A stretch of DNA of 64,000 nt, taken from NCBI GenBank assembly GCA_019636755.1, contig JAHBWZ010000006.1, positions 62,001 through 126,000 of the forward strand, written 5' to 3'. The stretch comes from Phycisphaeraceae bacterium (GTDB lineage Bacteria > Planctomycetota > Phycisphaerae > Phycisphaerales > SM1A02). Numbering within the stretch: the stretch's first letter is position 1; the number at the start of each line of letters is the position of its first letter. Of this stretch, positions 1 through 64,000 are shown piece after piece. The notes beneath the pieces are model-generated. The model worked only from the letters and a program-made list of their open reading frames with translations. It did no database searches and was not told the DNA's origin. The translations under genes were made by a program, and so were the position numbers.

Positions 1-2813
1 ATGCGTTCAGTCTGAACCCGCCCGGACAGCCCATCGCGCATCCGGTCATCACCGTCGGGGACACGGTGCGCTGGGTGTGGCTCCAGGGGAATCACACCAC
101 CACCTCGGTCGCCGGCAGCCCGGAGACGTGGAACGCACTGCTCAACTCGTCAAGCCAGACGCATGCGCACACGTTCACGCAGGTCGGACTCTGGTGGTAC
201 TACTGCATCCCGCATGGTTCCGACAATGGTGACGGCACCGCCAGCGGCATGTCCGGAACCGTCACCGTGCTTCCGGCCGGACCCGGTGCCTGCTGCCTGC
301 CGGGCGGTGCGTGCCTGGTGCTGGCCCCGGCAGCGTGCCTGGGCGACGGCGGGTCGTACGAGGGCGACGGCACGAGCTGCATGCCCGATCCGTGCACCGT
401 CGAGCCGATCGTCACGGTCCTCGTCGCGGATCGCGACAACATCCTGTACGAGACGGTGGACGGCTCGATCAGCAACGCGCAGGGATCGTCGCTCTACGTG
501 GGCAACCAGAACAGCGGCGCCCGCCGCCGCAGCGTGCTGCGATTCGACCTTGGCGCGATCCCGCAGGGGGCCGTGGTGCAGTCCGCGTCCCTGCGCCTGC
601 GCTGCAACCAGTCCTCGGGCGCGCCGTTCCCGGTCACCCTGCATCGCCTGCTCGCCGACTGGGGCGAGGGCACCTCGCAGGCCGGGGGCAACGAGGGCTC
701 CGGCGCTCCCGCGACCGCCGGCGACGCGACGTGGCTGCATCGATTCCACCCGGACCTCTTCTGGGCGACGGCCGGCGGCGACTTCGTCTCCACCACGAGC
801 GCCTCGGTCACGATCGCGTCCGGCAACACGCTCTACACGTGGACCGGCGGTGGGATGCATGCTGACGTCCAGCACTGGATCGACATGCCCGCGATGAACC
901 ACGGCTGGATCATGCGCGGCGACGAGGCGTCCAGTTCCAACTCGAAGCGGCTGGACAGCCGGCACGTGGCCACCGAGGCCAACCGTCCCACGCTCACCGT
1001 GACCTGGCTGCCGCCGGCGCCGGGCGGCGCCTGCTGCTTCAGCGACGGCACCTGCGAGGCGATGTCCGAAGCGTCGTGCATCGACATGGCAGGAGTCTTC
1101 CAGGGAACCGGGACGCTGTGCGACCGCGTCGCGTGCCCGATCGTGCTGGCGAAGTATGTCGACGCGCTGCCGCGACCCGCGGTGGCCGTGCCTGCCGTCG
1201 GGGTACCCGGCGGTCCGGCGCACTACGAGATCGCGATGACCGAGCAATTCCAGCAGCTCCACCGGGACCTGCCCCCCACGCGCGTCTGGGGATACGCCGG
1301 CACCTATCCCGGGCCCACCATCGAGGCCCGGAGGCACCAGCCCGTCACCGTGACCTGGACGAATGACCTGCGCGTCCACGAGACCGGGGAACTCCGCACG
1401 ACGCACGCGCTCACGGTCGATACCTGTCTGCACGGACCGCACCACACCGGCACGGTCCCGGTCGGCATCGTGCACCTGCACGGCGGCAAGGTGGCGCCGG
1501 AGAGCGACGGATACCCGGAACTCGCCTTCCCGCCCGGACAGTCGTCTCCCGTCTACACGTATCCCAACGACCAGCCCGCGGCGACGGTCTGGTACCACGA
1601 CCATGCGCTGGGCATCACGCGGCTCAACGTGATGATGGGCATGGCGGGGTTCTACCTGATCCGCGATGACGAGGAGGACGCCCTCGGTCTTCCGTCCGGC
1701 GAGTACGAGATCGCGATGGCGATCCAGGACCGCGCATTCCACCCGGACGGGTCGCTGCGGTATCCGGACATGTGGCACGAGCACTTCTTCGGCGACGTGA
1801 TCCTGGTCAACGGCAAGGTCTGGCCGTACCTCGACGTGGACCGCGGCCTGTACCGGTTCCGCGTGGTGAACGGCAGCAACAGCCGTGCGTACACGCTGTC
1901 GCTGTCGGACAGCGCGTCGTTCCGGCAGATCGGAACGGACCTCGGACTGCTGGAGGCACCGGTCACGCTCACTGAACTGACGCTCCTGCCCGGTGAGCGC
2001 GCGGATCTCATCGTGGACTTCTCGGGGTACCTCCCCGGGACGGAAATCGTGCTCCTGAACAGCGCGCCCGCGCCCTTCCCGGGATTCCCGGGCGTGGGCG
2101 TCATCCCGGAGGTGATGAAATTCATCGTGCAGGACGCGGCGGGGCACACGGCGCCCGTGCCGGCCTCGCTGGTCACCGTGCCGATGCTCCACGAGCAGGA
2201 CGCGGTGATCGAGCGCGTGCTCGACCTGCGCACGATTCCCAACATCCACTGCCCGGACCACCACGACCAGATGTGGACGATCGACGGCCTGCTCTGGGAC
2301 GACATCACCGAGTTCCCCGTGCTCGGCACGACCGAGATCTGGACGTGGCGGAACGACTCCGGGATCAGCCACCCCATGCACATGCACCTGGTGATGGTGC
2401 AGGTCCTGGACCGCCAGGCGATCGACGTCAACACGGGCGAGCCCACCGGGCCGCGCATTCCGCCCGCACCGAACGAGCGCGGATGGAAGGACACCGTGAA
2501 CGCGCCGCCCGGCTTTTTCACGCGCATCATCACGCGCTTCGAAGGCTTCACCGGTCTCTACCCCTACCACTGCCACATCCTCGAACACGAGGATCACGAG
2601 ATGATGCGGCAGTTCCAGGTGGTCGCCGTGCCTCCGGTCCCCGGCGACATCAACGGCGACGGCACCGTGGACTTCGCCGATCTGCTCCTGGTGCTGAGCG
2701 CCTGGGGCCCCTGCCCCGGCGACCCGCACCACGATCCCTGCCCCGCCGACCTGACCGGCGACGGCACGGTGGACTTCGCCGATCTCCTGATCGTCCTTGC
2801 GAACTGGGGATGA
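1..2813 (+). CDS. Secreted multicopper oxidase with extra cupredoxin, DNRLRE and dockerin-like parts (5' end outside window)
   Basis: The frame is open from base 3, so the start codon and any signal peptide lie upstream; about 936 residues are visible. In order: a blue-copper cupredoxin (about residues 1-95, ligands in THAHTF and YYCIPHG); a GACC cysteine motif; a DNRLRE-type domain (about 145-335) containing SVLRFDLGAIP; a second GACCF motif; then a three-domain multicopper oxidase (about 385-880). The oxidase keeps all four copper-binding motifs: HLHGG, WYHDHALG, HPMHMHL and the HCHILEHEDHEMM box with the type 1 Met. The tail holds two calcium-type repeats, GDINGDGTVDFADLL and DLTGDGTVDFADLL. 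Known family role: oxidation of phenols, metals or bilirubin-like substrates with reduction of O2 to water. The substrate is not deducible. The C-terminal repeats are probably a surface or sorting module of this phylum (inference). Confidence 0.9.
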   Translation, partial: AFSLNPPGQPIAHPVITVGDTVRWVWLQGNHTTTSVAGSPETWNALLNSSSQTHAHTFTQVGLWWYYCIPHGSDNGDGTASGMSGTVTVLPAGPGACCLPGGACLVLAPAACLGDGGSYEGDGTSCMPDPCTVEPIVTVLVADRDNILYETVDGSISNAQGSSLYVGNQNSGARRRSVLRFDLGAIPQGAVVQSASLRLRCNQSSGAPFPVTLHRLLADWGEGTSQAGGNEGSGAPATAGDATWLHRFHPDLFWATAGGDFVSTTSASVTIASGNTLYTWTGGGMHADVQHWIDMPAMNHGWIMRGDEASSSNSKRLDSRHVATEANRPTLTVTWLPPAPGGACCFSDGTCEAMSEASCIDMAGVFQGTGTLCDRVACPIVLAKYVDALPRPAVAVPAVGVPGGPAHYEIAMTEQFQQLHRDLPPTRVWGYAGTYPGPTIEARRHQPVTVTWTNDLRVHETGELRTTHALTVDTCLHGPHHTGTVPVGIVHLHGGKVAPESDGYPELAFPPGQSSPVYTYPNDQPAATVWYHDHALGITRLNVMMGMAGFYLIRDDEEDALGLPSGEYEIAMAIQDRAFHPDGSLRYPDMWHEHFFGDVILVNGKVWPYLDVDRGLYRFRVVNGSNSRAYTLSLSDSASFRQIGTDLGLLEAPVTLTELTLLPGERADLIVDFSGYLPGTEIVLLNSAPAPFPGFPGVGVIPEVMKFIVQDAAGHTAPVPASLVTVPMLHEQDAVIERVLDLRTIPNIHCPDHHDQMWTIDGLLWDDITEFPVLGTTEIWTWRNDSGISHPMHMHLVMVQVLDRQAIDVNTGEPTGPRIPPAPNERGWKDTVNAPPGFFTRIITRFEGFTGLYPYHCHILEHEDHEMMRQFQVVAVPPVPGDINGDGTVDFADLLLVLSAWGPCPGDPHHDPCPADLTGDGTVDFADLLIVLANWG

Positions 2814-3272
2814 GCGTCCGGACATCCCGCGCGGCGTGAACTGAAGTCCGGAAGTGAGGTGCGCGCGCGCAGCCAGCCCCGTCTCCCGACATGCCGCCGC
2901 GCGCGCCGTGATCAGCGCATCCATGCGACAGGCACTCGCCCTGGACTCCCGGATCGCGACCTTCCGCGCTTGACTGCCACCCACCCCGCTGTACCGTGGA
3001 CTTCGGGATCCGCTCACACGTCGATTCCCGAACAGCGCCCGCCGGTTTCCGGCGTATCCACTTCCCTGGGCGCTGTGTTGATTGCCCTGGGTTCCGCTTT
3101 CTCTCTCTCGACATCCCGGTCCGATTGGCCCCCCGGTCACCCCGGGCATCCGGTTCCCGGCCCCTTGGCGCCCGCTCGCGCCGGCGCGTGGGGGCGCATG
3201 TGTTCCCCGCCTGCCCTGGGCCCACGTTCCGTCGAGGTCAACCCGCACCCCTCACCCAGGAGACCCGCCCGC
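2814..3272. other. Intergenic region, no gene recognised
   Basis: No open frame here has recognisable protein features. A weak promoter-like pair, TTGACT at 2970-2975 and TACCGT at 2992-2997 with 16 bp between, could serve the downstream gene but would leave a leader of about 270 nt. A Shine-Dalgarno AGGAG lies just before 3273. Confidence 0.4.
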
Positions 3273-3950
3273 ATGCGACCACCACCTGTGACCCATTCGC
3301 CCGTACACCGTGAGCGCGCTGGAAGGCGTGCGCCAGCGCGCGCTGCGCCCGCGCGGATCACCGCGCTCCTCTCAGTCCTGCTTGCCGCGGCACCAGCGCA
3401 CGCCGCCCTGGTCGAACTCACCTTCTCCGGACATGTCACGCAGATCCTTGGGAGCCCGCATGGACAGTGGAGCACGATCGGCCTTGGGGATCCATTCGTG
3501 GTGCGATGCGTGATTGATTCGGAGGCGGAGGATCAGAGTCCGGGCGGCGCCGGCGGGCTCTACTTCTACCAGTCCGTCTCCATCTCCGTCGGCCCATACA
3601 CCGTCACCACGGGCACGGGTCCGGAGAACTACATCAGCGTCTCCCCGTTCGGCGGGCTCGGCGGGATGAGCAGCTATTCCATGAAGTACTTCGACGCGGC
3701 CGGCGACTGGGAGGGCCTGGTCAGTCTCGAGGGCCCCGGCGCGCTGCCTGATGACGCGCTGCCGATCGACCTCGACCTGGAGGCGTTCACGTTTCTGCGT
3801 GAGATGGGGCTGCACCTCTCCGAAAGCGTATCACTCATTCTCGCGGTCCCCACCAGCTACACCTACCGCCTCCTCCCAGCCCCCGGCGCACTCGCGCTCT
3901 TGACCATCACCGCGCTCTTCCCGCGCCGACATCGTCGTCTGCGCACCTGA
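3273..3950 (+). CDS. Small exported protein with PEP-CTERM-like C-terminus
   Basis: Unrecognised 225-residue protein. The ATG at 3273 is preferred over upstream in-frame codons because CAGGAG precedes it at good spacing and a signal peptide follows: basic residues, then ITALLSVLLAAAPAHA at about 33-48. The mature part is beta-rich and acidic (VELTFSGHVTQILGS, WSTIGLGDPFVVRCVI). The end reads LPAPGALALLTITALF followed by RRHRRLR, which matches the Pro, hydrophobic helix, Arg-cluster layout of PEP-CTERM-type sorting tails. It is probably exported and processed by an exosortase-like system (inference). It sits between two other secreted-protein genes in the same direction. Function unknown. Confidence 0.7.
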   Translation: MRPPPVTHSPVHRERAGRRAPARAAPARITALLSVLLAAAPAHAALVELTFSGHVTQILGSPHGQWSTIGLGDPFVVRCVIDSEAEDQSPGGAGGLYFYQSVSISVGPYTVTTGTGPENYISVSPFGGLGGMSSYSMKYFDAAGDWEGLVSLEGPGALPDDALPIDLDLEAFTFLREMGLHLSESVSLILAVPTSYTYRLLPAPGALALLTITALFPRRHRRLRT

Positions 3951-3965
3951 TTCCATGACTGTTCA

Positions 3966-4012
3966 AAGGAGTCCATTCGATGTGTAGTCAGTCAGTCAGT
4001 CAGTCAGTCAGT
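3966..4012 (+). repeat. Ribosome binding site followed by (AGTC)6.75 tetranucleotide repeat inside a start region
   Basis: AAGGAG at 3966-3971 precedes the ATG at 3980 by 8 nt. Six bases into the coding sequence, AGTC is repeated six full times plus AGT (3986-4012), encoding alternating Ser, Gln and Val. Gain or loss of one 4-bp unit would shift the frame, the usual layout of a phase-variable gene. Whether the copy number actually varies cannot be seen from one sequence. Confidence 0.85.
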
Positions 4013-6543
4013 GCAATCCGCGTGCCACTGCTGCACGCACCCGTTCTCCCGCTCGTCCTGGCGCTGAGCGCCATTCCCGAAGCGCGTGCTTATGAGTGCC
4101 CGCCGCTCACACCGGACATCACCATCCCGGTGCCCGAGAGTGCGCCCGATGCATGGGCGTTCATCCAGTTCGGACATGCGATCGCGCGAAGCGGTGACCG
4201 CGTCATCGTCGGCGGCGTCGAGGGCGGCCTCGAGGGTACGGGGTTCGGCAAGGGACCCGGATTCGCCACGGTCTTCACCGTGGATGGATCCACCTGGACG
4301 GTCGAGGCGCTGCGCCTCGCCGCCTCGAACGGCGCCGTGGACGACGCCTTCGGCGCGTCGGTGGCAATGGACGGCACCGTTGCCGTGATCGGTGCGCCTC
4401 GTCGCACGGTGGGTGCAACCCAGCGCGCCGGCACTGCCTTCATCTTCACCCGCTCCGGATCCACCTGGTCAGAGGCCCAGATGCTGACCGCGCCGTCGCC
4501 GCAGGCAGCGGCGACATTCGGCCGGACCGTCGCGCTGTCCAGGAACCTGCTCGCCATCGGCGCACCCTACGAGAACGACGGATCCACCCAGGATGCCGGC
4601 GCCGTCCACGTCTTCCGCCTGGAGAGCGGCACGTGGACGCATCGCAAGCGACTGACGGCGCCGTCGCCGCAGATGCACGACTTCTTCGCCACCTCCATCG
4701 CTCTGGACGGGACCTCACTGGTCGCCGGCTGTCCGGGCAAAGAGAACGGTTCCGTGTCAAGCGCCGGCGCCGTCTTCGTCTACGACCTCTCCGACTCGGA
4801 TCCGGCGGCGTGGACGCTGCTGGACACCCTGGTGGCGCCGGATCCGCTGGAGAATCAGCAGATGGGCGCGGCCGTGGCGATCCTGGACGACGTCATCGCC
4901 GCCGGCGCGCCGCTGGACTCGATCGGCAGCGGGGCGTGCCAGGCCGGCGGCATCGGCACGCCCGCGTTCGGCGCGGTGCACGTCTTCCGCAGGGACGGCG
5001 GAAGCGCGGTGCATGAACAGCGCCTCACCCTGCCGCCGCCGGCGTGCGACGGCATCCGTCAGTTCGGCGCGACGCTCGCGCTTGCGTCCGGCAGAGTCCT
5101 CATCGGCGCGGTCGAGGACGGGATCGCCGGGGTCGCCGTGGGCTACGACGCGTTCGTCTTCGACCACACACCGACCGGGTGGACGATGGCACGGCGACTC
5201 CAGCGGCCGACCGACGGGGGCGGCGTGAACGCCCTCTTCGGATCGGCCGCGATCTTCATGGGGAACGCAACGGCCGTCGTCGGCGCCCGGAACTACCTTG
5301 AGTTCTCGAACACCATCTACGAGGGCCGCGTCTTCGCCTTCGACGTGGAGATCACGGACTGCAACGGCAACGGTCTGGACGACTGCGTGGAGATCTCCGC
5401 GTGCCTGGTCGCCGACTGCAACGGCAACGGCATCCCCGACTGCTGCGACATCGCGGCCGAGACGTCGGAAGATGCGAACAACAACGGCATCCCAGACGAG
5501 TGCGACGCGCTGCTGGACTGCGGCGGATCACTCGCCGACTGCACTGTCAACAGCATGCCGGACGAATGCGAGCGGTCGGGACTCTTCGACGTCATCTTCG
5601 TTCTGGACGAGTCCGCAAGCGTCGTCGATGGCAACCCGCCGACGTTCGATCTCCAGAAGGACGCGGTCAGGGCCGCCATCTGCGGACTCGGCGCACTCGA
5701 CGCGTTCGCCGCGATCGCATCGCTGCGGGCGAAACGGCTGCCCGAGCACGCGCAGCAGACACCCATGGGAGCTGGCGTCCATGCAACCCCTCTTCGCGCA
5801 TGCAGGTGGGTTCCGGTCATCCGGCGCACGAGTAGTGGTGTCTGCACGCGCAGGATCCCGGGTCAGGTGCTGAGGACATCAGGCGACGACGGCGCGCCCG
5901 ATGCGTTGCGCGAGAAGGCGCGTCCGGGATCGCCCACCCGCGAGGGGGGGTTGCAGGGGGGCGCTTCAGCCCCCCTGCGCATGCGCGTTCAGAGAGCGAC
6001 GGCGTGCACGGCGCAGTGCCCTGGTGCATCATCAAGCTCGCTGACTCGGGCATGCACGCGTGCGCGCGCTCGCTCGCCCGCCCGATGTCGTTCCAGGCAA
6101 GCGGCTGACCTCGAGTGCCCTGATCGCTCGATTCTCCGTCAGGGGGCGCGAGCGCAGGGGGGGCTGAGGCCCCCCCTGCAACCCCCTTGCGCGCATGAGG
6201 GTGGTGGAGGTCAGCCGGCGTGCGAGTGGTGGTGTCTGCGCGCATCCGGTCGCACCGAGCAGGTCGGTCTCGGGAAGCGCTCCCCACCGTCCGCCGCTGC
6301 GATCCACGCGGACTGGTGGAGTACGGCACGGACGTCGAGGAACTCCACGCTGCCGTGCGCCGCGTCATCATCCAGGACCTGCTCGGCTGCCCCGGCGTGC
6401 CTGTGGATCTCTGCGACGACGACGCCCCATGGATCCGGGACTGCAACGGCAACGGCATCCCGGACTGCATCGAGCGATACGGGTACAACCCCGCGAACCT
6501 GGCCGCATGCATCGAGGCGATGATCCTGGCCGAGACGCCGTAA
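3980..6543 (+). pseudogene. Secreted FG-GAP beta-propeller / von Willebrand A protein, interrupted by an insertion
   Basis: The signal peptide ends near PEARA at about residue 38. FG-GAP-type propeller blades follow (about 50-455; motifs FGASVAMDG, FGRTVALSRN, AGAVHVFRL), then calcium-binding repeats of the type DCNGNGIPDCCDI (about 457-530), then the start of a von Willebrand A domain with FDVIFVLDESAS (MIDAS). Around 5740-5800 the sequence stops looking like protein, and a palindrome-rich insertion occupies about 5782-6252. The original C-terminus resumes in another frame from about 6316 (VEYGTDVEELHAAVRRVIIQ, then DCNGNGIPDCIERYGY), ending at TAA 6541-6543. The first frame stays open to 6523, so a chimeric 847-residue product is possible but its last 250 residues are nonsense. 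The middle of the vWA domain is missing, so the gene is probably broken. Confidence 0.75.
5782..6252. mobile_element. Palindromic repeat element inserted in the FG-GAP gene
   Basis: Two GC-rich hairpins with nearly the same stem sit at about 5952-5978 (stem GCAGGGGGG / CCCCCCTGC) and 6154-6180 (stem GCAGGGGGGGC / GCCCCCCCTGC). The sequence beside them is partly inverted between the two sites (GGGGGTTGCAGGGG at 5944-5959 against CCCCTGCAACCCCC at 6173-6186). In addition, about 75 bp starting TGCAACCCC and running to GAGTRGTGGTGTCTGC is present as an imperfect direct repeat at 5782-5858 and 6177-6252. No transposase is encoded, so this looks like a non-autonomous element or two nested copies of one. 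It lies where the host gene loses coding sense. Confidence 0.6.
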
Positions 6544-7101
6544 CAGCGCGGCGCCTGCCTGTGCGGTCCACCTGCGGAACATTCCCGCGTGGACCGTGGA
6601 GGATCGTCGTCCTGGACATCGCCGCGACACACTCGTCCCCCGGGGCCCTCTCGCAGAGCCCCGGGGGGCGTTCTCGCCGACGCGGACCACGGGGCGCATG
6701 CAGGACACGCACGCGCGAACGAGGGCGAATGACAGGAAGCCGACGGACCTGACCGTGGGAAAGAAGGCGTGATGCGCAGGTCAGCGCCGGGGAGGGTCAG
6801 GGCCGCCGTGCCGGGCAGCGTGTCACCCATGTGCCCGCACGGGCGCAGACATGGCGATGGCCGACGCGAACATCTGCGCAGACAGCGATGCACCGGCAGC
6901 GCCGGGAAGGCCGACGACGTTGCGCCCGGGATCGCGCCACGCGCACGCCTTCAGCCTGTGGGGGCACTGAAGCACGATAATCCCTGTGCGTGCGTGCCGT
7001 CGGCGTCGCCTTCGTGACATCAACGGCGCGCGTGCGCAGAGGGACCGGACGTTGACACAAGCCCCCCCTGCCCGACGACGGACCCGCCCACGCGGAGACG
7101 C
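6544..7101. other. Intergenic region between converging genes
   Basis: No recognisable gene. It contains the hairpin at 6637-6667 and otherwise low-information GC-rich sequence. The genes on both sides point towards it, so no promoter is required here. Confidence 0.5.
6637..6667 (+). terminator. Strong GC hairpin after the FG-GAP gene
   Basis: Perfect 10-bp stem CCCCCGGGGC / GCCCCGGGGG with an 11-nt loop, followed only by CGTTCTC rather than a T-run. It lies between convergent genes and could end transcription from either side. Confidence 0.5.
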
Positions 7102-8619
7102 TCACCCGTCCGTGAACTGCCGGCGCAGGGTCTTCTTCGGAATGCCGAGCTGCTCGCGGTACTTCACGACGGTGCGCCGCGCGATCGGCATGCCGCGCCG
7201 TGCCAGTTCCCTGGCGAGTGCGTCGTCGCTCAGCGGGTCCGTCTTGTCCTCGGCATCGATGATCTCGCGCAGCGTGGCGCGGATCGCCTCCCAGGCCACG
7301 CCGTCACCGGCCTCGGTGCCGATGCCGCCCGAGAAGAACCGGCGGAGAGGCATGAGCCCGCGCGGCGTCTCCAGCCACTTGTCGGACACCGCGCGACTGA
7401 TCGTACCGACGCTCAGGCCCAGCTGGTCCGCGACCTCCGTCATCGTCAGCTGGCGAAGGTACTGCGAGCCCTCGTCGAAGAACTCCCGCTGCCGCGCGAT
7501 GACCACGTCCACCACGCGCAGCAGGGTCCGCTTGCGCTGCTCGATCGCGTCGATGAGCCCGCGCGCGGACAGGACGTGCTTCGAGATGAACTCGCGCGTC
7601 GTCCGGTCCTCGGTCCGGTCCGCCGCCATCGTCTCGTATCGGGGACGGACTCGAAGCGACGGAAGCCGGTCATTGCGGAGACGTGCGACATAGCAGTCAT
7701 TGACGTCGTCGTACTCGATGATCGCGTCCGGGATGATCGGGCGGACGGTCTCGTCCACGAGGTCGCGGGCGGGCGAGAGCGTCAGGCGTCCCATGAACTC
7801 CCGCGCCTCCTGGATCCGTCCGATCGGCAGCCCCGTGGCCTCCGAGATCGCGGGAAGCCGGTTGTGGATGAGATCATCCATGTGATCGGCGACGATCCGG
7901 CGCACGATCGACCAGGATTCGGCCCGCTCCTCGTCCTCTTCGCGGTGATGATCGATCTGGAGGAGGAGACACTCCACGTGCGAGCGCGCCGCGATGCCCG
8001 CCGGCTCCAGGTGCGCCTGGAGCAGCCGCAGGGCCCGCTCCAGGTCTTCCGCGGAGGGCGCCGGTCCGGGCAGGCGCTGCGCATGTTCAAGGATCGCGTC
8101 GAGCCCGTCGGTGAGCAGCCCGTCCGGGCCGATGAACTGGATGATCAGGCTGCCGGCGCGTCGCGTGTCATCGTCGGCCTCGACGAACCGCCACTGCGTC
8201 TCCAGCACTTCCGCCAGGCTCGGGCCGCGCCCGGCGACGTTCGCCATCGCGTCCATCTTGCCGTCGCGCTCACCGCGATCGTGGCGCCGTGCGCGCGTCG
8301 AGGAATACTCGTTCTCGAACGCCTCCGCATAGGACGACTCGAGGGCACCGAGACGGCGGAAGTCGTCCGACCCGTCACCCTCGCCGCCGACGACGAGTTC
8401 CTTCCGCCCGATGTCCGTCGCCTTTCCGTCCGACTCCTCCCGCTTCGCGCGGGCGCGATGTTCAACGATCTCCAGCGCGACGTTCTGTTCCAGTTCGCGC
8501 TGGATGTGCTCCTCCAGCTCCGTCAGCGGGAGTTCGAGGATGCGCATCGCCTGGATCTGCTGCGGCGAGATGCGCAGATCCTGCAGAAGCTTCTGATGCT
8601 GTCCGGTGTCGAGCCGCAT
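7102..8619 (-). CDS. rpoN: RNA polymerase sigma-54 factor
   Basis: 505 residues, the normal length for sigma-54. The N-terminus has the glutamine-rich region I that contacts activators (GQHQKLLQDLRISPQQIQAM, about 6-25) followed by an acidic region II. The core-binding domain spans about 120-310. A helix-turn-helix, TMTEVADQLGLSVGTISRAV, lies near 395-415. The C-terminus carries the diagnostic RpoN box as ARRTVVKYRE, one change from the usual ARRTVAKYRE. It directs polymerase to -24/-12 promoters and needs an AAA+ activator. The ATG at 8619 is 49 bp after recR, in the same direction, so rpoN is probably the last gene of the dnaX-recR operon. Confidence 0.95.
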   Translation of the reverse strand: MRLDTGQHQKLLQDLRISPQQIQAMRILELPLTELEEHIQRELEQNVALEIVEHRARAKREESDGKATDIGRKELVVGGEGDGSDDFRRLGALESSYAEAFENEYSSTRARRHDRGERDGKMDAMANVAGRGPSLAEVLETQWRFVEADDDTRRAGSLIIQFIGPDGLLTDGLDAILEHAQRLPGPAPSAEDLERALRLLQAHLEPAGIAARSHVECLLLQIDHHREEDEERAESWSIVRRIVADHMDDLIHNRLPAISEATGLPIGRIQEAREFMGRLTLSPARDLVDETVRPIIPDAIIEYDDVNDCYVARLRNDRLPSLRVRPRYETMAADRTEDRTTREFISKHVLSARGLIDAIEQRKRTLLRVVDVVIARQREFFDEGSQYLRQLTMTEVADQLGLSVGTISRAVSDKWLETPRGLMPLRRFFSGGIGTEAGDGVAWEAIRATLREIIDAEDKTDPLSDDALARELARRGMPIARRTVVKYREQLGIPKKTLRRQFTDG

Positions 8620-8668
8620 CGTCCGGGCAGTGTATCACGCCATCCTGCCCGGGCCCCGGACTGCGGCG

Positions 8669-9319
8669 TCACTCGGGATGCGGCCCCGGCATCATGCTGC
8701 GCGCGGCGATCGCGTCCGCAAGGACCGCGGGACTGGCGAAATCGAGGTGGGAACCCGAAGGAATGCCCCGGGCAAGCCGCGTCACCCGGACACCGAGCGG
8801 CGTGAGCTGCTCGGCAAGATAGAGCATGGTCCCGTCGCCCTCCAGCGTGGGATTGAGCCCCAGGATCACCTCGGCCACGCGGACTCCACCGACATTGTGC
8901 TCGGGCGCGGTGATCCGGTCGATGAGCGCCCTGATGGCAAGGTCCTCCGGTCCCACCGCGGCGAGCGGATCGATGAGACCGCCCAGTACGTGGTAGACGC
9001 CCCGGTAGAACCCCGTCGACTCCAGCGTGACGAGGTCCTTCGGCTGCTCGACGATCATCACCTGCGCGCGATCGCGGGACGGTTCGTCGCAGACCGGACA
9101 GATCGGCCGATCGGTCAGGTTCCAGCAGTACGGGCAGTGACGCACCTTGGCCCGCACGTCGCGCAGCGCGGCCGCGAGTGCTTCGAACTCCTCCCCGGAG
9201 GCGCGCAGCACGTGCAGCGCCATGCGCTCGGCACTCCGCCGGCCGATCCCCGGCATCCGGGTGAACGACTCGATCAGGCGTTCGACCGGTTCCGGATTGC
9301 CGCCGCGTCCCCGCTTCAT
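8669..9319 (-). CDS. recR: Recombination mediator RecR
   Basis: 216 residues, slightly longer than the usual 200. In order: a helix-hairpin-helix start (RLIESFTRMPGIGRRSAERMAL); the four-cysteine zinc finger CPYCWNLTDRPICPVC at about 81-96; a Toprim domain with VMIVEQPKD and GVYHVLGGLIDPL; and a C-terminal Walker-like stretch RVTRLARGIPSG. RecR acts with RecF and RecO to load RecA at gaps. Its ATG shares one base with the ebfC stop codon (TGATG), so the two are translationally coupled. The ebfC-recR pair is conserved next to dnaX in many bacteria. Confidence 0.96.
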   Translation of the reverse strand: MKRGRGGNPEPVERLIESFTRMPGIGRRSAERMALHVLRASGEEFEALAAALRDVRAKVRHCPYCWNLTDRPICPVCDEPSRDRAQVMIVEQPKDLVTLESTGFYRGVYHVLGGLIDPLAAVGPEDLAIRALIDRITAPEHNVGGVRVAEVILGLNPTLEGDGTMLYLAEQLTPLGVRVTRLARGIPSGSHLDFASPAVLADAIAARSMMPGPHPE

Positions 9320-9693
9320 CAGAGCAGTCCGCCCAGGCCGCCCGGCGGCAGCGGGAATCCCAGGTCACCCGCGGCCGCCTGGAGTTCGCTTTCCGCCGCG
9401 CTCCGCGCCTTCCCGAGCGCGGCGTTGACGGCACCGGCGATCAGTTCTTCGGCGATCAGTCGATCCTCGGCGGCCGCCGGATCGATCAGCGCCCCGAGCA
9501 TCGCCGGATCGATCTCCACCCGCGTGACCCGCAGGTCACCGGCGACGGTCGCGCGGACCGCGCCGCCCCCGGTTTCCGCGCTCACGCGCAGATCGCGCAG
9601 CCGCTCACGTGCCTCCTCGAACCGTGCCTTCAGCCGTGGCGCATCGCGCATGAGCGAGGCGATCTGCGTGAGTCCCTTCAATCCGTCGAACAT
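9319..9693 (-). CDS. ebfC: YbaB/EbfC family nucleoid-associated protein
   Basis: 124 residues, a little longer than typical. It has the family layout: an N-terminal helical arm (FDGLKGLTQIASLMRDAPRL), a central beta sheet with GGGAVRATVAGDLRVTRVEI, and a C-terminal helix AAEDRLIAEELIAGAVNAAL. It ends with the common Gly/Pro tail PPGGLGGLL. Family members form dimers that clamp DNA. It lies between the dnaX locus and recR, the canonical position. Confidence 0.93.
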   Translation of the reverse strand: MFDGLKGLTQIASLMRDAPRLKARFEEARERLRDLRVSAETGGGAVRATVAGDLRVTRVEIDPAMLGALIDPAAAEDRLIAEELIAGAVNAALGKARSAAESELQAAAGDLGFPLPPGGLGGLL

Positions 9694-9729
9694 GGTCGCA
9701 GCTGCTCCGTCGTCGCTTCTCTGCGGATG

Positions 9730-10464
9730 TCAGGACCGGTTCCCGGCCATCATCGCACCGGCGCCCGGTCCGTCGGCCTCGCTGACATCGGTCACCACCG
9801 CGCCGAAGACCTCGATGGCCGTCCGCACCGCGGGCAGCGCCCGCACGGACGCCTCGGCACGGCTCCCGTCCGCACGGGACGACGGGATCGGCCCTGCCTC
9901 CGAGGGCCCCACGGGATCAGCGGGATTCCCTGCACCGCGCAGCGCCGGATCTTCCAGAATCTCGACCCGGAAGCGCCGGCCCACCGCATCGGCGATCAGC
10001 GTTCCGATGCGCTCGGCGCGACTGCACAGAATGGACAGCGACGAGGAGGCGCCCGGCACCCGGACCATCCGGAGGCGTCCGCCTTCGATCGCGATCGGCT
10101 GCACGTCGGCCAGCAGGCCACCGCCGACCACCGACACGTCATGGAACGCGCACACGCGCTCCCAGAGTGCCGCGACATCCTCGTCCGCCCCGCCCTCCTG
10201 AATGACCTCCCCCGGACTCGTGTCCCCGGCGCGCCGCTCACCCGCGCTCGCCGCGATCTCCGCGCGCTCCGCGGGCGCACGCGTGGTCGGCATGCTGGTC
10301 GGGGTGATGATCAGCGCCGGCGCCGCGGAACGGACCGACGGCGCGGCGTCCGCGCCGGCCCGCACCCCGGACATCGGGACCGCCGTGTCGGCGGGCGGCC
10401 GGGCCTCTTCGGGCGGGCGCGGCGGTGCATCGGAGCGGGCCGCGGGTGCGACCCGCTCCGTCAT
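9730..10464 (-). CDS. tau-like C-terminal part of DnaX, in the -1 frame and overlapping the dnaX stop
   Basis: A 244-codon frame whose first ATG overlaps the dnaX stop by 4 bp (ATGA). The first 100 residues are a Pro/Ala-rich linker. From about 105 it reads ALWERVCAFHDVSVVGGGLL and ADVQPIAIEGGRLRM, then a helix pair (LSILCSRAERIGTLIADAVG, FRVEIL). The spacing of Trp, LL and the strand 'pI.I.gg.L.m' resembles the C-terminal region of DnaX/tau in other bacteria (from memory; no alignment was run). No ribosome binding site lies at usable distance: the nearest GGAGG is about 19 nt before the ATG. A -1 frameshift at GGGAAAA would read straight into this frame, giving about 745 residues. The alternative is re-initiation by coupling at ATGA. 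See the frameshift entry. Confidence 0.65.
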   Translation of the reverse strand: MTERVAPAARSDAPPRPPEEARPPADTAVPMSGVRAGADAAPSVRSAAPALIITPTSMPTTRAPAERAEIAASAGERRAGDTSPGEVIQEGGADEDVAALWERVCAFHDVSVVGGGLLADVQPIAIEGGRLRMVRVPGASSSLSILCSRAERIGTLIADAVGRRFRVEILEDPALRGAGNPADPVGPSEAGPIPSSRADGSRAEASVRALPAVRTAIEVFGAVVTDVSEADGPGAGAMMAGNRS

Positions 10465-10488
10465 GCTTTTCCCGGCGAGCGGCCCTCC
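10431..10488 (-). promoter_or_regulatory. Putative -1 programmed ribosomal frameshift signal at the end of dnaX
   Basis: Read on the minus strand, three elements occur in canonical order. An SD-like GGAGGG (10488-10483) lies 9-10 nt before a slippery heptamer G GGA AAA (10473-10467), positioned so that GGA and AAA are in-frame dnaX codons. After 6 nt comes a 9-bp stem, CGGAGCGGG (10460-10452) pairing with CCCGCTCCG (10439-10431). A tighter alternative hairpin GCGGGT-CGC-ACCCGC lies within 10456-10442. The zero frame stops two codons after the heptamer (GCA TGA); the -1 frame continues for 246 codons. E. coli dnaX uses the same three-part design around A AAA AAG. Confidence 0.75.
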
Positions 10489-11963
10489 GCGCGAAGCGCC
10501 TGTCCGGCGTCCATGAACTCTGCGGCCAGGCAGAGGCGCACCAGGAGCGCGTCGAAGAGGGCACGGGCGGACGCCGCGAACCGCGCGTTCCGCGCGGTGG
10601 CCTCGCCGAGTGCGATGGCATGCACGATCGACGGCAGGTCGAATGCCGGAACGTGTCGGCGCGCCGCGTCCAGTTCAGCCTCGCTCAGGTCGATGGCGGG
10701 CGCACCACCCCCGGCGGCCGCGACGAACAGCATTGCGCGGAAGTGCTCGACCAGCAGCTCGATGGCCAGTTCGATGGTGGCGCCGCGCTCCAGCAGCTCC
10801 TGCCCGGTCGAGAGCGCTGCCGCGGGTTCCCGCCGCGAGATCGCGTCGACCAGCCGGACCACCACGTCCAGGTCCGGCAGCCCGAGCAGTTCCTCGGCAT
10901 GGGCCGCGGTGATCTCGCGCTCGCCGCCCGCCAGCAGCCGCTCGAGCAGGCTCAGCCCGTCCCGCATCGACCCGTTCGCCATGGCGGCGACGCGTCGCAG
11001 CACCGCATCGTCCGCGCGGATGCCTTCATCGTCCACCACGCGGCGCAGGTGCCGCGCAATGGTCGCCGCGGGAATCGCCCGGAAATCGAACCGCTGGCAG
11101 CGGCTCTGGATGGTCGCCGGAACCTTGTTCGGCTCCGTCGTGCAGAGGATGAACTTCACATGCGCCGGAGGCTCTTCCATCGTCTTGAGGAGCGTGTTGA
11201 ACGCGTCCTTCGTGAGCATATGGACTTCGTCGATGATGTAGATCCGGTACGGGCAGCGCGCCGGTGACAGCCCGGCGCTCGCGATGAGATCACGCGCCTC
11301 CTGTACACCGCGGTTCGAGGCGCCGTCGATCTCGATGACGTCGATGTCCTGACCGCGGAGGATCGCGTCGGCGATCGCGTCCCGCTCGCGCAGCGTGTCC
11401 GTCGCGTTCAGCGCGCGGGCGAAGATCCGCGCCATCGACGTCTTCCCGACTCCTCGCGTGCCGCAGAAGAGGTAGGCGTGCGCCACGCGGCCCGCGGTGA
11501 TCGCGTTCTGCAGGGTCCGCGCGATCGCATCCTGACCGACCAGTTCGGCAAAGTCACGCGACCGGTACCGCCGGGCCAGCACCGTGTACCCGGTCCCCGA
11601 CGATGCGCCGGATCCCCGGGTCGCCGGTCGCGTGTCTCCGGACCGGGGCACGGTGGGGACCTGGCCGATGACCGCGTCCGCGCCGGCATGCCCCGCGCCG
11701 GTCGCGGCCGATGCGGTCCCGACGGGTGCAGTCGACGGCATCTCCGGCGGGGCCGCGTCCGCGGTCGGCGCCGCGGGTTCCGGATTCCCCAGGAGATCGA
11801 AGCCCAGCCCCGGCTCGGATATCGCGGCGCCGGTCGGCCCCTCCGCCCGGTCGCCCGGATCGGCCGGGAGCGCGGCGCTGTCGGGACCGGTCGATGGTCC
11901 GCTCGCCGCGGGGTCCGGTTCCGCGACGGACTTCTTCGTGGTGGAACGTGGGCGGGCGGCCAT
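10461..11963 (-). CDS. dnaX: DNA polymerase III clamp-loader subunit gamma/tau (zero-frame product)
   Basis: 500 residues. A 120-residue Pro/Ala-rich N-terminal extension precedes the AAA+ core, which begins YTVLARRYRSRDFAELVGQD. Walker A is GTRGVGKTS, Walker B is IYIIDEVHML, and the sensor/arginine-finger region is IQSRCQRFDFR. The clamp-loader collar continues to about 480. The four-cysteine zinc module normally found between Walker A and Walker B is absent: after RALNA comes TDTLRERDAIADAIL with no cysteines. The zero frame ends shortly after the collar, giving a gamma-like protein. The tau domain is encoded in the overlapping -1 frame. The gene lies downstream of the SRP RNA and heads the ebfC-recR-rpoN cluster. 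Confidence 0.94.
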   Translation of the reverse strand: MAARPRSTTKKSVAEPDPAASGPSTGPDSAALPADPGDRAEGPTGAAISEPGLGFDLLGNPEPAAPTADAAPPEMPSTAPVGTASAATGAGHAGADAVIGQVPTVPRSGDTRPATRGSGASSGTGYTVLARRYRSRDFAELVGQDAIARTLQNAITAGRVAHAYLFCGTRGVGKTSMARIFARALNATDTLRERDAIADAILRGQDIDVIEIDGASNRGVQEARDLIASAGLSPARCPYRIYIIDEVHMLTKDAFNTLLKTMEEPPAHVKFILCTTEPNKVPATIQSRCQRFDFRAIPAATIARHLRRVVDDEGIRADDAVLRRVAAMANGSMRDGLSLLERLLAGGEREITAAHAEELLGLPDLDVVVRLVDAISRREPAAALSTGQELLERGATIELAIELLVEHFRAMLFVAAAGGGAPAIDLSEAELDAARRHVPAFDLPSIVHAIALGEATARNARFAASARALFDALLVRLCLAAEFMDAGQALRAEGRSPGKA

Positions 11964-12075
11964 TCGGTGCAGTGCTCGACGTCGAGGATCAGCCGATGCG
12001 GCGGGCCGTCAGCGCCGCGCGGCCCCGCTGGCGGCGGACGCTCGACGGCTGGCGGCTGAATGATGGTGACGCTGC

Positions 12076-12203
12076 GACGGTGCGGGGAGGACAGTCAGGA
12101 CACCGCACGCTCGGAAGACGCCGCTTATGGCTGCTGCGGTCAGGCTCTGACCAGGTTCACGGGCCTCCCGTCGAACGGGCCCGACTGTCCTCCTCACACC
12201 GTC
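12076..12203 (-). ncRNA. ffs: Signal recognition particle RNA (4.5S type)
   Basis: About 128 nt. The apical part reads CCTGGTCAGA then AGCAGCC, matching the conserved Ffh-binding asymmetric and symmetric loops (GGTCAGG...AGCAGCC in E. coli). The ends pair in a long stem: GACGGTGTGAGGAGGACAGT at the 5' end against ACTGTCCTCCCCGCACCGTC at the 3' end, with only G-T wobbles or single mismatches. The 10-nt tip is GCCTGACCGC instead of the usual NCCGGAAGGN, so the loop is UGAC (URRC class) over a C-C mismatch, or a hexaloop. A weak promoter, TGTACC (12240-12235) and TACCAT (12217-12212) with 17 bp between, would start near the 5' end. SRP RNA next to dnaX is a known arrangement. Confidence 0.88.
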
Positions 12204-12248
12204 GAGCCGGGATGGTAGCCGAACGACCCCGATGGGTACACTCCATCC

Positions 12249-13508
12249 ATGACGTCTACGGAGCACGCGAGCGAGGCCGGAACGATTGAGCCGCCGCGCC
12301 TCCGCCCGGGCCAGGGCCGCTCCGCCGGCACCTCGACACAGCGCGTCGTACTCTTCGTCATCCGCAGTGCATACCTGCTGGTGCTGGTCGCGATCGCGCT
12401 GCTGCCGTTCGTCGGTGAGATCACCGGACGCTCCGGGGACAGTCCGTTCGCCTCCGTGGACAACACCGGCGCTCTCGTCACCGCGTTTCTCAGCACGCTG
12501 CTTTTCGGGCTGATGATCATCCTGGTCGATCTGCTGACCCCGAACAAGCGCCTCGCCTCCGTCTTCGGCGTGTACTTCGGGATCGCCGCCGGACTTCTGG
12601 GCGCCCTTGCGTTCGGGGCGCTGATCGACCTCATCTTCGACTCGTGGGAACTCCTGACGCGGGACTTCACCGCGTACCGACTGCTCCTCAAGACGGGCAT
12701 CGCCGTCTCGCTGTGCTACCTGGCGGTCTCCATCGTGCTTACGACAAAGGACGACTTCCGCCTGGTGATTCCCTACATCGAGTTCGCCAAGCAGGTACGC
12801 GGCGTCCGGCCCATCCTTCTCGATTCCTCCGCGCTCATCGACGGACGGATCAGCGCCATCGCCGACACGGGATTCCTCGATGCGCCGCTGGTCGTCCCGC
12901 ACGCCGTCATCGAGGAACTCCAGGCGCTCTCCGACTCCGGCGATCGACTCAAGCGTGCCCGTGGACGGCGAGGACTGGACGTGGTGCAGGCGCTTCAGGG
13001 CAATCCGCACGTCGACTTCACCATCGAGGGTCGTCGCGAAGGCGACGAAGCGGCGCAGGTGGACCAGCTGCTGCTCCGGCGCGCCGCGGAGGAGAAGTTC
13101 CGGATCCTGACGACCGACTTCAACCTGATCAAGGTCGGTCGGATCCGGGGTGTCGGCGTGATCGGCCTGAACGATCTGGCCGCCGCCATGCGCGCTCCCG
13201 TGCAGGCAGGAGACATCCTCGACATCGAGATCACGCGTCCCGGCGAGAGCGACGACCAGGGAGTCGGATTCCTGCCGGACGGAACGATGGTGGTGGTCAA
13301 CGGTGCCGGCCGGATGATCGGCCAGACCGTGCGCTTCGCCGTGTCGAACGTCCTGCAGACCGCGGCCGGTCGCATGGTCTTCGGCAGGATGGATCCGGAG
13401 GATGCTCCATCGCGCGACACCGACTCCCAGGATGCAGGCAGTGCCGGTTCGATGGCCCGCGCTGCGCTCAACCAGCCGCGCGGCCCCCGGCGCAACCCGC
13501 GCCGCTGA
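12249..13508 (+). CDS. Membrane-anchored PIN/TRAM domain protein (YacL-like)
   Basis: 419 residues. The N-terminal half has four predicted membrane helices (about 33-53, 75-95, 103-130, 150-170; for example SAYLLVLVAIALLPFV and AFLSTLLFGLMIILVDLL). A PIN nuclease-like domain follows, starting PILLDSSALIDGRI, with the later acidic motifs VIEELQAL and ILTTDFNLIKV. A TRAM-type beta domain (GDILDIEITRPGE to GMVVVNGAGRMIG-like strands) comes next, then a Ser/Arg tail. This is the same architecture as B. subtilis YacL. PIN domains are Mg-dependent RNases; the target here is unknown. It is divergent from the SRP RNA gene with only 45 bp between. Confidence 0.85.
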   Translation: MTSTEHASEAGTIEPPRLRPGQGRSAGTSTQRVVLFVIRSAYLLVLVAIALLPFVGEITGRSGDSPFASVDNTGALVTAFLSTLLFGLMIILVDLLTPNKRLASVFGVYFGIAAGLLGALAFGALIDLIFDSWELLTRDFTAYRLLLKTGIAVSLCYLAVSIVLTTKDDFRLVIPYIEFAKQVRGVRPILLDSSALIDGRISAIADTGFLDAPLVVPHAVIEELQALSDSGDRLKRARGRRGLDVVQALQGNPHVDFTIEGRREGDEAAQVDQLLLRRAAEEKFRILTTDFNLIKVGRIRGVGVIGLNDLAAAMRAPVQAGDILDIEITRPGESDDQGVGFLPDGTMVVVNGAGRMIGQTVRFAVSNVLQTAAGRMVFGRMDPEDAPSRDTDSQDAGSAGSMARAALNQPRGPRRNPRR

Positions 13509-13808
13509 TCGCGTCACCCGCCGGCCACGAACGCGACGCGACCTCGCCGCGGCGGACGACCCGTGTCCCTGCTTCGGATGGCCCGACGGAGTGAGGTGTC
13601 CCGATCGCGCGCCGTCGGCACGAAGGACGTCCCCGGTGATCGATGGCAGAAGCATGGGTGATCTTCACCGGCATGAACCGGGGCACGCACCCGGGCCATG
13701 CCCCGCGCAGCCGGGAGCGGGCTCGTGGCGCCACGCCGGCACGGGCTCGCTGGCGAGCGGTCGCGATGGTTCTGGGTCACGCAGACTGGAGGTCACGCGG
13801 GCGACGGG

Positions 13809-14032
13809 CATGCCGGCACCGTGCCACTCGCGCGAGGAGTCATACCGGCGACGGGTCGTCCCGGCGACCGGCCGCCCTGGCGAGCGGGTGCGCCAGGCGG
13901 ATAGGGCTCCCAGGCGAACGGCATGCCAGGGCGTCACGCTGCCCGGGGACATGCCGGCACCGTGCCACTCGGGCGACGAGTCATGCGGGCGACGGGTCGT
14001 CCCGGCGACCGGCCGCCCTGGCGAGCGGGTGC
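13809..14032. repeat. 83-bp direct repeat
   Basis: Copies at 13809-13891 and 13950-14032 begin CATGCCGGCACCGTGCCACT and end GGCGAGCGGGTGC. They differ at about four positions, clustered 22-40 bp into the unit, and are 141 bp apart start to start. Confidence 0.8.
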
Positions 14033-14255
14033 AAGGCCGCCCGTTGAGAGTCATGCTGGCCATGGGTCACGCTGCCGATGGAAACCGCGGTGTGGCCCCA
14101 GACTGCCTGCGGGGCCGCCGACATCGAACGGTATCGAATGGGAAGCGCCACCGACCGGGGTCCGGGGCCCCCATCACGCGCGCGGAGCAGGTGGCAGGTG
14201 CATCGCTGCCTCCGGGCGCGATCGGACAGGACAGATCGGACAGGACAGGCCCTGT

Positions 14256-14353
14256 CCGATCGCGCCACCCGGACGGGACAGGTCTTGTACGGTCGCGCCA
14301 CCCGGACGGGACAGGCCTTGTACGGTCGCGCTACCCGGACGGGACAGGCCTTG
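14256..14353. repeat. 33-bp tandem repeat, three copies
   Basis: The unit starts CGCGCCACCCGGACGGGACA and repeats at 14261, 14294 and 14327 with one or two changes per copy. It is preceded by two copies of ATCGGACAGGAC and an inverted CCTGTCCGAT. The period is a multiple of three but no coding sense is evident. Confidence 0.8.
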
Positions 14354-14705
14354 CCGGCCGGACCTTGCCGGCCGGAACTGGACAGTCAATGTCGAGCCCC
14401 AATGTCGAGCCCATATCGATATCTGTCGAACTTGGGCCCATCGACCACGCTCGACATCACTGGGCCGGCGGCGGTCAGTCGACGTTCGAGCCCGCCCCGG
14501 TGCGCCTGACTCGAGCCTGACTCGAGCCCACCGGACGGCGGGGCGTGCCGCGGGTCTGAGGGTCCGCGCCACCGGGCTCACCGCGCTGGCGCTGCGTCGG
14601 CGCGTCCACGCGCGCTCCCGGTGCCTGACGGAGCCGGGCGGCTCGACCATCCTGGGCCGGATGTCGGACCGACTGCGTGGGGCCCGGCGGGCGCGGCCGC
14701 GCCGG

Positions 14706-16313
14706 TCACTCCCACTCGATCGTCGCCGGCGGTTTCGACGAGATGTCATACACCACGCGACCGACGCCGCGCACCTCGTTGATGATCCGGCTCGAGATCC
14801 CGGCGAGCACGTCGTACGGAATGCGAGCCCAGTCGGCGGTCATGAAGTCCTGCGTTTCGACCGCCCGGATCGCAACGACCGAGTCGTATGACCGGCCGTC
14901 ACCCATGACGCCGACAGACCGGATCGGCAGCAGCACGGCGAAGACCTGGTCCGTCGAACGATACAGGTTGTGCGCAATGATTTCCTCCAGGAGGATCTCG
15001 TCGCACTCCCGCAGCAGGTCCAGCCGGTGCGGGTTGACCTCACCGATCACGCGCACCGCGAGACCGGGGCCGGGGAACGGATGTCGCCAGACGATCTGAT
15101 CCGGCAGCCCGAGTACTTCGCCCAGCTTCCGGACCTCATCCTTGAAGAGGTCGCGAAGCGGCTCGACAAGCTCGAATCCAAGATCCTCCGGCAGACCTCC
15201 CACGTTGTGGTGCAGCTTGATGTTGGCGCTGCGGCCCGCGTGTCCCTGCCCTGACTCGATGACATCTGGATAGAGCGTCCCCTGAGCCAGGAAGCGTGCC
15301 TCCGGTCCGACCTCCCGCGCCGCCTCTCGGAAGACATCGACGAAGCGATGCCCGATCCGGCGACGCTTCTCCTGCGGATCCGTGATACCGGCGAGATCAG
15401 ACAGGAACTGAGCCGATGCATCGACAACGCGCAGGTCCACATCGAAGTGATCACGGAACGTCACCTCGACCAGTTCCCGCTCGTTCTTGCGCAGCAGGCC
15501 GTTGTCGACGAAGATGCATGTCACTCGCTCTCCGATCGCCTTCGCCAGCAGCGCCGCGACGACGGACGAATCCACGCCGCCGGACAGGCCGCAGATGATG
15601 CGCCCCGTCGTGCCGACCTGCTCGCGTACGCGATCGCACGCTGCCTCCAGGAAATCCGACATGCGCCAGGTGCCGCGGCAGAGACATATCTCGTAGAGAA
15701 AATTCCGCAGCACATCCACACCGTGGGGCGTGTGGGTGACCTCGGGATGGAACTGAACGCCGTAGAACGGCCGTTCGCGATGGCGGACAACGGCATACGG
15801 ACACGTGGAGGTGGAGGCAAGCACCTCGAAGGTCTCATCCAGATCATGCACCTGATCACCGTGACTCATCCAGACGGAGGTATCCGCCGGAATGCCGTGA
15901 AGCAGGTCTCGCGCATCGCGGATCCGCAGCTTCGCCCGACCGTACTCCCTCGCTTCCGCCGCCTCGACCCGGCCGCCCATCATCTGGCATCCGAGTTGCA
16001 TGCCGTAGCAGATCCCGAGCATCGGAACGCCCAGCGAGAAGAGATCCGGGTGGCAGCGCGGCGCGCCATGCGCACCGACGCTGGAGGGACCTCCGGAGAG
16101 GATGATCCCGCGTGGCTCCATCGCCTGCAGCGCGCCCGGTTCGATGTCCGGCGCGACGAGAATGCCGAATGCACCGGCTTCGCGGACACGCCGTGCGATG
16201 AGCTGCGCGTACTGGCTGCCGAAGTCGAGGATCGGAATGACCTCGGCGCCGCGCGGCGGCTGGAATGGCGGCCGGTCCTGGGGTGGCGTCTGTGTCGCGC
16301 TGGCGTGGCTCAT
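14706..16313 (-). CDS. guaA: GMP synthase (glutamine-hydrolysing)
   Basis: 535 residues, standard length. It converts XMP, ATP and glutamine to GMP in purine synthesis. The class I glutamine amidotransferase domain (about 25-215) has the nucleophile elbow [13 protein letters not shown] and the catalytic [11 protein letters not shown]. The ATP pyrophosphatase domain has the P-loop [12 protein letters not shown], and the C-terminal dimerisation domain ends PPATIEWE, as in E. coli GuaA. The ATG at 16313 is chosen because the upstream frame is unlike protein and AGGAAG lies just before it. Expressed as a single gene towards the repeat region. Confidence 0.96.
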
Positions 16314-16682
16314 CGAGTCTTCCTGCGGGTGCGGAGAAACGGGGCAATCTAGCACGGCGCCCCCGGCACCGCCCCGCATGACGCCGCCGGACGGGTCACG
16401 CCCCGGAGGGTAGCGATCTACCCCTCGGTGCCGGAGCCCCGTTCCCGCCCGCCGGACTCCGGACGCGGCCCGCCAAGGCCAGCCAACAGGGGAGGCGGCC
16501 CGGTCGATGATTCCGGACCGCCCCACACCGTACCCGTTCCAGGGGGACTCCCTGACGCGAGGAGTGCACCTGGAGCGGTATGCTGCCCGTCCCAATTGCG
16601 GGCGACCCGAATCAGCGCCCCTGTTACCTGCGAACGCTGCGTGCCGGTCTCCACGTTCCATCCCCCTCCGACGGCACCTTCG
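16314..16682. other. Intergenic region between divergent guaA and lipoprotein gene
   Basis: No gene seen. It must hold promoters for both sides. A hairpin GAGGGTAG-CGAT-CTACCCCTC lies at 16406-16426. A TAGATT -10-like hexamer (minus strand) lies near 16357 for guaA, without a convincing -35. Confidence 0.4.
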
Positions 16683-17000
16683 ATGCTCTCCATGGCGGCT
16701 CTGCTGCTCATCGTCGGCTGTCGATTCCCTGCCCGTGAAGGCGGCTTCGACTCCGTCCACCCGTCCGCGCGCCTGAGCGCCATCGAGCGAGCCGCGCGTC
16801 AGGGGGACCGGACTGCGCTCCCGCGCATAGTCGAATCGCTGGATGCCGACGATCCGCTGGAACGGTTCCTCGCCATCCAGTCACTGGAGCGGCTCACCGG
16901 GACGACGCTCGGCTACGACCACGCCGCCCCGCGATCGGATCGCGAGGATGCGGTCGTTCGCTGGCTCGCGTTCGCACGATCCGAGGATCTGGCCCCATGA
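16683..17000 (+). CDS. Small lipoprotein with HEAT-like helices
   Basis: 105 residues, not recognised as a named family. The start is [13 protein letters not shown], a short lipoprotein signal with the cysteine at about residue 13. The rest is helical ([20 protein letters not shown] and [20 protein letters not shown]), resembling one HEAT-type repeat pair, followed by a charged tail. The stop overlaps the next start by 4 bp (ATGA), which puts it in one operon with the anti-sigma kinase. It could be an envelope sensor for that switch (inference only). Confidence 0.65.
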
Positions 17001-17473
17001 GCGAAGCTGAGCGCGCCACCACTGTCGAGCCGGACGTCCAGGTGGAGCTCTTCAGCCAGCCTCGCTTCCTGACCGGCATTCGAGGCCTCGTGACCCAGTT
17101 GGCGCGTCGCCTCGGCTTCGAGGAAGGTGCCGCGGGAAAGATCAGCCTGGCGCTGGATGAGGCGATCTGCAACGTGATCAACCACGGCTACGATCGCCGA
17201 CCCGACGGCCGGATCTGGATCCGGATCTGGGCCCTGGAGGCGCCCCGTCCGGGTCTCCGCATCGTCGTGGAGGATCGTGCCCGCATGGTTGATCCAGCAA
17301 AAATCCGTTCGAGGGACCTGGACGACATCCGCCCCGGCGGTCTGGGCGTCCACATCATCCGGGAGGTGATGGACGATGTGGTCTATGAACAGCGCGACGG
17401 CGGCGGAATGCGGCTCACGCTGGTCAAGCACCTTGCCGATGCGGTTGCTGACGGGAAGAAGGCGGACTCCTGA
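16997..17473 (+). CDS. RsbW-like anti-sigma factor / serine kinase (HATPase)
   Basis: 158 residues, the normal size for RsbW/SpoIIAB-type GHKL ATPases. The N box is SLALDEAICNVINHGYD at about 52-68. The G1 region is IVVEDRARMVDP, where the usual DxGxGFDP glycines are not kept. The G2 region is RPGGLGVHIIREVMDDV. Family role: binds a sigma factor and is released when it phosphorylates or binds a STAS partner. That partner follows directly (2 bp gap). No sigma factor gene is beside it, so the target may be encoded elsewhere. Confidence 0.85.
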   Translation: MSEAERATTVEPDVQVELFSQPRFLTGIRGLVTQLARRLGFEEGAAGKISLALDEAICNVINHGYDRRPDGRIWIRIWALEAPRPGLRIVVEDRARMVDPAKIRSRDLDDIRPGGLGVHIIREVMDDVVYEQRDGGGMRLTLVKHLADAVADGKKADS

Positions 17474-17475
17474 CC

Positions 17476-17826
17476 ATGCGGAACCACAGCGCTGACCTCG
17501 AGATCGAACGGGAACGCGACGGCGACATCGCCATTCTGCGACCCCGTGGTGAAATCGACCTGGGTCGCGCTCCCGCCCTGCGGGCCGCACTGATGGATGC
17601 CGTGCGGCTGCGCCCGGGCCGGCTGGTGGTCGATCTGCAGTACGTTTCGTACATGGACAGTTCCGGCGTCGCGACCTTCGTTGAGGCCCTCCAGCAGATG
17701 CGTGCCGTGCACGGTCGTCTCGTTCTCTGCGGCCTCCAGCCGAAGGTCCGCTCGATCTTCGAGATCGCACGGCTCGACATGGTCTTCACGATCGTGGACG
17801 ATACCGCCCGGGCCCGCGCCGTCTGA
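17476..17826 (+). CDS. STAS-domain anti-sigma factor antagonist
   Basis: 116 residues, one STAS domain. It opens with strand ERDGDIAILRPRGEIDLGRA and carries the phosphorylation motif YMDSSGVATFVEAL (about 57-70), with the serine pair usual for RsbV/SpoIIAA. The coupled RsbW-like kinase upstream supports a partner-switch role. An alternative is an MlaB-like STAS subunit for the MlaE permease downstream, but the DSSG motif and the kinase neighbour favour antagonist. Both roles are conceivable. Confidence 0.85.
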   Translation: MRNHSADLEIERERDGDIAILRPRGEIDLGRAPALRAALMDAVRLRPGRLVVDLQYVSYMDSSGVATFVEALQQMRAVHGRLVLCGLQPKVRSIFEIARLDMVFTIVDDTARARAV

Positions 17827-17877
17827 CGAACCCGAATCGTCCTCGATCTCCTGCCCCGGCGCGCGGCCCGCATCGCG

Positions 17878-18756
17878 ATGGCCAACCAACCACTTTCCCT
17901 GTCTCCTGATACGCCGTCCGCGGATCGCCCGCCACCGCGCCGTGAACCGATGATGCCGGAGCGCCTCCTCGCCGCCTGGGGCGCCGCGTGGCTCAGGACG
18001 TTCGAACTCGTCGGGGGCCTCACGTACCTTGCATGGGATGTGCTTCTCTGGCTCTGGCGCCGGCTGGTCGGGCGCGTCCACCTGGGCCGGACGGCAGCAG
18101 TCACACAGATCGTCCGCGTCGGCGTCCGGTCCATCGGCATCGTGACGCTGGTCTGCGGCTGCATCGGGTTTATCCTCGCGCTGCAGATGGAGCCACCGCT
18201 GCGCGACTTCGGCCAGACCGACAAGATCGCGAACATTATCGGCGTCGCCGTCTTTCGAGAACTCGGACCGCTCATTGCGGCGATCGTGCTGACCGGCTTC
18301 GCCGGCGCCGCGATTGCCGCGGAACTCGGCACAATGGTCGTCGGCGAGGAGATCGAGGCACTGGAGGCGCATGCACTCAATCCGATCCGCTTCCTTGTCG
18401 TGCCTCGCGTACTCGCAACCATTGTCAGCCTGGTCGCGCTGACGGTGATCGCGGACGTAGTCGCTGTGGGAGCCGGAAGCGCTGTGACAGTCCTGCTGCT
18501 GGGCGTACCATTCGATCTGTACTGGACGAACACCGTGGACCAGCTCCAGGTCAGCGACTTCGTGACCGGCCTGATCAAGGCAGGCGCCTTCGGCACGATT
18601 CTCTCGCTGATCGCCTGTTACAACGGCCTTCGGGTCACGGGTGGCGCTGCGGGCGTCGGTCGTGCAACAACTGACACCGTCGTGCAGACAGTTGTCCTGG
18701 TCATCGTGGCCGACCTCATCATCACCGGCATCTTCTACACCCTCGGGTTCAACTGA
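17878..18756 (+). CDS. MlaE-family ABC transporter permease
   Basis: 292 residues. After a 25-residue polar start, the protein follows the MlaE/YrbE pattern: an amphipathic N-terminal helix, then five or six membrane helices. It has the conserved block ELGPLIAAIVLTGFAGAAIAAELGTMVVGEEIEALEAH, split here between membrane and cytosolic loop, then NPIRFLVVPRVLATIVSLVAL. In other bacteria MlaE works with the MlaF ATPase and an MCE protein to move phospholipids between membranes. Neither partner is adjacent. It is 51 bp after the STAS gene, probably co-transcribed. Confidence 0.88.
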   Translation: MANQPLSLSPDTPSADRPPPRREPMMPERLLAAWGAAWLRTFELVGGLTYLAWDVLLWLWRRLVGRVHLGRTAAVTQIVRVGVRSIGIVTLVCGCIGFILALQMEPPLRDFGQTDKIANIIGVAVFRELGPLIAAIVLTGFAGAAIAAELGTMVVGEEIEALEAHALNPIRFLVVPRVLATIVSLVALTVIADVVAVGAGSAVTVLLLGVPFDLYWTNTVDQLQVSDFVTGLIKAGAFGTILSLIACYNGLRVTGGAAGVGRATTDTVVQTVVLVIVADLIITGIFYTLGFN

Positions 18757-18774
18757 TTCCGCTCAGGGCACTCC

Positions 18775-19707
18775 GTGCGACCGCTTGCTCTGGCTACCTG
18801 CAATGCGCTGCCGGCATGGGAGATCGACGACCGGTATCTCCATGCGGTTCTGTCGGCGCGCGGCCTGCAGTTCGAACGCCCGGTCTGGTCCGACCCGATG
18901 GTCGACTGGTCGCGCTTCGCGGCGATCCTGATCCGGACAACCTGGGACTATCACCTGCATCTGCCCGAGTTCCTGCGCTGGGCCGCGAGGGTCTCGACCG
19001 TCACGACCATGTGGAATCCGCTTCCGATTGTGGAGTGGAACTCACATAAGCGGTACCTCTTCGATCTTGCCGAACGGGGCGTACCCGTGATGCCGACCAT
19101 GCTGATTCCAGCGGGGACACCCATCACGCCCGACCTCCTGCATGCGTGGTGCTGCTCGCTTGATCACACCGGCGGTTGCGCGGTGCTCAAGCCATGCGTC
19201 GGTGCGACAGCACGGGAGATCCTGCCGTTCCGGCACTCTGGCCTCGACCACGATGGCGGGGATGCGACGCTGTTCGCGGATCTGTCCACGGCGTGCGCGC
19301 ATGCCCGGGGGCTTCTCGCGTCGGAGGACCTTCTGCTCCAACCGTGGTGCAGCACCGTGATCGATGAAGGCGAGTACTCGATCCTGTTCATCGACGGTCG
19401 GTTCGCCCACGGCGTCCGCAAGGTGCCGAAGGTCGGCGACTACCGGGTCCAGGACGACTTCGGTGCGCGCGACGAGCCATGGGAACCGGATCGCGAGGCG
19501 CGAACGCTGGCACAGACGGCTGTCGATTCTGTGCCGATCGACCTGATGTACGCGCGCGTCGACCTGCTGCGACGACCGTCAGCCGCCGGCCGAACGGGCG
19601 GGTTGTGCGTGGGCGAACTGGAACTCATCGAGCCGTCGCTCTTCCTCCGCCACGCGCCGAAGACCGCAGATCGGCTGGTCGATGCGCTGATGGCGCGACT
19701 GGCATGA
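18775..19707 (+). CDS. ATP-grasp domain protein (RimK/glutathione-synthetase-like)
   Basis: 310 residues, GTG start 18 bp after mlaE. The pre-grasp part has DWSRFAAILIRTTWDYHLHL, typical of the uncharacterised ATP-grasp group that includes prokaryotic glutathione-synthetase-like enzymes. The grasp fold shows CAVLKPCVGATAREI (ATP-binding lysine), LLLQPWCSTVIDEGEYSILF and a C-terminal metal site GGLCVGELELIEPSLFL with the acidic Glu-x-Asn/Glu pattern. Family chemistry is ATP-dependent joining of a carboxylate to an amine or thiol. The substrate is unknown. Confidence 0.8.
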   Translation: MRPLALATCNALPAWEIDDRYLHAVLSARGLQFERPVWSDPMVDWSRFAAILIRTTWDYHLHLPEFLRWAARVSTVTTMWNPLPIVEWNSHKRYLFDLAERGVPVMPTMLIPAGTPITPDLLHAWCCSLDHTGGCAVLKPCVGATAREILPFRHSGLDHDGGDATLFADLSTACAHARGLLASEDLLLQPWCSTVIDEGEYSILFIDGRFAHGVRKVPKVGDYRVQDDFGARDEPWEPDREARTLAQTAVDSVPIDLMYARVDLLRRPSAAGRTGGLCVGELELIEPSLFLRHAPKTADRLVDALMARLA

Positions 19708-19854
19708 GTCCACGGGCCGAGTATCCGCCGGAGATCCGTGGAGCACAGCGCTGTCCCAGGCAGCAGGACGCCTGCCCGCCGGGCCAGGGGAGACATCAGG
19801 GAAGCGCCCGCGGCGCCATCAGGAGCGTTCCGGGCGCCTTATGGGCGTTCTGTG

Positions 19855-21653
19855 GTCGATCTGGGTCGATCTGGACACACCACTCCCGGAGTCGGTCGGA
19901 GTCGATCTGGACACACCCCTTCCGGTGGAGCCCGGGAGTCATGGACACACCCATCGGCAGGCCCCGGGGCCGTCATGGCCACACCCGTCGGCAGGGCCGG
20001 CCCGTGTCGCGCAGGCCGTCGCACCGGCATATCCGCCGCACTTCCGGGAACGGTCCCCCCGCGTGGTGATCATCGGGTCCATGGCAACACCAAGACACCG
20101 TATCTTTGATCCGACCCAGCCCGTCACCTGCCACTGCGTCTCGCGGTGTGTCCGGCGCATCGGCCTGCTCAATGCCGAGAAGCGCAGGCAGCGCCTGCGC
20201 GAACGACTGGAGCAACTCGTCCGCATCTTCGCCATCGATGTCCTGGAGTGGGCGATCCTCCCGAACCACTTCCACCTGGTCGCCTCGACCCATCCAGACC
20301 TCGTCTCGCTCTGGTCTGATCAGGAGGTCGCGCGTCGATACCGCACGCTGTCACCCGACTACGCCTGGCGACGGCGAAAGCGGATCGATCGCTCGCTGCC
20401 CGCCCAGCCGGAGGAAATCGACGCTGCCCTTGCGGACCCCGAACTCATCGTCCGATGGCGTCGTGATCTCGCCGATCTCTCCACATTCCACAAGTTCCTC
20501 AAGCAGAAGCTGGCCCGCATCATCAATCTCGATGACGATGTCACCGGGCACTGCTTCGAGGGACGATTCAAGTCGATCGTCGCACTCGATGCCGAAGCGG
20601 TCATTGCCCACATGGTCTATGTCGCTCTGAACCCCGTCCGCGCATCGCTGGCCGGATCGCTCGACGACTATGAGTTCTGCTCGCTCGCAGACCGGATCGA
20701 GGAACTCAGGACCCGCATCCGTGCCGGAGAGTTCGCCGGTGAAGTCGCCGCCGCACAGGAGAAGCTGCGTGCGATCGCACTGCAGCCGGCCCTGCCCTGC
20801 ACTCCCGGCGCGGAGGCACAGAATGCCGGCACGCTGCCCTGCGGGGCCCCGAACCCGTGGTTCGGCGGCCGGGTGCCGACGGTGTTCCAGGGGGTCACGC
20901 TGGCTGCCTTCCTGATGAAGGTGGACGCCGTTGCACGGGTGCAGCGTGCCAATCAACGAGGCGTGATTCCGGAGCCATCGCCCTCACCGCTTGCAGATCT
21001 GGACCAGATCCTGCTCCAGAGGGTCCGTGACGGAGGCGGCATGGACCTGGCCGATGCTGCCGCCTGTGCGCTCGAGGGAATCGAGCCGGCGATGTCACGA
21101 GGGCTCGAGAATCCACTGGGCACGTTCAGCGGCAGCACCGAGTCGCTTGCGTGCGCGGCGCGGGCGACAGGACGGACCTGCATCCTCGGCATCGCAGCGT
21201 TCGAGGCGGGAAGGCCGCGTCGAGTGGCCGCCGCGGCACACGAGGACCGTGGCTCACCATCGGTGCGCTGATACCCGCTGCGGATGCAGCGCCGTGCGGC
21301 GGCAGCCGCTGCCATGACCTGTGCCCTGCACCACGGTGCGCCCGCGGTCTCTGCACGTACCGGTCACGCGTTCAGCGCTGACATCACGCGACCCTGCCCC
21401 GGGCCGGCCGGTGCCGCGCGATCAGGCCGGATCCGCGCGGCCATCGGAGCCGGGAGTCACTCAACCAGGCCGTCATGCCGACTCGGACGGGGGCTCGATG
21501 CACCCGTCGGCGCCAGGATCGCACCTCGGACCGCCGGCAGGTGGCCGGCGGGTGTGGCCATGACGATGGCCACCGACGGGTGTGGCCATGACGGCGATTG
21601 AACGGGTGTGTCCATGAACGTCCCCCGGCGTTTAAGAGGGTGTGTCCAGGATC
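19855..21653. mobile_element. REP-type transposase gene framed by mirrored short repeats
   Basis: Left of the transposase: GTCGATCTGGACACACC at 19865-19881 and 19901-19917, then TCATGGACACACCCATCGG (19939) and TCATGGCCACACCCGTCGG (19973). To the right the same motif appears reversed: GGGTGTGGCCATGAC near 21550 and 21579, GGGTGTGTCCATGA near 21604 and GGGTGTGTCCAGGA near 21638. A 22-bp block at 19970-19991 is the exact reverse complement of 21573-21594. The layout resembles the REP arrays that flank RAYT transposase genes. The outer limits are uncertain. Confidence 0.7.
20081..21271 (+). CDS. REP-associated tyrosine transposase (Y1/HUH family)
   Basis: 396 residues. The start at 20081 is chosen because the homologous region begins RHRIFDPTQPVTCHCVSRCV. 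The metal-binding HUH motif is LPNHFHLVAST at about 64-74. The catalytic tyrosine is probably in MVYVALNPVRASLAGS near residue 177. A GHCFEGRFKSI motif, typical of the family, lies between. The C-terminal 200 residues extend beyond the usual IS200-type length, as in the longer planctomycete and proteobacterial relatives. Such enzymes nick single-stranded palindromic ends, and the flanking repeats are plausible substrates. Confidence 0.88.
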   Translation: MATPRHRIFDPTQPVTCHCVSRCVRRIGLLNAEKRRQRLRERLEQLVRIFAIDVLEWAILPNHFHLVASTHPDLVSLWSDQEVARRYRTLSPDYAWRRRKRIDRSLPAQPEEIDAALADPELIVRWRRDLADLSTFHKFLKQKLARIINLDDDVTGHCFEGRFKSIVALDAEAVIAHMVYVALNPVRASLAGSLDDYEFCSLADRIEELRTRIRAGEFAGEVAAAQEKLRAIALQPALPCTPGAEAQNAGTLPCGAPNPWFGGRVPTVFQGVTLAAFLMKVDAVARVQRANQRGVIPEPSPSPLADLDQILLQRVRDGGGMDLADAAACALEGIEPAMSRGLENPLGTFSGSTESLACAARATGRTCILGIAAFEAGRPRRVAAAAHEDRGSPSVR

Positions 21654-22598
21654 TCACGGCGTCTCCGGGCTCTCGCGATGGGCGGTTCGTTCCTGCACGC
21701 GCCGCAGCCGAGGAACTCCGCGCCTGGTGCGTTGTGCCTTCTCCGGCAGGCCTCCGCGCCATCCCTCCGTACGCCGCGCACTGCAACGGGGCGACCGCGC
21801 GGGAGCCGGGCAGCGCAGATCCATCGAGCGATGTCGCCGCGCATGGCGACTGCCACCGCACGGCCTCCGGCATGGCCAACGCACGTCCTTGCGGAGTCGA
21901 CGACGCGCGCAGCCGCGCGCAGCGCTTCCCGGCGGACGAGGATCCACTCCTCCATCCCTGTGGCCTTCGGCCAACTCAGAATCGGGCGTCTTCTCGGTCC
22001 GCTGCATCGAAGGCTGTGTATCGCACGCGTCCGCAGGGTCTCGCGGCCGACAACTTCCGCATGCAGGTCGATTCCGGCACGCACGACGGACCAGGGGCGC
22101 CGACCGAGGACACCCGCGCCATTGCCGGCCAGCCCATCGCCGCGCTCCCCGTCGACCCGCTCGATGCACGCACACGCGCGCCAGCGAGCGCGCCGTCATG
22201 CCCCGAGCGCGTCGGACGGCGCGAGGCGCGTCGGTGAGCCTGAAGCGACCGAGCCGTCGCTCTCCCGTTGACACCGGCCCGACGCCGAGAGCACGCCGGA
22301 GGGCGCCCAGGAGGGGCGTCGCCATCCCGGGCAGACGGCGAAGCGCCGCCGACCGGCGCGGCCGGATCCCCAGCCGCCCGTTCACACCGCGCACGCGCGC
22401 GAACGACGCGCCGTGCCACGCCGGCGTCCGTCACTGCCCACCCGGTCTCCACGACCCCGCCCATGGTTCCATGGCCATCGCCACCGGGACCTCCCGCCCC
22501 GCCGGCCTGCGCCGCCCTCATGGCATCACCTCGGTGCCGCCGCGCCGTGCCGCCGCCGTACAGTCGCGGCGCCGCGCCACGTCGTCCGCCCGATCGCC
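21272..22598. other. 1.3-kb region with no recognised gene
   Basis: Apart from the transposon-side repeats (to 21653), I see no supported gene on either strand. Several overlapping open frames of about 200 codons exist in different phases, and all have the Arg/Pro/Ala bias of non-coding GC-rich DNA. It may hold decayed genes next to the tRNA. Confidence 0.5.
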
Positions 22599-22628
22599 TT
22601 GCTGCGCCCGCGGACCGGCTGCTATCCT
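22599..22628 (+). promoter_or_regulatory. Promoter for tRNA-Gly
   Basis: TTGCTG (22599-22604) and TATCCT (22623-22628) with an 18-bp spacer, placed 14 bp before the tRNA 5' end. Confidence 0.5.
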
Positions 22629-22642
22629 CCCGCGTTCGCGGC

Positions 22643-22715
<73 letters not shown>

Positions 22716-22833
22716 TTTTCCGTAAGTCTCGCTGAGTTCGTTCGATACGGAAACCCACCTCTTCACGGTGGAGCAACCTGAGACGCAAAGTCGCGCGGTT
22801 AATGACCGCGCTCCGCGTTCAGGAGCTCCACCG

Positions 22834-24174
22834 ATGCCGAAGACCCCGTCCTATCGCAAGCGCAAGGGCTACACCCAGGCGCTCGTCACCCTCACCGACT
22901 CGCGCACCCGGAAGCGCCGCGACTTCTGGCTCGGCGAGTACGGCACGCCCGCCAGCCGCGAGCGATACCACCGCATCATCGCCGCGTGGGAGGCCAGCGA
23001 CCGGCGCTGGCCGGAGCCGGAGGCGCCCGACGGCGAAGAGCACGCCGATGCGTCGCCGGTCGCGACGATCACCATGATCATCGATCGGTATTGGCAATGG
23101 GCCGAGCAGTACTACCAGCCGAACGAGTGGGGCACGCTGCGTGTCGTGCTGCGTCTGCTTCGCGAGCACTACGGCACGACGTCGGCGATCGACTTCGGGT
23201 CGAAGAAGCTCCGCCATCTTCGTGAGGCGATGATCGTCGGCGATCCTGACGCCGACCCGCCGCGCCCGGCCTGGTCGCGCAAGTACATCAACCAGCACGT
23301 GCAGCGGATCACGCGCATGTTCCGCTGGGCGGCGTCGCACGAGCTGATCCCTGCCAACGTCCACCGGGCGCTCGACACCGTCGAGTCGCTGAAGCGCGGT
23401 CGGACGAAGGCGCGCGAAGGCAAGCGCGTGGAGCCGGTCCCCCCGGAGCGCATCGAGAAGGTGCGGCCGTTCCTGAGCCGCCAGGTCAACGCGATCGTCG
23501 ATCTCCAGCTCCTGACCGGCGCCCGGCCCGGCGAGCTGCTGAGCCTTCGGCCGATCGACCTGCACATGGACGACGACGCCGGCGTCTGGACCTACCGCCC
23601 GAAGGAGCACAAGAACCGGTTCCGCGGCCAGGAGCGCGTGATCTACCTGGGCCCGAAGGCGCAGCAGGTCATCCGGCCTTTCCTCACGGACCGCCCGATC
23701 GACGCGTTCCTCTTCAGCCCAGCGGAGGCCGAGGCCGAACGGCGCGCCGCCGTGTACGCGGCGCGCAAGACGCCGATGTCCTGCGGCAACCGCCCGGGCA
23801 CGAATCGATCGGACGACCCGCAACGCTCCGCCGGCGACCGGTACACGTCACCGAGCTACTACGTCGCGATCCGCCGCGCCTGCGACCAGGCGTTCCCCCC
23901 GCCCGCGCCGCTCGCGAAGCGGAAGGACGAGACGATCGCGAACTGGAACGCCCGCCTGACCACGAAGCAGAAGGAGCAGCTGAAGGCGTGGCGCAAGGCC
24001 CACCGCTGGCACCCGCACCAGCTCCGGCACAACGCGGCGACGGAGATCCGGAAGGCCTTTGGGCTCGAGGCGGCGCAGCTCGCGCTTGGTCACGCCAGCG
24101 CGCAGATCACGGACGCGATCTACGCCGAGCGGGACCATGCGAAGGTCATGGAGGTGATGCGACGGGTCGGCTGA
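22834..24174 (+). CDS. Tyrosine recombinase / integrase
   Basis: 446 residues. The ATG at 22834 is used because CAGGAGC precedes it and the protein then opens TPSYRKRKGYTQALVTLTDS, typical of planctomycete integrases. The core-binding domain lies at about 75-190. The catalytic residues are visible: Arg in LTGARPGELLSLR, the HxxR box in HPHQLRHNAATE, His in ALGHASAQ, and the nucleophile Tyr in DAIYAERD near the C-terminus. It is complete and probably active. It lies just downstream of tRNA-Gly and would integrate and excise the island there (inference). Confidence 0.93.
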   Translation: MPKTPSYRKRKGYTQALVTLTDSRTRKRRDFWLGEYGTPASRERYHRIIAAWEASDRRWPEPEAPDGEEHADASPVATITMIIDRYWQWAEQYYQPNEWGTLRVVLRLLREHYGTTSAIDFGSKKLRHLREAMIVGDPDADPPRPAWSRKYINQHVQRITRMFRWAASHELIPANVHRALDTVESLKRGRTKAREGKRVEPVPPERIEKVRPFLSRQVNAIVDLQLLTGARPGELLSLRPIDLHMDDDAGVWTYRPKEHKNRFRGQERVIYLGPKAQQVIRPFLTDRPIDAFLFSPAEAEAERRAAVYAARKTPMSCGNRPGTNRSDDPQRSAGDRYTSPSYYVAIRRACDQAFPPPAPLAKRKDETIANWNARLTTKQKEQLKAWRKAHRWHPHQLRHNAATEIRKAFGLEAAQLALGHASAQITDAIYAERDHAKVMEVMRRVG

Positions 24175-24279
24175 ACCGCAAAACTCGGACGGCCCCGGCC
24201 GCGGTCACGCCAGTCCCGGCCCCGGATCTGGGTAGGATACGCGTTCGAGACCGGATTCCCGACGGACCCACTGTGAAAC

Positions 24280-25680
24280 ATGCTGCTCCAGATCGAGACA
24301 ACACACCGCCCGGCGACGGACCTGGGCTACCTGCTCCACAAGAACCCGGCCAAGCTGCAGTCGTTCGATCTCAGCTTCGGCAAGGTCCATGTGTTCTATC
24401 CGATCGCCACGGAGGAGCGATGCCAGGTCGCCGTCCTACTTGACGTCGATCCGATTGGCCTCGTCCGTGGACGTCGCGGCCCGTCCGGCAACAACCGAAG
24501 TCTCGATCAGTACGTCAACGATCGCCCCTACGTCGCTTCGTCGTTCCTGAGCGTCGCGATGAACAAGCTGTTCGCGACGGCGATGAACGGCCGGAGCAAG
24601 GAGCGTCCGGAACTCGTCGATAGACCCCTCCCACTCAAGGCGACGCTCTCGGTGGTGCCGTGCCGCGGCGGCGAGGAGTTGCTGCGCCGACTCTTGGAAC
24701 CGCTCGGCTACACACTCACGGCGGAACGTCACCCGCTGGATGAGCGTTTCCCGGAATGGGGCGAGGGTCCCTATCACACCGTTGCGCTCGAGCAGACCGT
24801 CACGCTCCGTGCGCTGCTTCAGCACCTCTACGTTCTCATTCCCGTGCTTGACAACGACAAGCACTACTGGGTCGGCGAGGACGAGATCGAGAAGCTCCTG
24901 GCACGCGGTGAATCGTGGCTCCGCACGCACCCGGAGAAGGACCTGATCACCACGCGGTATCTCAAGTACCAGCATCGCCTCACCCGTGATGCGCTTGCGA
25001 GGCTCGCGTCGGAGGACGACCTCGATCCGGATGCGACGGAGCACGAGCATGACGTCGAGGAAGAGGAGATCGAGAAGCCGCTGAGCCTCAACGCGCAACG
25101 CATGGGCTCTGTCCTGGCCGCGCTCAAGGCGAGCGGCGCAGCGCAGGTTCTCGATCTCGGATGCGGCGAAGGCAACCTCCTGAGGGATCTCCTCAAGGAG
25201 AAGCAGTTCGCCCGCATCGTCGGCATGGATGTATCCTTGCGCTCATTGGAGCGGGCATCTGAGCGATTGAAGCTCGAGCGACTGCCCGACATGCAGCGCC
25301 GCCGTATCGAGCTGATGCACGGCTCGCTGATCTACCGCGACGAGCGGCTCGCCGGATTCGATGCGGCGGCCGTCGTTGAGGTCATCGAGCATCTCGATCC
25401 ACCGAGGCTCCGAGCGTTCGAGCGCGCCGTGTTTGAATTCGCCCGACCGGGGACGGTTGTCATCACAACTCCGAATCGCGAGTACAACGTGATGTGGGAG
25501 ACGCTGCCGGCGGGCACGCTCCGGCATCGCGACCATCGATTCGAGTGGACTCGTGCCGAATTCAGGGAGTGGGCCGAGCGTGTCGCTGAGTCACACGGCT
25601 ACGCCGTGCGGTTCCTCCCCGTTGGGCCGGTGGAGGATGCGGTGGGAAGTCCGACGCAGATGGGAGTGTTCGAACGATGA
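24280..25680 (+). CDS. hen1: RNA 3'-terminal ribose 2'-O-methyltransferase Hen1
   Basis: 466 residues, the full bacterial Hen1 architecture. The N-terminal half (about 1-240; HRPATDLGYLLHKNPAKLQ) is the Pnkp-partner domain. The C-terminal half is a SAM methyltransferase with VLDLGCGEGNLLRDLL at about 287-302 and the metal-binding site EVIEHLDPPRL with a downstream His pair (RHRDHRFEW). Known chemistry: Mn-dependent methylation of the 3'-terminal 2'-OH of a cut RNA before ligation, which makes the repaired bond resistant to being cut again. The stop overlaps the pnkp start by 4 bp (ATGA), so the two are coupled. The C-terminal region is intact. Confidence 0.96.
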   Translation: MLLQIETTHRPATDLGYLLHKNPAKLQSFDLSFGKVHVFYPIATEERCQVAVLLDVDPIGLVRGRRGPSGNNRSLDQYVNDRPYVASSFLSVAMNKLFATAMNGRSKERPELVDRPLPLKATLSVVPCRGGEELLRRLLEPLGYTLTAERHPLDERFPEWGEGPYHTVALEQTVTLRALLQHLYVLIPVLDNDKHYWVGEDEIEKLLARGESWLRTHPEKDLITTRYLKYQHRLTRDALARLASEDDLDPDATEHEHDVEEEEIEKPLSLNAQRMGSVLAALKASGAAQVLDLGCGEGNLLRDLLKEKQFARIVGMDVSLRSLERASERLKLERLPDMQRRRIELMHGSLIYRDERLAGFDAAAVVEVIEHLDPPRLRAFERAVFEFARPGTVVITTPNREYNVMWETLPAGTLRHRDHRFEWTRAEFREWAERVAESHGYAVRFLPVGPVEDAVGSPTQMGVFER

Positions 25681-28274
25681 ACATCGACCTCCCTGAACTG
25701 TCCTTCGTAGTGCTCATCGGCGTCTCGGGCTCCGGCAAGTCGTCGTTTGCGCGCAAGCACTTCAAGCGTACCGAGGTGCTGTCATCTGACTACTGCCGAG
25801 GACTCGTCGCCGACGACGAGAATGATCAAGAGGCAACCGGTGATGCGTTCGACGTGCTCCACTACATCGCCGGCAAGCGACTCAAGAACGGGCTGCTCAC
25901 AGTCGTTGACGCGACCAATCTACGACCCGAGGATCGTCGTCAGTACGTCCGGCTGGCCCGTGAATACCACTGCCTTCCCGTTGCCATTGTCCTGAATCTG
26001 CCGGAGAAGCTGTGCCACGAGCGGAACAGGGAGCGGCCTGATCGTGACTTCGGGCCACACGTCATCCGCAATCAGCGGATGGCGCTGCGGCGCGGCCTGG
26101 GACGAAGCGGCAAGGGCCTTCGTCGCGAGGGGTTTCGACACGTCTGGGTTCTGGACAGCGTCGAGGGTATCGAAGCGGTCACTGTCGGCCGCACGCCGCT
26201 CTGGAACAACAGGAAGAGTGAGCACGGTCCGTTCGACATCATCGGCGATGTGCACGGGTGCTTCGACGAACTGATCGGGCTCCTCGAGGAGCTTGGCTAC
26301 GCGGTCCACCGAGACGAGTCAGTGCCCACTGGCGATTGGGCGGTTGAGCCGCCGACCACGGACGCCGGACCGCCGCGCACAGCCGTGTTCGTCGGCGACC
26401 TCGTCGATCGTGGCCCAAACTCCCCGGCAGTGCTTCGCCTCGTGATGAGGATGGTGGCCGAGGGTAAGGCTCACTGCGTACCTGGCAACCACGACATCAA
26501 GCTCTTGCGGAAGCTCAGCGGCAAGAATGTGCAGATCACACACGGTCTCGCGGAGACGCTTGAGCAACTCGACGGGGAGTCGCCCGAGTTCATCGAACAG
26601 GTGCGTCAGTTCATCGATGGCCTCGTGAGCCATTACGTCTTCGATGACGGGAAGCTGGTGGTCGCACATGCCGGCCTGAGAGAGGAGATGCAGGGACGCG
26701 GCTCGGGAAAGGTGCGAGAGTTCTGTCTGTTCGGTGAGACCACTGGGGAGACGGACGAATTCGGTCTGCCCGTTCGATACAACTGGGCCGCCGAATACCG
26801 CGGCCGTGCCATGGTGGTGTACGGACACACGCCAGTGCCGGAGGCAGATTGGCTGAATGGGACGATCTGTATCGACACCGGCTGCGTCTTCGGCGGGAAG
26901 CTGAGCGCCCTGCGATACCCGGAGCGTGATCTGGTTTCCGTCGGCGCGACGGCCGTCTACTCGGAGCCGGCCCGGCCGTTCCTGCCGACGGACTCGACGG
27001 CGGCGCTGTCCGCCCAGCAGCAGCACGACGACATGCTCCACCTGGCGGATGTCGTCGGCAAGCGGATCATCGACACTCGTCTCCAGCGCAACGTGACGGT
27101 TCGCGAGGAGAATGCGACTGCAGCACTCGAGGTGATGAGTCGGTTTGCCGCTGATCCGCGGTGGCTGATCTACCTGCCGCCGACGATGTCGCCAAGCGAG
27201 ACGACCCAACGGCCAGGGCTGCTCGAACATCCGGCCGAGGCTCTCGACTACTACCGGCACCGTGGTGTCGATGAAGTCGTCTGTGAAGAGAAGCACATGG
27301 GTTCGCGGGCGGTCGTGGTTGTCTGCCGCGACTCCGATGCGGCACGCGAGCGATTCGGCGTCACCACAGGCGAGTTTGGGATCTGCTACACACGAACAGG
27401 GCGCCGCTTCTTCGACGACGCCGAGCTGGAGTCCGCCTTCCTCGGGCGAGTTCGCGACGCTGCCGGTCAAGCCGGGCTGTGGGACGACTTCGACACGACC
27501 TGGCTCTGCCTCGACTGCGAGCTCATGCCGTGGTCGGCCAAGGCGCAGGCGCTCCTCCGCGATCAGTACGCAGCCGTGAGCAGCGCATCGCGGTTCGCGC
27601 TGGCGAACGTCGTTCCTACGCTGCGCCAGTTCGCCAGCCGTCCCGGCAACGACGAGGTGAACGGCCTGGTTGATCATTACGAGGGCCGTCGTGTTGCGGT
27701 CGAGAAGTACACAGATGCATACCGTCAGTACTGCTGGTCCGTTGAGTCTCTCGACGACCTTCGACTTGCTCCTTTCCATCTCCTCGCTACCGAGGCAGGC
27801 GTCCATGTCGATCAGGATCATGTGTGGCACATGTCGACGCTGGCGAAGATGGCCGAGCACGACTCGTTGCTCATGGCCACTTCTCATCGCGTGGTGGCGC
27901 TGACCGACGAGGCGAGTTGCGACCAGGCGATCGCATGGTGGGAGGACATGACCGGGCGCGGTGGCGAAGGGATGGTCGTCAAGCCGCGATCATTCATCGC
28001 CCGGGGGCGCCGCGGTCTGCTCCAGCCTGCGGTGAAGTGCCGCGGCCCAGAGTACCTGCGCATCATCTACGGACCAGAGTACCTGTCGCCCGAGCATCTG
28101 GATCGCCTTCGCAACCGAGGCCTGAGGCACAAGCGGTCGTTGGCTCTGCGCGAGTTCGCCCTCGGGCTCGAGGCCCTTGAGCGGTTCGTGCGGCGCGAGC
28201 CGTTGCGGCGGACGCATGAGTGCGTCTTCGGTGTCCTGGCCCTCGAGAGTGAGCCTGTGGACCCCAGGCTGTAG
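25677..28274 (+). CDS. pnkp: Polynucleotide kinase-phosphatase / RNA ligase Pnkp
   Basis: 865 residues, standard for bacterial Pnkp. The 5'-OH polynucleotide kinase domain (about 1-175) has the P-loop GVSGSGKSS. The metallophosphoesterase domain (about 180-440) has IIGDVHGCFDEL, VFVGDLVDRGPNS, VPGNHDIKLL and YGHTPVPEA, and removes 2',3'-cyclic phosphate. The C-terminal adenylyltransferase/ligase domain (about 490-865) has the nucleotide-accepting lysine in EEKHMGSRA, motif IV GGEGMVVKP and motif V AVKCRGPEYLRI. With Hen1 it heals and seals RNAs cut by ribotoxins, typically in tRNA anticodon loops. All catalytic motifs are present. It is the last gene of the cassette and is followed by a terminator. 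Confidence 0.97.
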   Translation: MNIDLPELSFVVLIGVSGSGKSSFARKHFKRTEVLSSDYCRGLVADDENDQEATGDAFDVLHYIAGKRLKNGLLTVVDATNLRPEDRRQYVRLAREYHCLPVAIVLNLPEKLCHERNRERPDRDFGPHVIRNQRMALRRGLGRSGKGLRREGFRHVWVLDSVEGIEAVTVGRTPLWNNRKSEHGPFDIIGDVHGCFDELIGLLEELGYAVHRDESVPTGDWAVEPPTTDAGPPRTAVFVGDLVDRGPNSPAVLRLVMRMVAEGKAHCVPGNHDIKLLRKLSGKNVQITHGLAETLEQLDGESPEFIEQVRQFIDGLVSHYVFDDGKLVVAHAGLREEMQGRGSGKVREFCLFGETTGETDEFGLPVRYNWAAEYRGRAMVVYGHTPVPEADWLNGTICIDTGCVFGGKLSALRYPERDLVSVGATAVYSEPARPFLPTDSTAALSAQQQHDDMLHLADVVGKRIIDTRLQRNVTVREENATAALEVMSRFAADPRWLIYLPPTMSPSETTQRPGLLEHPAEALDYYRHRGVDEVVCEEKHMGSRAVVVVCRDSDAARERFGVTTGEFGICYTRTGRRFFDDAELESAFLGRVRDAAGQAGLWDDFDTTWLCLDCELMPWSAKAQALLRDQYAAVSSASRFALANVVPTLRQFASRPGNDEVNGLVDHYEGRRVAVEKYTDAYRQYCWSVESLDDLRLAPFHLLATEAGVHVDQDHVWHMSTLAKMAEHDSLLMATSHRVVALTDEASCDQAIAWWEDMTGRGGEGMVVKPRSFIARGRRGLLQPAVKCRGPEYLRIIYGPEYLSPEHLDRLRNRGLRHKRSLALREFALGLEALERFVRREPLRRTHECVFGVLALESEPVDPRL

Positions 28275-28280
28275 CCCCTC

Positions 28281-28300
28281 GAGTTACCGTTACGTAACTC
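28281..28300. repeat. 7-bp inverted repeat after pnkp
   Basis: GAGTTAC-CGTTAC-GTAACTC is a perfect 7-bp inverted repeat. The same core CGAGTTACCG recurs at 28395-28404, before the DUF1580-like gene. It could be a recombination or binding site; nothing further supports either. Confidence 0.5.
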
Positions 28301-28332
28301 GGCTCCCTGAGGATTCTCGCGACTTTTTTGTT

Positions 28333-28362
28333 CGCCCCGCGCGCCTCCGTGCGGGGCGTTTT
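28333..28362 (+). terminator. Rho-independent terminator after pnkp
   Basis: Stem CGCCCCGC / GCGGGGCG with a 10-nt loop (28333-28358), followed by TTTT. It closes the hen1-pnkp operon. Confidence 0.85.
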
Positions 28363-28466
28363 CGTGCGCCCAAGGGCTGATCCGTTTCTCCCGCCGAGTT
28401 ACCGCGCCCAGACCACCCCGATGCTTCGTGCTCCTCAGACGGCTGCGACCAGCCGGGAGAGCACGG

Positions 28467-28832
28467 ATGCACGAGCAATCGAACGACAACGAACACCTGA
28501 CGCTGCCTCAGGCGGCCAAGATCGCGCCCGGCCGGCCGTCGGCCAACTGCGTCTGGCGCTGGTGCCGGGAAGGCGTCAAGAGCCGGTCCGGTGAGCGGGT
28601 CCGCCTGAAGCACATCCGCGTCGGCGGGCGCATCGACACGACGCGGGCGTGGATCGAGGCCTTCGGCGCCGAGCTTGCCGACGCGGATGCGCGGCACTTC
28701 GACCGATCCGACGAGCCGGCACCACCGGCGCGCCGGTCCCGCCGCGGTCGGCAACGCGCTGCACGGCAGCGCGACGCGATCCGGCGCCAGCACGACGAAG
28801 CCGAGAAGCGCCTCAAGGAGGCGGGCCTGTGA
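28467..28832 (+). CDS. DUF1580-like helix-turn-helix protein (excisionase-like)
   Basis: 121 residues. The N-terminal 65 residues read LTLPQAAKIAPGRPSANCVW, RWCREGVKSRSGERVRLKHI and RVGGRIDTTRAWIEAF. This is the planctomycete DUF1580 pattern: a winged-helix, MerR/excisionase-like fold found mostly in integrated elements. The tail is Arg-rich and coiled (RQRAARQRDAIRRQHDEAEK). The ATG at 28467 is the only start that places this fold at the N-terminus. It may act as the island's excision factor or regulator (inference from family context). Confidence 0.7.
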   Translation: MHEQSNDNEHLTLPQAAKIAPGRPSANCVWRWCREGVKSRSGERVRLKHIRVGGRIDTTRAWIEAFGAELADADARHFDRSDEPAPPARRSRRGRQRAARQRDAIRRQHDEAEKRLKEAGL

Positions 28833-28948
28833 AGCGCTCCTCCCCCGATCGGTCTCGCGACGCCGCTCCGCTCGTCCGCCTCGGCCAGAGCGACTACCGC
28901 CGCGACATCCATCCACACCACCTGACCAGGTCCACGGAGGGACCGGAC

Positions 28949-29689
28949 GTGACCACACCCTCGAAGATCCCGCTCGGCTTCCTCATTCGTGAGCCCCCCG
29001 ACGTCTACCACGCGAAGGCGGCCAACCACCTCTCGTCGCACTGGCTCGCCGAGTTCCGCAAGTGCCCGCTCCTCTACCACCGCAAGCGCCTCGGGCTCAT
29101 CCCCGAGCGCGAGAGCGCGGCGTTCCTGGTCGGGCGGGCGGCGCACACGCTGATCCTCGAGGGGCGCGCCCGTTACGAGTCGGCGTACGCGGTCGGCGGT
29201 CCCATCAACCCGAAGACGGGCAAGCCCTACGGCTCGGCGACGAAGGCGTTCACCGAGTGGGCGGAGCGCTCCGCCAAGCCCGTGCTGAGCGACGATCAGG
29301 CGGCACTCGTCGAGCAGATGGCTGCTGCCGTCGCCGGTCACTCCTTCGCCGGCGTGCTCCTGGCTGAAGGCACCGCCGAGGGCGTCGTCCGGTGCCGACT
29401 GCACGAGCACGACTGCCAGGCCCGGATCGACTGGCTCAACTCCGACTCGCAGCGCGGCATTGCCGATCTCAGGACCGCCGACAACCTCGACTCGTTCGAG
29501 TTCGACATCCGCACGTACGGCTACGTCCACCAGCTTGCCTTCTACCGCGCCCCGCTCGCCGAGCATCCCGGTCACGTCCCGCCCGCTCACGTCATCGCAT
29601 CCAGCGAACGGCTGAACTCGCGGATGATCGCCGTCTCCTCGCACGCGCTCACGTCCAGCCACTCCCGGGCGCGCGTGCAGCCCACGTAG
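28949..29689 (+). pseudogene. RecE/PDDEXK-type exonuclease, C-terminus replaced
   Basis: The GTG at 28949 is chosen for the GGAGG at 28936-28940; an earlier in-frame GTG at 28829 overlaps the previous stop. The first 215 residues match the phage-type exodeoxyribonuclease VIII nuclease domain: SHWLAEFRKCPLLYHRKRLG, AAFLVGRAAHTLILEG, then the catalytic segment ARIDWLN...GIADLRTAD and YVHQLAFYRAPLAEH. Homology stops near HVIASSE (about 29605). The remaining codons are simply the complement of the helicase gene. About 70-80 C-terminal residues are therefore missing compared with what I recall of the family, so the gene is probably inactive and marks a deletion or junction. Confidence 0.7.
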
Positions 29690-31542
29690 AACGTGGCGCG
29701 GCCTTCTGCGGCATCGCCACAGTCGTGGGCGGACGCCAGGATGACGTACGGGGCGTCGTAGCCCTTCGCTGAGGCGATCGTTGAAACAGTGATCCGACCG
29801 ACCTCGACGGCAGCGGCGTCCTTGGCCTCTTCCTCAAAGGCACATCGCACGCACGCATCGCCGACGCGGCCGGCCAACGCCTTCGCGATGGCGCCCGCGC
29901 GATCCCGTCGGGCGGTCAGCACCATGAGGTCGTGCGGGCAGAGTCCCTCGTCCCTGAGCAGGTGCGCCGCGCGGTCAGCAATGGCTGCGTCCTCCGCCGC
30001 GGTGTCCGCCGACCGGAGAAGCCGTGCCGGGTCTCCCTCGCGGCGCGCGAATCGGACGATGATGTGTTCACCACGGACCGTCACCAGGTGCTTCTCGCGA
30101 AGCGTCGCGAGGTCGGCGAAGCCGCGCATGCGGACCTGTTGCGGCGCATAGCTGCCGACCAGCACGTTGAAGGCGGGCTCGATGATCTGCCGGGTGCTCC
30201 GGTATGACTCGTCCATTACGACGGACCGGCCACGGACCTCCAGGCCCAGGTCGCTCCACGTGGGACGCGTCGCGCCGTAGAGATTCTGCGCGTCGTCGTA
30301 GAAGACGAACATCCTGGGCAGCCCCTCGGTCGTGCGCTCGCAGAGCCGCAGCAGCACGCGGTACTCGTCCTCGTGGAAGTCCTGTCCCTCGTCGACGAAG
30401 ATCGCCCGGTAGAGCCCGTCGCCCAGGCGCTCGGCTGCCTTCTCGAGATCGGCGAGGTATCGCCGGGCGCGCGGCCCGGGATCCTCCCCCTGTTTCACCT
30501 GCTGGTAGTGAAGCAGTCCGCGCTGGCTCAACTGCCACATCAGGCGGTTGAAGTGCACCACCTCAACGTGCCCTTCTGGCAGCGCGTCGCCCGTCCGCTG
30601 CCGATACGCCGCCTCGATCCTGTCACGGATGAACGGTACGAGCGTCCGGTTGAAGCAGACGGCCAGGATGGGCAGCGCGGCCGTCCCTTCACCGAACAGC
30701 GCATCGGTCTCTCCGTCGATGCCTTCCACCAACCGCGCGATCTGCGTGGCCAGTACCACCGTCTTTCCGCTGCCCGCTACGCCGCGCACCAGGCGTGGAC
30801 CGTCGTTCCAGCGCTGTCCGGCAAGTCGCTGCTGCTGCTCGGTCAGCACGCGATGCTCCGAGAGTCCATCGGCAAGTCGCTCACCCAGCGATCCTTCCGG
30901 CGCCGTCGTTCCGGGCCGTACCGGCGGCGCGAGGACCGCCGAGTCTCCGAACGCCGCCATCAGGCTCCTGAGCTGGAGCTGCGGCAGCGGTCCGATGCCG
31001 CGAAGCCGCTGGCGCCCCGACGCGCGCATCCGATCGCCCAGCAGTGCGCAGAGGAGATCGTCCTGGAACAGCACGTCCGGGCGGGCGCTCAACTCGAGGC
31101 CGAACTTCTCCTCCCACGACGCACGACGGATCCGAGGGAACGCGACCCATGCCTCGAATCCGCCGTTGAGGTCGCCGCCGAAGTGCCGCCCGGCCGCGTC
31201 CTTGATGTCGAACATCGCGTTCCGCGCCTGCTTGAACGGATCGCGTTTCTCGGCCCGTCCGTCATAGGTGATCTCGATCGCGCCACCGGGCCACATGGAC
31301 CTGACCTGGTCAATCGTGACACCCTTGACCTCAATGACGTGTACACCGGACTCCGGGTCGACGACGGCGATGTCCGGCGCCCCGCTGCGTGCACCGACCA
31401 CCGACGGCTCGCAGAGAATGACCGCGCCCTCGACATCGAATGTCTGCGCCATGATGAGCAGGACCTCGCGATGTGTCGTGGTCCGCGCCTCGTCCTCATC
31501 GATGACGCGGCATCTCATCGCCTTGAAGTCAGGTGCTCGCAT
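29587..31542 (-). CDS. NERD-domain UvrD/Rep-like DNA helicase
   Basis: 651 residues. The N-terminal NERD nuclease-like domain (about 15-150) contains GAPDIAVVD and VHVIEVKG, the PD and ExK parts of a PD-(D/E)xK site. The superfamily 1 helicase follows: Walker A RGVAGSGKTVVLA, Walker B AIFVDEGQDFHEDEY, motif III FVFYDDAQNLYG, YRSTRQII, and motif VI FYVGCTRAREWL near the end. The start at 31542 is the first codon giving a normal N-terminus. The gene runs towards the recE-like gene and overlaps its non-homologous tail. Role is probably DNA processing or defence; the specific pathway is unknown. Confidence 0.88.
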   Translation of the reverse strand: MRAPDFKAMRCRVIDEDEARTTTHREVLLIMAQTFDVEGAVILCEPSVVGARSGAPDIAVVDPESGVHVIEVKGVTIDQVRSMWPGGAIEITYDGRAEKRDPFKQARNAMFDIKDAAGRHFGGDLNGGFEAWVAFPRIRRASWEEKFGLELSARPDVLFQDDLLCALLGDRMRASGRQRLRGIGPLPQLQLRSLMAAFGDSAVLAPPVRPGTTAPEGSLGERLADGLSEHRVLTEQQQRLAGQRWNDGPRLVRGVAGSGKTVVLATQIARLVEGIDGETDALFGEGTAALPILAVCFNRTLVPFIRDRIEAAYRQRTGDALPEGHVEVVHFNRLMWQLSQRGLLHYQQVKQGEDPGPRARRYLADLEKAAERLGDGLYRAIFVDEGQDFHEDEYRVLLRLCERTTEGLPRMFVFYDDAQNLYGATRPTWSDLGLEVRGRSVVMDESYRSTRQIIEPAFNVLVGSYAPQQVRMRGFADLATLREKHLVTVRGEHIIVRFARREGDPARLLRSADTAAEDAAIADRAAHLLRDEGLCPHDLMVLTARRDRAGAIAKALAGRVGDACVRCAFEEEAKDAAAVEVGRITVSTIASAKGYDAPYVILASAHDCGDAAEGRATFYVGCTRAREWLDVSACEETAIIREFSRSLDAMT

Positions 31543-31967
31543 GCGTCCCCATTCCGCTTCCCCGGCTTCCGGGCATTGGCATGCGGGCCATTGTGAAGAG
31601 TGCCTCCCCGACTGGCAACCCGTGGCCTGCCGGCGGTGCGTCCGATGCCCGCCGCGACGGAGCCGCGGTGACGCCCGCGCCGGCGCGGCGATCCGGGAGC
31701 CGCATTGACCTCGCGGCCTGCCGCGGCGGGAGCCTGGTTGAGGACCATCCTCGACCCCGCCGCCGTCGGCCACGCCCGGTCGCGCATCGACCGGGCCATC
31801 TCGAGCAGCGCGCGTGGACTCGCGCGGCGCGGTGTCCGCGTCGCCGCGGAGCGCGACGTTCTCATCATCGCGGTCGAGCCCGCGCTCCGGGGAGCGCGCG
31901 GAGTCGCGGAACTCGAGCGTCCCGGTACCCGGTAGACTGCACGGTGACCGGGGCCGCGAGGACTCCC
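31543..31967. other. Intergenic region upstream of helicase and oxidoreductase genes
   Basis: Divergent promoters are expected here, but none stands out. A 76-codon frame at 31705-31935 (+) includes ARGLARRGVRVAAERDVLII and could be a remnant. Evidence is insufficient to call it. Confidence 0.4.
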
Positions 31968-33377
31968 ATGAGCGCACGACCGCCCGCTGATCTCCCCGCG
32001 CTACGATTCCTCTCGCGCCGCGACTTCCTGCGGACCGCCGCCGCCCTCAGCGCCGCCGCGGTCACCGGTCCCGTCTTTCCCCGGGGGCGTCGCGACACGG
32101 AACTGCGCATCCTTTCGATCGGCGTGGTCGGCACGATCGGCGAGGCCGACAGGAGAACGATCGCCGCCCATCCGCGTGCGAGGATCACCGGGCTCTGCGA
32201 CGTCGACGCCGGAGCAATGGCGAAGGCGAAGGCCGATCATCCGGATGCGTTCACCACCGCCGATTACCGTGAGGCGTTCGACCGGTACGGCGACCGCTTC
32301 GACGCGGTGATCGTCGCCACGCCCGACCATGCGCACTGCGCGATGATGACGATGGCGCTCGCCCGCGGGAAGCACGTCTACGGGCAGAAGCCGCTGGTCC
32401 AGCAGCTCGAGGAGCTGGACCTCCTGGAACGCGCGGTGCGCGCCAGGCCCGCGCTCGTGACGCAGGTCGGCGCCCAGCGGATCGAGTCGACGGCGCGCCG
32501 CGCGGCCGTCGCCATCCTGCGCAGCGGCGACCTTGGCCGGGTGATCGAGGTCCACGTCGCCTTCGGCACCAGTGCACTCCAGGGCGGGTACTACTTCGCG
32601 GACGGCACGCTCGGCGATCCCGTCGACCCTCCGGCCGGATTCGACTACGACCTCTGGCTGAACGGCGCAGACATGGAGCCATGCCGCCCGCAGATGGTGC
32701 GACGGCAGTGGCGCAGCTGGTGGAACTTCGGCGGCGGCCAGATCACCGACTGGGTCGTGCACCTGACCGATGTCCTCTTCTACGCCTTCCCTGAACTGAC
32801 CAGCCCGGTGCGCGTCCACACATCCACGCCGTCGCGCGACGTGTCGCACTTCCATGCGGATCGCGTGCGCTCGACGATCACGTATGCCGTCGACAGCCCG
32901 CGCTTCGCCGGGCCCACGTGCTCGTTCCACTTCACGGACTCCGGCATGATGCCGGACCGGGCGCACCTGGGGATCGGCCAGGGCGAGTGGCCCGACCGCA
33001 TCGTCACCGTGGTGGTCTGCGAGGGCGGCACGCTGGTCCTGGCGCCAAGCGGACCGATCGAGATCTGGCGCGACGGCCGCATGACCGACGGCCTGGCGTG
33101 GCCCGGCCTGCCCGCGTGGCCATCGTTCAACCACTGGCACGCGTTCGTCGATACCGCGCTGGGCATCGACACCCCCCACCGCTGGATGCCGTTCCAGACC
33201 GGGCTGCGCTGCACCGAACCGGGACTGCTGGCGGTCCGCGCCGCGAAGTATCCCGGACAGGTACTCGACTGGGACAGGACGCACCTGCGCTTCACCAGCC
33301 ACGCCGAGGCCACGCGGACGATCGTGCGCCGGGCGTACCGGGCGGGGTTCGAGCCGGTGCGCCTCGGCGGCGCGTGA
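31968..33377 (+). CDS. Gfo/Idh/MocA-family oxidoreductase with Tat signal
   Basis: 469 residues. A twin-arginine signal SRRDFLRTAAALSAAA at about 17-32 indicates export in folded form with its cofactor. The Rossmann fold follows (LSIGVVGTIGEADRRTIAAH, then DAVIVATPDHAHCAMMTMAL), with the family lysine motif as GKHVYGQKPLV, where Gln replaces the common Glu of EKP. The C-terminal part has WWNFGGGQITDWVVHLTDV, typical of planctomycete exported members. Substrates are usually sugars, inositols or their derivatives. A sodium symporter gene follows 66 bp later, suggesting linked uptake and oxidation of one solute. Confidence 0.88.
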   Translation: MSARPPADLPALRFLSRRDFLRTAAALSAAAVTGPVFPRGRRDTELRILSIGVVGTIGEADRRTIAAHPRARITGLCDVDAGAMAKAKADHPDAFTTADYREAFDRYGDRFDAVIVATPDHAHCAMMTMALARGKHVYGQKPLVQQLEELDLLERAVRARPALVTQVGAQRIESTARRAAVAILRSGDLGRVIEVHVAFGTSALQGGYYFADGTLGDPVDPPAGFDYDLWLNGADMEPCRPQMVRRQWRSWWNFGGGQITDWVVHLTDVLFYAFPELTSPVRVHTSTPSRDVSHFHADRVRSTITYAVDSPRFAGPTCSFHFTDSGMMPDRAHLGIGQGEWPDRIVTVVVCEGGTLVLAPSGPIEIWRDGRMTDGLAWPGLPAWPSFNHWHAFVDTALGIDTPHRWMPFQTGLRCTEPGLLAVRAAKYPGQVLDWDRTHLRFTSHAEATRTIVRRAYRAGFEPVRLGGA

Positions 33378-33443
33378 TCCGTCCGGCGCTCGAACCGGCG
33401 AACAGACGATGCGCCTTCCCATCCACCCGACGCGCTCAGCACC

Positions 33444-34838
33444 ATGACCCTCATCCTCGCCGGCATCGTCGCGTTCGTCCTGGTCCAGCTGGGCATCGGC
33501 TGGTGGGCATCGCGGCGCGTGGCCAGCGATGACGACTACCTGGTCGCCGGCCGGCGCCTGGGCGCGACCCTCGCGGGGTTCTCGATCTTCGCCACCTGGT
33601 TCGCGGCCGAGAGCGTCATGGGCGCCTCCGCGGCGATCGCAGACGAGGGGCTCGCGGGCGGGCGCGCCGATCCGCTGGGCTACGCGGTCTGCCTCCTGCT
33701 GCTCGGCGTGCTGCTTGCCAGTCGCCTCCGCGCCACGGGATGCGTCACGCTGGCGGAGGTCTTCCGCCAACGGTACGGCACCGCCGCGCAGCGCACGGCC
33801 GCCTGCATCATGATCCCGACGTCGCTGCTCTGGGGCGGCGCGCAGATCCGCGCGTTCGGAGAGATCCTGGCGTTCGAGACGCCGCTGGTCATCGACGTCG
33901 CCATCGTCGTCGCCACCCTGCTGGTCATCGGCTACACGCTGCTCGGCGGCCTGCTCGGCGACGTCATGACGGACCTCGTGCAGGGCGCGATCGTCCTGCT
34001 GGGCGTCATCGTGCTGGCGGTCGCCATGGTCATGAAGCTCGGCGGCCCCGGCGAGGCGATGTCGCTGATCGAGCCCGGACAGCTCTCGCTCACCGCGCCG
34101 GGCGAGTCTATCTGGGTGCGGATCGACACGTGGCTCGTGCCGGTCATCGGGGCGCTCGTGGTACAGGAGACCGCGTCGCGCGTGCTCGCGTGCAGGACGG
34201 CCACCGTCGCACGGCGCGCCGCGCTCTTCGGCGGCGGGCTGTACCTGGTGTTCGGCGCGGTACCGGTCGTGATCGGGCTGCTGGGCGCACACCTTGGACT
34301 GGACATCCCGGGCGACGCGAGAGACTCGTTCATCCCGGCCGCGTCGCGCATGCTGCTGCCGCCGCTGGCGTACGTGGTGTTCATCGGGGCGCTCATCTCG
34401 GCCATCCTCTCGACGGTCGACTCGACGCTGCTGGCCGTCGGCGCGATCGCGTCCCATGACCTTCTGCCGTCGCACCGGATGAGCGCCCGCGGTCGCCTGC
34501 TCGCGGCGCGCCTGGCCGTGGTCGCCGCGGGCATCGCGTGCTGCGGAATCGCGCTGCGCGCCGACGGCATCCTGGACCTGGTCATGGAGAGCGACGCGTT
34601 CGGTACCGCGGGCATCGCGGTCGTCGGGGTGGCGGGCCTGCTGACCCGGTTCGGCGGACCGTGGGCGGCGTCCGCCGCGCTTGCGGCGGCCCTCGCCACG
34701 TCGGTGCTGGTGCGCGTGCCAGTCGAGGTCGACGCGCCATTCCTGACGTCGCTGGCCGTCTCGGGGCTGGTCTTCGTGGCTGTCGGGACGTGGGAGCACC
34801 TCCGCCGGCGGACGGCCCCCCCCGCTTCGCCGGTCTGA
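33444..34838 (+). CDS. Sodium:solute symporter (SSS family)
   Basis: 464 residues with about 13 membrane helices. The start TLILAGIVAFVLVQLGIGWW leads into DDYLVAGRRLGATLAGFSIF, the typical SSS opening with unwound helix 1. The conserved stretch GGLLGDVMTDLVQGAIVLLG and the later AILSTVDSTLLAVGAIASHD confirm the family. The transported solute cannot be read from sequence. Its position behind the Tat-exported oxidoreductase suggests a sugar- or polyol-type substrate (inference). Confidence 0.9.
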   Translation: MTLILAGIVAFVLVQLGIGWWASRRVASDDDYLVAGRRLGATLAGFSIFATWFAAESVMGASAAIADEGLAGGRADPLGYAVCLLLLGVLLASRLRATGCVTLAEVFRQRYGTAAQRTAACIMIPTSLLWGGAQIRAFGEILAFETPLVIDVAIVVATLLVIGYTLLGGLLGDVMTDLVQGAIVLLGVIVLAVAMVMKLGGPGEAMSLIEPGQLSLTAPGESIWVRIDTWLVPVIGALVVQETASRVLACRTATVARRAALFGGGLYLVFGAVPVVIGLLGAHLGLDIPGDARDSFIPAASRMLLPPLAYVVFIGALISAILSTVDSTLLAVGAIASHDLLPSHRMSARGRLLAARLAVVAAGIACCGIALRADGILDLVMESDAFGTAGIAVVGVAGLLTRFGGPWAASAALAAALATSVLVRVPVEVDAPFLTSLAVSGLVFVAVGTWEHLRRRTAPPASPV

Positions 34839-34862
34839 TCGCGTCCAGATAGCGGCCCGGGC

Positions 34863-34914
34863 TTGACAGCGGCCGATCCGCAGACAATACTTGCATCGTG
34901 ACGCAACCGTGCAA
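34863..34914 (+). promoter_or_regulatory. ars operon promoter and likely ArsR operator
   Basis: A perfect -35 TTGACA (34863-34868), 17-bp spacer and -10 AATACT (34886-34891). Immediately after lies TTGCATCGTGACGCAA (34891-34906), an imperfect 16-bp palindrome with 12 of 16 symmetric positions, followed by CGTGCAA. It overlaps the expected transcription start, the usual place for ArsR repression. Confidence 0.75.
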
Positions 34915-34924
34915 CCATGTCGCC

Positions 34925-35275
34925 ATGACCCCCAGGGAGGCTGCCGCGTGCTGCCGCCCGGTGGACGGCATGCTCGACCCGGCGATGTTCCGGGCCCTGG
35001 GCGATGCCACCCGGGTGGCGATCGTCGCCTGCCTGGTCAAGTGCGGCCGGGAGGCGTCGGTGACCGAAGTGGCCGAGTGCTGCCTGGTGGACCTCTCCGT
35101 GGTCTCCCGGCACCTGGCGCTGCTTGCCCGCGCGGGGATCCTCGAGTCGCGCCGTGAAGGGCGCACCGTGCACTACCGCGTTCGGTATGGCCACCTCTGC
35201 GACCAGTTGCGCCGTCTCGCCGACGCCATCGAGCAATGCTGCCCGCCCGGCGAAGCGACTGGAGCATCCTCATGA
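34925..35275 (+). CDS. arsR: ArsR-family transcriptional repressor
   Basis: 116 residues from the ATG at 34925; a GTG at 34898 would add nine residues but coincides with the predicted transcription start. The winged helix-turn-helix is clear: MLDPAMFRALGDATRVAIVACL, SVTEVAECCLVDLSVVSRHL (recognition helix), then LESRREGRTVHYRV. Cysteines at CC (residues 8-9), CLVKC and the ECC pair in the DNA-binding helix could bind As(III). The Cys-x-Val-Asp motif ECCLVDLS is like the classical ArsR ELCVCDL metal site. The stop overlaps the next ATG by 4 bp. It senses arsenite and derepresses the operon. Confidence 0.9.
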   Translation: MTPREAAACCRPVDGMLDPAMFRALGDATRVAIVACLVKCGREASVTEVAECCLVDLSVVSRHLALLARAGILESRREGRTVHYRVRYGHLCDQLRRLADAIEQCCPPGEATGASS

Positions 35276-36759
35276 GCACGTCGCACGCGGCTGTGCGGGA
35301 CCGGCGCCTCTCTGTCCTCTTCCTCTGCACCGGCAACGCGTGCCGGAGCCAGATGGCCGAGGGCTGGGCGCGGGCGCTCTGGTCCGACACGATCGACGCG
35401 CACTCGGCCGGCACCCACCCGCATGGACTCAATCCGCTCGCCGTCCGCGCCATGCGCGAAGCGGGCATCGACATCAGCCATCACCATTCGAAGCGCCCGG
35501 AGCAGATCAGCGCGCCGATCGACGTGGTCGTCACCGTCTGCGATGCCGCGCACGAGGCGTGTCCGGTGCTTCCCGGCGCCGTCGTCATCCATGCCGGCTT
35601 CGATGATCCGCCGCGGCTGGCCGCCGGCGCGCCGGACGAAGCATCCGCAATGGTCCACTATCGCCGTGTCCGCGACGAGATCCGCCGATGGGTCGAGTCG
35701 ATGCCGGACCTGCTTGCCCGGGCGCATGCCGATCTGGAACGATCCGGCGCCCCCACACCCACCCAGGAGATCCCCATGACCCGATCATCCACAGCGTGCT
35801 GCTCCACGCCCGGCTGCTGCAGCCCGGGCACGAGCGCCCCCGATGTGTCCCCCTCCGAAGCCGCCCGGCCCGCGACCGGCGCCGAGGTGGATCCGGAGGC
35901 TGTCCGCGAACAGGTGCGCGCGGGCTACGGCGAGATCGCACGGCGCGGATCGTGGTCGTCCGAGGGCACCAGGGCCGGGGATGCCGCCACCGGCTGCGCG
36001 CCGGGCGGCGGCTGCTGCGGACCGGCGACGTTCACGCCCGAGGCGCTCGCGGCTGCGATCGGGTACTCCAGCCAGGATCTTGCCCACACGCCCGACGGCG
36101 CCAACATGGGGCTGTCCTGCGGCAATCCGACGGCGATCGCCGCGCTCAGGCCGGGAGAGGTGGTCGTCGACCTGGGCGCGGGCGGCGGCTTCGACTGCTT
36201 CGTCGCCGGTCCGCGTGTCGGCGCGTCGGGTCGGGTGATCGGCGTCGACATGACGCCGGACATGGTCTCGCGGGCACGGAAGAACGCCGCCGCGTACCGC
36301 GCGCAGTCGGGTCTTGACAACGTGGAGTTCCGGCTGGGCGAGATCGAACATCTGCCCGTCGCGGATGCGAGCGTCGATGTCGTCATCTCCAACTGCGTGC
36401 TGAACCTTTCGCCGGACAAGCCGCAGGTCTGGCGCGAGATCGCCCGCGTGCTCCGCGGCGGCGGGCGCGTGGCGGTGTCCGACCTCGCGCTCATCCGTCC
36501 GCTTCCTGAGTCGGTCCGACAGGATGTCGAGGCGCTCGTCGGGTGCATCGCCGGTGCCGTCCTGGTCGAGGAGACGCGCCGGATGGCGCAGGACGCCGGG
36601 CTCGTGGACATCGTCCTGACGCCCAAGCCGGAGTACATCGACGCGATGTCCGGATGGGAGGACCCGCTCTACCGGCGGATCGTGGAGAGCCTGCCCGCCG
36701 GCACGAAGCCCAGCGACTTCATCACCAGCCTCGACATCTCCGCCCGCAGGGTGCGCTGA
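35272..36759 (+). CDS. Fused arsenate reductase (ArsC) - arsenite methyltransferase (ArsM)
   Basis: 495 residues in one uninterrupted frame. Residues 13-150 are a thioredoxin-coupled ArsC of the low-molecular-weight phosphatase fold: LFLCTGNACRSQMAEGWAR (CX5R loop) and VCDAAHEAC with two cysteines seven apart, as in S. aureus ArsC. The linker (about 165-190) has STACCSTPGCCSP, a possible arsenite site. Residues 205-495 are ArsM: VVDLGAGGGFDCFVAG (SAM motif), GVDMTPDMVSRAR and ISNCVLNLSPDK, with the methyltransferase cysteines in GCCGP, GLSCGNP and VGCIAGA. An internal AGGAG 8 nt before an in-frame ATG at 35776 could also yield free ArsM. It reduces arsenate to arsenite and methylates arsenite. 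Confidence 0.9.
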   Translation: MSTSHAAVRDRRLSVLFLCTGNACRSQMAEGWARALWSDTIDAHSAGTHPHGLNPLAVRAMREAGIDISHHHSKRPEQISAPIDVVVTVCDAAHEACPVLPGAVVIHAGFDDPPRLAAGAPDEASAMVHYRRVRDEIRRWVESMPDLLARAHADLERSGAPTPTQEIPMTRSSTACCSTPGCCSPGTSAPDVSPSEAARPATGAEVDPEAVREQVRAGYGEIARRGSWSSEGTRAGDAATGCAPGGGCCGPATFTPEALAAAIGYSSQDLAHTPDGANMGLSCGNPTAIAALRPGEVVVDLGAGGGFDCFVAGPRVGASGRVIGVDMTPDMVSRARKNAAAYRAQSGLDNVEFRLGEIEHLPVADASVDVVISNCVLNLSPDKPQVWREIARVLRGGGRVAVSDLALIRPLPESVRQDVEALVGCIAGAVLVEETRRMAQDAGLVDIVLTPKPEYIDAMSGWEDPLYRRIVESLPAGTKPSDFITSLDISARRVR

Positions 36760-36762
36760 TCC

Positions 36763-37887
36763 ATGACCGGCGCGCACGAGTGTGCCAGGTGCGAACCAGG
36801 GCGTCTGCCCTTCCTGGACCGGTATCTCACGCTCTGGATCTTCCTTGCCATGGCCGCCGGCGTCGCGCTGGGCCGGTATGTGCCGGGCGTCCGCGACGCC
36901 GTGGATGCGGTCACGGTGGGGACGACGAACGTCCCCATCGCGCTCGGCCTCATCCTGATGATGTACCCGCCGCTTGCGAAGGTGCGGTACGAGGAACTGC
37001 CGCGGATCTTCCGGGACTGGCGCATCCTGATCCTGTCGCTGGTCCAGAACTGGATGGTGGGTCCCCTGCTCATGTTCGGACTCGCGGTGCTCCTGCTGCG
37101 CGATCTCCCGGAGTACATGCTGGGCCTGATCCTCGTGGGACTGGCGCGATGCATCGCGATGGTGCTGGTCTGGAATGACCTGGCGCGGGGCAGCAGCGAG
37201 TACGCCGCGGGCCTGGTCGCGCTCAACAGCATCTTCCAGGTGCTGTTCTTCGGCGTCTACGCCTGGGTCTTCATGACGTGGCTGCCGTCCGTGATCGGGC
37301 TGGAGGGCGTGGCCGTCGACATCGGCATCATGGAGATCCTCGGCAGCGTCCTCGTCTACCTGGGCATCCCGTTCCTGGCCGGCATGGTCAGTCGGTTCGC
37401 GCTGCGCGCCCGCATGGGCGAGACGTGGTACCGCGGCGTGTTCCTGCCGCGCATCGCACCGGTCACGCTCATCGCGCTCCTCTTCACGATCGTCGTCATG
37501 TTCAGCCTGAAGGGCGACCGCATCGTGGCGATGCCGCTGGACATTCTCCGGATCGCGCTGCCGCTGTCGCTCTACTTCGTGATCATGTTCCTGGCGTCGT
37601 TCTTCATGGCGCGGCGGATCGGCGCGGACTACGAGCGCTCAGCGACGCTGGCGTTCACCGCGAGCGGCAACAACTTCGAACTCGCCATCGCCGTGGCCAT
37701 CGCGGTCTTCGGCATCGCCTCGCCGATCGCCTTCGCCACCGTCATCGGGCCCCTCGTGGAAGTCCCCGTCCTGATCCTCCTGGTCCGCGTCTCGCTGCGG
37801 CTGGGGCGTCGGTTCTTCCCGGCACCCCCGCCACCCCCGGCACCCACGGACGACCAGCGCCAAAGACCAGGCGCGATCCCTGTCTGA
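36763..37887 (+). CDS. acr3: Arsenite efflux permease Acr3
   Basis: 374 residues with about ten membrane helices. The family signatures are [18 protein letters not shown], the essential cysteine in [19 protein letters not shown] (fourth helix) and [20 protein letters not shown] near the end. The ATG follows the fused arsC-arsM by only a few bases, making it the third gene of the operon. It exports arsenite produced by the reductase domain. The proline-rich C-terminal tail is unremarkable. Confidence 0.95.
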
Positions 37888-38391
37888 CGGGTGCGACTGC
37901 CAGCCCACGCCGGGTTCCGGCGGACCCGCGGCGGCCTCACACGCCCAGGGCCCGGGCAGGTCCCGGCACACGCCCGGTGCAGGCCGCGGCGCGACCGTTG
38001 CCTGAAGACCCGCACCGGCCCGTACAGACACGTCTGGTCGCACCGCCCGGTCCGGAGGTGCGCCCATGAACGCCGCCGGCGCCAGCATGACGAGCGCGGC
38101 GGCCGCCAGCAGAACGCCCGCGCGTCCGTACGCCCGCCGGTCCCCATGTCCATCCCGCTGAACCACGCCACCGGTGCCGACTCCCATCACCGTCCCCTCG
38201 CCTGGCGCCCGGAGGCGCGGGCGCCGCGCCTCGCCGGATGCACCGGTTCCCGGATATACCATCCGCCGCCCGTGCCCCCGCCGACGGCCGCGGAATCGCC
38301 CGCGCACGCACTCGAGGTCACCCATGCCGCGCCTCGTCCGACACGACCACGATGGCCCCATCCGGCTGGATCCCGGCGAGGCACCGTCACC
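37888..38391. other. Intergenic region after acr3
   Basis: No supported gene. A minus-strand frame here includes the hydrophobic run GVLLAAAALVMLAPAAFMG but then continues as the complement of acr3, so it is not called. Confidence 0.4.
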
Positions 38392-39084
38392 ATGAGCGAC
38401 CGGGATCTCGAGGACCGCATTGCCGCGGCGCTCACGGAGATCGATGCCGAGACGCGCGCCTTCGGCGCGCGAACGGGCCTGGCGTGCCCGCCCGGTTGCG
38501 GCGCCTGCTGTCTCTCGCCGGACGTGGAGACCACGCCGGCCGACATGATCCCGATGGCCGGCGCGCTCCTGGACGCCGGTCATGCCGCCGCGGTGCTGGA
38601 TCGCCTGACCGACCGTCCGGGGCGCGCACCGTGCGTGCTCTACCAGCCCGACCCGCTGGATCCGCGCCGGGGCCGCTGCGCCATGTACGCACGGCGCCCC
38701 TCCATCTGCCGGCTCTTCGCCTTCGCCGGCCGGCGCGACGCCGAAGGGACGCCGCAGTTCACGCCCTGCCGGGTCCACATGGAGACGCTGCCCGACCGCG
38801 CGCGGACGGCGCGGGACGACGTCCGTGCCGGCACGATTCCGCTGCCGATCTTCGCCGACCACGCCGCCCGCGTGGCGATGCTCGCGCCCGGCGCCATGGC
38901 CAGGACCATGCCGATCAACGATGCGCTGCGCGGAGCACTGGAGAAGGTCGGCCTCGCGCGTCAGTGTGCCGCGATGGAGACGGCGAGCGCCCTGGCGGAC
39001 GCGTGCACCGCGCCCGACACGGACGATTCGCCCGGCTCCCCGCGCACGCCCCGACCGGTCCGGCCGATGCGCCCGGCGGCGTAG
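38392..39084 (+). CDS. YkgJ-family cysteine cluster protein
   Basis: 230 residues. The cysteine pattern of the family is present: CPPGCGACCLSPDVETTP at about 25-42, then RCAMYARRPSICRLFAF and TPCRVH. Eight spaced cysteines probably bind zinc or an iron-sulfur cluster. The second half is helical and less conserved, ending in a Pro/Arg tail. Function of the family is unknown. It follows the arsenic operon in the same direction, but 500 bp separate them, so co-regulation is unlikely. Confidence 0.8.
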   Translation: MSDRDLEDRIAAALTEIDAETRAFGARTGLACPPGCGACCLSPDVETTPADMIPMAGALLDAGHAAAVLDRLTDRPGRAPCVLYQPDPLDPRRGRCAMYARRPSICRLFAFAGRRDAEGTPQFTPCRVHMETLPDRARTARDDVRAGTIPLPIFADHAARVAMLAPGAMARTMPINDALRGALEKVGLARQCAAMETASALADACTAPDTDDSPGSPRTPRPVRPMRPAA

Positions 39085-39327
39085 CAGGCTGGAGAGGCGG
39101 ATGGCGGTGTCTGACACGAGCGCCGTGCGTCACGGCCGCGGCGCCATGCGCGCATGCCGGCAGAGGCGCCTCCATTCGCCGGGCGAGGGTCCAGGGCGGC
39201 GCAGCCACAATCGGCGGGCGCCCGGAGAGTCCGTCGACGGAACCTCCATGCGATCGGGCACCGCGCCCGGCGGTCAATCGTCAGGCACGCGCCGCCCCGC
39301 CCGGAGACCGCGCGGACGACCGGCCGG

Positions 39328-41448
39328 TCAACTCCAGTTGGAGAGCACGACGAGCAGGTCTCCGAAACTGACTTCGCAGTCCCCGTCCAGGTCCTCCGGA
39401 CACGATCCGCAGTCTCCGCACGGTCCCCAGGTACTCAGCAGGATGAGCATGTCCGTCATCCCCACTGTGCCATCGCCATCCAGATCGCCGGGCGCCGGCG
39501 GCGACTGCGCACAGCCGCCCGTGTTCACGATGTAGTGTCCCTGCGCGGAGCCGACGTAGGCCAGTCCATCCCGCAGCCGGAAGGACCGGGCCGCACCCAC
39601 GTCCGGCAGGTGCCGCTCGACGGAGACGTTCAGGAGATCCGTGCAATCCAGGATGAAGAGACCGCGCAGGGGCGTCCAGGCGCCGCTGGACGTCAGCACG
39701 AGCCGGTCGTCTTCGATGGCCTCGATCCGTACGGCCGCGATCGCGTCGAATGATCCGATCGACACAGGCTGCTGCGGCACGGACACGTCCAGCACCTCGA
39801 CCGTGGCGCCGCACTGATCACCGCCGCACCATCCCCAGCGGACGTACAGCCGATGCCCGGCAAGCGACAGCTGGGTGCCGTTGACCCGACGCGTTCCGAC
39901 CAGTGTCGGCGCCGACGGTGCGGAGAGATCGACGATCACGACGCCATTCACACCGATCGTGTACACCAGCGTGCCATCGACCACGATGTCGCTCGCCTCC
40001 GACACGGCGATCGAACCGACGATGACCGGACTCCCCGGCGCCTTCGTGTCGATGACGAAGAGCGTGTACTCGGCCGCAGCCAGCAGGTGGGTGCCGGTGA
40101 ACGCGAGCGCGGACACGACCGCGCCGCCCAGCCCGGGAATCCCTCCCAGGTCCACCGGCGCGGCGGGATCCGTGATGTCCAGCCGGCGCAGGCCGGTGTG
40201 GGTGGCGACGTACGCCACGTTCTGCGCCGCGGCCAGCGCGAAGATGATGGCACCCGTGTCGTATGAGCCCGCCAGCATCGGCTGCGTCGGATCATGAGCG
40301 TCCAGAATGTGGATCGTCGTCAGGCTCGGCCCGGAGCGCGTGACGAGCCGGCCGTCGGACAGGGCTGGCGCCACCGTGCTGCCCGCGGTGGGCTCGTGCC
40401 CCAGGATCGGATGCGCGGGGATCGCGGCGATGTCCAGCGTGTGAATACCGCCACCGGCGGCGGCGACGACCACGAGATCCCCGAGGACCGAGACGTCCAT
40501 CACCACCATCCCATCCTGCGACCAGGCGCCGGTGCGCGAAGGCGCGGACGGATCTGACACGTCCACCGTGTGAAGCCCGCCCTCCTGAACCGCCACGCAG
40601 AGCAGATGTCCCTGCAGTCGGACACGCCTGGGGTATGCGTCTCCGTGGATCTCACACTCGCCCCGAAGGAAGATGCCCATCGGATTGGTGCAGTCGAGGA
40701 TGCGCACCCGCGGCGACGAGCCCAGCGTCTGGGGCAGATACACCAGGGCGTCGCGCACCTCGAACTGCAGCAGGCCGCCGGCGCCGTGCACGAACAGCCC
40801 CAGCGGCTGCGGCGCGTGCGGCAGGGTCAGATCGATGACGCGCAGCAGGTTGACCGTGCTGACATAAGCGCGCGTTCCTTCCATGGCCACGAATGCTGAG
40901 AATTCCAGGAGCGGCAGCATCCCGATGACAGACGGCGCCGAGGGATCCGACACATCGACGACCCGCAGGCCCTCTGTGCCGGCCGCCACACAGGCGATGG
41001 CCCCGGACACGGCAACGTCATTCGCGTCCGCGATCGGCACCATGCCCATCGGGATCGGTGCAGACGGATTGCTGATGTCGACGATCCGCATGCCGCCGCT
41101 TCCGGCTGCCACGTAGAGCAGGTTCCCGTCCACGGCGACACGGACCGCGCTCCCGGCCATGGGCACCATGCCGAGAGGCAGAGGCGCCGCCGGATCCGAG
41201 AGGTCGAGGATCTGCACACCTGCGCTGCCACGCGCCACGATCGCCAGGTGGCCGACCTGCACCACATGCTGCGCCGAGAAGCCACTCTCGAAACTCCCGA
41301 GCGGAGGGGCGTGCGGGCAGAGCAGACCATCGGCCGCCGCCGGTGCGCTGACCAGCAGCGGGACGCAGAAGCACCAGAGCCGGGCGCAGGCCGACAAGGC
41401 ACCGTGACCACGACGGGATCCACCAGCGTGTACAGCGTTGACACCCAT
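39328..41448 (-). CDS. Secreted LVIVD-repeat beta-propeller protein with dockerin-like tail
   Basis: 706 residues from the ATG at 41448, which gives a signal peptide (LWCFCVPLLVSAPAAA, about 24-39). About a dozen LVIVD-type blades follow, each of the form VVDVSDPSAPSVIGML (for example VQILDLSDPAAPLPLGM, MRIVDISNPSAPIPMGM, VVIVDLSAPSAPTLVGT). The tail has two calcium-type repeats: GDLDGDGTVGMTDMLILLS followed by WGPCGDCG, and EDLDGDCEVSFGDLLVVLSN. It is probably an extracellular or surface propeller; the ligand is unknown. The tail is the same module as in the copper oxidase and beta-helix proteins of this window. Confidence 0.85.
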   Translation of the reverse strand: MGVNAVHAGGSRRGHGALSACARLWCFCVPLLVSAPAAADGLLCPHAPPLGSFESGFSAQHVVQVGHLAIVARGSAGVQILDLSDPAAPLPLGMVPMAGSAVRVAVDGNLLYVAAGSGGMRIVDISNPSAPIPMGMVPIADANDVAVSGAIACVAAGTEGLRVVDVSDPSAPSVIGMLPLLEFSAFVAMEGTRAYVSTVNLLRVIDLTLPHAPQPLGLFVHGAGGLLQFEVRDALVYLPQTLGSSPRVRILDCTNPMGIFLRGECEIHGDAYPRRVRLQGHLLCVAVQEGGLHTVDVSDPSAPSRTGAWSQDGMVVMDVSVLGDLVVVAAAGGGIHTLDIAAIPAHPILGHEPTAGSTVAPALSDGRLVTRSGPSLTTIHILDAHDPTQPMLAGSYDTGAIIFALAAAQNVAYVATHTGLRRLDITDPAAPVDLGGIPGLGGAVVSALAFTGTHLLAAAEYTLFVIDTKAPGSPVIVGSIAVSEASDIVVDGTLVYTIGVNGVVIVDLSAPSAPTLVGTRRVNGTQLSLAGHRLYVRWGWCGGDQCGATVEVLDVSVPQQPVSIGSFDAIAAVRIEAIEDDRLVLTSSGAWTPLRGLFILDCTDLLNVSVERHLPDVGAARSFRLRDGLAYVGSAQGHYIVNTGGCAQSPPAPGDLDGDGTVGMTDMLILLSTWGPCGDCGSCPEDLDGDCEVSFGDLLVVLSNWS

Positions 41449-41912
41449 GACACGGCGCTCCACCCCCCGATCACCACGTCGCCGGAATCGCGGCAGGCCA
41501 TGCCACGCATGAGGCCGGTGCCAACGCCCGGGCCGCCAGGGAGGGCCCGATCGTACCAGCGGATCCGGTCGATTCAAGGCCCGGCCGAGGCATGAGTCAG
41601 GGGCTGCCGCGTCACGACATCTGCTCCTCCTCGACCTGGTCGCGCACGCCGACAGGGGCTCGCGCCCACCTTGCTCCCATCACTCTCCTGTGGCGCCTGC
41701 CCGCGCTCCCGGAGCCCGCATGCCGGCGCTCGTACCGACTTCGCCAACATGCCCCGACACGCCTCGCGCGCCGGATCGCGGTCGGAGACAGCCCCGGCTC
41801 CATCGCCGAGGACGGCAGTGCCACAGTGCGCACCCCGCTCCCCCCCCCTCTCTGTGTCCTCGGTGTCCTCCCTGTGACTTCTTCCTGAGCGCCCGCCGGC
41901 ACGCCACCGCAT
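41449..41912. other. Intergenic region with TGTCC-type repeat
   Basis: No supported gene. At 41851-41888 a CT-rich stretch contains TGTCCTCGG TGTCCTCCC TGTGACTT, which on the other strand resembles the HREDTEDTE-type repeat seen between genes in many bacteria. Confidence 0.45.
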
Positions 41913-43757
41913 TCACCCCAGGTCCGCGTGCGCCCGCTCCAGCGCGTCTCCCTGTCGCTCGAGCGCCAGCAGCGCCGTGCGCAGCGGCCCGTGCCGGTCG
42001 GTCGCCAGCGCGTAGGGGCGTTCGCGCCGGGCGCCCTTGCGCCGGAGCAGCCGGAGAAGGGCGCGTCGCTCGGCTGCGGACCAGGAGGAAAGGTCGTCGA
42101 TCGCCAGCAGCAGGACCGCCAGTTCACGGAACGTGCGCCGTTCATCGGCCGGCCAGGCGTCGACGTCCCGGATGTCCAGCGCGCGACGCGCGACGCGCAG
42201 TGCGGCGGCCTCCGCGCGGGTCCGATCGCCCCGGAAGCGGCGGCCGATCAGGTGGGTGATCGCCAGCCCGACCCGGACGACGTCCGGCGTCGCGCGCTCC
42301 GGCGCACGGTCGTCCCCGCCGGAAGCCGCGCCGTCGGACGTCTCCAGTGACAGTTCAAGGCCCGATTTCGCCAGGCGCCGAAGCACCGCCGGCGTGGAGC
42401 GCCAGGTGCGATCCGCCGCGCGCCGCGCCCGTTCGCCGTCCGCGAGCCGCCGCGCGCCGGCATCGCGCGACCGGAATCCCAGCCGGTCATAGAACCAGAA
42501 CGCGCCGGATCGGATCGCCTCGGGGTTGTCCTGGCCGAACTGATACGGATCCACCACGAAGCGCCGCACCCGGAAGTGCTGCCGGTACGCGCGAAGGACC
42601 TGGCTGAAGATGAACGCCGACTCGCCGCCGCGGAACGTGTCGAAGATGTTGACGCCGATCTCGCAGCGGCCCATGAAGACCCAGCCGCCGCCGTAGGCGA
42701 CGGGCACGCGGTTCCGCGCGGCCATGAAGCCGAAGTAACTCTCCACGGGCAGCCGCCGCGCCGGCACCATGCCGAAGAGCGCGACGTCCACGCCTCGATC
42801 GAGATGCATCAGCGTGACTTCCGCCGGGTTGGCGTGCGTCGTGGGATCGGTTTCGCGGCCGCGGACAGCCAGCACGGCGCGTGCCGTGTCGATCACCTGG
42901 CGCGCCGCGTGCACGGGCAGCGGCCGCATCGCGGGAAGCGGTCGCTCGAGTTCAGCGCGGAGATCGACCTCCCGGCGCAGACCGCCGTCGCCGATGAACA
43001 GCGGCCGGGGCGGGAACCGCTGGTCCGTCCGGGCGCTGCCCGGCGCGGTCAGCGCCCAGCGGACGGGCATGTCGACGTGCTCCAGCAGCGCGTCGATGAC
43101 CTCCCCGTCCGCGCGCAACCGACCGCACTGCGCCATGAGCCAGTCACAGTCCGTGGGCACGATCGACCGCACGACGATCCCCCCGCTCCGCGCGCGTCCG
43201 GCGGCCCGGTCGCGCGCGGCGCGGCCACCCGCCCGCGCGAGATCGATCCATGCCTGCGTGGAGAGTCGCCTGGTGAGCAGACCGTCACGCTCCGGTCGCG
43301 CCGCGAGGAGGCCGAGGAGATCGTCGAACGCGCTGCCGAGCGCTGCGTCCTGCCACGCAAGCGCGACATCACCCGGGAACCGCGTGGAGAGCCCGCGCAG
43401 AAGCGTCAGCGAGAACGCGCCGTCCACCGTGGCGCCGGCGAGTCCGCTGCCGCGCGGCGGGCGCACCGCCGTCGCGCCGCGGCGCCGCGCCGTCGTCGCC
43501 GCCGGTCGCCGCAGGTCCCCTGCCATCGCGCCGAGCGCCTGCTCGGCCACGCGATGCGACGCGCGGTCCGTCGGGAACGCGGCATGGAACAGGAGCGCGT
43601 CGTGCTTCGCGAGCAGATCGGCCGGCGACCGGGGAAGCGCCGCCGCGAGCGCGCGGTGCAGGTCGGCCATCCGGTGGCGATGGGCACGATCGCCGGCCCG
43701 TCGCACGTCGGCGATCGTCCGGAGGAGTGTCTCCATGGCGGTGGAGGATGCGCGCAT
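41913..43757 (-). CDS. Large uncharacterised protein with a GNAT-like acyltransferase core
   Basis: 614 residues; not confidently assigned. The N-terminal 300 residues are helical and Arg-rich. Between about 300 and 440 there is an acyltransferase-like core with YFGFMAARNRVPVAYGGGWV, EIGVNIFDTFRGGESAFIFS and AIRSGAFWFYDRLGFRSRD. The last matches the C-terminal 'FYxrlGF' helix-strand of GNAT enzymes, and GGESAFIF replaces a standard acetyl-CoA loop. The C-terminal 170 residues are helical. A later start at 43736 is possible. It is divergent from the glycosyltransferase gene. Confidence 0.55.
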   Translation of the reverse strand: MRASSTAMETLLRTIADVRRAGDRAHRHRMADLHRALAAALPRSPADLLAKHDALLFHAAFPTDRASHRVAEQALGAMAGDLRRPAATTARRRGATAVRPPRGSGLAGATVDGAFSLTLLRGLSTRFPGDVALAWQDAALGSAFDDLLGLLAARPERDGLLTRRLSTQAWIDLARAGGRAARDRAAGRARSGGIVVRSIVPTDCDWLMAQCGRLRADGEVIDALLEHVDMPVRWALTAPGSARTDQRFPPRPLFIGDGGLRREVDLRAELERPLPAMRPLPVHAARQVIDTARAVLAVRGRETDPTTHANPAEVTLMHLDRGVDVALFGMVPARRLPVESYFGFMAARNRVPVAYGGGWVFMGRCEIGVNIFDTFRGGESAFIFSQVLRAYRQHFRVRRFVVDPYQFGQDNPEAIRSGAFWFYDRLGFRSRDAGARRLADGERARRAADRTWRSTPAVLRRLAKSGLELSLETSDGAASGGDDRAPERATPDVVRVGLAITHLIGRRFRGDRTRAEAAALRVARRALDIRDVDAWPADERRTFRELAVLLLAIDDLSSWSAAERRALLRLLRRKGARRERPYALATDRHGPLRTALLALERQGDALERAHADLG

Positions 43758-43999
43758 GGGTCCTGGCAGCTGCTCGGCGTACGACAGGCACCGCGCCTGT
43801 CCGGTCGGCGGATCTCGGCGCTCACCGCCGCACCAGCGCAGTCTACAGGTCCCCGGTCACCCGGCCGGACGGGGCATCGGCGCCGTCCGGGTCCGATATC
43901 CGGGTCGGCGCCCGGGTCCCGGGCGGACGGACATCGGATCCAATCGCCCACCATGGGCTCTCGCTCCACGCTACCTTTGCCGATCCTCCCGTTCCCGAC

Positions 44000-45205
44000 A
44001 TGCGCATCCTGCACGTCATCCCGCAGTTCCCGTGGTTCGGCGGCCGGACCATCGTCGGCGGGCATGCGAGCTGCCTGCTCAGTCTCGGGCTCGCGCAGGC
44101 GGCGGCGGGCCACGAGGTCACCATCCTGTCCCATGTCATCCATCGGGCGGGCGTGGAGAAGATCGCCGACGGTCTCCACGTGCATTCGCTCTTCGGGATC
44201 GGTCGCCCCGGCACCGTCCGGTTCGGGCTCCGGCTGCTCGCGGCGGGCCGCCACTGGCTTGGCGAGCGTCCGGGCGCCTTCGACGTCCTGCATGGGCATT
44301 CGGGCTTCGCGGATTACCTGCTGCTGACCGCGGCCCTCGCGCGACGCGGCCGGCTCCCGTCGGTGCACACGATGTACTGTCCGATCGCGGCGCACGGAGG
44401 CCGCGCCCGGCTTCCGCTCGTGCATGCTTTCCTGCGCGGATGCGCCAGGCGGATCGGTGCGCTCTCGGCGATGAGCCTGAATGTGGCGCGATCCATGGAG
44501 GCCTGGGGCAGTCCGCCGGTCACGCCGATTCCGCCCGCACTGGACTTCTCCCGCTTCTTCCCACCGCCGATCGCGACCGTCCCGGGAGGCGCCACGTCGG
44601 AGGTCCGACCCCTTCGACGGGAACTCGGGCTCGGCGACGACGACATCGCGGTTCTCTTCGTCGGGAATGCGAAGCCGCAGAAGAACCTCGCCGGGCTCCT
44701 TCGCGCGGTCGCGCAGATCGCCGGTCGCCACGACCGCCTCCGACTCATCATCACGACCGAACTGAAGCAGTCCTCCAGCGACGAGCACCTGCAGGCCCTG
44801 CATGCGATGATGCGCGACCTCGGGCTCGAGGACCGGATCATCCAGCGGGGCATCGTCGACAACATGCCTGAACTCATGCGCTCCTGTGACATCCTCGCGG
44901 CGCCGTTCCTCGACTCCAACGGGCCGTCGGACTACTTCATGGCCGTCCTCGAGGCCATGGCATGCGGCCGCGCCGTCGTCTGCTCGGCGATCGGCGGGAT
45001 GCCGGAGGTCGTGAGCGACGAGGTCGGTGGACTCGTCGATCCGCTGGACCAGGATGACCTGGCCGCCGCACTGGAACGCCTGGTCGTCGATCGCGACCTC
45101 AGGCAGCGTGCCGGAGCGCGGGCGCGCGAGGTCGCAGCGGCACGATTCGATCCCGCGGTCGTCGTCGAGTCGACCGGCCGCCTGTACGCCGGAGTCATGT
45201 CATGA
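44000..45205 (+). CDS. Family 4 glycosyltransferase (GT-B fold)
   Basis: 401 residues. The N-terminal Rossmann domain starts MRILHVIPQFPWFGGRTIVG, with a glycine-rich loop that often binds the acceptor, and has DVLHGHSGFADYLLL. The C-terminal nucleotide-sugar domain has VLFVGNAKPQKNLAGLLRAV and the GT4 ExFGxxxxE-like region DYFMAVLEAMACGRAVVCS, where Glu is the expected donor ligand. It transfers a sugar to lipid or polysaccharide; donor and acceptor are unknown. The stop overlaps the next start (ATGA), so it is made together with the methyltransferase, as in polysaccharide-modification pairs. Confidence 0.88.
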   Translation: MRILHVIPQFPWFGGRTIVGGHASCLLSLGLAQAAAGHEVTILSHVIHRAGVEKIADGLHVHSLFGIGRPGTVRFGLRLLAAGRHWLGERPGAFDVLHGHSGFADYLLLTAALARRGRLPSVHTMYCPIAAHGGRARLPLVHAFLRGCARRIGALSAMSLNVARSMEAWGSPPVTPIPPALDFSRFFPPPIATVPGGATSEVRPLRRELGLGDDDIAVLFVGNAKPQKNLAGLLRAVAQIAGRHDRLRLIITTELKQSSSDEHLQALHAMMRDLGLEDRIIQRGIVDNMPELMRSCDILAAPFLDSNGPSDYFMAVLEAMACGRAVVCSAIGGMPEVVSDEVGGLVDPLDQDDLAAALERLVVDRDLRQRAGARAREVAAARFDPAVVVESTGRLYAGVMS

Positions 45206-45945
45206 CGCGAGAGACCGCCAATCCCGAGTTCTACGATCGCGACAGCCGGAAATACGACGAGCAGCGCTGGCAGAGCGCGGGTGGCGCGTACACCAACCAG
45301 GCGCAGCAGGCGATCGTCCTCGAACTCACGGCGGACTGGACGGGACATCGCGTCGTCGAAGTCGGACCCGGCACGGCGAGGTTCACCATCCCGCTCTGTG
45401 AGCGCGGCGCGAAGATGACCGTCGTGGACATCTCTGCGGGAATGCTCGAAGTGGCGCGACAGAACGTCACGGACGCCGGCTTCGCCGACCGCGTCGAGGC
45501 CTTCCGCCAGGGGTCGATCTACGAACTCCCGTTCGAGGATGGCGCCTTCGATCACGCGATCTCGCTGAATGTCTTCAACCACCTCGAGCGGGCGGGCGAC
45601 GCGCTGCGGGAACTCGCCCGCGTGACGCGTCCGGGGTCCACGCTGCTCTTCAACTACGCGAACCTGCATTCGTGGTACTGGCCGGCAGCCCGGCGCATCC
45701 GGCGCCGCGGCACCGCGGTCGGCCAGGATGTCTTCTCGATCTGGGAGCGACCGCGCGACGTGCGGCGGATGATTGCCGACGCGGGGCTGGCGCTGGTGCG
45801 CCGCGTGGGTCATGTCCACATGCCGCGCGCGATGGAGCGGTACCACCTGACCGGCGCCGTCCGGCTGCTCGACCGGCTCTCGCGGCGCGGACCGCTGGAG
45901 CCCCTGGCGGCAACGCATTACTGCTTCTGCCGGCGCCTCGAGTGA
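45202..45945 (+). CDS. SAM-dependent class I methyltransferase
   Basis: 247 residues. The SAM motifs are VVEVGPGTARFTIPL (motif I, about 52-66), MTVVDISAGMLEVAR (motif II) and FDHAISLNVFNHLERAGDAL (motif IV region), followed by LRELARVTRPGSTLLFNY. The N-terminus YDRDSRKYDEQRWQSAGG resembles small-molecule and glycan methyltransferases. Translation is coupled to the glycosyltransferase by a 4-bp overlap. It probably methylates the same glycan or lipid (inference). Confidence 0.85.
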   Translation: MTRETANPEFYDRDSRKYDEQRWQSAGGAYTNQAQQAIVLELTADWTGHRVVEVGPGTARFTIPLCERGAKMTVVDISAGMLEVARQNVTDAGFADRVEAFRQGSIYELPFEDGAFDHAISLNVFNHLERAGDALRELARVTRPGSTLLFNYANLHSWYWPAARRIRRRGTAVGQDVFSIWERPRDVRRMIADAGLALVRRVGHVHMPRAMERYHLTGAVRLLDRLSRRGPLEPLAATHYCFCRRLE

Positions 45946-46057
45946 CGTCACCGCCATCCGGGGGATGGCGCCGGCAGCGCGGGAACGTCCATCCGCGCGC
46001 CGCTCTCGTCGGTCATACCGGCATGAGGCCCCCACGGACGCGTGGTTCCGTGCCGCG

Positions 46058-46630
46058 TCACTCGTAGCGGCGCAGGCCCTGCACGATCGTCGCCTTGATG
46101 TCTGTGGCGCGCATGAGCCCGGTGCCGGAGGAGAGCAACCGTCCCTCCGGTCCGAAGAAGCGGTACTGGGGAACGCTCATCGACGGGAGTCGACCGGCCA
46201 CGACCAGCGACGGGTCCATGCCGTACCGCCGCGCCCAGTCCGCCGCCTGCACGGAGTCCGTGGGCGCCATCGGCCGGGCACCGCTGGTCAGCACGGTGAG
46301 GAACGTGATGTTCCGGCTGAACTCGCGGGCGACCGCGGCGGTCTCGCGGGCCTGCTTCGGGCAGTATCCGCACCACGGTGCCGCGTACTGCACCCAGAGA
46401 AACGCCCCGGCGAACGACTCCGGCGCGACCGACCGACCATGACCGTCCAGGCCGTAGCTGCGGCCGCGCATCGACTCATAGGAATCGGCCCTCCCCGCGG
46501 CCCCGAACACCCCGCCGATCGGCTTCACGCCGAAGGTCGCGATGAACACGACCCCGACCAGCATCATCAGCGCCGAGAGGATCGGGACCGTGCGACTCCG
46601 TCGCGCAGGCCGGGCCGGAACATCGTTCAT
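46058..46630 (-). CDS. Membrane-anchored thioredoxin-like protein
   Basis: 190 residues. One N-terminal membrane helix, TVPILSALMMLVGVVFIATFGV (positions 14-35, shown only in part by VPILSALMMLVGVVFIA), anchors a periplasm-facing domain. The active site is WVQYAAPWCGYCPKQARE, a CGYC motif. The later cis-proline loop is probably in LPSMSVPQYRFF. It could reduce or oxidise disulfides in exported proteins, of which several neighbours are cysteine-rich. Specific partner unknown. Confidence 0.8.
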   Translation of the reverse strand: MNDVPARPARRSRTVPILSALMMLVGVVFIATFGVKPIGGVFGAAGRADSYESMRGRSYGLDGHGRSVAPESFAGAFLWVQYAAPWCGYCPKQARETAAVAREFSRNITFLTVLTSGARPMAPTDSVQAADWARRYGMDPSLVVAGRLPSMSVPQYRFFGPEGRLLSSGTGLMRATDIKATIVQGLRRYE

Positions 46631-46838
46631 GGCAGCCTTGTCGGCCGCGCCGAGTCATGACATCACCATCACTTCGTCGTCGCCCGCGGCCGATGGACCG
46701 GCCCAGGCGCCCCACATCCGACGACCGGAACGGACCGCGCGGCGCCGCCCGGCGCCGGCGTGTCCTCGTCGCCTCGTCGACCTCGCGCTCCCCCGCCGTC
46801 GAGGTGGACTGCCTCGATCGACCGGGAACAGGCGAGGG

Positions 46839-47960
46839 TCATTCGTCGTCCGGCGCCTCGCTCCGCGCGCGCCGGGTCAGCCAGCCGAGCTGCCGGAAGA
46901 TGAACAGCAGCCCGGCCCCGACGGCGAGCGAGACCAGCCAGAATGCGACGTACCCGTAGCGCCAGCCGAGTTCCGGCATGTTGGCCGCATGCCGGGTGTC
47001 GAAGTTCATGCCGTAGACGCCGGCGAGGAACGTCAGCGGAATGAAGATGGTCGCGATGATCGTGAGGACGCGCATGATCTCGTTCGTGCGGTTCGCGGCC
47101 ATCGAGAGATGCACGTCCACGAAGCTCGATGCGAGTTCGCGGTAGGTCTCCAGGACGTCCACGACCTGCATGGCGTGGTCGGCGGCGTCGCGCAGGTACG
47201 GGCGGACTTCCGGCGAGAGCAGCGGATGACCATCCCGCAGGAGATGGGAGAGGGCATCGCGCAACGGCCAGGTCGAACGCCGGAGCATCATCAGTTCCCG
47301 CTTGATCCGGTAGACGCGACCGAGCGCCGTCCGCGACCCGCTCTGACTGATGACCTCCGCCTCGATCTCCTCCAGTTCATCGCCCACGCGCTCCAGCACC
47401 GGGAAGTACCCGTCCACGATGGCATCGATCATCATGACCGCGAGGTATCCGCTGCCTCCGGCGCGGAGCATCTGCCGGCCGCTGCGGATGCGATCCCGCA
47501 GCGGATCCAGGCAGTCACCGTATGTCTCCTGGAACGAAACGACCCATCGGTCGCCGACCACCACGCTGACCTGCTCGGACCGGACGCGACCCGATTCCTC
47601 GATCGTCGTCATCCGGACAACGACGAACAGCACGTCGTCGTAGTCTTCCACCTTGGCCCGCTGCCCGACGTTGCCGATGTCCGCCACGAGCAGTCGATGC
47701 AGCCCGAGTTCACGCCCGAACTGCTCCAGGAGATGGCGATCACCGACGCCCTGGACATCGACCCACGCAACGGGCCAGGCCGGGTCCCGCAGCAGCGCGA
47801 GCGCGTCCGCCGCGTCCGGACTGCGGCGCTCATCCAGCGTGTGCGTGTCGTAGCGGATGACGGAGATGCGGGGCGGCAGTGCCTCCGGCGCCGGTGCGAT
47901 CGTGCCGGGCGTCGAGCCGGCCGCGGGTATCCGGCGGGCGAACAGCGTTGGCAGGTGCAT
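46839..47960 (-). CDS. corA: CorA-type magnesium/cobalt channel
   Basis: 373 residues. The N-terminal cytosolic domain of alpha/beta fold (about 1-230) leads into a long stalk helix. Two C-terminal membrane helices carry the signature YGMNFDTRHAANMPEL between them (GMN at about 318-320). The second helix reads FWLVSLAVGAGLLFIF. The family forms pentamers that pass Mg2+ and sometimes Co2+ or Ni2+. It is divergent from a cation diffusion facilitator gene 81 bp away, so this is a small metal-ion locus. Confidence 0.95.
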   Translation of the reverse strand: MHLPTLFARRIPAAGSTPGTIAPAPEALPPRISVIRYDTHTLDERRSPDAADALALLRDPAWPVAWVDVQGVGDRHLLEQFGRELGLHRLLVADIGNVGQRAKVEDYDDVLFVVVRMTTIEESGRVRSEQVSVVVGDRWVVSFQETYGDCLDPLRDRIRSGRQMLRAGGSGYLAVMMIDAIVDGYFPVLERVGDELEEIEAEVISQSGSRTALGRVYRIKRELMMLRRSTWPLRDALSHLLRDGHPLLSPEVRPYLRDAADHAMQVVDVLETYRELASSFVDVHLSMAANRTNEIMRVLTIIATIFIPLTFLAGVYGMNFDTRHAANMPELGWRYGYVAFWLVSLAVGAGLLFIFRQLGWLTRRARSEAPDDE

Positions 47961-48041
47961 GGGAACGCAGGATACTCACCGCGCGCGGCGCGGGCGGACG
48001 CTCCGATTGACGCCGGGGCGCCCTCGATCGATGATCGCACC

Positions 48042-48986
48042 GTGGAGACCGCACTTCCCGGCCCATCCGAGCACCGCGCCGCGGTCGGCGCGATCATCGT
48101 TGCCCTCTCGCTGTTCGCCATCAAGGCGATCGCATGGTGGGTGACCGGCTCCGCCGCGCTCTACTCCGATGCCATGGAATCCGTCGTCAACGTCCTCGCG
48201 GCCGGTGTGGCGGTGTGGTCCATCCGGATGTCCATGCGCCCGCCGGATCGATCGCACCCCTACGGCCATGGCAAGGCAGAGTTCGTCTCCGCGACCTTCG
48301 AGGGCGGCATGATCCTCGTCGCCGCGGTGGTCATCATGTTCCGGGCGGTCGAGAACATCGTCACTCCGGAGCTCCGGCCGCAGACCATCCCGATCGGCAT
48401 CGCCGCGGCATCGCTGACCGTCGTGATCAACGGTGCCTACGGCGCCATGCTCATCCGGCACGGACGGCGGCGGAACTCGATCGTGCTCGTGGCGAGCGGC
48501 CGGCACCTGCTCACGGACGCGCTCTCGACCATCGGACTGATCGCCGGCCTCGCCATCGTCGGCATGACGGGCTGGCTCCTTCTCGATCCTGCCATCGCAC
48601 TCGTGGCCGCCCTGTTCATCACCGTCACGGGCTGGAGGCTCCTGCGCGGTTCCCTCGGCGGGCTCATGGACGAGCAGGACAGCGCCGATCACCGCACGAT
48701 CACCGCCGCGCTGGAGGCCCACTGCGGACCGGCGGCGACCAGGCCGGAGATCTGCAGTTACCACAAGGTCCGCCACCGGCATGCGGGACGACTGCACTGG
48801 GTCGAGTTCCACCTCCGGGTCCCGGCGTCGCTGGATGTCCGTGCCGGCCACGAGATCGCCACGCAGATCGAACATGAAATCGAAGCGGCGCTCCGACCTG
48901 CCACCGCCACCGCCCACGTGGAACCATGCGAGGCCGCGACCTGCCCGCGGTGTGGACGAGCGGTGGGAGCCTCGGATCGGGGATGA
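48042..48986 (+). CDS. Cation diffusion facilitator (zinc/cobalt/iron efflux)
   Basis: 314 residues, GTG start at 48042; no ATG fits the frame upstream. Six helices are predicted. The metal site of helix 2 reads GSAALYSDAMESVVNVLAAG (S-D-x-x-E variant of the usual HxxxD), followed by SHPYGHGKAEFVSA between helices, and helix 5 carries GRHLLTDALSTIGLIAG with HxxxD. The C-terminal cytoplasmic domain HRHAGRLHWVEFHLRVP is the regulatory ferredoxin-like fold; the tail CEAATCPRCGRAV adds a CxxC pair. It exports divalent metals by proton exchange. The stop overlaps the next ATG. Confidence 0.92.
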   Translation: METALPGPSEHRAAVGAIIVALSLFAIKAIAWWVTGSAALYSDAMESVVNVLAAGVAVWSIRMSMRPPDRSHPYGHGKAEFVSATFEGGMILVAAVVIMFRAVENIVTPELRPQTIPIGIAAASLTVVINGAYGAMLIRHGRRRNSIVLVASGRHLLTDALSTIGLIAGLAIVGMTGWLLLDPAIALVAALFITVTGWRLLRGSLGGLMDEQDSADHRTITAALEAHCGPAATRPEICSYHKVRHRHAGRLHWVEFHLRVPASLDVRAGHEIATQIEHEIEAALRPATATAHVEPCEAATCPRCGRAVGASDRG

Positions 48987-49468
48987 TGTCCGCCGTGACT
49001 CCCCCGAGACCCACCTGGGATGCGTACTTCCTCGCGATCGCGGAACAGGTGAGCACGCGCTCGCCGGACCCGTCCACGAAGCACGGTTGCGTCATCGTCG
49101 ACGCGGACCATCGCGTGGTCTCCACCGGGTACAACGGGCCTGTCGCCGGACTGCCCAACGATCTCGTGCCGCTGGAGCGGCCGGCCAAGTACGACTGGCT
49201 GATCCACGCCGAGGACAACGCCGTCGCGTTCGCACGATGCGACCTGCGCGGAGCCACCGCCTACGTCACAGGACCGCCTTGCGCGGGCTGCTTCCGGCGC
49301 CTGCTCCAGGTCGGGATCCGCAGGATCGTGCATGGATCCAGGCAGAGTGCCTGCATCACCGGTCCGGAAGCGGACGCATGCCGCCGCATGGCCGACGCGC
49401 TGCACGTGGAGGTGGTGGCGTACCGGACTCAGGGGTCACCCGGAATCGTCGACCCGGCCATCTGCTGA
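48983..49468 (+). CDS. dCMP/cytidine deaminase-like enzyme
   Basis: 161 residues. The zinc-dependent deaminase signatures are WLIHAEDNAVAFARCDLRGA (HAE, catalytic Glu) and GPPCAGCFRRLLQVGI (PCxxC). The opening RPTWDAYFLAIAEQVSTRSP and STKHGCVIVD are typical of dCMP deaminases, which make dUMP for thymidylate synthesis. The ATG at 48983 overlaps the upstream stop (ATGATG), so it is coupled to the metal exporter gene; a second ATG at 48986 is equally good. Late-competence ComE-type deaminases look similar. Confidence 0.87.
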   Translation: MMSAVTPPRPTWDAYFLAIAEQVSTRSPDPSTKHGCVIVDADHRVVSTGYNGPVAGLPNDLVPLERPAKYDWLIHAEDNAVAFARCDLRGATAYVTGPPCAGCFRRLLQVGIRRIVHGSRQSACITGPEADACRRMADALHVEVVAYRTQGSPGIVDPAIC

Positions 49469-49522
49469 CGCGTCCGCGTGAGGCTCGATCTCCACCGGGC
49501 CATCGGACGACCGGACCTGGAC

Positions 49523-49565
49523 AATCGTCGCGGTCGGCCATCCTGGACGGCCGACCGCGGCGATT
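49523..49565. repeat. Long near-perfect hairpin
   Basis: 17-bp arms (49523-49539 and 49549-49565) beginning AATCGTCGCGGTCGGCC, with one mismatch and a 9-nt loop. It lies between convergent genes. It could terminate transcription or be a palindromic repeat element. Confidence 0.7.
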
Positions 49566-49570
49566 CGACT

Positions 49571-49620
49571 GCGACAGGGTTCCGGCGACAGGGTTCCGGC
49601 GACAGGGTTCCGGCGACAGG
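49571..49620. repeat. 15-bp tandem repeat
   Basis: GCGACAGGGTTCCGG is repeated about 3.3 times without spacers, right after the hairpin and before the 3' end of the beta-helix gene. Confidence 0.85.
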
Positions 49621-49653
49621 GCACGCGCGCCGTCGCGCGGTGTCACCGCGCTC

Positions 49654-51093
49654 TCAGGGGCAGGGGCCCCACGTGCTCAGCAGGAGTGTCACGTCGACGA
49701 AGTCCACCCACCAGGAACCGTCGATGTCGGCCGAGCAGCCCGGGCAGGCGCCCCACTGGCTGAGCAGGACGACGAGGTCCGCGAAGTCCACCGCGCCGCT
49801 GCCGTCCAGGTCGGCGGCGCAGGCGGACGACACGCAGAGGAGCGTCTCGCACGCCACGTCGATCCCGAGGAACACGCCGCCCTCGGCGGCGCACTGCACG
49901 GAGGTGACGGCGACGCACGACGATCCGAAGCAGCACCCGCCGACCGGATCCGGTTCCTCGGACTGCACGTCCTGCCGCTCGAAGGCGCCCGCATCCACCT
50001 TCTCGTTCACGATCCGGACGGACCCTGCGAGGTCGACCTGGTCGTCCAGTGGCTGGGGCACCCATCCATTGTCTCCGGCGTCGATCGCCGACGAGGAGAG
50101 CTTGACGCGATAGTCGCCAGCGTCGGGGTTTTCGAACTGCGGGTCGGCCACGATGTTCCCGGCACCCTCACCCGGCCACGCCGACGTGACGAGCGAGGTG
50201 TCGATCCGGTTCACGCCCGATCCGGCGGAGTCAACGTGGGCACCTGCATCGCCGTCGAAGAAGTCAAGGATCGCATTCCGGACCCAGGACGTCGCGTGCG
50301 AAAGGACCGTCATGAGCGTGTGCCCGACCAGTGCCGTGTTGCCGCTGAAGGTGCAGTTCGTGAGGTGAACCGTCGACCCCCAGTTGGCGATCGCGCCGCC
50401 GTAGCCGGCGTGGTTCCCGGCAAAAAGGCAGTTCTCGACGATTCCGTTCGCGTTGGTGTGGAAGGCGATTGCACCGCCCCTGGCGCCGCCGGACGTCGCG
50501 TTCGCGCGGAAGTCACAGGCGAGCACGACGGTCGTACCACCGATCACGCCGATGGCGCCGCCGCCATTGGTCCCGGTCGCGCTCGCGCTGTTCCCGTGAA
50601 ACACGCCGTGTCCGACCTCAACGGTCGAGTAGTACCCGCCGATGGCGCCACCCATCTGTGCCTCGTTCCCGAGGAAACGGCAGTACTCGATGCGCGCGTT
50701 GGAGAGGCGGACGTTGATGCCACCGCCGCGTCGATAGATGTCGTTTGAACCGCGGCCTCCGCGAATCGTGAAGCCGCGGACCGCCGTCCCCGGCCCCTCA
50801 CCGCTCACGATCGAGATGACGCTGAAGTCATGACCGGCACCGTCCAGGACCGTCTGATCCCGTACCTGCGGGCTCTCGGGATCGATGCTCCGCACGACGA
50901 GCGTCTTGCCGAGCAGATTGATCACCTCGTTGTAAACGCCGGGCTGCACCACGATCTCGTCCCCGGAGGCGGCTGCATTGATTGCACCCTGGATGGTCGA
51001 GTAGTGCAATGGAACATGCCGTGTGGCCGCGCCCGCCGCACCGGCGATCGCCAGGATCGAGCCGGCGGCGAGGATCATCGAGACGTGGCGCAT
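49654..51093 (-). CDS. Secreted right-handed beta-helix protein with dockerin-like tail
   Basis: 479 residues from the ATG at 51093, giving the signal peptide MILAAGSILAIAGAAGA. A pectate-lyase-like beta-helix follows (about 25-330): the opening HYSTIQGAINAAASGDEIVV is the standard start of such domains, and rungs such as NARIEYCRFLGNEAQMGGAI and VHLTNCTFSGNTA repeat. A choice-of-anchor-like segment VKLSSSAIDAGDNG is next, then a GGCCFGSSC cysteine module and two calcium-type repeats (DLDGSGAVDFADLVVLLSQW, DIDGSWWVDFVDVTLLLSTW). No catalytic residues could be assigned, so it may bind or cleave polysaccharide. Confidence 0.85.
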   Translation of the reverse strand: MRHVSMILAAGSILAIAGAAGAATRHVPLHYSTIQGAINAAASGDEIVVQPGVYNEVINLLGKTLVVRSIDPESPQVRDQTVLDGAGHDFSVISIVSGEGPGTAVRGFTIRGGRGSNDIYRRGGGINVRLSNARIEYCRFLGNEAQMGGAIGGYYSTVEVGHGVFHGNSASATGTNGGGAIGVIGGTTVVLACDFRANATSGGARGGAIAFHTNANGIVENCLFAGNHAGYGGAIANWGSTVHLTNCTFSGNTALVGHTLMTVLSHATSWVRNAILDFFDGDAGAHVDSAGSGVNRIDTSLVTSAWPGEGAGNIVADPQFENPDAGDYRVKLSSSAIDAGDNGWVPQPLDDQVDLAGSVRIVNEKVDAGAFERQDVQSEEPDPVGGCCFGSSCVAVTSVQCAAEGGVFLGIDVACETLLCVSSACAADLDGSGAVDFADLVVLLSQWGACPGCSADIDGSWWVDFVDVTLLLSTWGPCP

Positions 51094-51396
51094 CGTTGTA
51101 CCTCTCACCTCGAACTCCTGAGCCCGCTCACGGAACGGAACGGTCCCACCGGGTTGGACGGCCGTTCGATGGCGGACGGCTTCCTGACCCGCGAACACCT
51201 CACGATACGATCGCAAGGCACGATGCCATCCTGCGATCCAGCGCTGCGGTCGCTGCTCCTTTCCTGCGATCGTCCCGTCGTACGCGTGAACATGAACAGG
51301 CTGTTCCGGTGATTCGTGTCCGGTCGGCCCGAGAACCGGCCGGCGATGAGCACCCTGGTCTGCCGCAGGATCGTTCCCGGACGTCCGAACCCCACT

Positions 51397-51424
51397 ATTA
51401 GACCCTCACTGTCGCGGAATGCAA
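51397..51424 (-). promoter_or_regulatory. Candidate promoter of the beta-helix gene
   Basis: On the minus strand, TTGCAT (51424-51419) and TCTAAT (51402-51397) are separated by 16 bp. This would give a leader of about 300 nt. The gap 51094-51630 otherwise holds the hairpin at 51553-51582 and no supported gene. Confidence 0.4.
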
Positions 51425-51552
51425 GCCTGCGGCGGTCCCGGCGCGACCCCGCCCGGGCGCCCTGCGGGCAGTCGCGGCGCCACCGCGTCGGTGGGTGCGC
51501 ACCATATCGCGGGCTTTACACGGACGTTGCGCATCGACCGCGCCGCAAACAG

Positions 51553-51582
51553 CGGACCCCGGCCGTTTCGGGCCGGGGTCCG
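51553..51582 (-). terminator. Perfect GC hairpin after the cysteine-repeat gene
   Basis: 12-bp perfect stem CGGACCCCGGCC / GGCCGGGGTCCG with loop GTTTCG, 49 bp after the stop of the minus-strand gene. There is no long T-run, only GCTGTTTG. Confidence 0.65.
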
Positions 51583-51630
51583 CCTCAGGAGGTCAACCGT
51601 CCGGTCGACGCTTGGGAGCACGAGGGGTTC

Positions 51631-54600
51631 TCACCTCGACTCCGCCGTACCGGCGACGGGCACGCTGGTCCCGTGACCGGAGAGAATCTCGCTGATCAGC
51701 GAGTCCGCCGCATCGAACGGCGTCTCGAACCTGAACTCGGGCGCTTCCGGCGGCGGGGCGCCGAAGGCATCGTGCTTGATGGTCGCGAACTGGATACCCA
51801 TGCCGTGCAGGGAACCGCCCGCCGCGGCGATGTCCGCGCCGCTGTTGAAGTCAAGCCACCGGGCGTACACGCCCAGGATCGCCCGATCCTGGCTCCCGGG
51901 GCAGACCGCCGGACTGGCGATGCCGTCGATCCGGGCCTTGCCATGATCCGTCTGGAGCGCCACCCGACGGAAGTGGTTCGGCGCGTCGTACTGGCTGAGC
52001 AGCGTCTGATCCCAGCACGAGATGCACCGGCCCGTTCCGGAGAGCTTGACCTCGTTCTCGTTCCAGATGTCGATCCGGGCGTAGGTCACCGGAGGACCGG
52101 TGGCCGGGATGATCACGCTCAGGTCCGCGTCCAGCGGATGGATCGTGAGATCCGTATCGCTGACCAGGGTGTCCTGCAGGGTGGACCAGGCATTGGAGCC
52201 GGTGCCCTGGAAGTTGAGCAGAAGCATGTTCGTCGGGGAGCAGTACTCCACGCCGTCCAGGTTCAGCGTGCCGGGGCTCGGCAGCTTCAGGCCATGCTCC
52301 ACGGCAACCGCCGGGAAGGCGCACGCCAGGTACTCCCAGGCCGCGGCGCCGCCGGGGTAATACACGAGGGTTCCCATGCCCTGCAGGTGATTCCAGCGGA
52401 TCTCCTCGCCGAGGTTGTTGACGGCCCAGCCGACGATCCAGCCGCGCAGGACCCGGTCCGTGGTTCCGTCCATCGCCGGCCGTCCCGGGGGCGTGCCGGG
52501 GTCGAGCACGGTCCACGGCGACACGCCGAACGGGGCCCCGCTGACCGCCGACCACCAGATCGGCTGATTCGCGGTGAGCTCGATCAGGTTGTCCACGAAG
52601 TTCCAGCCGGGGTGCGCCCGCTCGCTGCCGGACTGCGGCAGCGGCGGATCACCGTTGATGAAGAAGAGCTGGACGAGCACGTTGTCCGGGTAGTCGTTGG
52701 TCAGCGAGATGAAGGTGTCCTGGACCAGGTTTCCGGCGCTGTCCCAGCGCACTTCCACCTTGGACCAGACCACGAGGCTTCCCTTCTGATGGCAGCCGCG
52801 CCGGCAGACGGGCACGCACTGCACCGTGTTGCACGGGACGCCGTTGCCCTTGTAGTCACCGCCCTGGTTGAGGCAGCAGTACTCGATGATCTCGACGCAG
52901 TCGCCATTGGGGAGGCAGCATGCCCCGACGGGCGGACAGTTCACGTCCTGGCAGAGCACGAAGAGGCCCTGCCAGATACCACCGATCGCATCGCACTGCG
53001 GCTTGGTCCGGTTCGGGACGCAGTTTCCGTCGCAGTCGCAGCACGCCCCGGTGCAGGGGTTGGGTGAGCAGGTCGAGCAGGCGCCCTGGAAGATGCCACC
53101 CTGTGCCTGGCACTCTTCGAGCGTCCTGAGCACGCAGTCACCGTTGGGGAGGCAGCATGCACCGTTCGGCGGGCACTGGTCCGGTCCACAGGTCGAACAC
53201 GGTCCCTGCCAGATGCCGCCGGCGGCCGCGCACTGCTGCTGCGTCTGGTTCGGCGTGCAGACCCCGCTGCAGATGTCGCAGCAGGCGCCGATGATCGGGC
53301 ACGGATTCGGGGAGCACGTCGAACACGCGCTCTGCCAGATGCCACCGGCGTCCGTGCACTGCTGCTGGGTCAGGTTCGGCGTGCACGTCCCGTTGCACGG
53401 GTGGCAGCACGCGCCGACGATCGGGCACGGGTTCGGGGAGCACGTGGAGCACGCGCCCTGCCAGATCCCGCCCGCGGCCGCGCACTGCTGCTGGGTCAGG
53501 TTCGGCGTGCACGTCCCGTTGCACGGGTGACAGCACGCGCCGATCGGCACGCACGGATTCGGGGAGCACGTGGAGCACGCGCCCTGCCAGATGCCGCCCG
53601 CGGCGGTGCACTGCTGCTGGGTCAGGTTCGGCGTGCACGTCCCGTTGCACGGGTGGCAGCACGCGCCGATCGGCACGCACGGGTTCGGGGAGCACGTGGA
53701 GCACGCGCCCTGCCAGATCCCGCCCGCGGCGGTGCACTGGCTCTCCGTCTGGTTCGGCGTGCACGTCCCGTTGCACGGGTGGCAGCACGCACCGACCGGC
53801 ACGCACGGATTCGGCGAGCACGTGGTGCATGCACCCTGCCAGATGCCGCCTGCGGCGGTGCACTGGCTCTGCGTCAGGTTCGGCGTGCATGTCCCGTTGC
53901 ACGGGTGGCAGCACGCGCCGATCGGAATGCAGGGGTTCGGGGAGCACGTGGCGCACGCGCCCTGCCAGATGCCGCCGGCGTCCGTGCACTGCTGCTGGGT
54001 CAGGTCCGGCGTGCACGTCCCGTTGCACGGGTGGCAGCACGCACCGACCGGCACGCACGGATTCGGGGAACAGGTCGACAGGTCGCCCTGGTACTGACCG
54101 CCGGTCGCGAGGCACTCTTCCTCGGACAGGTTCGGCGTGCAGGTTCCGTCGCACGGGTGACAGCAGGCGCCGAGCAGGTTGAAGTCATAGATGACCGTCG
54201 CCTTGCCCTGGGCACGGTGGACGGGATTCGAGAGCGTGAAGAGGTTGTTCGTGATCGTGAAACGACCGGTCCCTTCGACCTGCAGCGTGAACGTCCCGCC
54301 GGCGCCGACGAAGAACGGCAGATTGCCACCCGGCGCCATCTGGTCGAGCCCGGTGCCTTCGAAATACAGGAAGCCTTCGCCGAAGCCGTTGTTGTGCTCG
54401 CAGGTTTCGCCAGGATTCAGGAAGAATCCCGGATTGTTGTCGCACCAGACGAACGTGTCATTGACCAGGATCGTGCCGCCGGGAATGCCACCGGGGACGA
54501 AGGGAAGCAGTGCGAGCTGCTCTTCGACGCGCACGGTCGTCTCGTCCGGCCCGGGGGAGTCGGGCGAGAGCAGGATGACCAGCCGCGCGATGACTTCACC

Positions 54601-55386
54601 ATCGATCGTCAGGCGGACGCTCTTCAGGCGCCGCATTCCGCCAAGATCGTCGAACTTGTCGAAGGTGATCTCGGTGATGCCCTTTGTGTCCGACTGGGTC
54701 CGCTGATAGACGCGGCACTGCACGATCTGCGGGCAGGGCGTTGCCGCGCAATCGGAGCCGTGGCCCTGGTAGAGACCACCGGCCGCCTCGCACGCGTCGG
54801 CACTGAGGTTCGGCGTGCACGTTCCGCCCAGCTCGAAGCAGCAGGCTCCGGTGCAGACGATGATGTCACACGCCGCCGGAACCGGATCCATAAAGGGGTT
54901 CTCGGGGTAGAAGCCCTGGTACAGGGTCCACTCACCGCCGAGAGAAGCACACTCGGTCAGGGTCCTGTCGTTGACGCAGGTCCCGTCCGCCAGGCAGCAT
55001 CCGCCGCGGATCGCGCACGCGGTGTTGATCGCGCAGACACCGGACCCGTCGAATCGTCCACCGGACGCGAGGCAGACGGCCTCTGTGAGGTCGAAGCAGC
55101 GCAGGTCCGGCAGGCAGCACCGGCCGAACGCTTCGCAGGCGACTTCGCCGCATGTCAGGCCGGGGTGGAAGATGCCGTTCCCGGATTCGCAGAACGCTTC
55201 CGAGACGAAGAAGCACTCGCCGGTGAAGAAGCAACAGGCGCCGTTCGCGCCCGAGGTCGACGCGCCCTCGCCTGATGCCCGATCCCGGGACTTCGTGTCG
55301 CCGGCCCCCGACTGTCCATGCGCGGCCGCGCAACACAACGCGAGCAGCATGCTCGCCAGCGCGGGCAGCAGTGTTCTCCCTGCCAT
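51631..55386 (-). CDS. Large secreted cysteine-rich repeat protein
   Basis: 1251 residues. The ATG at 55386 has a perfect AGGAGG nearby and gives a signal peptide LLPALASMLLALCCAAAHG. The body is a chain of small disulfide-type modules (GACCxxxxxC...P.C). Modules near the start are diverse. From about 400 to 750 there are eight near-identical 42-residue repeats of the form GACCHPCNGTCTPNLTQQQC then TAAGGIWQGACSTCSPNPC, with about eight cysteines per repeat. From about 900 to 1251 a non-repetitive domain follows (SLVVWSKVEVRWDSAGNLV, SDTDLTIHPLDADLSVI), possibly a beta-sandwich. No enzyme motif was seen. It is probably a structural cell-surface or envelope protein. The repeats look recently amplified. 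Confidence 0.85.
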   Translation of the reverse strand: MAGRTLLPALASMLLALCCAAAHGQSGAGDTKSRDRASGEGASTSGANGACCFFTGECFFVSEAFCESGNGIFHPGLTCGEVACEAFGRCCLPDLRCFDLTEAVCLASGGRFDGSGVCAINTACAIRGGCCLADGTCVNDRTLTECASLGGEWTLYQGFYPENPFMDPVPAACDIIVCTGACCFELGGTCTPNLSADACEAAGGLYQGHGSDCAATPCPQIVQCRVYQRTQSDTKGITEITFDKFDDLGGMRRLKSVRLTIDGEVIARLVILLSPDSPGPDETTVRVEEQLALLPFVPGGIPGGTILVNDTFVWCDNNPGFFLNPGETCEHNNGFGEGFLYFEGTGLDQMAPGGNLPFFVGAGGTFTLQVEGTGRFTITNNLFTLSNPVHRAQGKATVIYDFNLLGACCHPCDGTCTPNLSEEECLATGGQYQGDLSTCSPNPCVPVGACCHPCNGTCTPDLTQQQCTDAGGIWQGACATCSPNPCIPIGACCHPCNGTCTPNLTQSQCTAAGGIWQGACTTCSPNPCVPVGACCHPCNGTCTPNQTESQCTAAGGIWQGACSTCSPNPCVPIGACCHPCNGTCTPNLTQQQCTAAGGIWQGACSTCSPNPCVPIGACCHPCNGTCTPNLTQQQCAAAGGIWQGACSTCSPNPCPIVGACCHPCNGTCTPNLTQQQCTDAGGIWQSACSTCSPNPCPIIGACCDICSGVCTPNQTQQQCAAAGGIWQGPCSTCGPDQCPPNGACCLPNGDCVLRTLEECQAQGGIFQGACSTCSPNPCTGACCDCDGNCVPNRTKPQCDAIGGIWQGLFVLCQDVNCPPVGACCLPNGDCVEIIEYCCLNQGGDYKGNGVPCNTVQCVPVCRRGCHQKGSLVVWSKVEVRWDSAGNLVQDTFISLTNDYPDNVLVQLFFINGDPPLPQSGSERAHPGWNFVDNLIELTANQPIWWSAVSGAPFGVSPWTVLDPGTPPGRPAMDGTTDRVLRGWIVGWAVNNLGEEIRWNHLQGMGTLVYYPGGAAAWEYLACAFPAVAVEHGLKLPSPGTLNLDGVEYCSPTNMLLLNFQGTGSNAWSTLQDTLVSDTDLTIHPLDADLSVIIPATGPPVTYARIDIWNENEVKLSGTGRCISCWDQTLLSQYDAPNHFRRVALQTDHGKARIDGIASPAVCPGSQDRAILGVYARWLDFNSGADIAAAGGSLHGMGIQFATIKHDAFGAPPPEAPEFRFETPFDAADSLISEILSGHGTSVPVAGTAESR
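53140..54180 (-). repeat. 126-bp coding tandem repeats
   Basis: About eight units with period 126 bp (for example GTTGCACGGGTGGCAGCACG on the plus strand recurs at about 53395, 53645, 53771, 53897 and 54023, with a near copy at 53519). Units keep nearly identical DNA, not just protein, so expansion is recent. The units run head to tail with no unique spacers, and the frame is preserved throughout. Confidence 0.85.
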
Positions 55387-55494
55387 CGATCGAACCTCCT
55401 GTATCCCCTGGACCCCGGGCAGCCGGGTGGGTCGCTTTCCATCCGAAGACGTGTTGTCGGACCGTGCGCGGTGCACTGTCCCCTCCTGCGCCCC

Positions 55495-55523
55495 ATTGCA
55501 CCGCAACCCGTCCGATATGTCAA
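55495..55523 (-). promoter_or_regulatory. Promoter of the cysteine-repeat gene
   Basis: Minus strand: perfect -35 TTGACA (55523-55518), 17-bp spacer, -10 TGCAAT (55500-55495). It would start about 100 nt before the ATG at 55386. Confidence 0.7.
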
Positions 55524-55637
55524 GGCGGCACAAGGACTTCCGTGCCCCTTTTCTGGGACGGAACATTCCCGGACGCCGACCGGCCGGCGTCGCGGATCGG
55601 ATGCCCGCACCACCGCCCATGCCCCGGCCGGACCGGA

Positions 55638-57080
55638 TCAGCGCCGAACCGGCGCCTCCGTGCTCCGGGCCGGCAGGTCCGACCCCTGCGACCGCTGCCA
55701 CCCCTGCCGCGCGCGGATACGGGCCAGGTAGAGATCCCGGTGGAGGCGTTCCAGGTGCGGGCGTTCCGCAGCGTCCGCCGGCGCGAACTGCAGGAGCACC
55801 AGCCCCTGCTCGAAGCCCGGGCCATGGCCCAGGCGCACCCGACGCGGCGGATCGAACGGGTTGGACGGGTTGTCGGGCGAGTTGTCGAAGTGGATCCGGG
55901 CCGTGATGCGCGTCCGCGCCGGGAGTTCAGGCGGGTGGCGGAACGTGAACGGCCGATGCCAGTCGGGATGCCACCGGCGCGCTGCCAGGACGGCGCGGGC
56001 GGCGTCACCCGGCGGCTCCACGAGGACCTCGACACCCACCGCCGCGGCGCCGGCGTGGGGCAGGATCTCGACCAGTGCCGCCGCGACCGGCAGTTCGAAC
56101 GTCTCCTCCACGACCGCGCCCCGCTCGCCCGGCGCGAGATCGATGACCAGGGATCCCGCGGCCACCGGCACGAGGGCATCGCTCCACTCGCATGGCAGCG
56201 CACACCAGAGCGCGACCTCGAACGTGAACGGGACCTCCCGCCCGATAGGATGGAAGTCGAACTGCACGATGAGGTCGCTTGCCCCGGGGACCGCGCGCAC
56301 GAACGGTGCGGGGAGCCGGTTCGCTCCCGATCCGATCGACCAGCCCCCGAACGCGCCGGCGGGCGTCAGCCCCATGTCACCGGGCGCCGGGTAGCCCGGA
56401 TCCGGGTCGGCCTTCTCGAGCATCCGCCCACTGCCGGTCAGGTCGATGGACAGGAGCGCATGGCGCGCCACCTCCGGATGCGACGGACGGACCTCGATGC
56501 GCTGGACCAGGCTCATCGCCGACGCCGGCACAGGCAGCACGAATGACCGCGTCACGAGCACGCCTTCCGCCGGCACCGTGAACGGTGCCTCCTGCCGGAG
56601 AAGCAGGTCCGGGGGACGTGCCTCCCCGTCGACATCATCGGCGATGGCCTCGGCCGCCGAACCCGGTGCCGACGGGCGCACGAACGATTCGTCCGGTGCG
56701 CCCTCGGCGAGCCAGCGCCGCAGGCGCGCCCGCTCCTGCGGGCGGAGCGCGATCGCATCTCCGATCATGCGCACCGCGCCGGGATCCAGCGGCCACGGCG
56801 GCATGAGGTCCCGCGCGAGCACCTCGTCGATCTGCCGGAGCCGGCGGCGGAAATCTTCGGGCGCGGCAAGCGCGAACGGCGCGCCGCCACCGGGCCGATG
56901 GCACGTGGTGCAGCGCGTCTGGACGATCGCGGGGAGCGACTCGAGCGTCCCGTCATCGTCGATGCGCGTCAGCCACGCGGTCGCGTCCGGACATGCCAGG
57001 ACGACCGGCAGCAGGACGGCCGTGGCCCGCCCCATGCGGTTGCGGCACGCAGCCGCGAGGGCGGAGAACAGCCGGTTCAC
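55638..57080 (-). CDS. Exported haem c / copper-dependent monooxygenase-like protein
   Basis: 480 residues. After a signal-like start (GRATAVLLPVVLACPDATA), a cytochrome c haem site CTTCH lies at about 56-60, with a distal Met in LARDLMPPWPLDP. From about 150 on there is a two-domain fold like peptidylglycine or dopamine monooxygenase: HPEVARHALLSID, IVQFDFHPIGREV (His ligands), WHPDWHRPFTFRHPPE and ITARIHFDNSPDNPSNP. The last motif is common in planctomycete proteins of this type. Probable role: redox chemistry outside the cell; the substrate is unknown. The redoxin gene upstream overlaps it by 4 bp, so the two work as a pair. Confidence 0.75.
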   Translation of the reverse strand: MNRLFSALAAACRNRMGRATAVLLPVVLACPDATAWLTRIDDDGTLESLPAIVQTRCTTCHRPGGGAPFALAAPEDFRRRLRQIDEVLARDLMPPWPLDPGAVRMIGDAIALRPQERARLRRWLAEGAPDESFVRPSAPGSAAEAIADDVDGEARPPDLLLRQEAPFTVPAEGVLVTRSFVLPVPASAMSLVQRIEVRPSHPEVARHALLSIDLTGSGRMLEKADPDPGYPAPGDMGLTPAGAFGGWSIGSGANRLPAPFVRAVPGASDLIVQFDFHPIGREVPFTFEVALWCALPCEWSDALVPVAAGSLVIDLAPGERGAVVEETFELPVAAALVEILPHAGAAAVGVEVLVEPPGDAARAVLAARRWHPDWHRPFTFRHPPELPARTRITARIHFDNSPDNPSNPFDPPRRVRLGHGPGFEQGLVLLQFAPADAAERPHLERLHRDLYLARIRARQGWQRSQGSDLPARSTEAPVRR

Positions 57081-57730
57081 GGCGCCTCCGCGTCGCGGTC
57101 GCCGAGGCCGGGAATGAAACAGCCGATGGCGGGCGCGGGCGTCGTATCGGGTGGCTCACCCTGCAGCGCCCGCGCGATCGCCGCATCCAGGTCGCGGCGC
57201 GTCGGCTCGGCGCGACGGCGTCCCCAGTCCCGGTAGCGGTCATCGATGCGCCCCAGGTACAGCCGCTGCGGCAACTGCGATCCGGCGCCGAGGCGCGCGA
57301 CGACCGCCTCCGGCGTCACCGTTGCCCCGAAGTGCCGGGCCAGGTGCTGCGCGGGATCCAGGATCACCGGCTGCGGCAGGCTGAACGCCTCGGCATGCGC
57401 GCGTGCCTGCGCGGGGGTCGTGTGCGGGTCCGGATGCACCAGGACGAAGCGGACGTCGCGCGCCGCCCACGACGCCGCCAGTCGGCGCAACTCGGGAACG
57501 TACGCGTTCGCGATGGGACACTCCGTGGTGATGAAGACCAGCGCGATGATCGACCCGGGCTCCGCCGCGAACGGGTCGATCGTCGTGCCCTCCGTGGTCT
57601 CGAAGGTCCGGGGGAGCGCTGCGGACCCGGGTTCCCGGGACGCGTCGCGCGGGGTGGCGACGCATGCCGGCAGTAGCGCGATTCCGACCATCAGCAGCGC
57701 TGCGGGGAGACGACGGAGACACCTCGACAT
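57077..57730 (-). CDS. Redoxin-domain lipoprotein
   Basis: 217 residues. The lipoprotein signal is LLMVGIALLPAC with the cysteine at about residue 23. The thioredoxin-fold domain begins FETTEGTTIDPFAAEPGS and has VFITTECPIANAYVPELRRL, a single-cysteine peroxiredoxin/TlpA-like active site. PEAVVARLGAGSQLPQRLYLGRIDDRYRDWG continues the family pattern. The C-terminus ends in AIGCFIPGLG, adding a conserved second cysteine found in relatives. The stop overlaps the start of the haem/copper protein gene (ATGA). It may deliver electrons to, or assemble, that partner (inference). Confidence 0.82.
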   Translation of the reverse strand: MSRCLRRLPAALLMVGIALLPACVATPRDASREPGSAALPRTFETTEGTTIDPFAAEPGSIIALVFITTECPIANAYVPELRRLAASWAARDVRFVLVHPDPHTTPAQARAHAEAFSLPQPVILDPAQHLARHFGATVTPEAVVARLGAGSQLPQRLYLGRIDDRYRDWGRRRAEPTRRDLDAAIARALQGEPPDTTPAPAIGCFIPGLGDRDAEAP

Positions 57731-58043
57731 GGCGGACCGGATGCTACCCGGCCTGTCGGGTCAGGGTCACTCGTTTCCGGACCAGGGCCCGACGCGCGGT
57801 CCCATCGCGTGAACCGGGCGCCGCAAACCGGACCCGGATGCCCAGGTCGCATCGATGACCGGACCGTCATGGGCCCACGCGTCCGGGTCGGACGGCCACC
57901 GTCGCGAGTGGATCGGACGCGGGAGGTCGCCGACAGACCTTCCCGGGTCCGGTCCTCGTGGCGCCGGATCCGGCGTTCTTCGCACGGCCGGGCCCGCGCC
58001 GGCACTCTGCCACGACTTCGTCGCCGCACCCCACCGGAGCCAC
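57731..58043. other. Intergenic region between divergent genes
   Basis: No supported gene and no clear promoter hexamers. The downstream plus-strand gene starts at 58044. Confidence 0.4.
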
Positions 58044-58835
58044 ATGCCCATGGGCACGAGTTACTGCATCGCCGCCGCCATGATCGCACTCACGCAGTCG
58101 CCGGGAGCCACGGTGGTCCCGCCGACCAGGTCCGACGTCTCGTCGACCGCGCACTCGGCGCGGGATCGCCTTCTCGAGACGCTCCAGCAGCAGTACGAGG
58201 AGTGCATCGAACTCGCGATGCGCGCCGCGGCACTGCACCGACCGGATGAAGTCGAATCCGCACGCCGCCTCGGAGACGCGATCCTCGCCCGGATGGTGGA
58301 GATCCTCCATGACCCAGGCACGTCCCTGCAGGGTGGGTCCGCCGTTCCGGCGCACGCGGTGACCGACGACCAGCCGCCGCAGCTCCGACCGATGTCGGCA
58401 CCGAGGCGACCGCTGCCGGAGTCGCCCATCGTGCTGGCGCCCGCCGACGAAGAGGGCCTGTTCCGACTCGACCGTGATCCGAAGACCGGCGGTCCGTCGG
58501 AGACGCGTCGGCCGGTTACGACGGTGCACACGTTCGCCACGGAGGACGAGGCGATGCATCTCCAGCTCGCAGCGCCGATCGGGCGGCGCCCGGTCCCGCC
58601 CGCACGGCTCGCCCCCGGATCGCTCCTGGTGATGGAGGGCGAGGAGGGCGCCGTCGCAGGCCGCGCCGAGCAGGCGCCACGTCGGCAGACCCCGGATCCC
58701 GTGGTCGCGCCCGGCGGCGACCTGGGCGCCCCGGTGCACTCCACGCGAATCGGCGCCTCCGGCACCTTGGCGGGTACCGGCACGTCGATCACCGACCAGC
58801 TCTCGTCGCTCCGCCGGCGGATCGGCGAAGGCTGA
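58044..58835 (+). CDS. Uncharacterised acidic/Pro-rich protein
   Basis: 263 residues, not recognised. Reasons to accept it over the overlapping minus-strand frame: balanced composition with acidic residues (ADEEGLFRLDRDPKTGG, TVHTFATEDEAMHLQLA), a helical N-terminal part (ARDRLLETLQQQYEECIELA, RAAALHRPDEVESARRLGDA), and a following hairpin terminator. The start could be a weak signal (CIAAAMIALTQSPGA). Role unknown. Confidence 0.55.
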   Translation: MPMGTSYCIAAAMIALTQSPGATVVPPTRSDVSSTAHSARDRLLETLQQQYEECIELAMRAAALHRPDEVESARRLGDAILARMVEILHDPGTSLQGGSAVPAHAVTDDQPPQLRPMSAPRRPLPESPIVLAPADEEGLFRLDRDPKTGGPSETRRPVTTVHTFATEDEAMHLQLAAPIGRRPVPPARLAPGSLLVMEGEEGAVAGRAEQAPRRQTPDPVVAPGGDLGAPVHSTRIGASGTLAGTGTSITDQLSSLRRRIGEG

Positions 58836-58884
58836 CCACGGTGACCGTGCCAACCCACCACGGGGAGGCACGCATCCAGACTTC

Positions 58885-58928
58885 GACAGGCGGCAGGAAG
58901 CCCGTTGCGGGTTCACCTGCCGCCTGTC
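58885..58928 (+). terminator. Long perfect hairpin
   Basis: 13-bp perfect stem GACAGGCGGCAGG / CCTGCCGCCTGTC enclosing an 18-nt loop that itself can pair (CCCG/CGGG). It lies 50 bp after the stop of the upstream gene and is followed by TGTTCCCCCC. The remaining gap 58929-59127 shows nothing else. Confidence 0.65.
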
Positions 58929-59127
58929 TGTTCCCCCCGGGCACGGTCGCGTTCCGGTGCGAACCCTGAAACCTCACCCCTTGCCCGAGTCGCGGTGTCG
59001 TCGGCGCGGTCGCCCGGCTGCCCGGATCCGGCCCCCCGGATCCGGCCCCCGGGCACACCGGAAACGGGTCGAGGCGCCCCCACCGATCGGACGCGACGCC
59101 GGCCCACGATGCCACGCCGGAGTCGAC

Positions 59128-59162
59128 TTGCATGTTTATGCATCAGCCTGTATATTCATGCG
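59128..59162 (+). promoter_or_regulatory. argR-argF promoter with ARG boxes
   Basis: TTGCAT (59128-59133), 17-bp spacer, TATATT (59151-59156). The stretch 59128-59162 is an AT-rich island in GC-rich DNA and contains ARG-box-like halves, TGTTTATGCAT and TGTATATTCATG (consensus TNTGAATWWWWATTCANW). Transcription would begin about 3-5 nt before the argR ATG, so the mRNA is nearly leaderless. Confidence 0.75.
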
Positions 59163-59165
59163 TCC

Positions 59166-59729
59166 ATGTCCGACCGCAGCCGCCGCCACGCCGCCATCCT
59201 GAGGATCCTGACCGGCGCACCGGTCCCGGGCCAGGCCGCGCTGGCCGCGGCCCTGGAGGGAGAGGGCTTCCGGGTCACGCAGGCGACCCTCTCGCGCGAC
59301 CTCGCACAGCTCGGCGTCGTGCGCGGACCCTCCGGCTACACCCTTCCGCCGACCGCCCAGCGTGCCGCCTCCGGACAATCGATCGATGCCGCCATCCGGC
59401 GCGAGGCGATCTCGGTCGACCTCGGGGTCGGCCTGGTCGTCATGCGGACGCGCCCCGGTCACGCCAATGCGCTCGCGGTGGAACTGGACGCACGCCTGCC
59501 CGAGGGCGTGATCGGCTGCATCGCCGGGGACGACACCATCTTCCTCGCCATGCGCACCGCCGATGCGGCGGAGCGCCTGGTGCGACACATCGACTCACTG
59601 CTCGCACCGCCTCCATCCCGGACCGCCGGATTCGTGGGGCCGGACGCGTCGATGGCCTTCCGCGCCGCGACGCCCGGTGCCGCATGGTCCGGCTTCCCCT
59701 CCACCGCCCGCGTCGGAGCCGCTCCATGA
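59166..59729 (+). CDS. argR: Arginine repressor ArgR
   Basis: 187 residues; typical ArgR is about 150, so the C-terminus has an extra 30 residues (SRTAGFVGPDASMAFRAATP). The N-terminal winged helix-turn-helix reads RRHAAILRILTGAPVPGQAA and FRVTQATLSRDLAQLGVVRG, where TQATLSRDL is the recognition helix signature. The C-terminal arginine-binding and hexamerisation domain has VVMRTRPGHANALAVELDAR and GVIGCIAGDDTIFLAMRT, with the GDD(T) arginine ligands. It represses arginine synthesis when arginine is bound. It probably autoregulates through the upstream ARG boxes. The stop overlaps the argF start by 4 bp. Confidence 0.93.
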   Translation: MSDRSRRHAAILRILTGAPVPGQAALAAALEGEGFRVTQATLSRDLAQLGVVRGPSGYTLPPTAQRAASGQSIDAAIRREAISVDLGVGLVVMRTRPGHANALAVELDARLPEGVIGCIAGDDTIFLAMRTADAAERLVRHIDSLLAPPPSRTAGFVGPDASMAFRAATPGAAWSGFPSTARVGAAP

Positions 59730-60763
59730 CCGCATCCGTGTTCCCGAACGACCTTCTCACGCTCCGCGACTGGTCCGATGCGCAGATCCGCACGATTCTC
59801 GAGGGCGGGCACGTGCTCCGCCACGGGTATGCGGCGGCGGATCGCGTGCTGGCAGGCCGGGCCATGGCGATGCTCTTCGAGAAGCCCTCGCTTCGGACGC
59901 GCGTCAGTTTCGAGATCGGCATGCAGCGACTCGGCGGATCCGTCGTATTCCTCGATCACCGCGGCGAGCGCATCGGAGCGCGTGAGTCGGTCGAGGACTA
60001 CGCGCGGAACCTCGAACGCTGGGTCGATGTCCTGGTCCTGCGCACCTTCCGTCACGACACGATCGAGCGCATGGCGGAGATCGCGGACATCCCCGTGATC
60101 AATGCGCTCAGCGAGTCCTTTCATCCGTGTCAGGCGCTCGCGGACGCGCTCACGCTCGAGTCCCGCCTCGGGTCGCTGGTCGGTCGCCGGGTGGCGTGGA
60201 TCGGCGACGGCAACAATGTCTGCCACTCGCTCATGATCGTGCTCTCGGCGCTGGGGTGCTCGACCGTGGTCATCACGCCGCCGTCCGACGCGCCCGACCA
60301 GGCGGTCGTCGACCATGCCGCCGCGCGTGCGGCCGCCAACGGCGCCACCGTGACGCTCAGCAGCGACCCGGCGCTCGTGGCCGGCTGCGACGCCGTCTAT
60401 ACCGACACGTGGACCTCCATGGGCGAGGAGTCCGAACACACCGCCCGCACCGCGCGCTTCTCGCCCTACCGCGTGACCGAACAGCTCATGGGCCACGCCG
60501 GCGACGATGCGCTCTTCATGCACTGCCTCCCGGCGCATCGCGGCGAGGAAGTGACCGACGAGGTGATCGACGGTGCACGATCCATCGTCTACGACCAGGC
60601 GGAGAACCGCATGCACGCGCAGTGTGCGGTCCTGCTCGCCCTCCTCGCACCCGCGGCACTGCGATCGCTGACCGCCCCGGGCACCGCGGCGTCACCGGAC
60701 ATCGTCCCGGCCATCACCACGCGTCCGGTCCGCGCCCGCACGCTCCACGTCGCGGCCGGCTGA
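59726..60763 (+). CDS. argF: Ornithine carbamoyltransferase
   Basis: 345 residues, about 35 longer than usual because of a Pro/Thr-rich C-terminal extension. The carbamoyl-phosphate loop is FEKPSLRTRVSFEIG, where SLRT replaces the more common STRT. The rest of the site is present: SESFHPCQALADALTL, the ornithine loop WTSMGEE (D-x-W-x-S-M-G) and FMHCLPAHRGEEVTDEV with the catalytic Cys. It joins carbamoyl phosphate to ornithine to make citrulline. It is co-transcribed with argR. The SMG motif distinguishes it from aspartate carbamoyltransferases. Confidence 0.95.
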   Translation: MTASVFPNDLLTLRDWSDAQIRTILEGGHVLRHGYAAADRVLAGRAMAMLFEKPSLRTRVSFEIGMQRLGGSVVFLDHRGERIGARESVEDYARNLERWVDVLVLRTFRHDTIERMAEIADIPVINALSESFHPCQALADALTLESRLGSLVGRRVAWIGDGNNVCHSLMIVLSALGCSTVVITPPSDAPDQAVVDHAAARAAANGATVTLSSDPALVAGCDAVYTDTWTSMGEESEHTARTARFSPYRVTEQLMGHAGDDALFMHCLPAHRGEEVTDEVIDGARSIVYDQAENRMHAQCAVLLALLAPAALRSLTAPGTAASPDIVPAITTRPVRARTLHVAAG

Positions 60764-60973
60764 CGTCATCCGGTCCGACGCGGCCCGTCTCCGCATCACG
60801 GTCGCAGTGTGTCCGCCTCCCGGTCGCCCGGACCACGTCGTCACCGCCGGCACGCGCGGAGCGCGCGGCCGTGGCATCGTCGGGCCCGCGCGGGGGCCGG
60901 TGGGCGCATGCCGCACCCGGGGGGGGCGCCGCGCATGGCGGATGCCTCCGGGATCAGGGAACAGGGTGCCGGG

Positions 60974-61591
60974 TCAGGCCGAAGCCTGCTTGCGCACGCG
61001 GGCCGCGAACGCCGTCCGGCGATCGGCCTGCCGGCGCCGTCCGGATGTCCCGCCGCCGATCTCGGGACCTTCCTCCCGACCGACCAGCTGGAGAACGACC
61101 AGTTCCGCGCCATCGCCGAGCCGGCGGCGGCCGGACCGGACGATCCGCGTATAGCCGCCCGCTCGATCGGCGAAAAGCGGCGCGACCTTCGACAGGACAT
61201 GCTGCACGAGACGCGGCGCCTTGCGCAGTTCGCCGTAGCGGTTGAAGGAGATGTCGCCTTCGTCGGCCAGGTCGAACCAGCGGTTCGTCTTCCGCGCGTC
61301 CGGGACGTTCGGATCGGCAACCCATGCGTGAATGCGGCGATCCGTCAGTTCGCGCTCGACGTGCCGGCGCGCCGCGAGCGTGGCCCGCGCGCTCCCGGCG
61401 CCGCCCGATTCCGCGAGTCCGCGCCTGGCACGCGTGATCAGCTTCTCGACGAACGGCTGTACGGCCCGGGCGCGCGGAAGCGTGGTCGTGATTTCGCCAT
61501 GCTCGAACAGACCGGCGGCGAGATTGCGCAGCATGGCGCGCCGGTGCGAGGTCGTGAGGCTCAGTTGTCTGCCGTAGATCCGATGACGCAT
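60974..61591 (-). CDS. rplQ: 50S ribosomal protein L17, C-terminally extended
   Basis: 205 residues; the L17 core (about 1-125) is complete: MRHRIYGRQLSLTTSHRRAM, LRNLAAGLFEHGEITTTLPR, ARAVQPFVEKLITRARRG, and GGYTRIVRSGRRRLGDGAEL near 160. There is an inserted or linker segment about 100-150 and a basic tail rich in Arg, Gln and Ala that goes beyond the usual end. It is the last gene of the alpha operon, 90 bp after rpoA. Confidence 0.95.
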   Translation of the reverse strand: MRHRIYGRQLSLTTSHRRAMLRNLAAGLFEHGEITTTLPRARAVQPFVEKLITRARRGLAESGGAGSARATLAARRHVERELTDRRIHAWVADPNVPDARKTNRWFDLADEGDISFNRYGELRKAPRLVQHVLSKVAPLFADRAGGYTRIVRSGRRRLGDGAELVVLQLVGREEGPEIGGGTSGRRRQADRRTAFAARVRKQASA

Positions 61592-61681
61592 GGCGATTCG
61601 CTCCCGGCGACCGCACTCCGGCGACCGCCTCGTTCGAGACAGGATACCCCGCCCGACAGGCCGGGCGGCTGCAGCGACCGG

Positions 61682-62692
61682 TCAGTCGCCGGTCGGGGTC
61701 AGATCAACGCCCTCCGGAAGCGCCATGCCGAGGGACAGCCCCATCTCCTCGAGCTTCCGCTTGACCTCGCGCAGGGAGGTCCGGCCGAAGCTGCGGACAC
61801 TGAGAAGAGCCTGCTCCTCCTGGCGGACCAGGTCCGCGACGGTCCGCACATGGGCGGAACTCAGGCAGTTGAGCGCACGGACCGAGAGATCCAGGTCCTC
61901 GATCCGCATATTCAGTTTGCGCACCAGGTCGTCATCGACGCTGGAGCGGATGCTGGCCTCGGCGGTCACGCGGAAGTCGCCCAGTTCGGAGAGCATCACG
62001 AACGGATTGAGGTGCTTGCGGAGAATCTTGGCGGCCTCCACGACCACCATTTCCGGCGTGCACGTCTCATTCGTCCAGACATCCAGGATCAGCCGGTCGA
62101 AGTTCGTTTTCTGGCCGACGCGGGTGTCCTCCACGCGGTACCGCACCCGCTGCACCGGCGAGAACACGGCGTCGATCGGAATCACGCCGATCTCCATCTC
62201 CTCGGCGCCTTCAAGCTGGGCGGAGGCAGGCTGGTAGCCACGCCCCTTCGCCACCGTCATCTCGCACTCGAAATCCACCTCGGCAGTGAGGGTCGCGATG
62301 ACGTGGTCCGGATTGTGGATCTCGACCCGGGTGTCCGCCTCGATCAGGTCGGCGGTCACGTCGCCGGGACCGGTGGCCGCGAGCCGAAGGGTCCGCTGCT
62401 CATCGCCGTCCAGGCTGACGACCAGCCCCTTCATGTTCAGGATGATGTCGGTGACGTCCTCGGCGACGCCGGGAAGCGTGGAGAACTCGTGCTCCACGCC
62501 GGTGATCCTGGCGCGGATCACCGCGCTCCCCTCCACGCTGGAGAGCAGGATGCGCCGCAGCGCATTGCCGACAGTCGTGCCGAAGCCGCGTTCGAACGGC
62601 TCGACGATGAACCGCGAGAAGGTCCGCGTGCGGGACGCCCGATCGATCTCAACCCGGGCCGGAAGTTCCAGACCGCGCCAACGAACATGCAT
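61682..62692 (-). CDS. rpoA: RNA polymerase alpha subunit
   Basis: 336 residues. The N-terminal dimerisation domain has FIVEPFERGFGTTVGNALRR and ILLSSVEGSAVIRARITGVE. The C-terminal domain has IEDLDLSVRALNCLSSAHVR and SFGRTSLREVKRKLEEMGLS, the UP-element and activator-binding fold with its conserved NCL motif. It is the scaffold for polymerase assembly. It follows rpsK directly here, without rpsD in between. Confidence 0.97.
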   Translation of the reverse strand: MHVRWRGLELPARVEIDRASRTRTFSRFIVEPFERGFGTTVGNALRRILLSSVEGSAVIRARITGVEHEFSTLPGVAEDVTDIILNMKGLVVSLDGDEQRTLRLAATGPGDVTADLIEADTRVEIHNPDHVIATLTAEVDFECEMTVAKGRGYQPASAQLEGAEEMEIGVIPIDAVFSPVQRVRYRVEDTRVGQKTNFDRLILDVWTNETCTPEMVVVEAAKILRKHLNPFVMLSELGDFRVTAEASIRSSVDDDLVRKLNMRIEDLDLSVRALNCLSSAHVRTVADLVRQEEQALLSVRSFGRTSLREVKRKLEEMGLSLGMALPEGVDLTPTGD

Positions 62693-62875
62693 GAGAGGTC
62701 ATCCTGATCCGGCAGTGGCGAATCCGGCGGGCGCCGGAAAGAGCTTGCCCTGGGAGCACGGTTCGGCGGCGTCCTGCCGGACTGGCACCGCGTTCCTTCT
62801 GTCCCTGGGCGATCCTTCGAGTCGAAGTGAATCGCGGGCGCTTCCGACCGCGATCCGGAGAGTCGGTCCGTCCGG

Positions 62876-63253
62876 TCAGACCCGCCGCTTCTTGCGGGGG
62901 CGGCAACCGTTGTGCGGAATCGGCGTGTGGTCCTCCAGGGCCGTCACATGGAGCCCGGACTGCTCCAGCGCCGTGACCGCGGACTCGCGTCCCTGTCCAG
63001 GTCCCTTGATATGGACCTCGACCTCCCGCATCCCGGTCCGGCGCGCCTTTGTGGCGCACTTCTCCGCCGCGCGGGTCGCGGCGAAGGGCGTGGACTTGCG
63101 CGATCCCTTGAATCCCACGGTGCCCGCGGAGTCCCAGCAGATCGTCTCGCCGTTCAGATCGGTGATCGTGATGATGGTGTTGTTGAACGTCGACTTCACG
63201 TGGGCGATGCCCTTGACGACGTTCTTCCGCACCTTGGCTTTCTTCGTGGCCAT
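62876..63253 (-). CDS. rpsK: 30S ribosomal protein S11
   Basis: 125 residues, typical. The signatures [40 protein letters not shown] and the C-terminal [18 protein letters not shown] (the deamidation-prone PHNGC) are present. It lies between rpsM and rpoA. The 183 bp to rpoA hold no gene. Confidence 0.97.
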
Positions 63254-63310
63254 GCTTCCAGCTTCTCTTCGCGTTCAAGCCGCCCGACGCCGCAGCATCG
63301 AGGCGGGAAA

Positions 63311-63688
63311 TCAGCCCTTCACGCCCTTCTTGCCCGCAACCGTCTTCTTCCGGCCCTTGCGCGTCCGGGCGTTGCACCGGGTCCGCTGCCCCCGGACGGG
63401 GAGGCCGCGGCGGTGTCGATCGCCCCGGTACGCGCGGATGTCGCGCAGCCGCTGGATGTTCTGGGAGACCTGCCGTCGGAGCGCGCCCTCGACCAGATGC
63501 TCCTGGTCGATGATGCCCGCGATCTGCGCGATCTCCTGGTCATTCAGGTCGCTGGCGCGGCGATCGGGATCGATGCCCGCCGCCGAGAGGATGTCGTCCG
63601 CGATCTTCGGGCCGATGCCGTAGATGTACCGCAGCGCGTAGCGGATCTTCTTGCGTTCCGGAATGTCGATGCCGGCGATTCGGGGCAT
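63311..63688 (-). CDS. rpsM: 30S ribosomal protein S13
   Basis: 125 residues. It opens [20 protein letters not shown] and [14 protein letters not shown] and ends with the basic tail [20 protein letters not shown]. It contacts the tRNA in the P site and bridges the subunits. It is the second gene of the cluster as transcribed. Confidence 0.97.
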
Positions 63689-63713
63689 GTCCAGTACCTT
63701 GCTGAGTCGCGTC

Positions 63714-63830
63714 TCACCCCTGCCGCTGCTTCAGGCGGGGATTCTTCTTGTTGATGACGAACCGCTTGCCGCGCCGGATCACGATCTGGCAGTCCTTCGT
63801 ACGGCGCTTCACACTGCTTCGAACCTTCAT
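63714..63830 (-). CDS. rpmJ: 50S ribosomal protein L36, lacking the zinc cysteines
   Basis: 38 residues: [20 protein letters not shown] then [16 protein letters not shown]. The normal L36 zinc site is CxxC...C...H; here only one cysteine (DCQ) remains and the other positions are Arg/Lys/Asn. This is the zinc-free form found in some bacteria. It heads the visible part of the operon; the upstream 170 bp carry a short tandem repeat and no infA. Confidence 0.9.
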
Positions 63831-63903
63831 CGCGTTCCCTGCCTTGCCTGCCGGTCGCTGCCGGTGCCTCGTTCTCCGGTCGTTCCCCCGTCCCCCGGTT
63901 CCC

Positions 63904-63985
63904 GTCCTCACTGCCGGCCCGTCTTCACTGCCGGCCCGTCCTCACTGCCGGCCCGTCTTCACTGCCGGCCCGTCTTCACTGCCGG
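63904..63985. repeat. 17-bp tandem repeat upstream of rpmJ
   Basis: TCACTGCCGGCCCGTCT recurs with period 17 bp, five times (CACTG at 63909, 63926, 63943, 63960, 63977), with C/T alternation at one position. It lies where the operon leader would be. Confidence 0.85.
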
Positions 63986-64000
63986 TAGGTAATCCGCCCC

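Follow-up and report, generated by a model that had tools for sequence, protein, structure and literature searches.

The window, i.e., the whole 64,000-nucleotide stretch of Phycisphaeraceae DNA that was analysed, carries on its minus strand a dnaX gene divided between two overlapping reading frames (Table 1). The zero-frame product contains the Pfam domains DNA_pol3_delta2, DNAX_ATPase_lid, and DNA_pol3_gamma3, the last of which reaches residue 491, and scores 365 bits against TIGR02397 (dnaX_nterm). Positions 3-360 of NCBIfam NF011526 (DnaX) match this product and positions 388-576 match that of the -1 frame (E 1.9e-4), such that each frame covers one half of a single DnaX model, in colinear order. 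Joined, they would form a protein of 499 + 245 = 744 residues with a computed mass of 76.9 kDa (52.2 kDa for gamma), close to the fusion of roughly 75 kDa predicted in a preliminary description of this DNA. Ahead of the conserved DnaX core lies a low-complexity N-terminal extension of about 125 residues (11589-11963, minus strand), for which the start codon is uncertain. The ORFs 3' of dnaX (7102-9693, minus strand) we take to be ybaB (9319-9693), recR (8669-9319), and a gene for an rpoN-like sigma-54 factor (7102-8619); the putative recR ORF overlaps the putative ybaB ORF by one base.

Table 1. Features of the divided dnaX gene, in window coordinates.
Feature	Position	Strand	Remarks
dnaX zero frame, 500 aa, gamma-like	10461..11963	-	AAA+ clamp-loader ATPase, domains I-III; ends ..SPGKA-stop
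Internal SD-like GGAGGG	10488-10483	-	9 nt 5' of heptamer; anti-SD duplex -10.0 kcal/mol
Slippery heptamer G GGA AAA	10473-10467	-	X_XXY_YYZ phase of zero frame
Zero-frame TGA	10461..10463	-	overlaps -1-frame ATG (10464-10462)
Stem-loop	10431..10460	-	9 bp perfect, 13 bp in predicted fold; begins 6 nt 3' of heptamer
-1 extension, 245 codons + stop	9730..10467	-	Pro-rich linker + tau C-terminal region
Predicted folded domain of tau extension	9937..10176	-	AlphaFold2
Conserved C-terminal motif LPAVRTAIEVFGAVVTDV	9784..9837	-	alignment A2; relatives' consensus PLVRxAxELFDA

That the -1 frame encodes the tau C-terminus, as had been proposed from its appearance, is borne out by its colinear match to NF011526 and by a tau HMM made from the tails of unsplit relatives, which matches it at E 1e-22. 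By Pfam alone the window's tau part has no recognised match, the best being PF12362 at E 0.22, and 5 of the 34 members of alignment A2 match that family at E 0.01. AlphaFold2 modelled the -1 product with a block of pLDDT 93-97 over residues 101-170 (whole-model mean 71.7, pTM 0.44), and a fold search of the PDB returned weak matches, of which DnaA domain I was the best (E 4e-3) and the E. coli tau C-terminal domain, 2AYA, ranked 27th (E 0.26). The folded domain is presumably KH-like. In five loci of another genus (L065, L067, L070, L077, L124), the extension measures 69-82 residues and consists of a Pro-rich linker ending in a conserved LVRRARELFAPE-like motif, with no folded domain detected by the tau HMM; such extensions point to the C-terminal motif as what the shift has to append. 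An alternative is a broken dnaX whose work is done by a second copy. Nothing specific speaks for it, domain III is intact, the tau part is recognisable, and the source genome's next matches to the DnaX model score much lower than the window gene (E 4e-14 and 2e-5 vs 1e-116); we thus reject a pseudogene as having a negligible probability.

The two frames meet at a compact set of elements, and the Shine-Dalgarno (SD)-like sequence, heptamer, spacers, and stem reported earlier proved correct base for base. Zero-frame codons at the junction read CCG GGA AAA GCA TGA, such that, as had been claimed, the zero frame stops soon after the heptamer, with one more codon (GCA) before TGA. A 6-nt spacer, GCATGA, separates the heptamer from the perfect 9-bp stem, in which CGGAGCGGG (10460-10452) pairs with CCCGCTCCG (10439-10431). 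In the minimum-free-energy fold the stem has 13 bp (10460-10448 with 10443-10431) and a 4-nt loop, and GCAT/ATGC pairing lengthens it to 10466-10427. The 50 nt from 10470 fold at -33.1 kcal/mol (z -5.4), a stability equalled by 0 of 200 shuffles. A search of the source genome for the 16S-end (anti-SD) pattern GGATCACCTCCTT gave 2 occurrences. GGGAAAA occurs once in the 64-kb window, counting both strands, with 1.29 copies expected, and is by itself not surprising. It is the combination of SD, heptamer, and stem that is surprising: a scan of every third window position on both strands found an SD duplex of -9.9 kcal/mol or stronger together with a helix of at least 9 bp at the same spacing at 13 of 42,574 positions. 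The window has no A7 on either strand, the longest A run at the junction is A4, no homopolymer there exceeds 4, and the +1 frame is open for 75 codons past the junction.

Relatives were drawn from two genome samples and a class-level addition. In the first sample, 58 of 61 genomes had a strong dnaX match among the matches listed and 60 of 61 had some match, with G018 and G023 matching at E about 2e-9 only; in the order sample, the matches listed included a strong one for 189 of 201 genomes. We examined 137 order loci, one per genome, of which L090 is cut by a contig end. For other families the best 60 loci by score were taken, and 19 loci added for the window's own family came from the best 30; two added loci of that family (G154, G131) were chosen for a frame on the short side. 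At class level, 32 loci were fetched and 27 used, after L298, L302, and L304 (contig ends) and L307 and L309 (without site) were dropped. Since 15 of the 32 were picked for a frame below 460 aa and 4 more (G223, G338, G216, G259; 478-529 aa) as short-side, class-level polarity frequencies are not representative. Order loci and class-level additions with a usable site together make a set of 170; left out of it were L051 and L115 (without site), L059 (only GGGAAAG), L325 (contig end), and L045, where the script picked GGGAAAC first though an A run follows. The tau frame was assigned as the longer open frame, and L123 was reassigned manually from +1 to the zero frame, in which the tau HMM has its match. 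Run on all 170 loci, the HMM supports the assigned frame in 162 and never contradicts it, the other 8 being without a match.

Among the 137 order loci, 68 are unsplit, 68 are split (the window gene included), and one is the locus cut by the contig end. In every split locus (68/68), the zero-frame stop follows an in-phase slippery run at a distance of 0-13 codons. Past the run, the -1 frame is open in 67 of the 68, and L061 uses +1; the tau HMM matches the -1 frame in 60, the +1 frame in 1 (L061), and no frame in 7, at least 5 of which have short extensions keeping the C-terminal motif. An in-phase slippery run is also present in 65 of the 68 unsplit genes, no further than 250 nt from where the domain III match ends (none was found over that distance in L051, L059, and L115), such that, from these sequences, the slippery site seems older than the split.

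These counts bear on whether the junction is a sequencing or assembly indel in an uninterrupted dnaX, for which uninterrupted relatives had been named as the telling sign. Such relatives do exist: half of the order loci are unsplit, as are 41 of the 52 complete loci of the window's family, and the samples held no congener of the window organism and hence no close replicate of its sequence. As a sign of an indel, however, they fail, because 65 of the 68 unsplit loci keep the slippery run near the same place. Nor would an indel create an in-phase heptamer flanked by a correctly spaced SD and stem and followed one codon later by a stop. The junction homopolymers are all of 4 or fewer, and GGGAAAA-GCC-TGA followed by a stem recurs in 5 genomes of another genus (the five loci with short extensions above). 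With the signal geometry intact and the same arrangement found elsewhere, an indel is rejected as extremely improbable.

Of the 170 loci, 96 have a run of at least nine A (A≥9 loci) and the other 74 have A7-A8, GGGAAAA, or CCCAAAA (short-run loci; 73 in the statistics, L310 being excluded from those on stem, SD, and closure). The tau frame of A≥9 loci is zero in 70, -1 in 21, and +1 in 5; that of short-run loci is -1 in 62 and zero in 12. Among A≥9 loci, 88 of 96 have stops in both other frames within 15 codons; among short-run loci, 11 of 73 do. Helices at A≥9 sites are near chance, with at least 7 bp in 13 of 96 (6.7 expected) and at least 9 bp in 1 (1.1 expected). Short-run loci with tau in -1 have a helix of at least 7 bp starting 4-9 nt past the run in 37 of 62, where shuffles predict 5.8, and 21 of those 37 start after exactly 6 nt; helices of at least 9 bp occur in 22 of 62 (0.9 expected). 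Their mean SD duplex peaks at -6.15 kcal/mol, 6 nt 5' of the heptamer, that of A≥9 loci being about -1.6, and a GGAG/AGGA/GAGG core lies 6-18 nt upstream in 36 of 62 (9 and 6 in control stretches; 8 of 96 among A≥9 loci). The 11 short-run loci with tau in the zero frame show helices in 7 (1.3 expected), a mean SD duplex of -5.54, and an SD core in 2. Mean structure z-scores at split loci are -1.98 for A7-8 (n 47), -1.78 for XXXAAAA (n 10), and -0.16 for A9+ (n 11); at unsplit loci they are -0.93 for A7-8 (n 11) and -0.20 for A9+ (n 53), with control stretches at -0.64 to +0.47.

The earlier question of whether the signal is conserved thus has a divided answer: the slippery site is, and the SD and stem are as group averages, with 25 of the 62 short-run tau-in--1 loci showing no helix of at least 7 bp at 4-9 nt and 26 of 62 no SD core 6-18 nt upstream. 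In alignment A3 of the GGGAAAA genus, differing loop lengths put the 3' arms of the stem out of register, and stem conservation is judged from helix counts against shuffles. A comparison of 9 independent pairs, which controls for relatedness, links frame closure to run length (median p 0.008); a short run with a stem and with an SD goes in the right direction without reaching significance (median p 0.125 each, same 9 pairs).

Several individual loci may be set beside these totals. In L061, L293, L294, L306, and L327, with A9-A12 and tau in +1, neither the zero nor the -1 frame stays open for more than 10 codons. Short-run sites with the polarity of E. coli, i.e., tau in the zero frame and a stop in -1 after two or three codons, are found in one genus of the window's family (L104, L109, L111, L113, L118, L120, L121). 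Among the 11 short-run tau-in-zero loci, a helix of at least 7 bp starts after 8 nt, not 6, in 5. The matches listed also included three loci from metagenome-assembled genomes (MAGs). The two from Phycisphaerales, JAGQON010000037.1 (L184, A7) and JARGNC010000041.1 (L185, A8), stop in the zero frame after one further codon, carry the long frame in -1, and have a weaker SD (-5.7 and -5.6); in QWPU01000008.1 (L183), from a Planctomycetota MAG, A7 is combined with the polarity of E. coli and a strong SD (-9.5).

Because both other frames close, helices are near chance, and tau lies in any of the three frames, the A≥9 loci fit transcriptional slippage, having the features that this process needs, and their sites would be assigned to RNA polymerase. 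Short-run sites with SD and stem have features that would instead suit slippage by the ribosome. Could the window gene itself yield a mixed mRNA population by transcriptional slippage, as dnaX of Thermus thermophilus does? Such A≥9 relatives lend this some support, and slippage is described as able to combine two shorter homopolymers (PMC3711429), of which G3A4 is formally an instance. The window site, however, amounts to no more than G3A4, its +1 frame is open, and slippage would not need the strong SD and stem. Given no long A run, an open +1 frame, and strong stimulators, we reject transcriptional slippage for this gene as highly improbable.

Translational coupling is another way of using both frames: after terminating at TGA, ribosomes would reinitiate at the ATG that overlaps it, and the products would be gamma and a separate 25-kDa protein comprising the tau C-terminus. 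The ATGA overlap that it calls for is present in the window gene, one of 11 of the 62 short-run tau-in--1 loci to have it. Between a point up to 90 nt 5' of the heptamer start and one about 97 nt 3' of it, a scan nevertheless found the -1 frame without ATG in 46 of these 62 loci (the window gene among the 62) and without ATG, GTG, or TTG in 26, such that separate translation cannot be general, and as a general mechanism coupling is rejected. In the window gene, the SD ends 18 nt 5' of the ATG, a distance too great for initiation and right for frameshifting. Coupling also leaves unexplained both the conserved slippery run and its retention by the unsplit relatives. The view of the preliminary description that simple separate translation is disfavoured is upheld by the SD distance and the loci without ATG, and for the window gene we regard coupling as very unlikely.

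From the arrangement of these sequence elements it is thus very probable that standard decoding of the window dnaX gives gamma and that a programmed -1 ribosomal frameshift gives tau. That the shift would make the longer product, with a polarity opposite to that of E. coli, had been claimed before, and is supported by the colinearity of the -1 frame with DnaX and by the relatives that share the site. As a ribosome reaches the heptamer, a Gly-tRNA would occupy GGA in the P-site and a Lys-tRNA with anticodon UUU would occupy AAA in the A-site, with pairing of GGAGGG to 16S rRNA behind and the GC stem ahead holding the ribosome in place. Both tRNAs would then re-pair one base back, from GGA-AAA to GGG-AAA, after which AGC-ATG-... 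would be decoded and 245 codons added, giving 744 aa. Non-slipping ribosomes would decode GCA and terminate at TGA, giving 500 aa. Tau is essential in E. coli; that it is essential in this organism, like the slippage itself and its frequency, is something we infer. Among the 30 of 46 tRNA loci examined in the source genome are tRNA-Gly with anticodons UCC, CCC, and GCC and tRNA-Lys with both UUU and CUU. According to PMC4066793, early work found G_GGA_AAA inefficient in E. coli, yet some IS elements use it. All 74 short-run heptamers end in AAA and none in AAG, counted after L059 (GGGAAAG) and L045 (GGGAAAC) were set aside. This fits the argument set out in PMC5009743 that slippage on AAG is efficient if a single tRNA-Lys decodes it, as in E. 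coli; the source genome differs in having two tRNA-Lys.

How the site came about was traced on a FastTree tree of the core protein (371 columns; 54 of 167 inner branches weak). On this tree the tau frame requires at least 29 changes; counting supported branches only, tau in -1 requires 14. For the kind of site, 12 changes are required (9 forced). GGGAAAA without a longer A run occurs at 9 loci and takes at least 4 changes, 2 of them on supported branches. The branch of the window gene arises at a fork within its family that the tree does not resolve; its neighbours there are two A≥9 genes whose tau frame is zero. The A≥9 kind accounts for 26 of the 27 class-level loci used, which suggests that it is ancestral; the sample was largely picked for short frames, a choice that biases polarity but probably not run length. 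Sites of the putative polymerase type (A9-A10, other frames closed) have tau in the zero, -1, or +1 frame; those of the putative ribosome type (A7 or GGGAAAA with SD and stem) were found with tau in zero or -1 only, the two frames compared for short runs. We consider it likely that the Phycisphaerae have kept a two-product dnaX site while the tau frame and the machine that slips, polymerase or ribosome, keep changing. The window gene would be a separate polymerase-to-ribosome conversion in which the A run was lost to G3A4, leaving a probably essential replisome subunit to hang on a -1 ribosomal frameshift.

Comparison with known systems places the window gene close to E. coli dnaX, in which AGGGAG is followed by 10 nt, AAAAAAG, 5 nt, and the main stem, with the gamma stop one codon past the slip site. 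Both have an SD-like element 9-10 nt upstream, an X_XXY_YYZ heptamer, a downstream stem, and a gamma stop one codon on. They differ in stem distance (5 nt in E. coli, 6 nt here), in heptamer (AAAAAAG vs GGGAAAA), and in polarity, the zero frame giving tau and the shift gamma in E. coli, and the reverse in the window gene. The Thermus thermophilus gene is the same gene with the same two products, and its hallmarks, a long A run and closed frames, recur in the A≥9 relatives; the window gene is unlike it, with no run of about 9 A, an open +1 frame, and strong stimulators. The frameshift of prfB, the gene for release factor 2, is a +1 shift, autoregulated, and essential. There too, the full-length protein needs the frameshift (PMC12421855), although the site is different.

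Reverse-polarity dnaX genes have precedents. In the GeneTack survey of Antonov et al. (2013), 17 dnaX genes from 12 genera needed recoding for tau (PMC3711429), and the arrangement described, two overlapping ORFs with a -1 shift for tau and a gamma stop near the site, is that of the window gene (PMC3711429, PMC5009743). Twelve of those 17 genes have poly-A (A7-A10), read as transcriptional slippage, and two planctomycete species were covered (PMC3711429). The window gene, with G3A4, SD, and stem, is unlike these poly-A genes; most of its relatives have A7 or longer. For Chlorobium phaeobacteroides, Atkins et al. (2016) mention possible E. coli-like stimulators as an unpublished observation (PMC5009743), and Sharma et al. 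(2014) speak of reversed cases as limited in number (PMC4066793). Tau by frameshifting is thus already published as a polarity and is not new in itself (PMC3711429, PMC5009743). A search of open-access literature by title and the start of the abstract found no paper that deals with dnaX frameshifting in planctomycetes or with GGGAAAA as a dnaX slippery site; nor did it find an account of polarity and inferred mechanism switching repeatedly inside a single class. The GGGAAAA/SD/stem version in planctomycetes is possibly new, and a planctomycete among the 12 genera of Antonov et al. would count against this.

Taken as a natural experiment on recoding, one two-product gene seems to have repeatedly swapped its slipping machine and its polarity, and the swaps go along with differences in run length, closure of frames, SD, and stem. 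Should this be confirmed, tau would depend on ribosomal frameshifting in many genera, and gene callers would truncate DnaX in those genera.

Two further loci merit mention. In L147 (G208), the GGGAAAAAAA run holds both the GGGAAAA and the A7 heptamers in phase and may be an intermediate between these two sites. L089 (G021), from a small genome in the window's family, has a very long-branched dnaX, at 1.47 changes per column.
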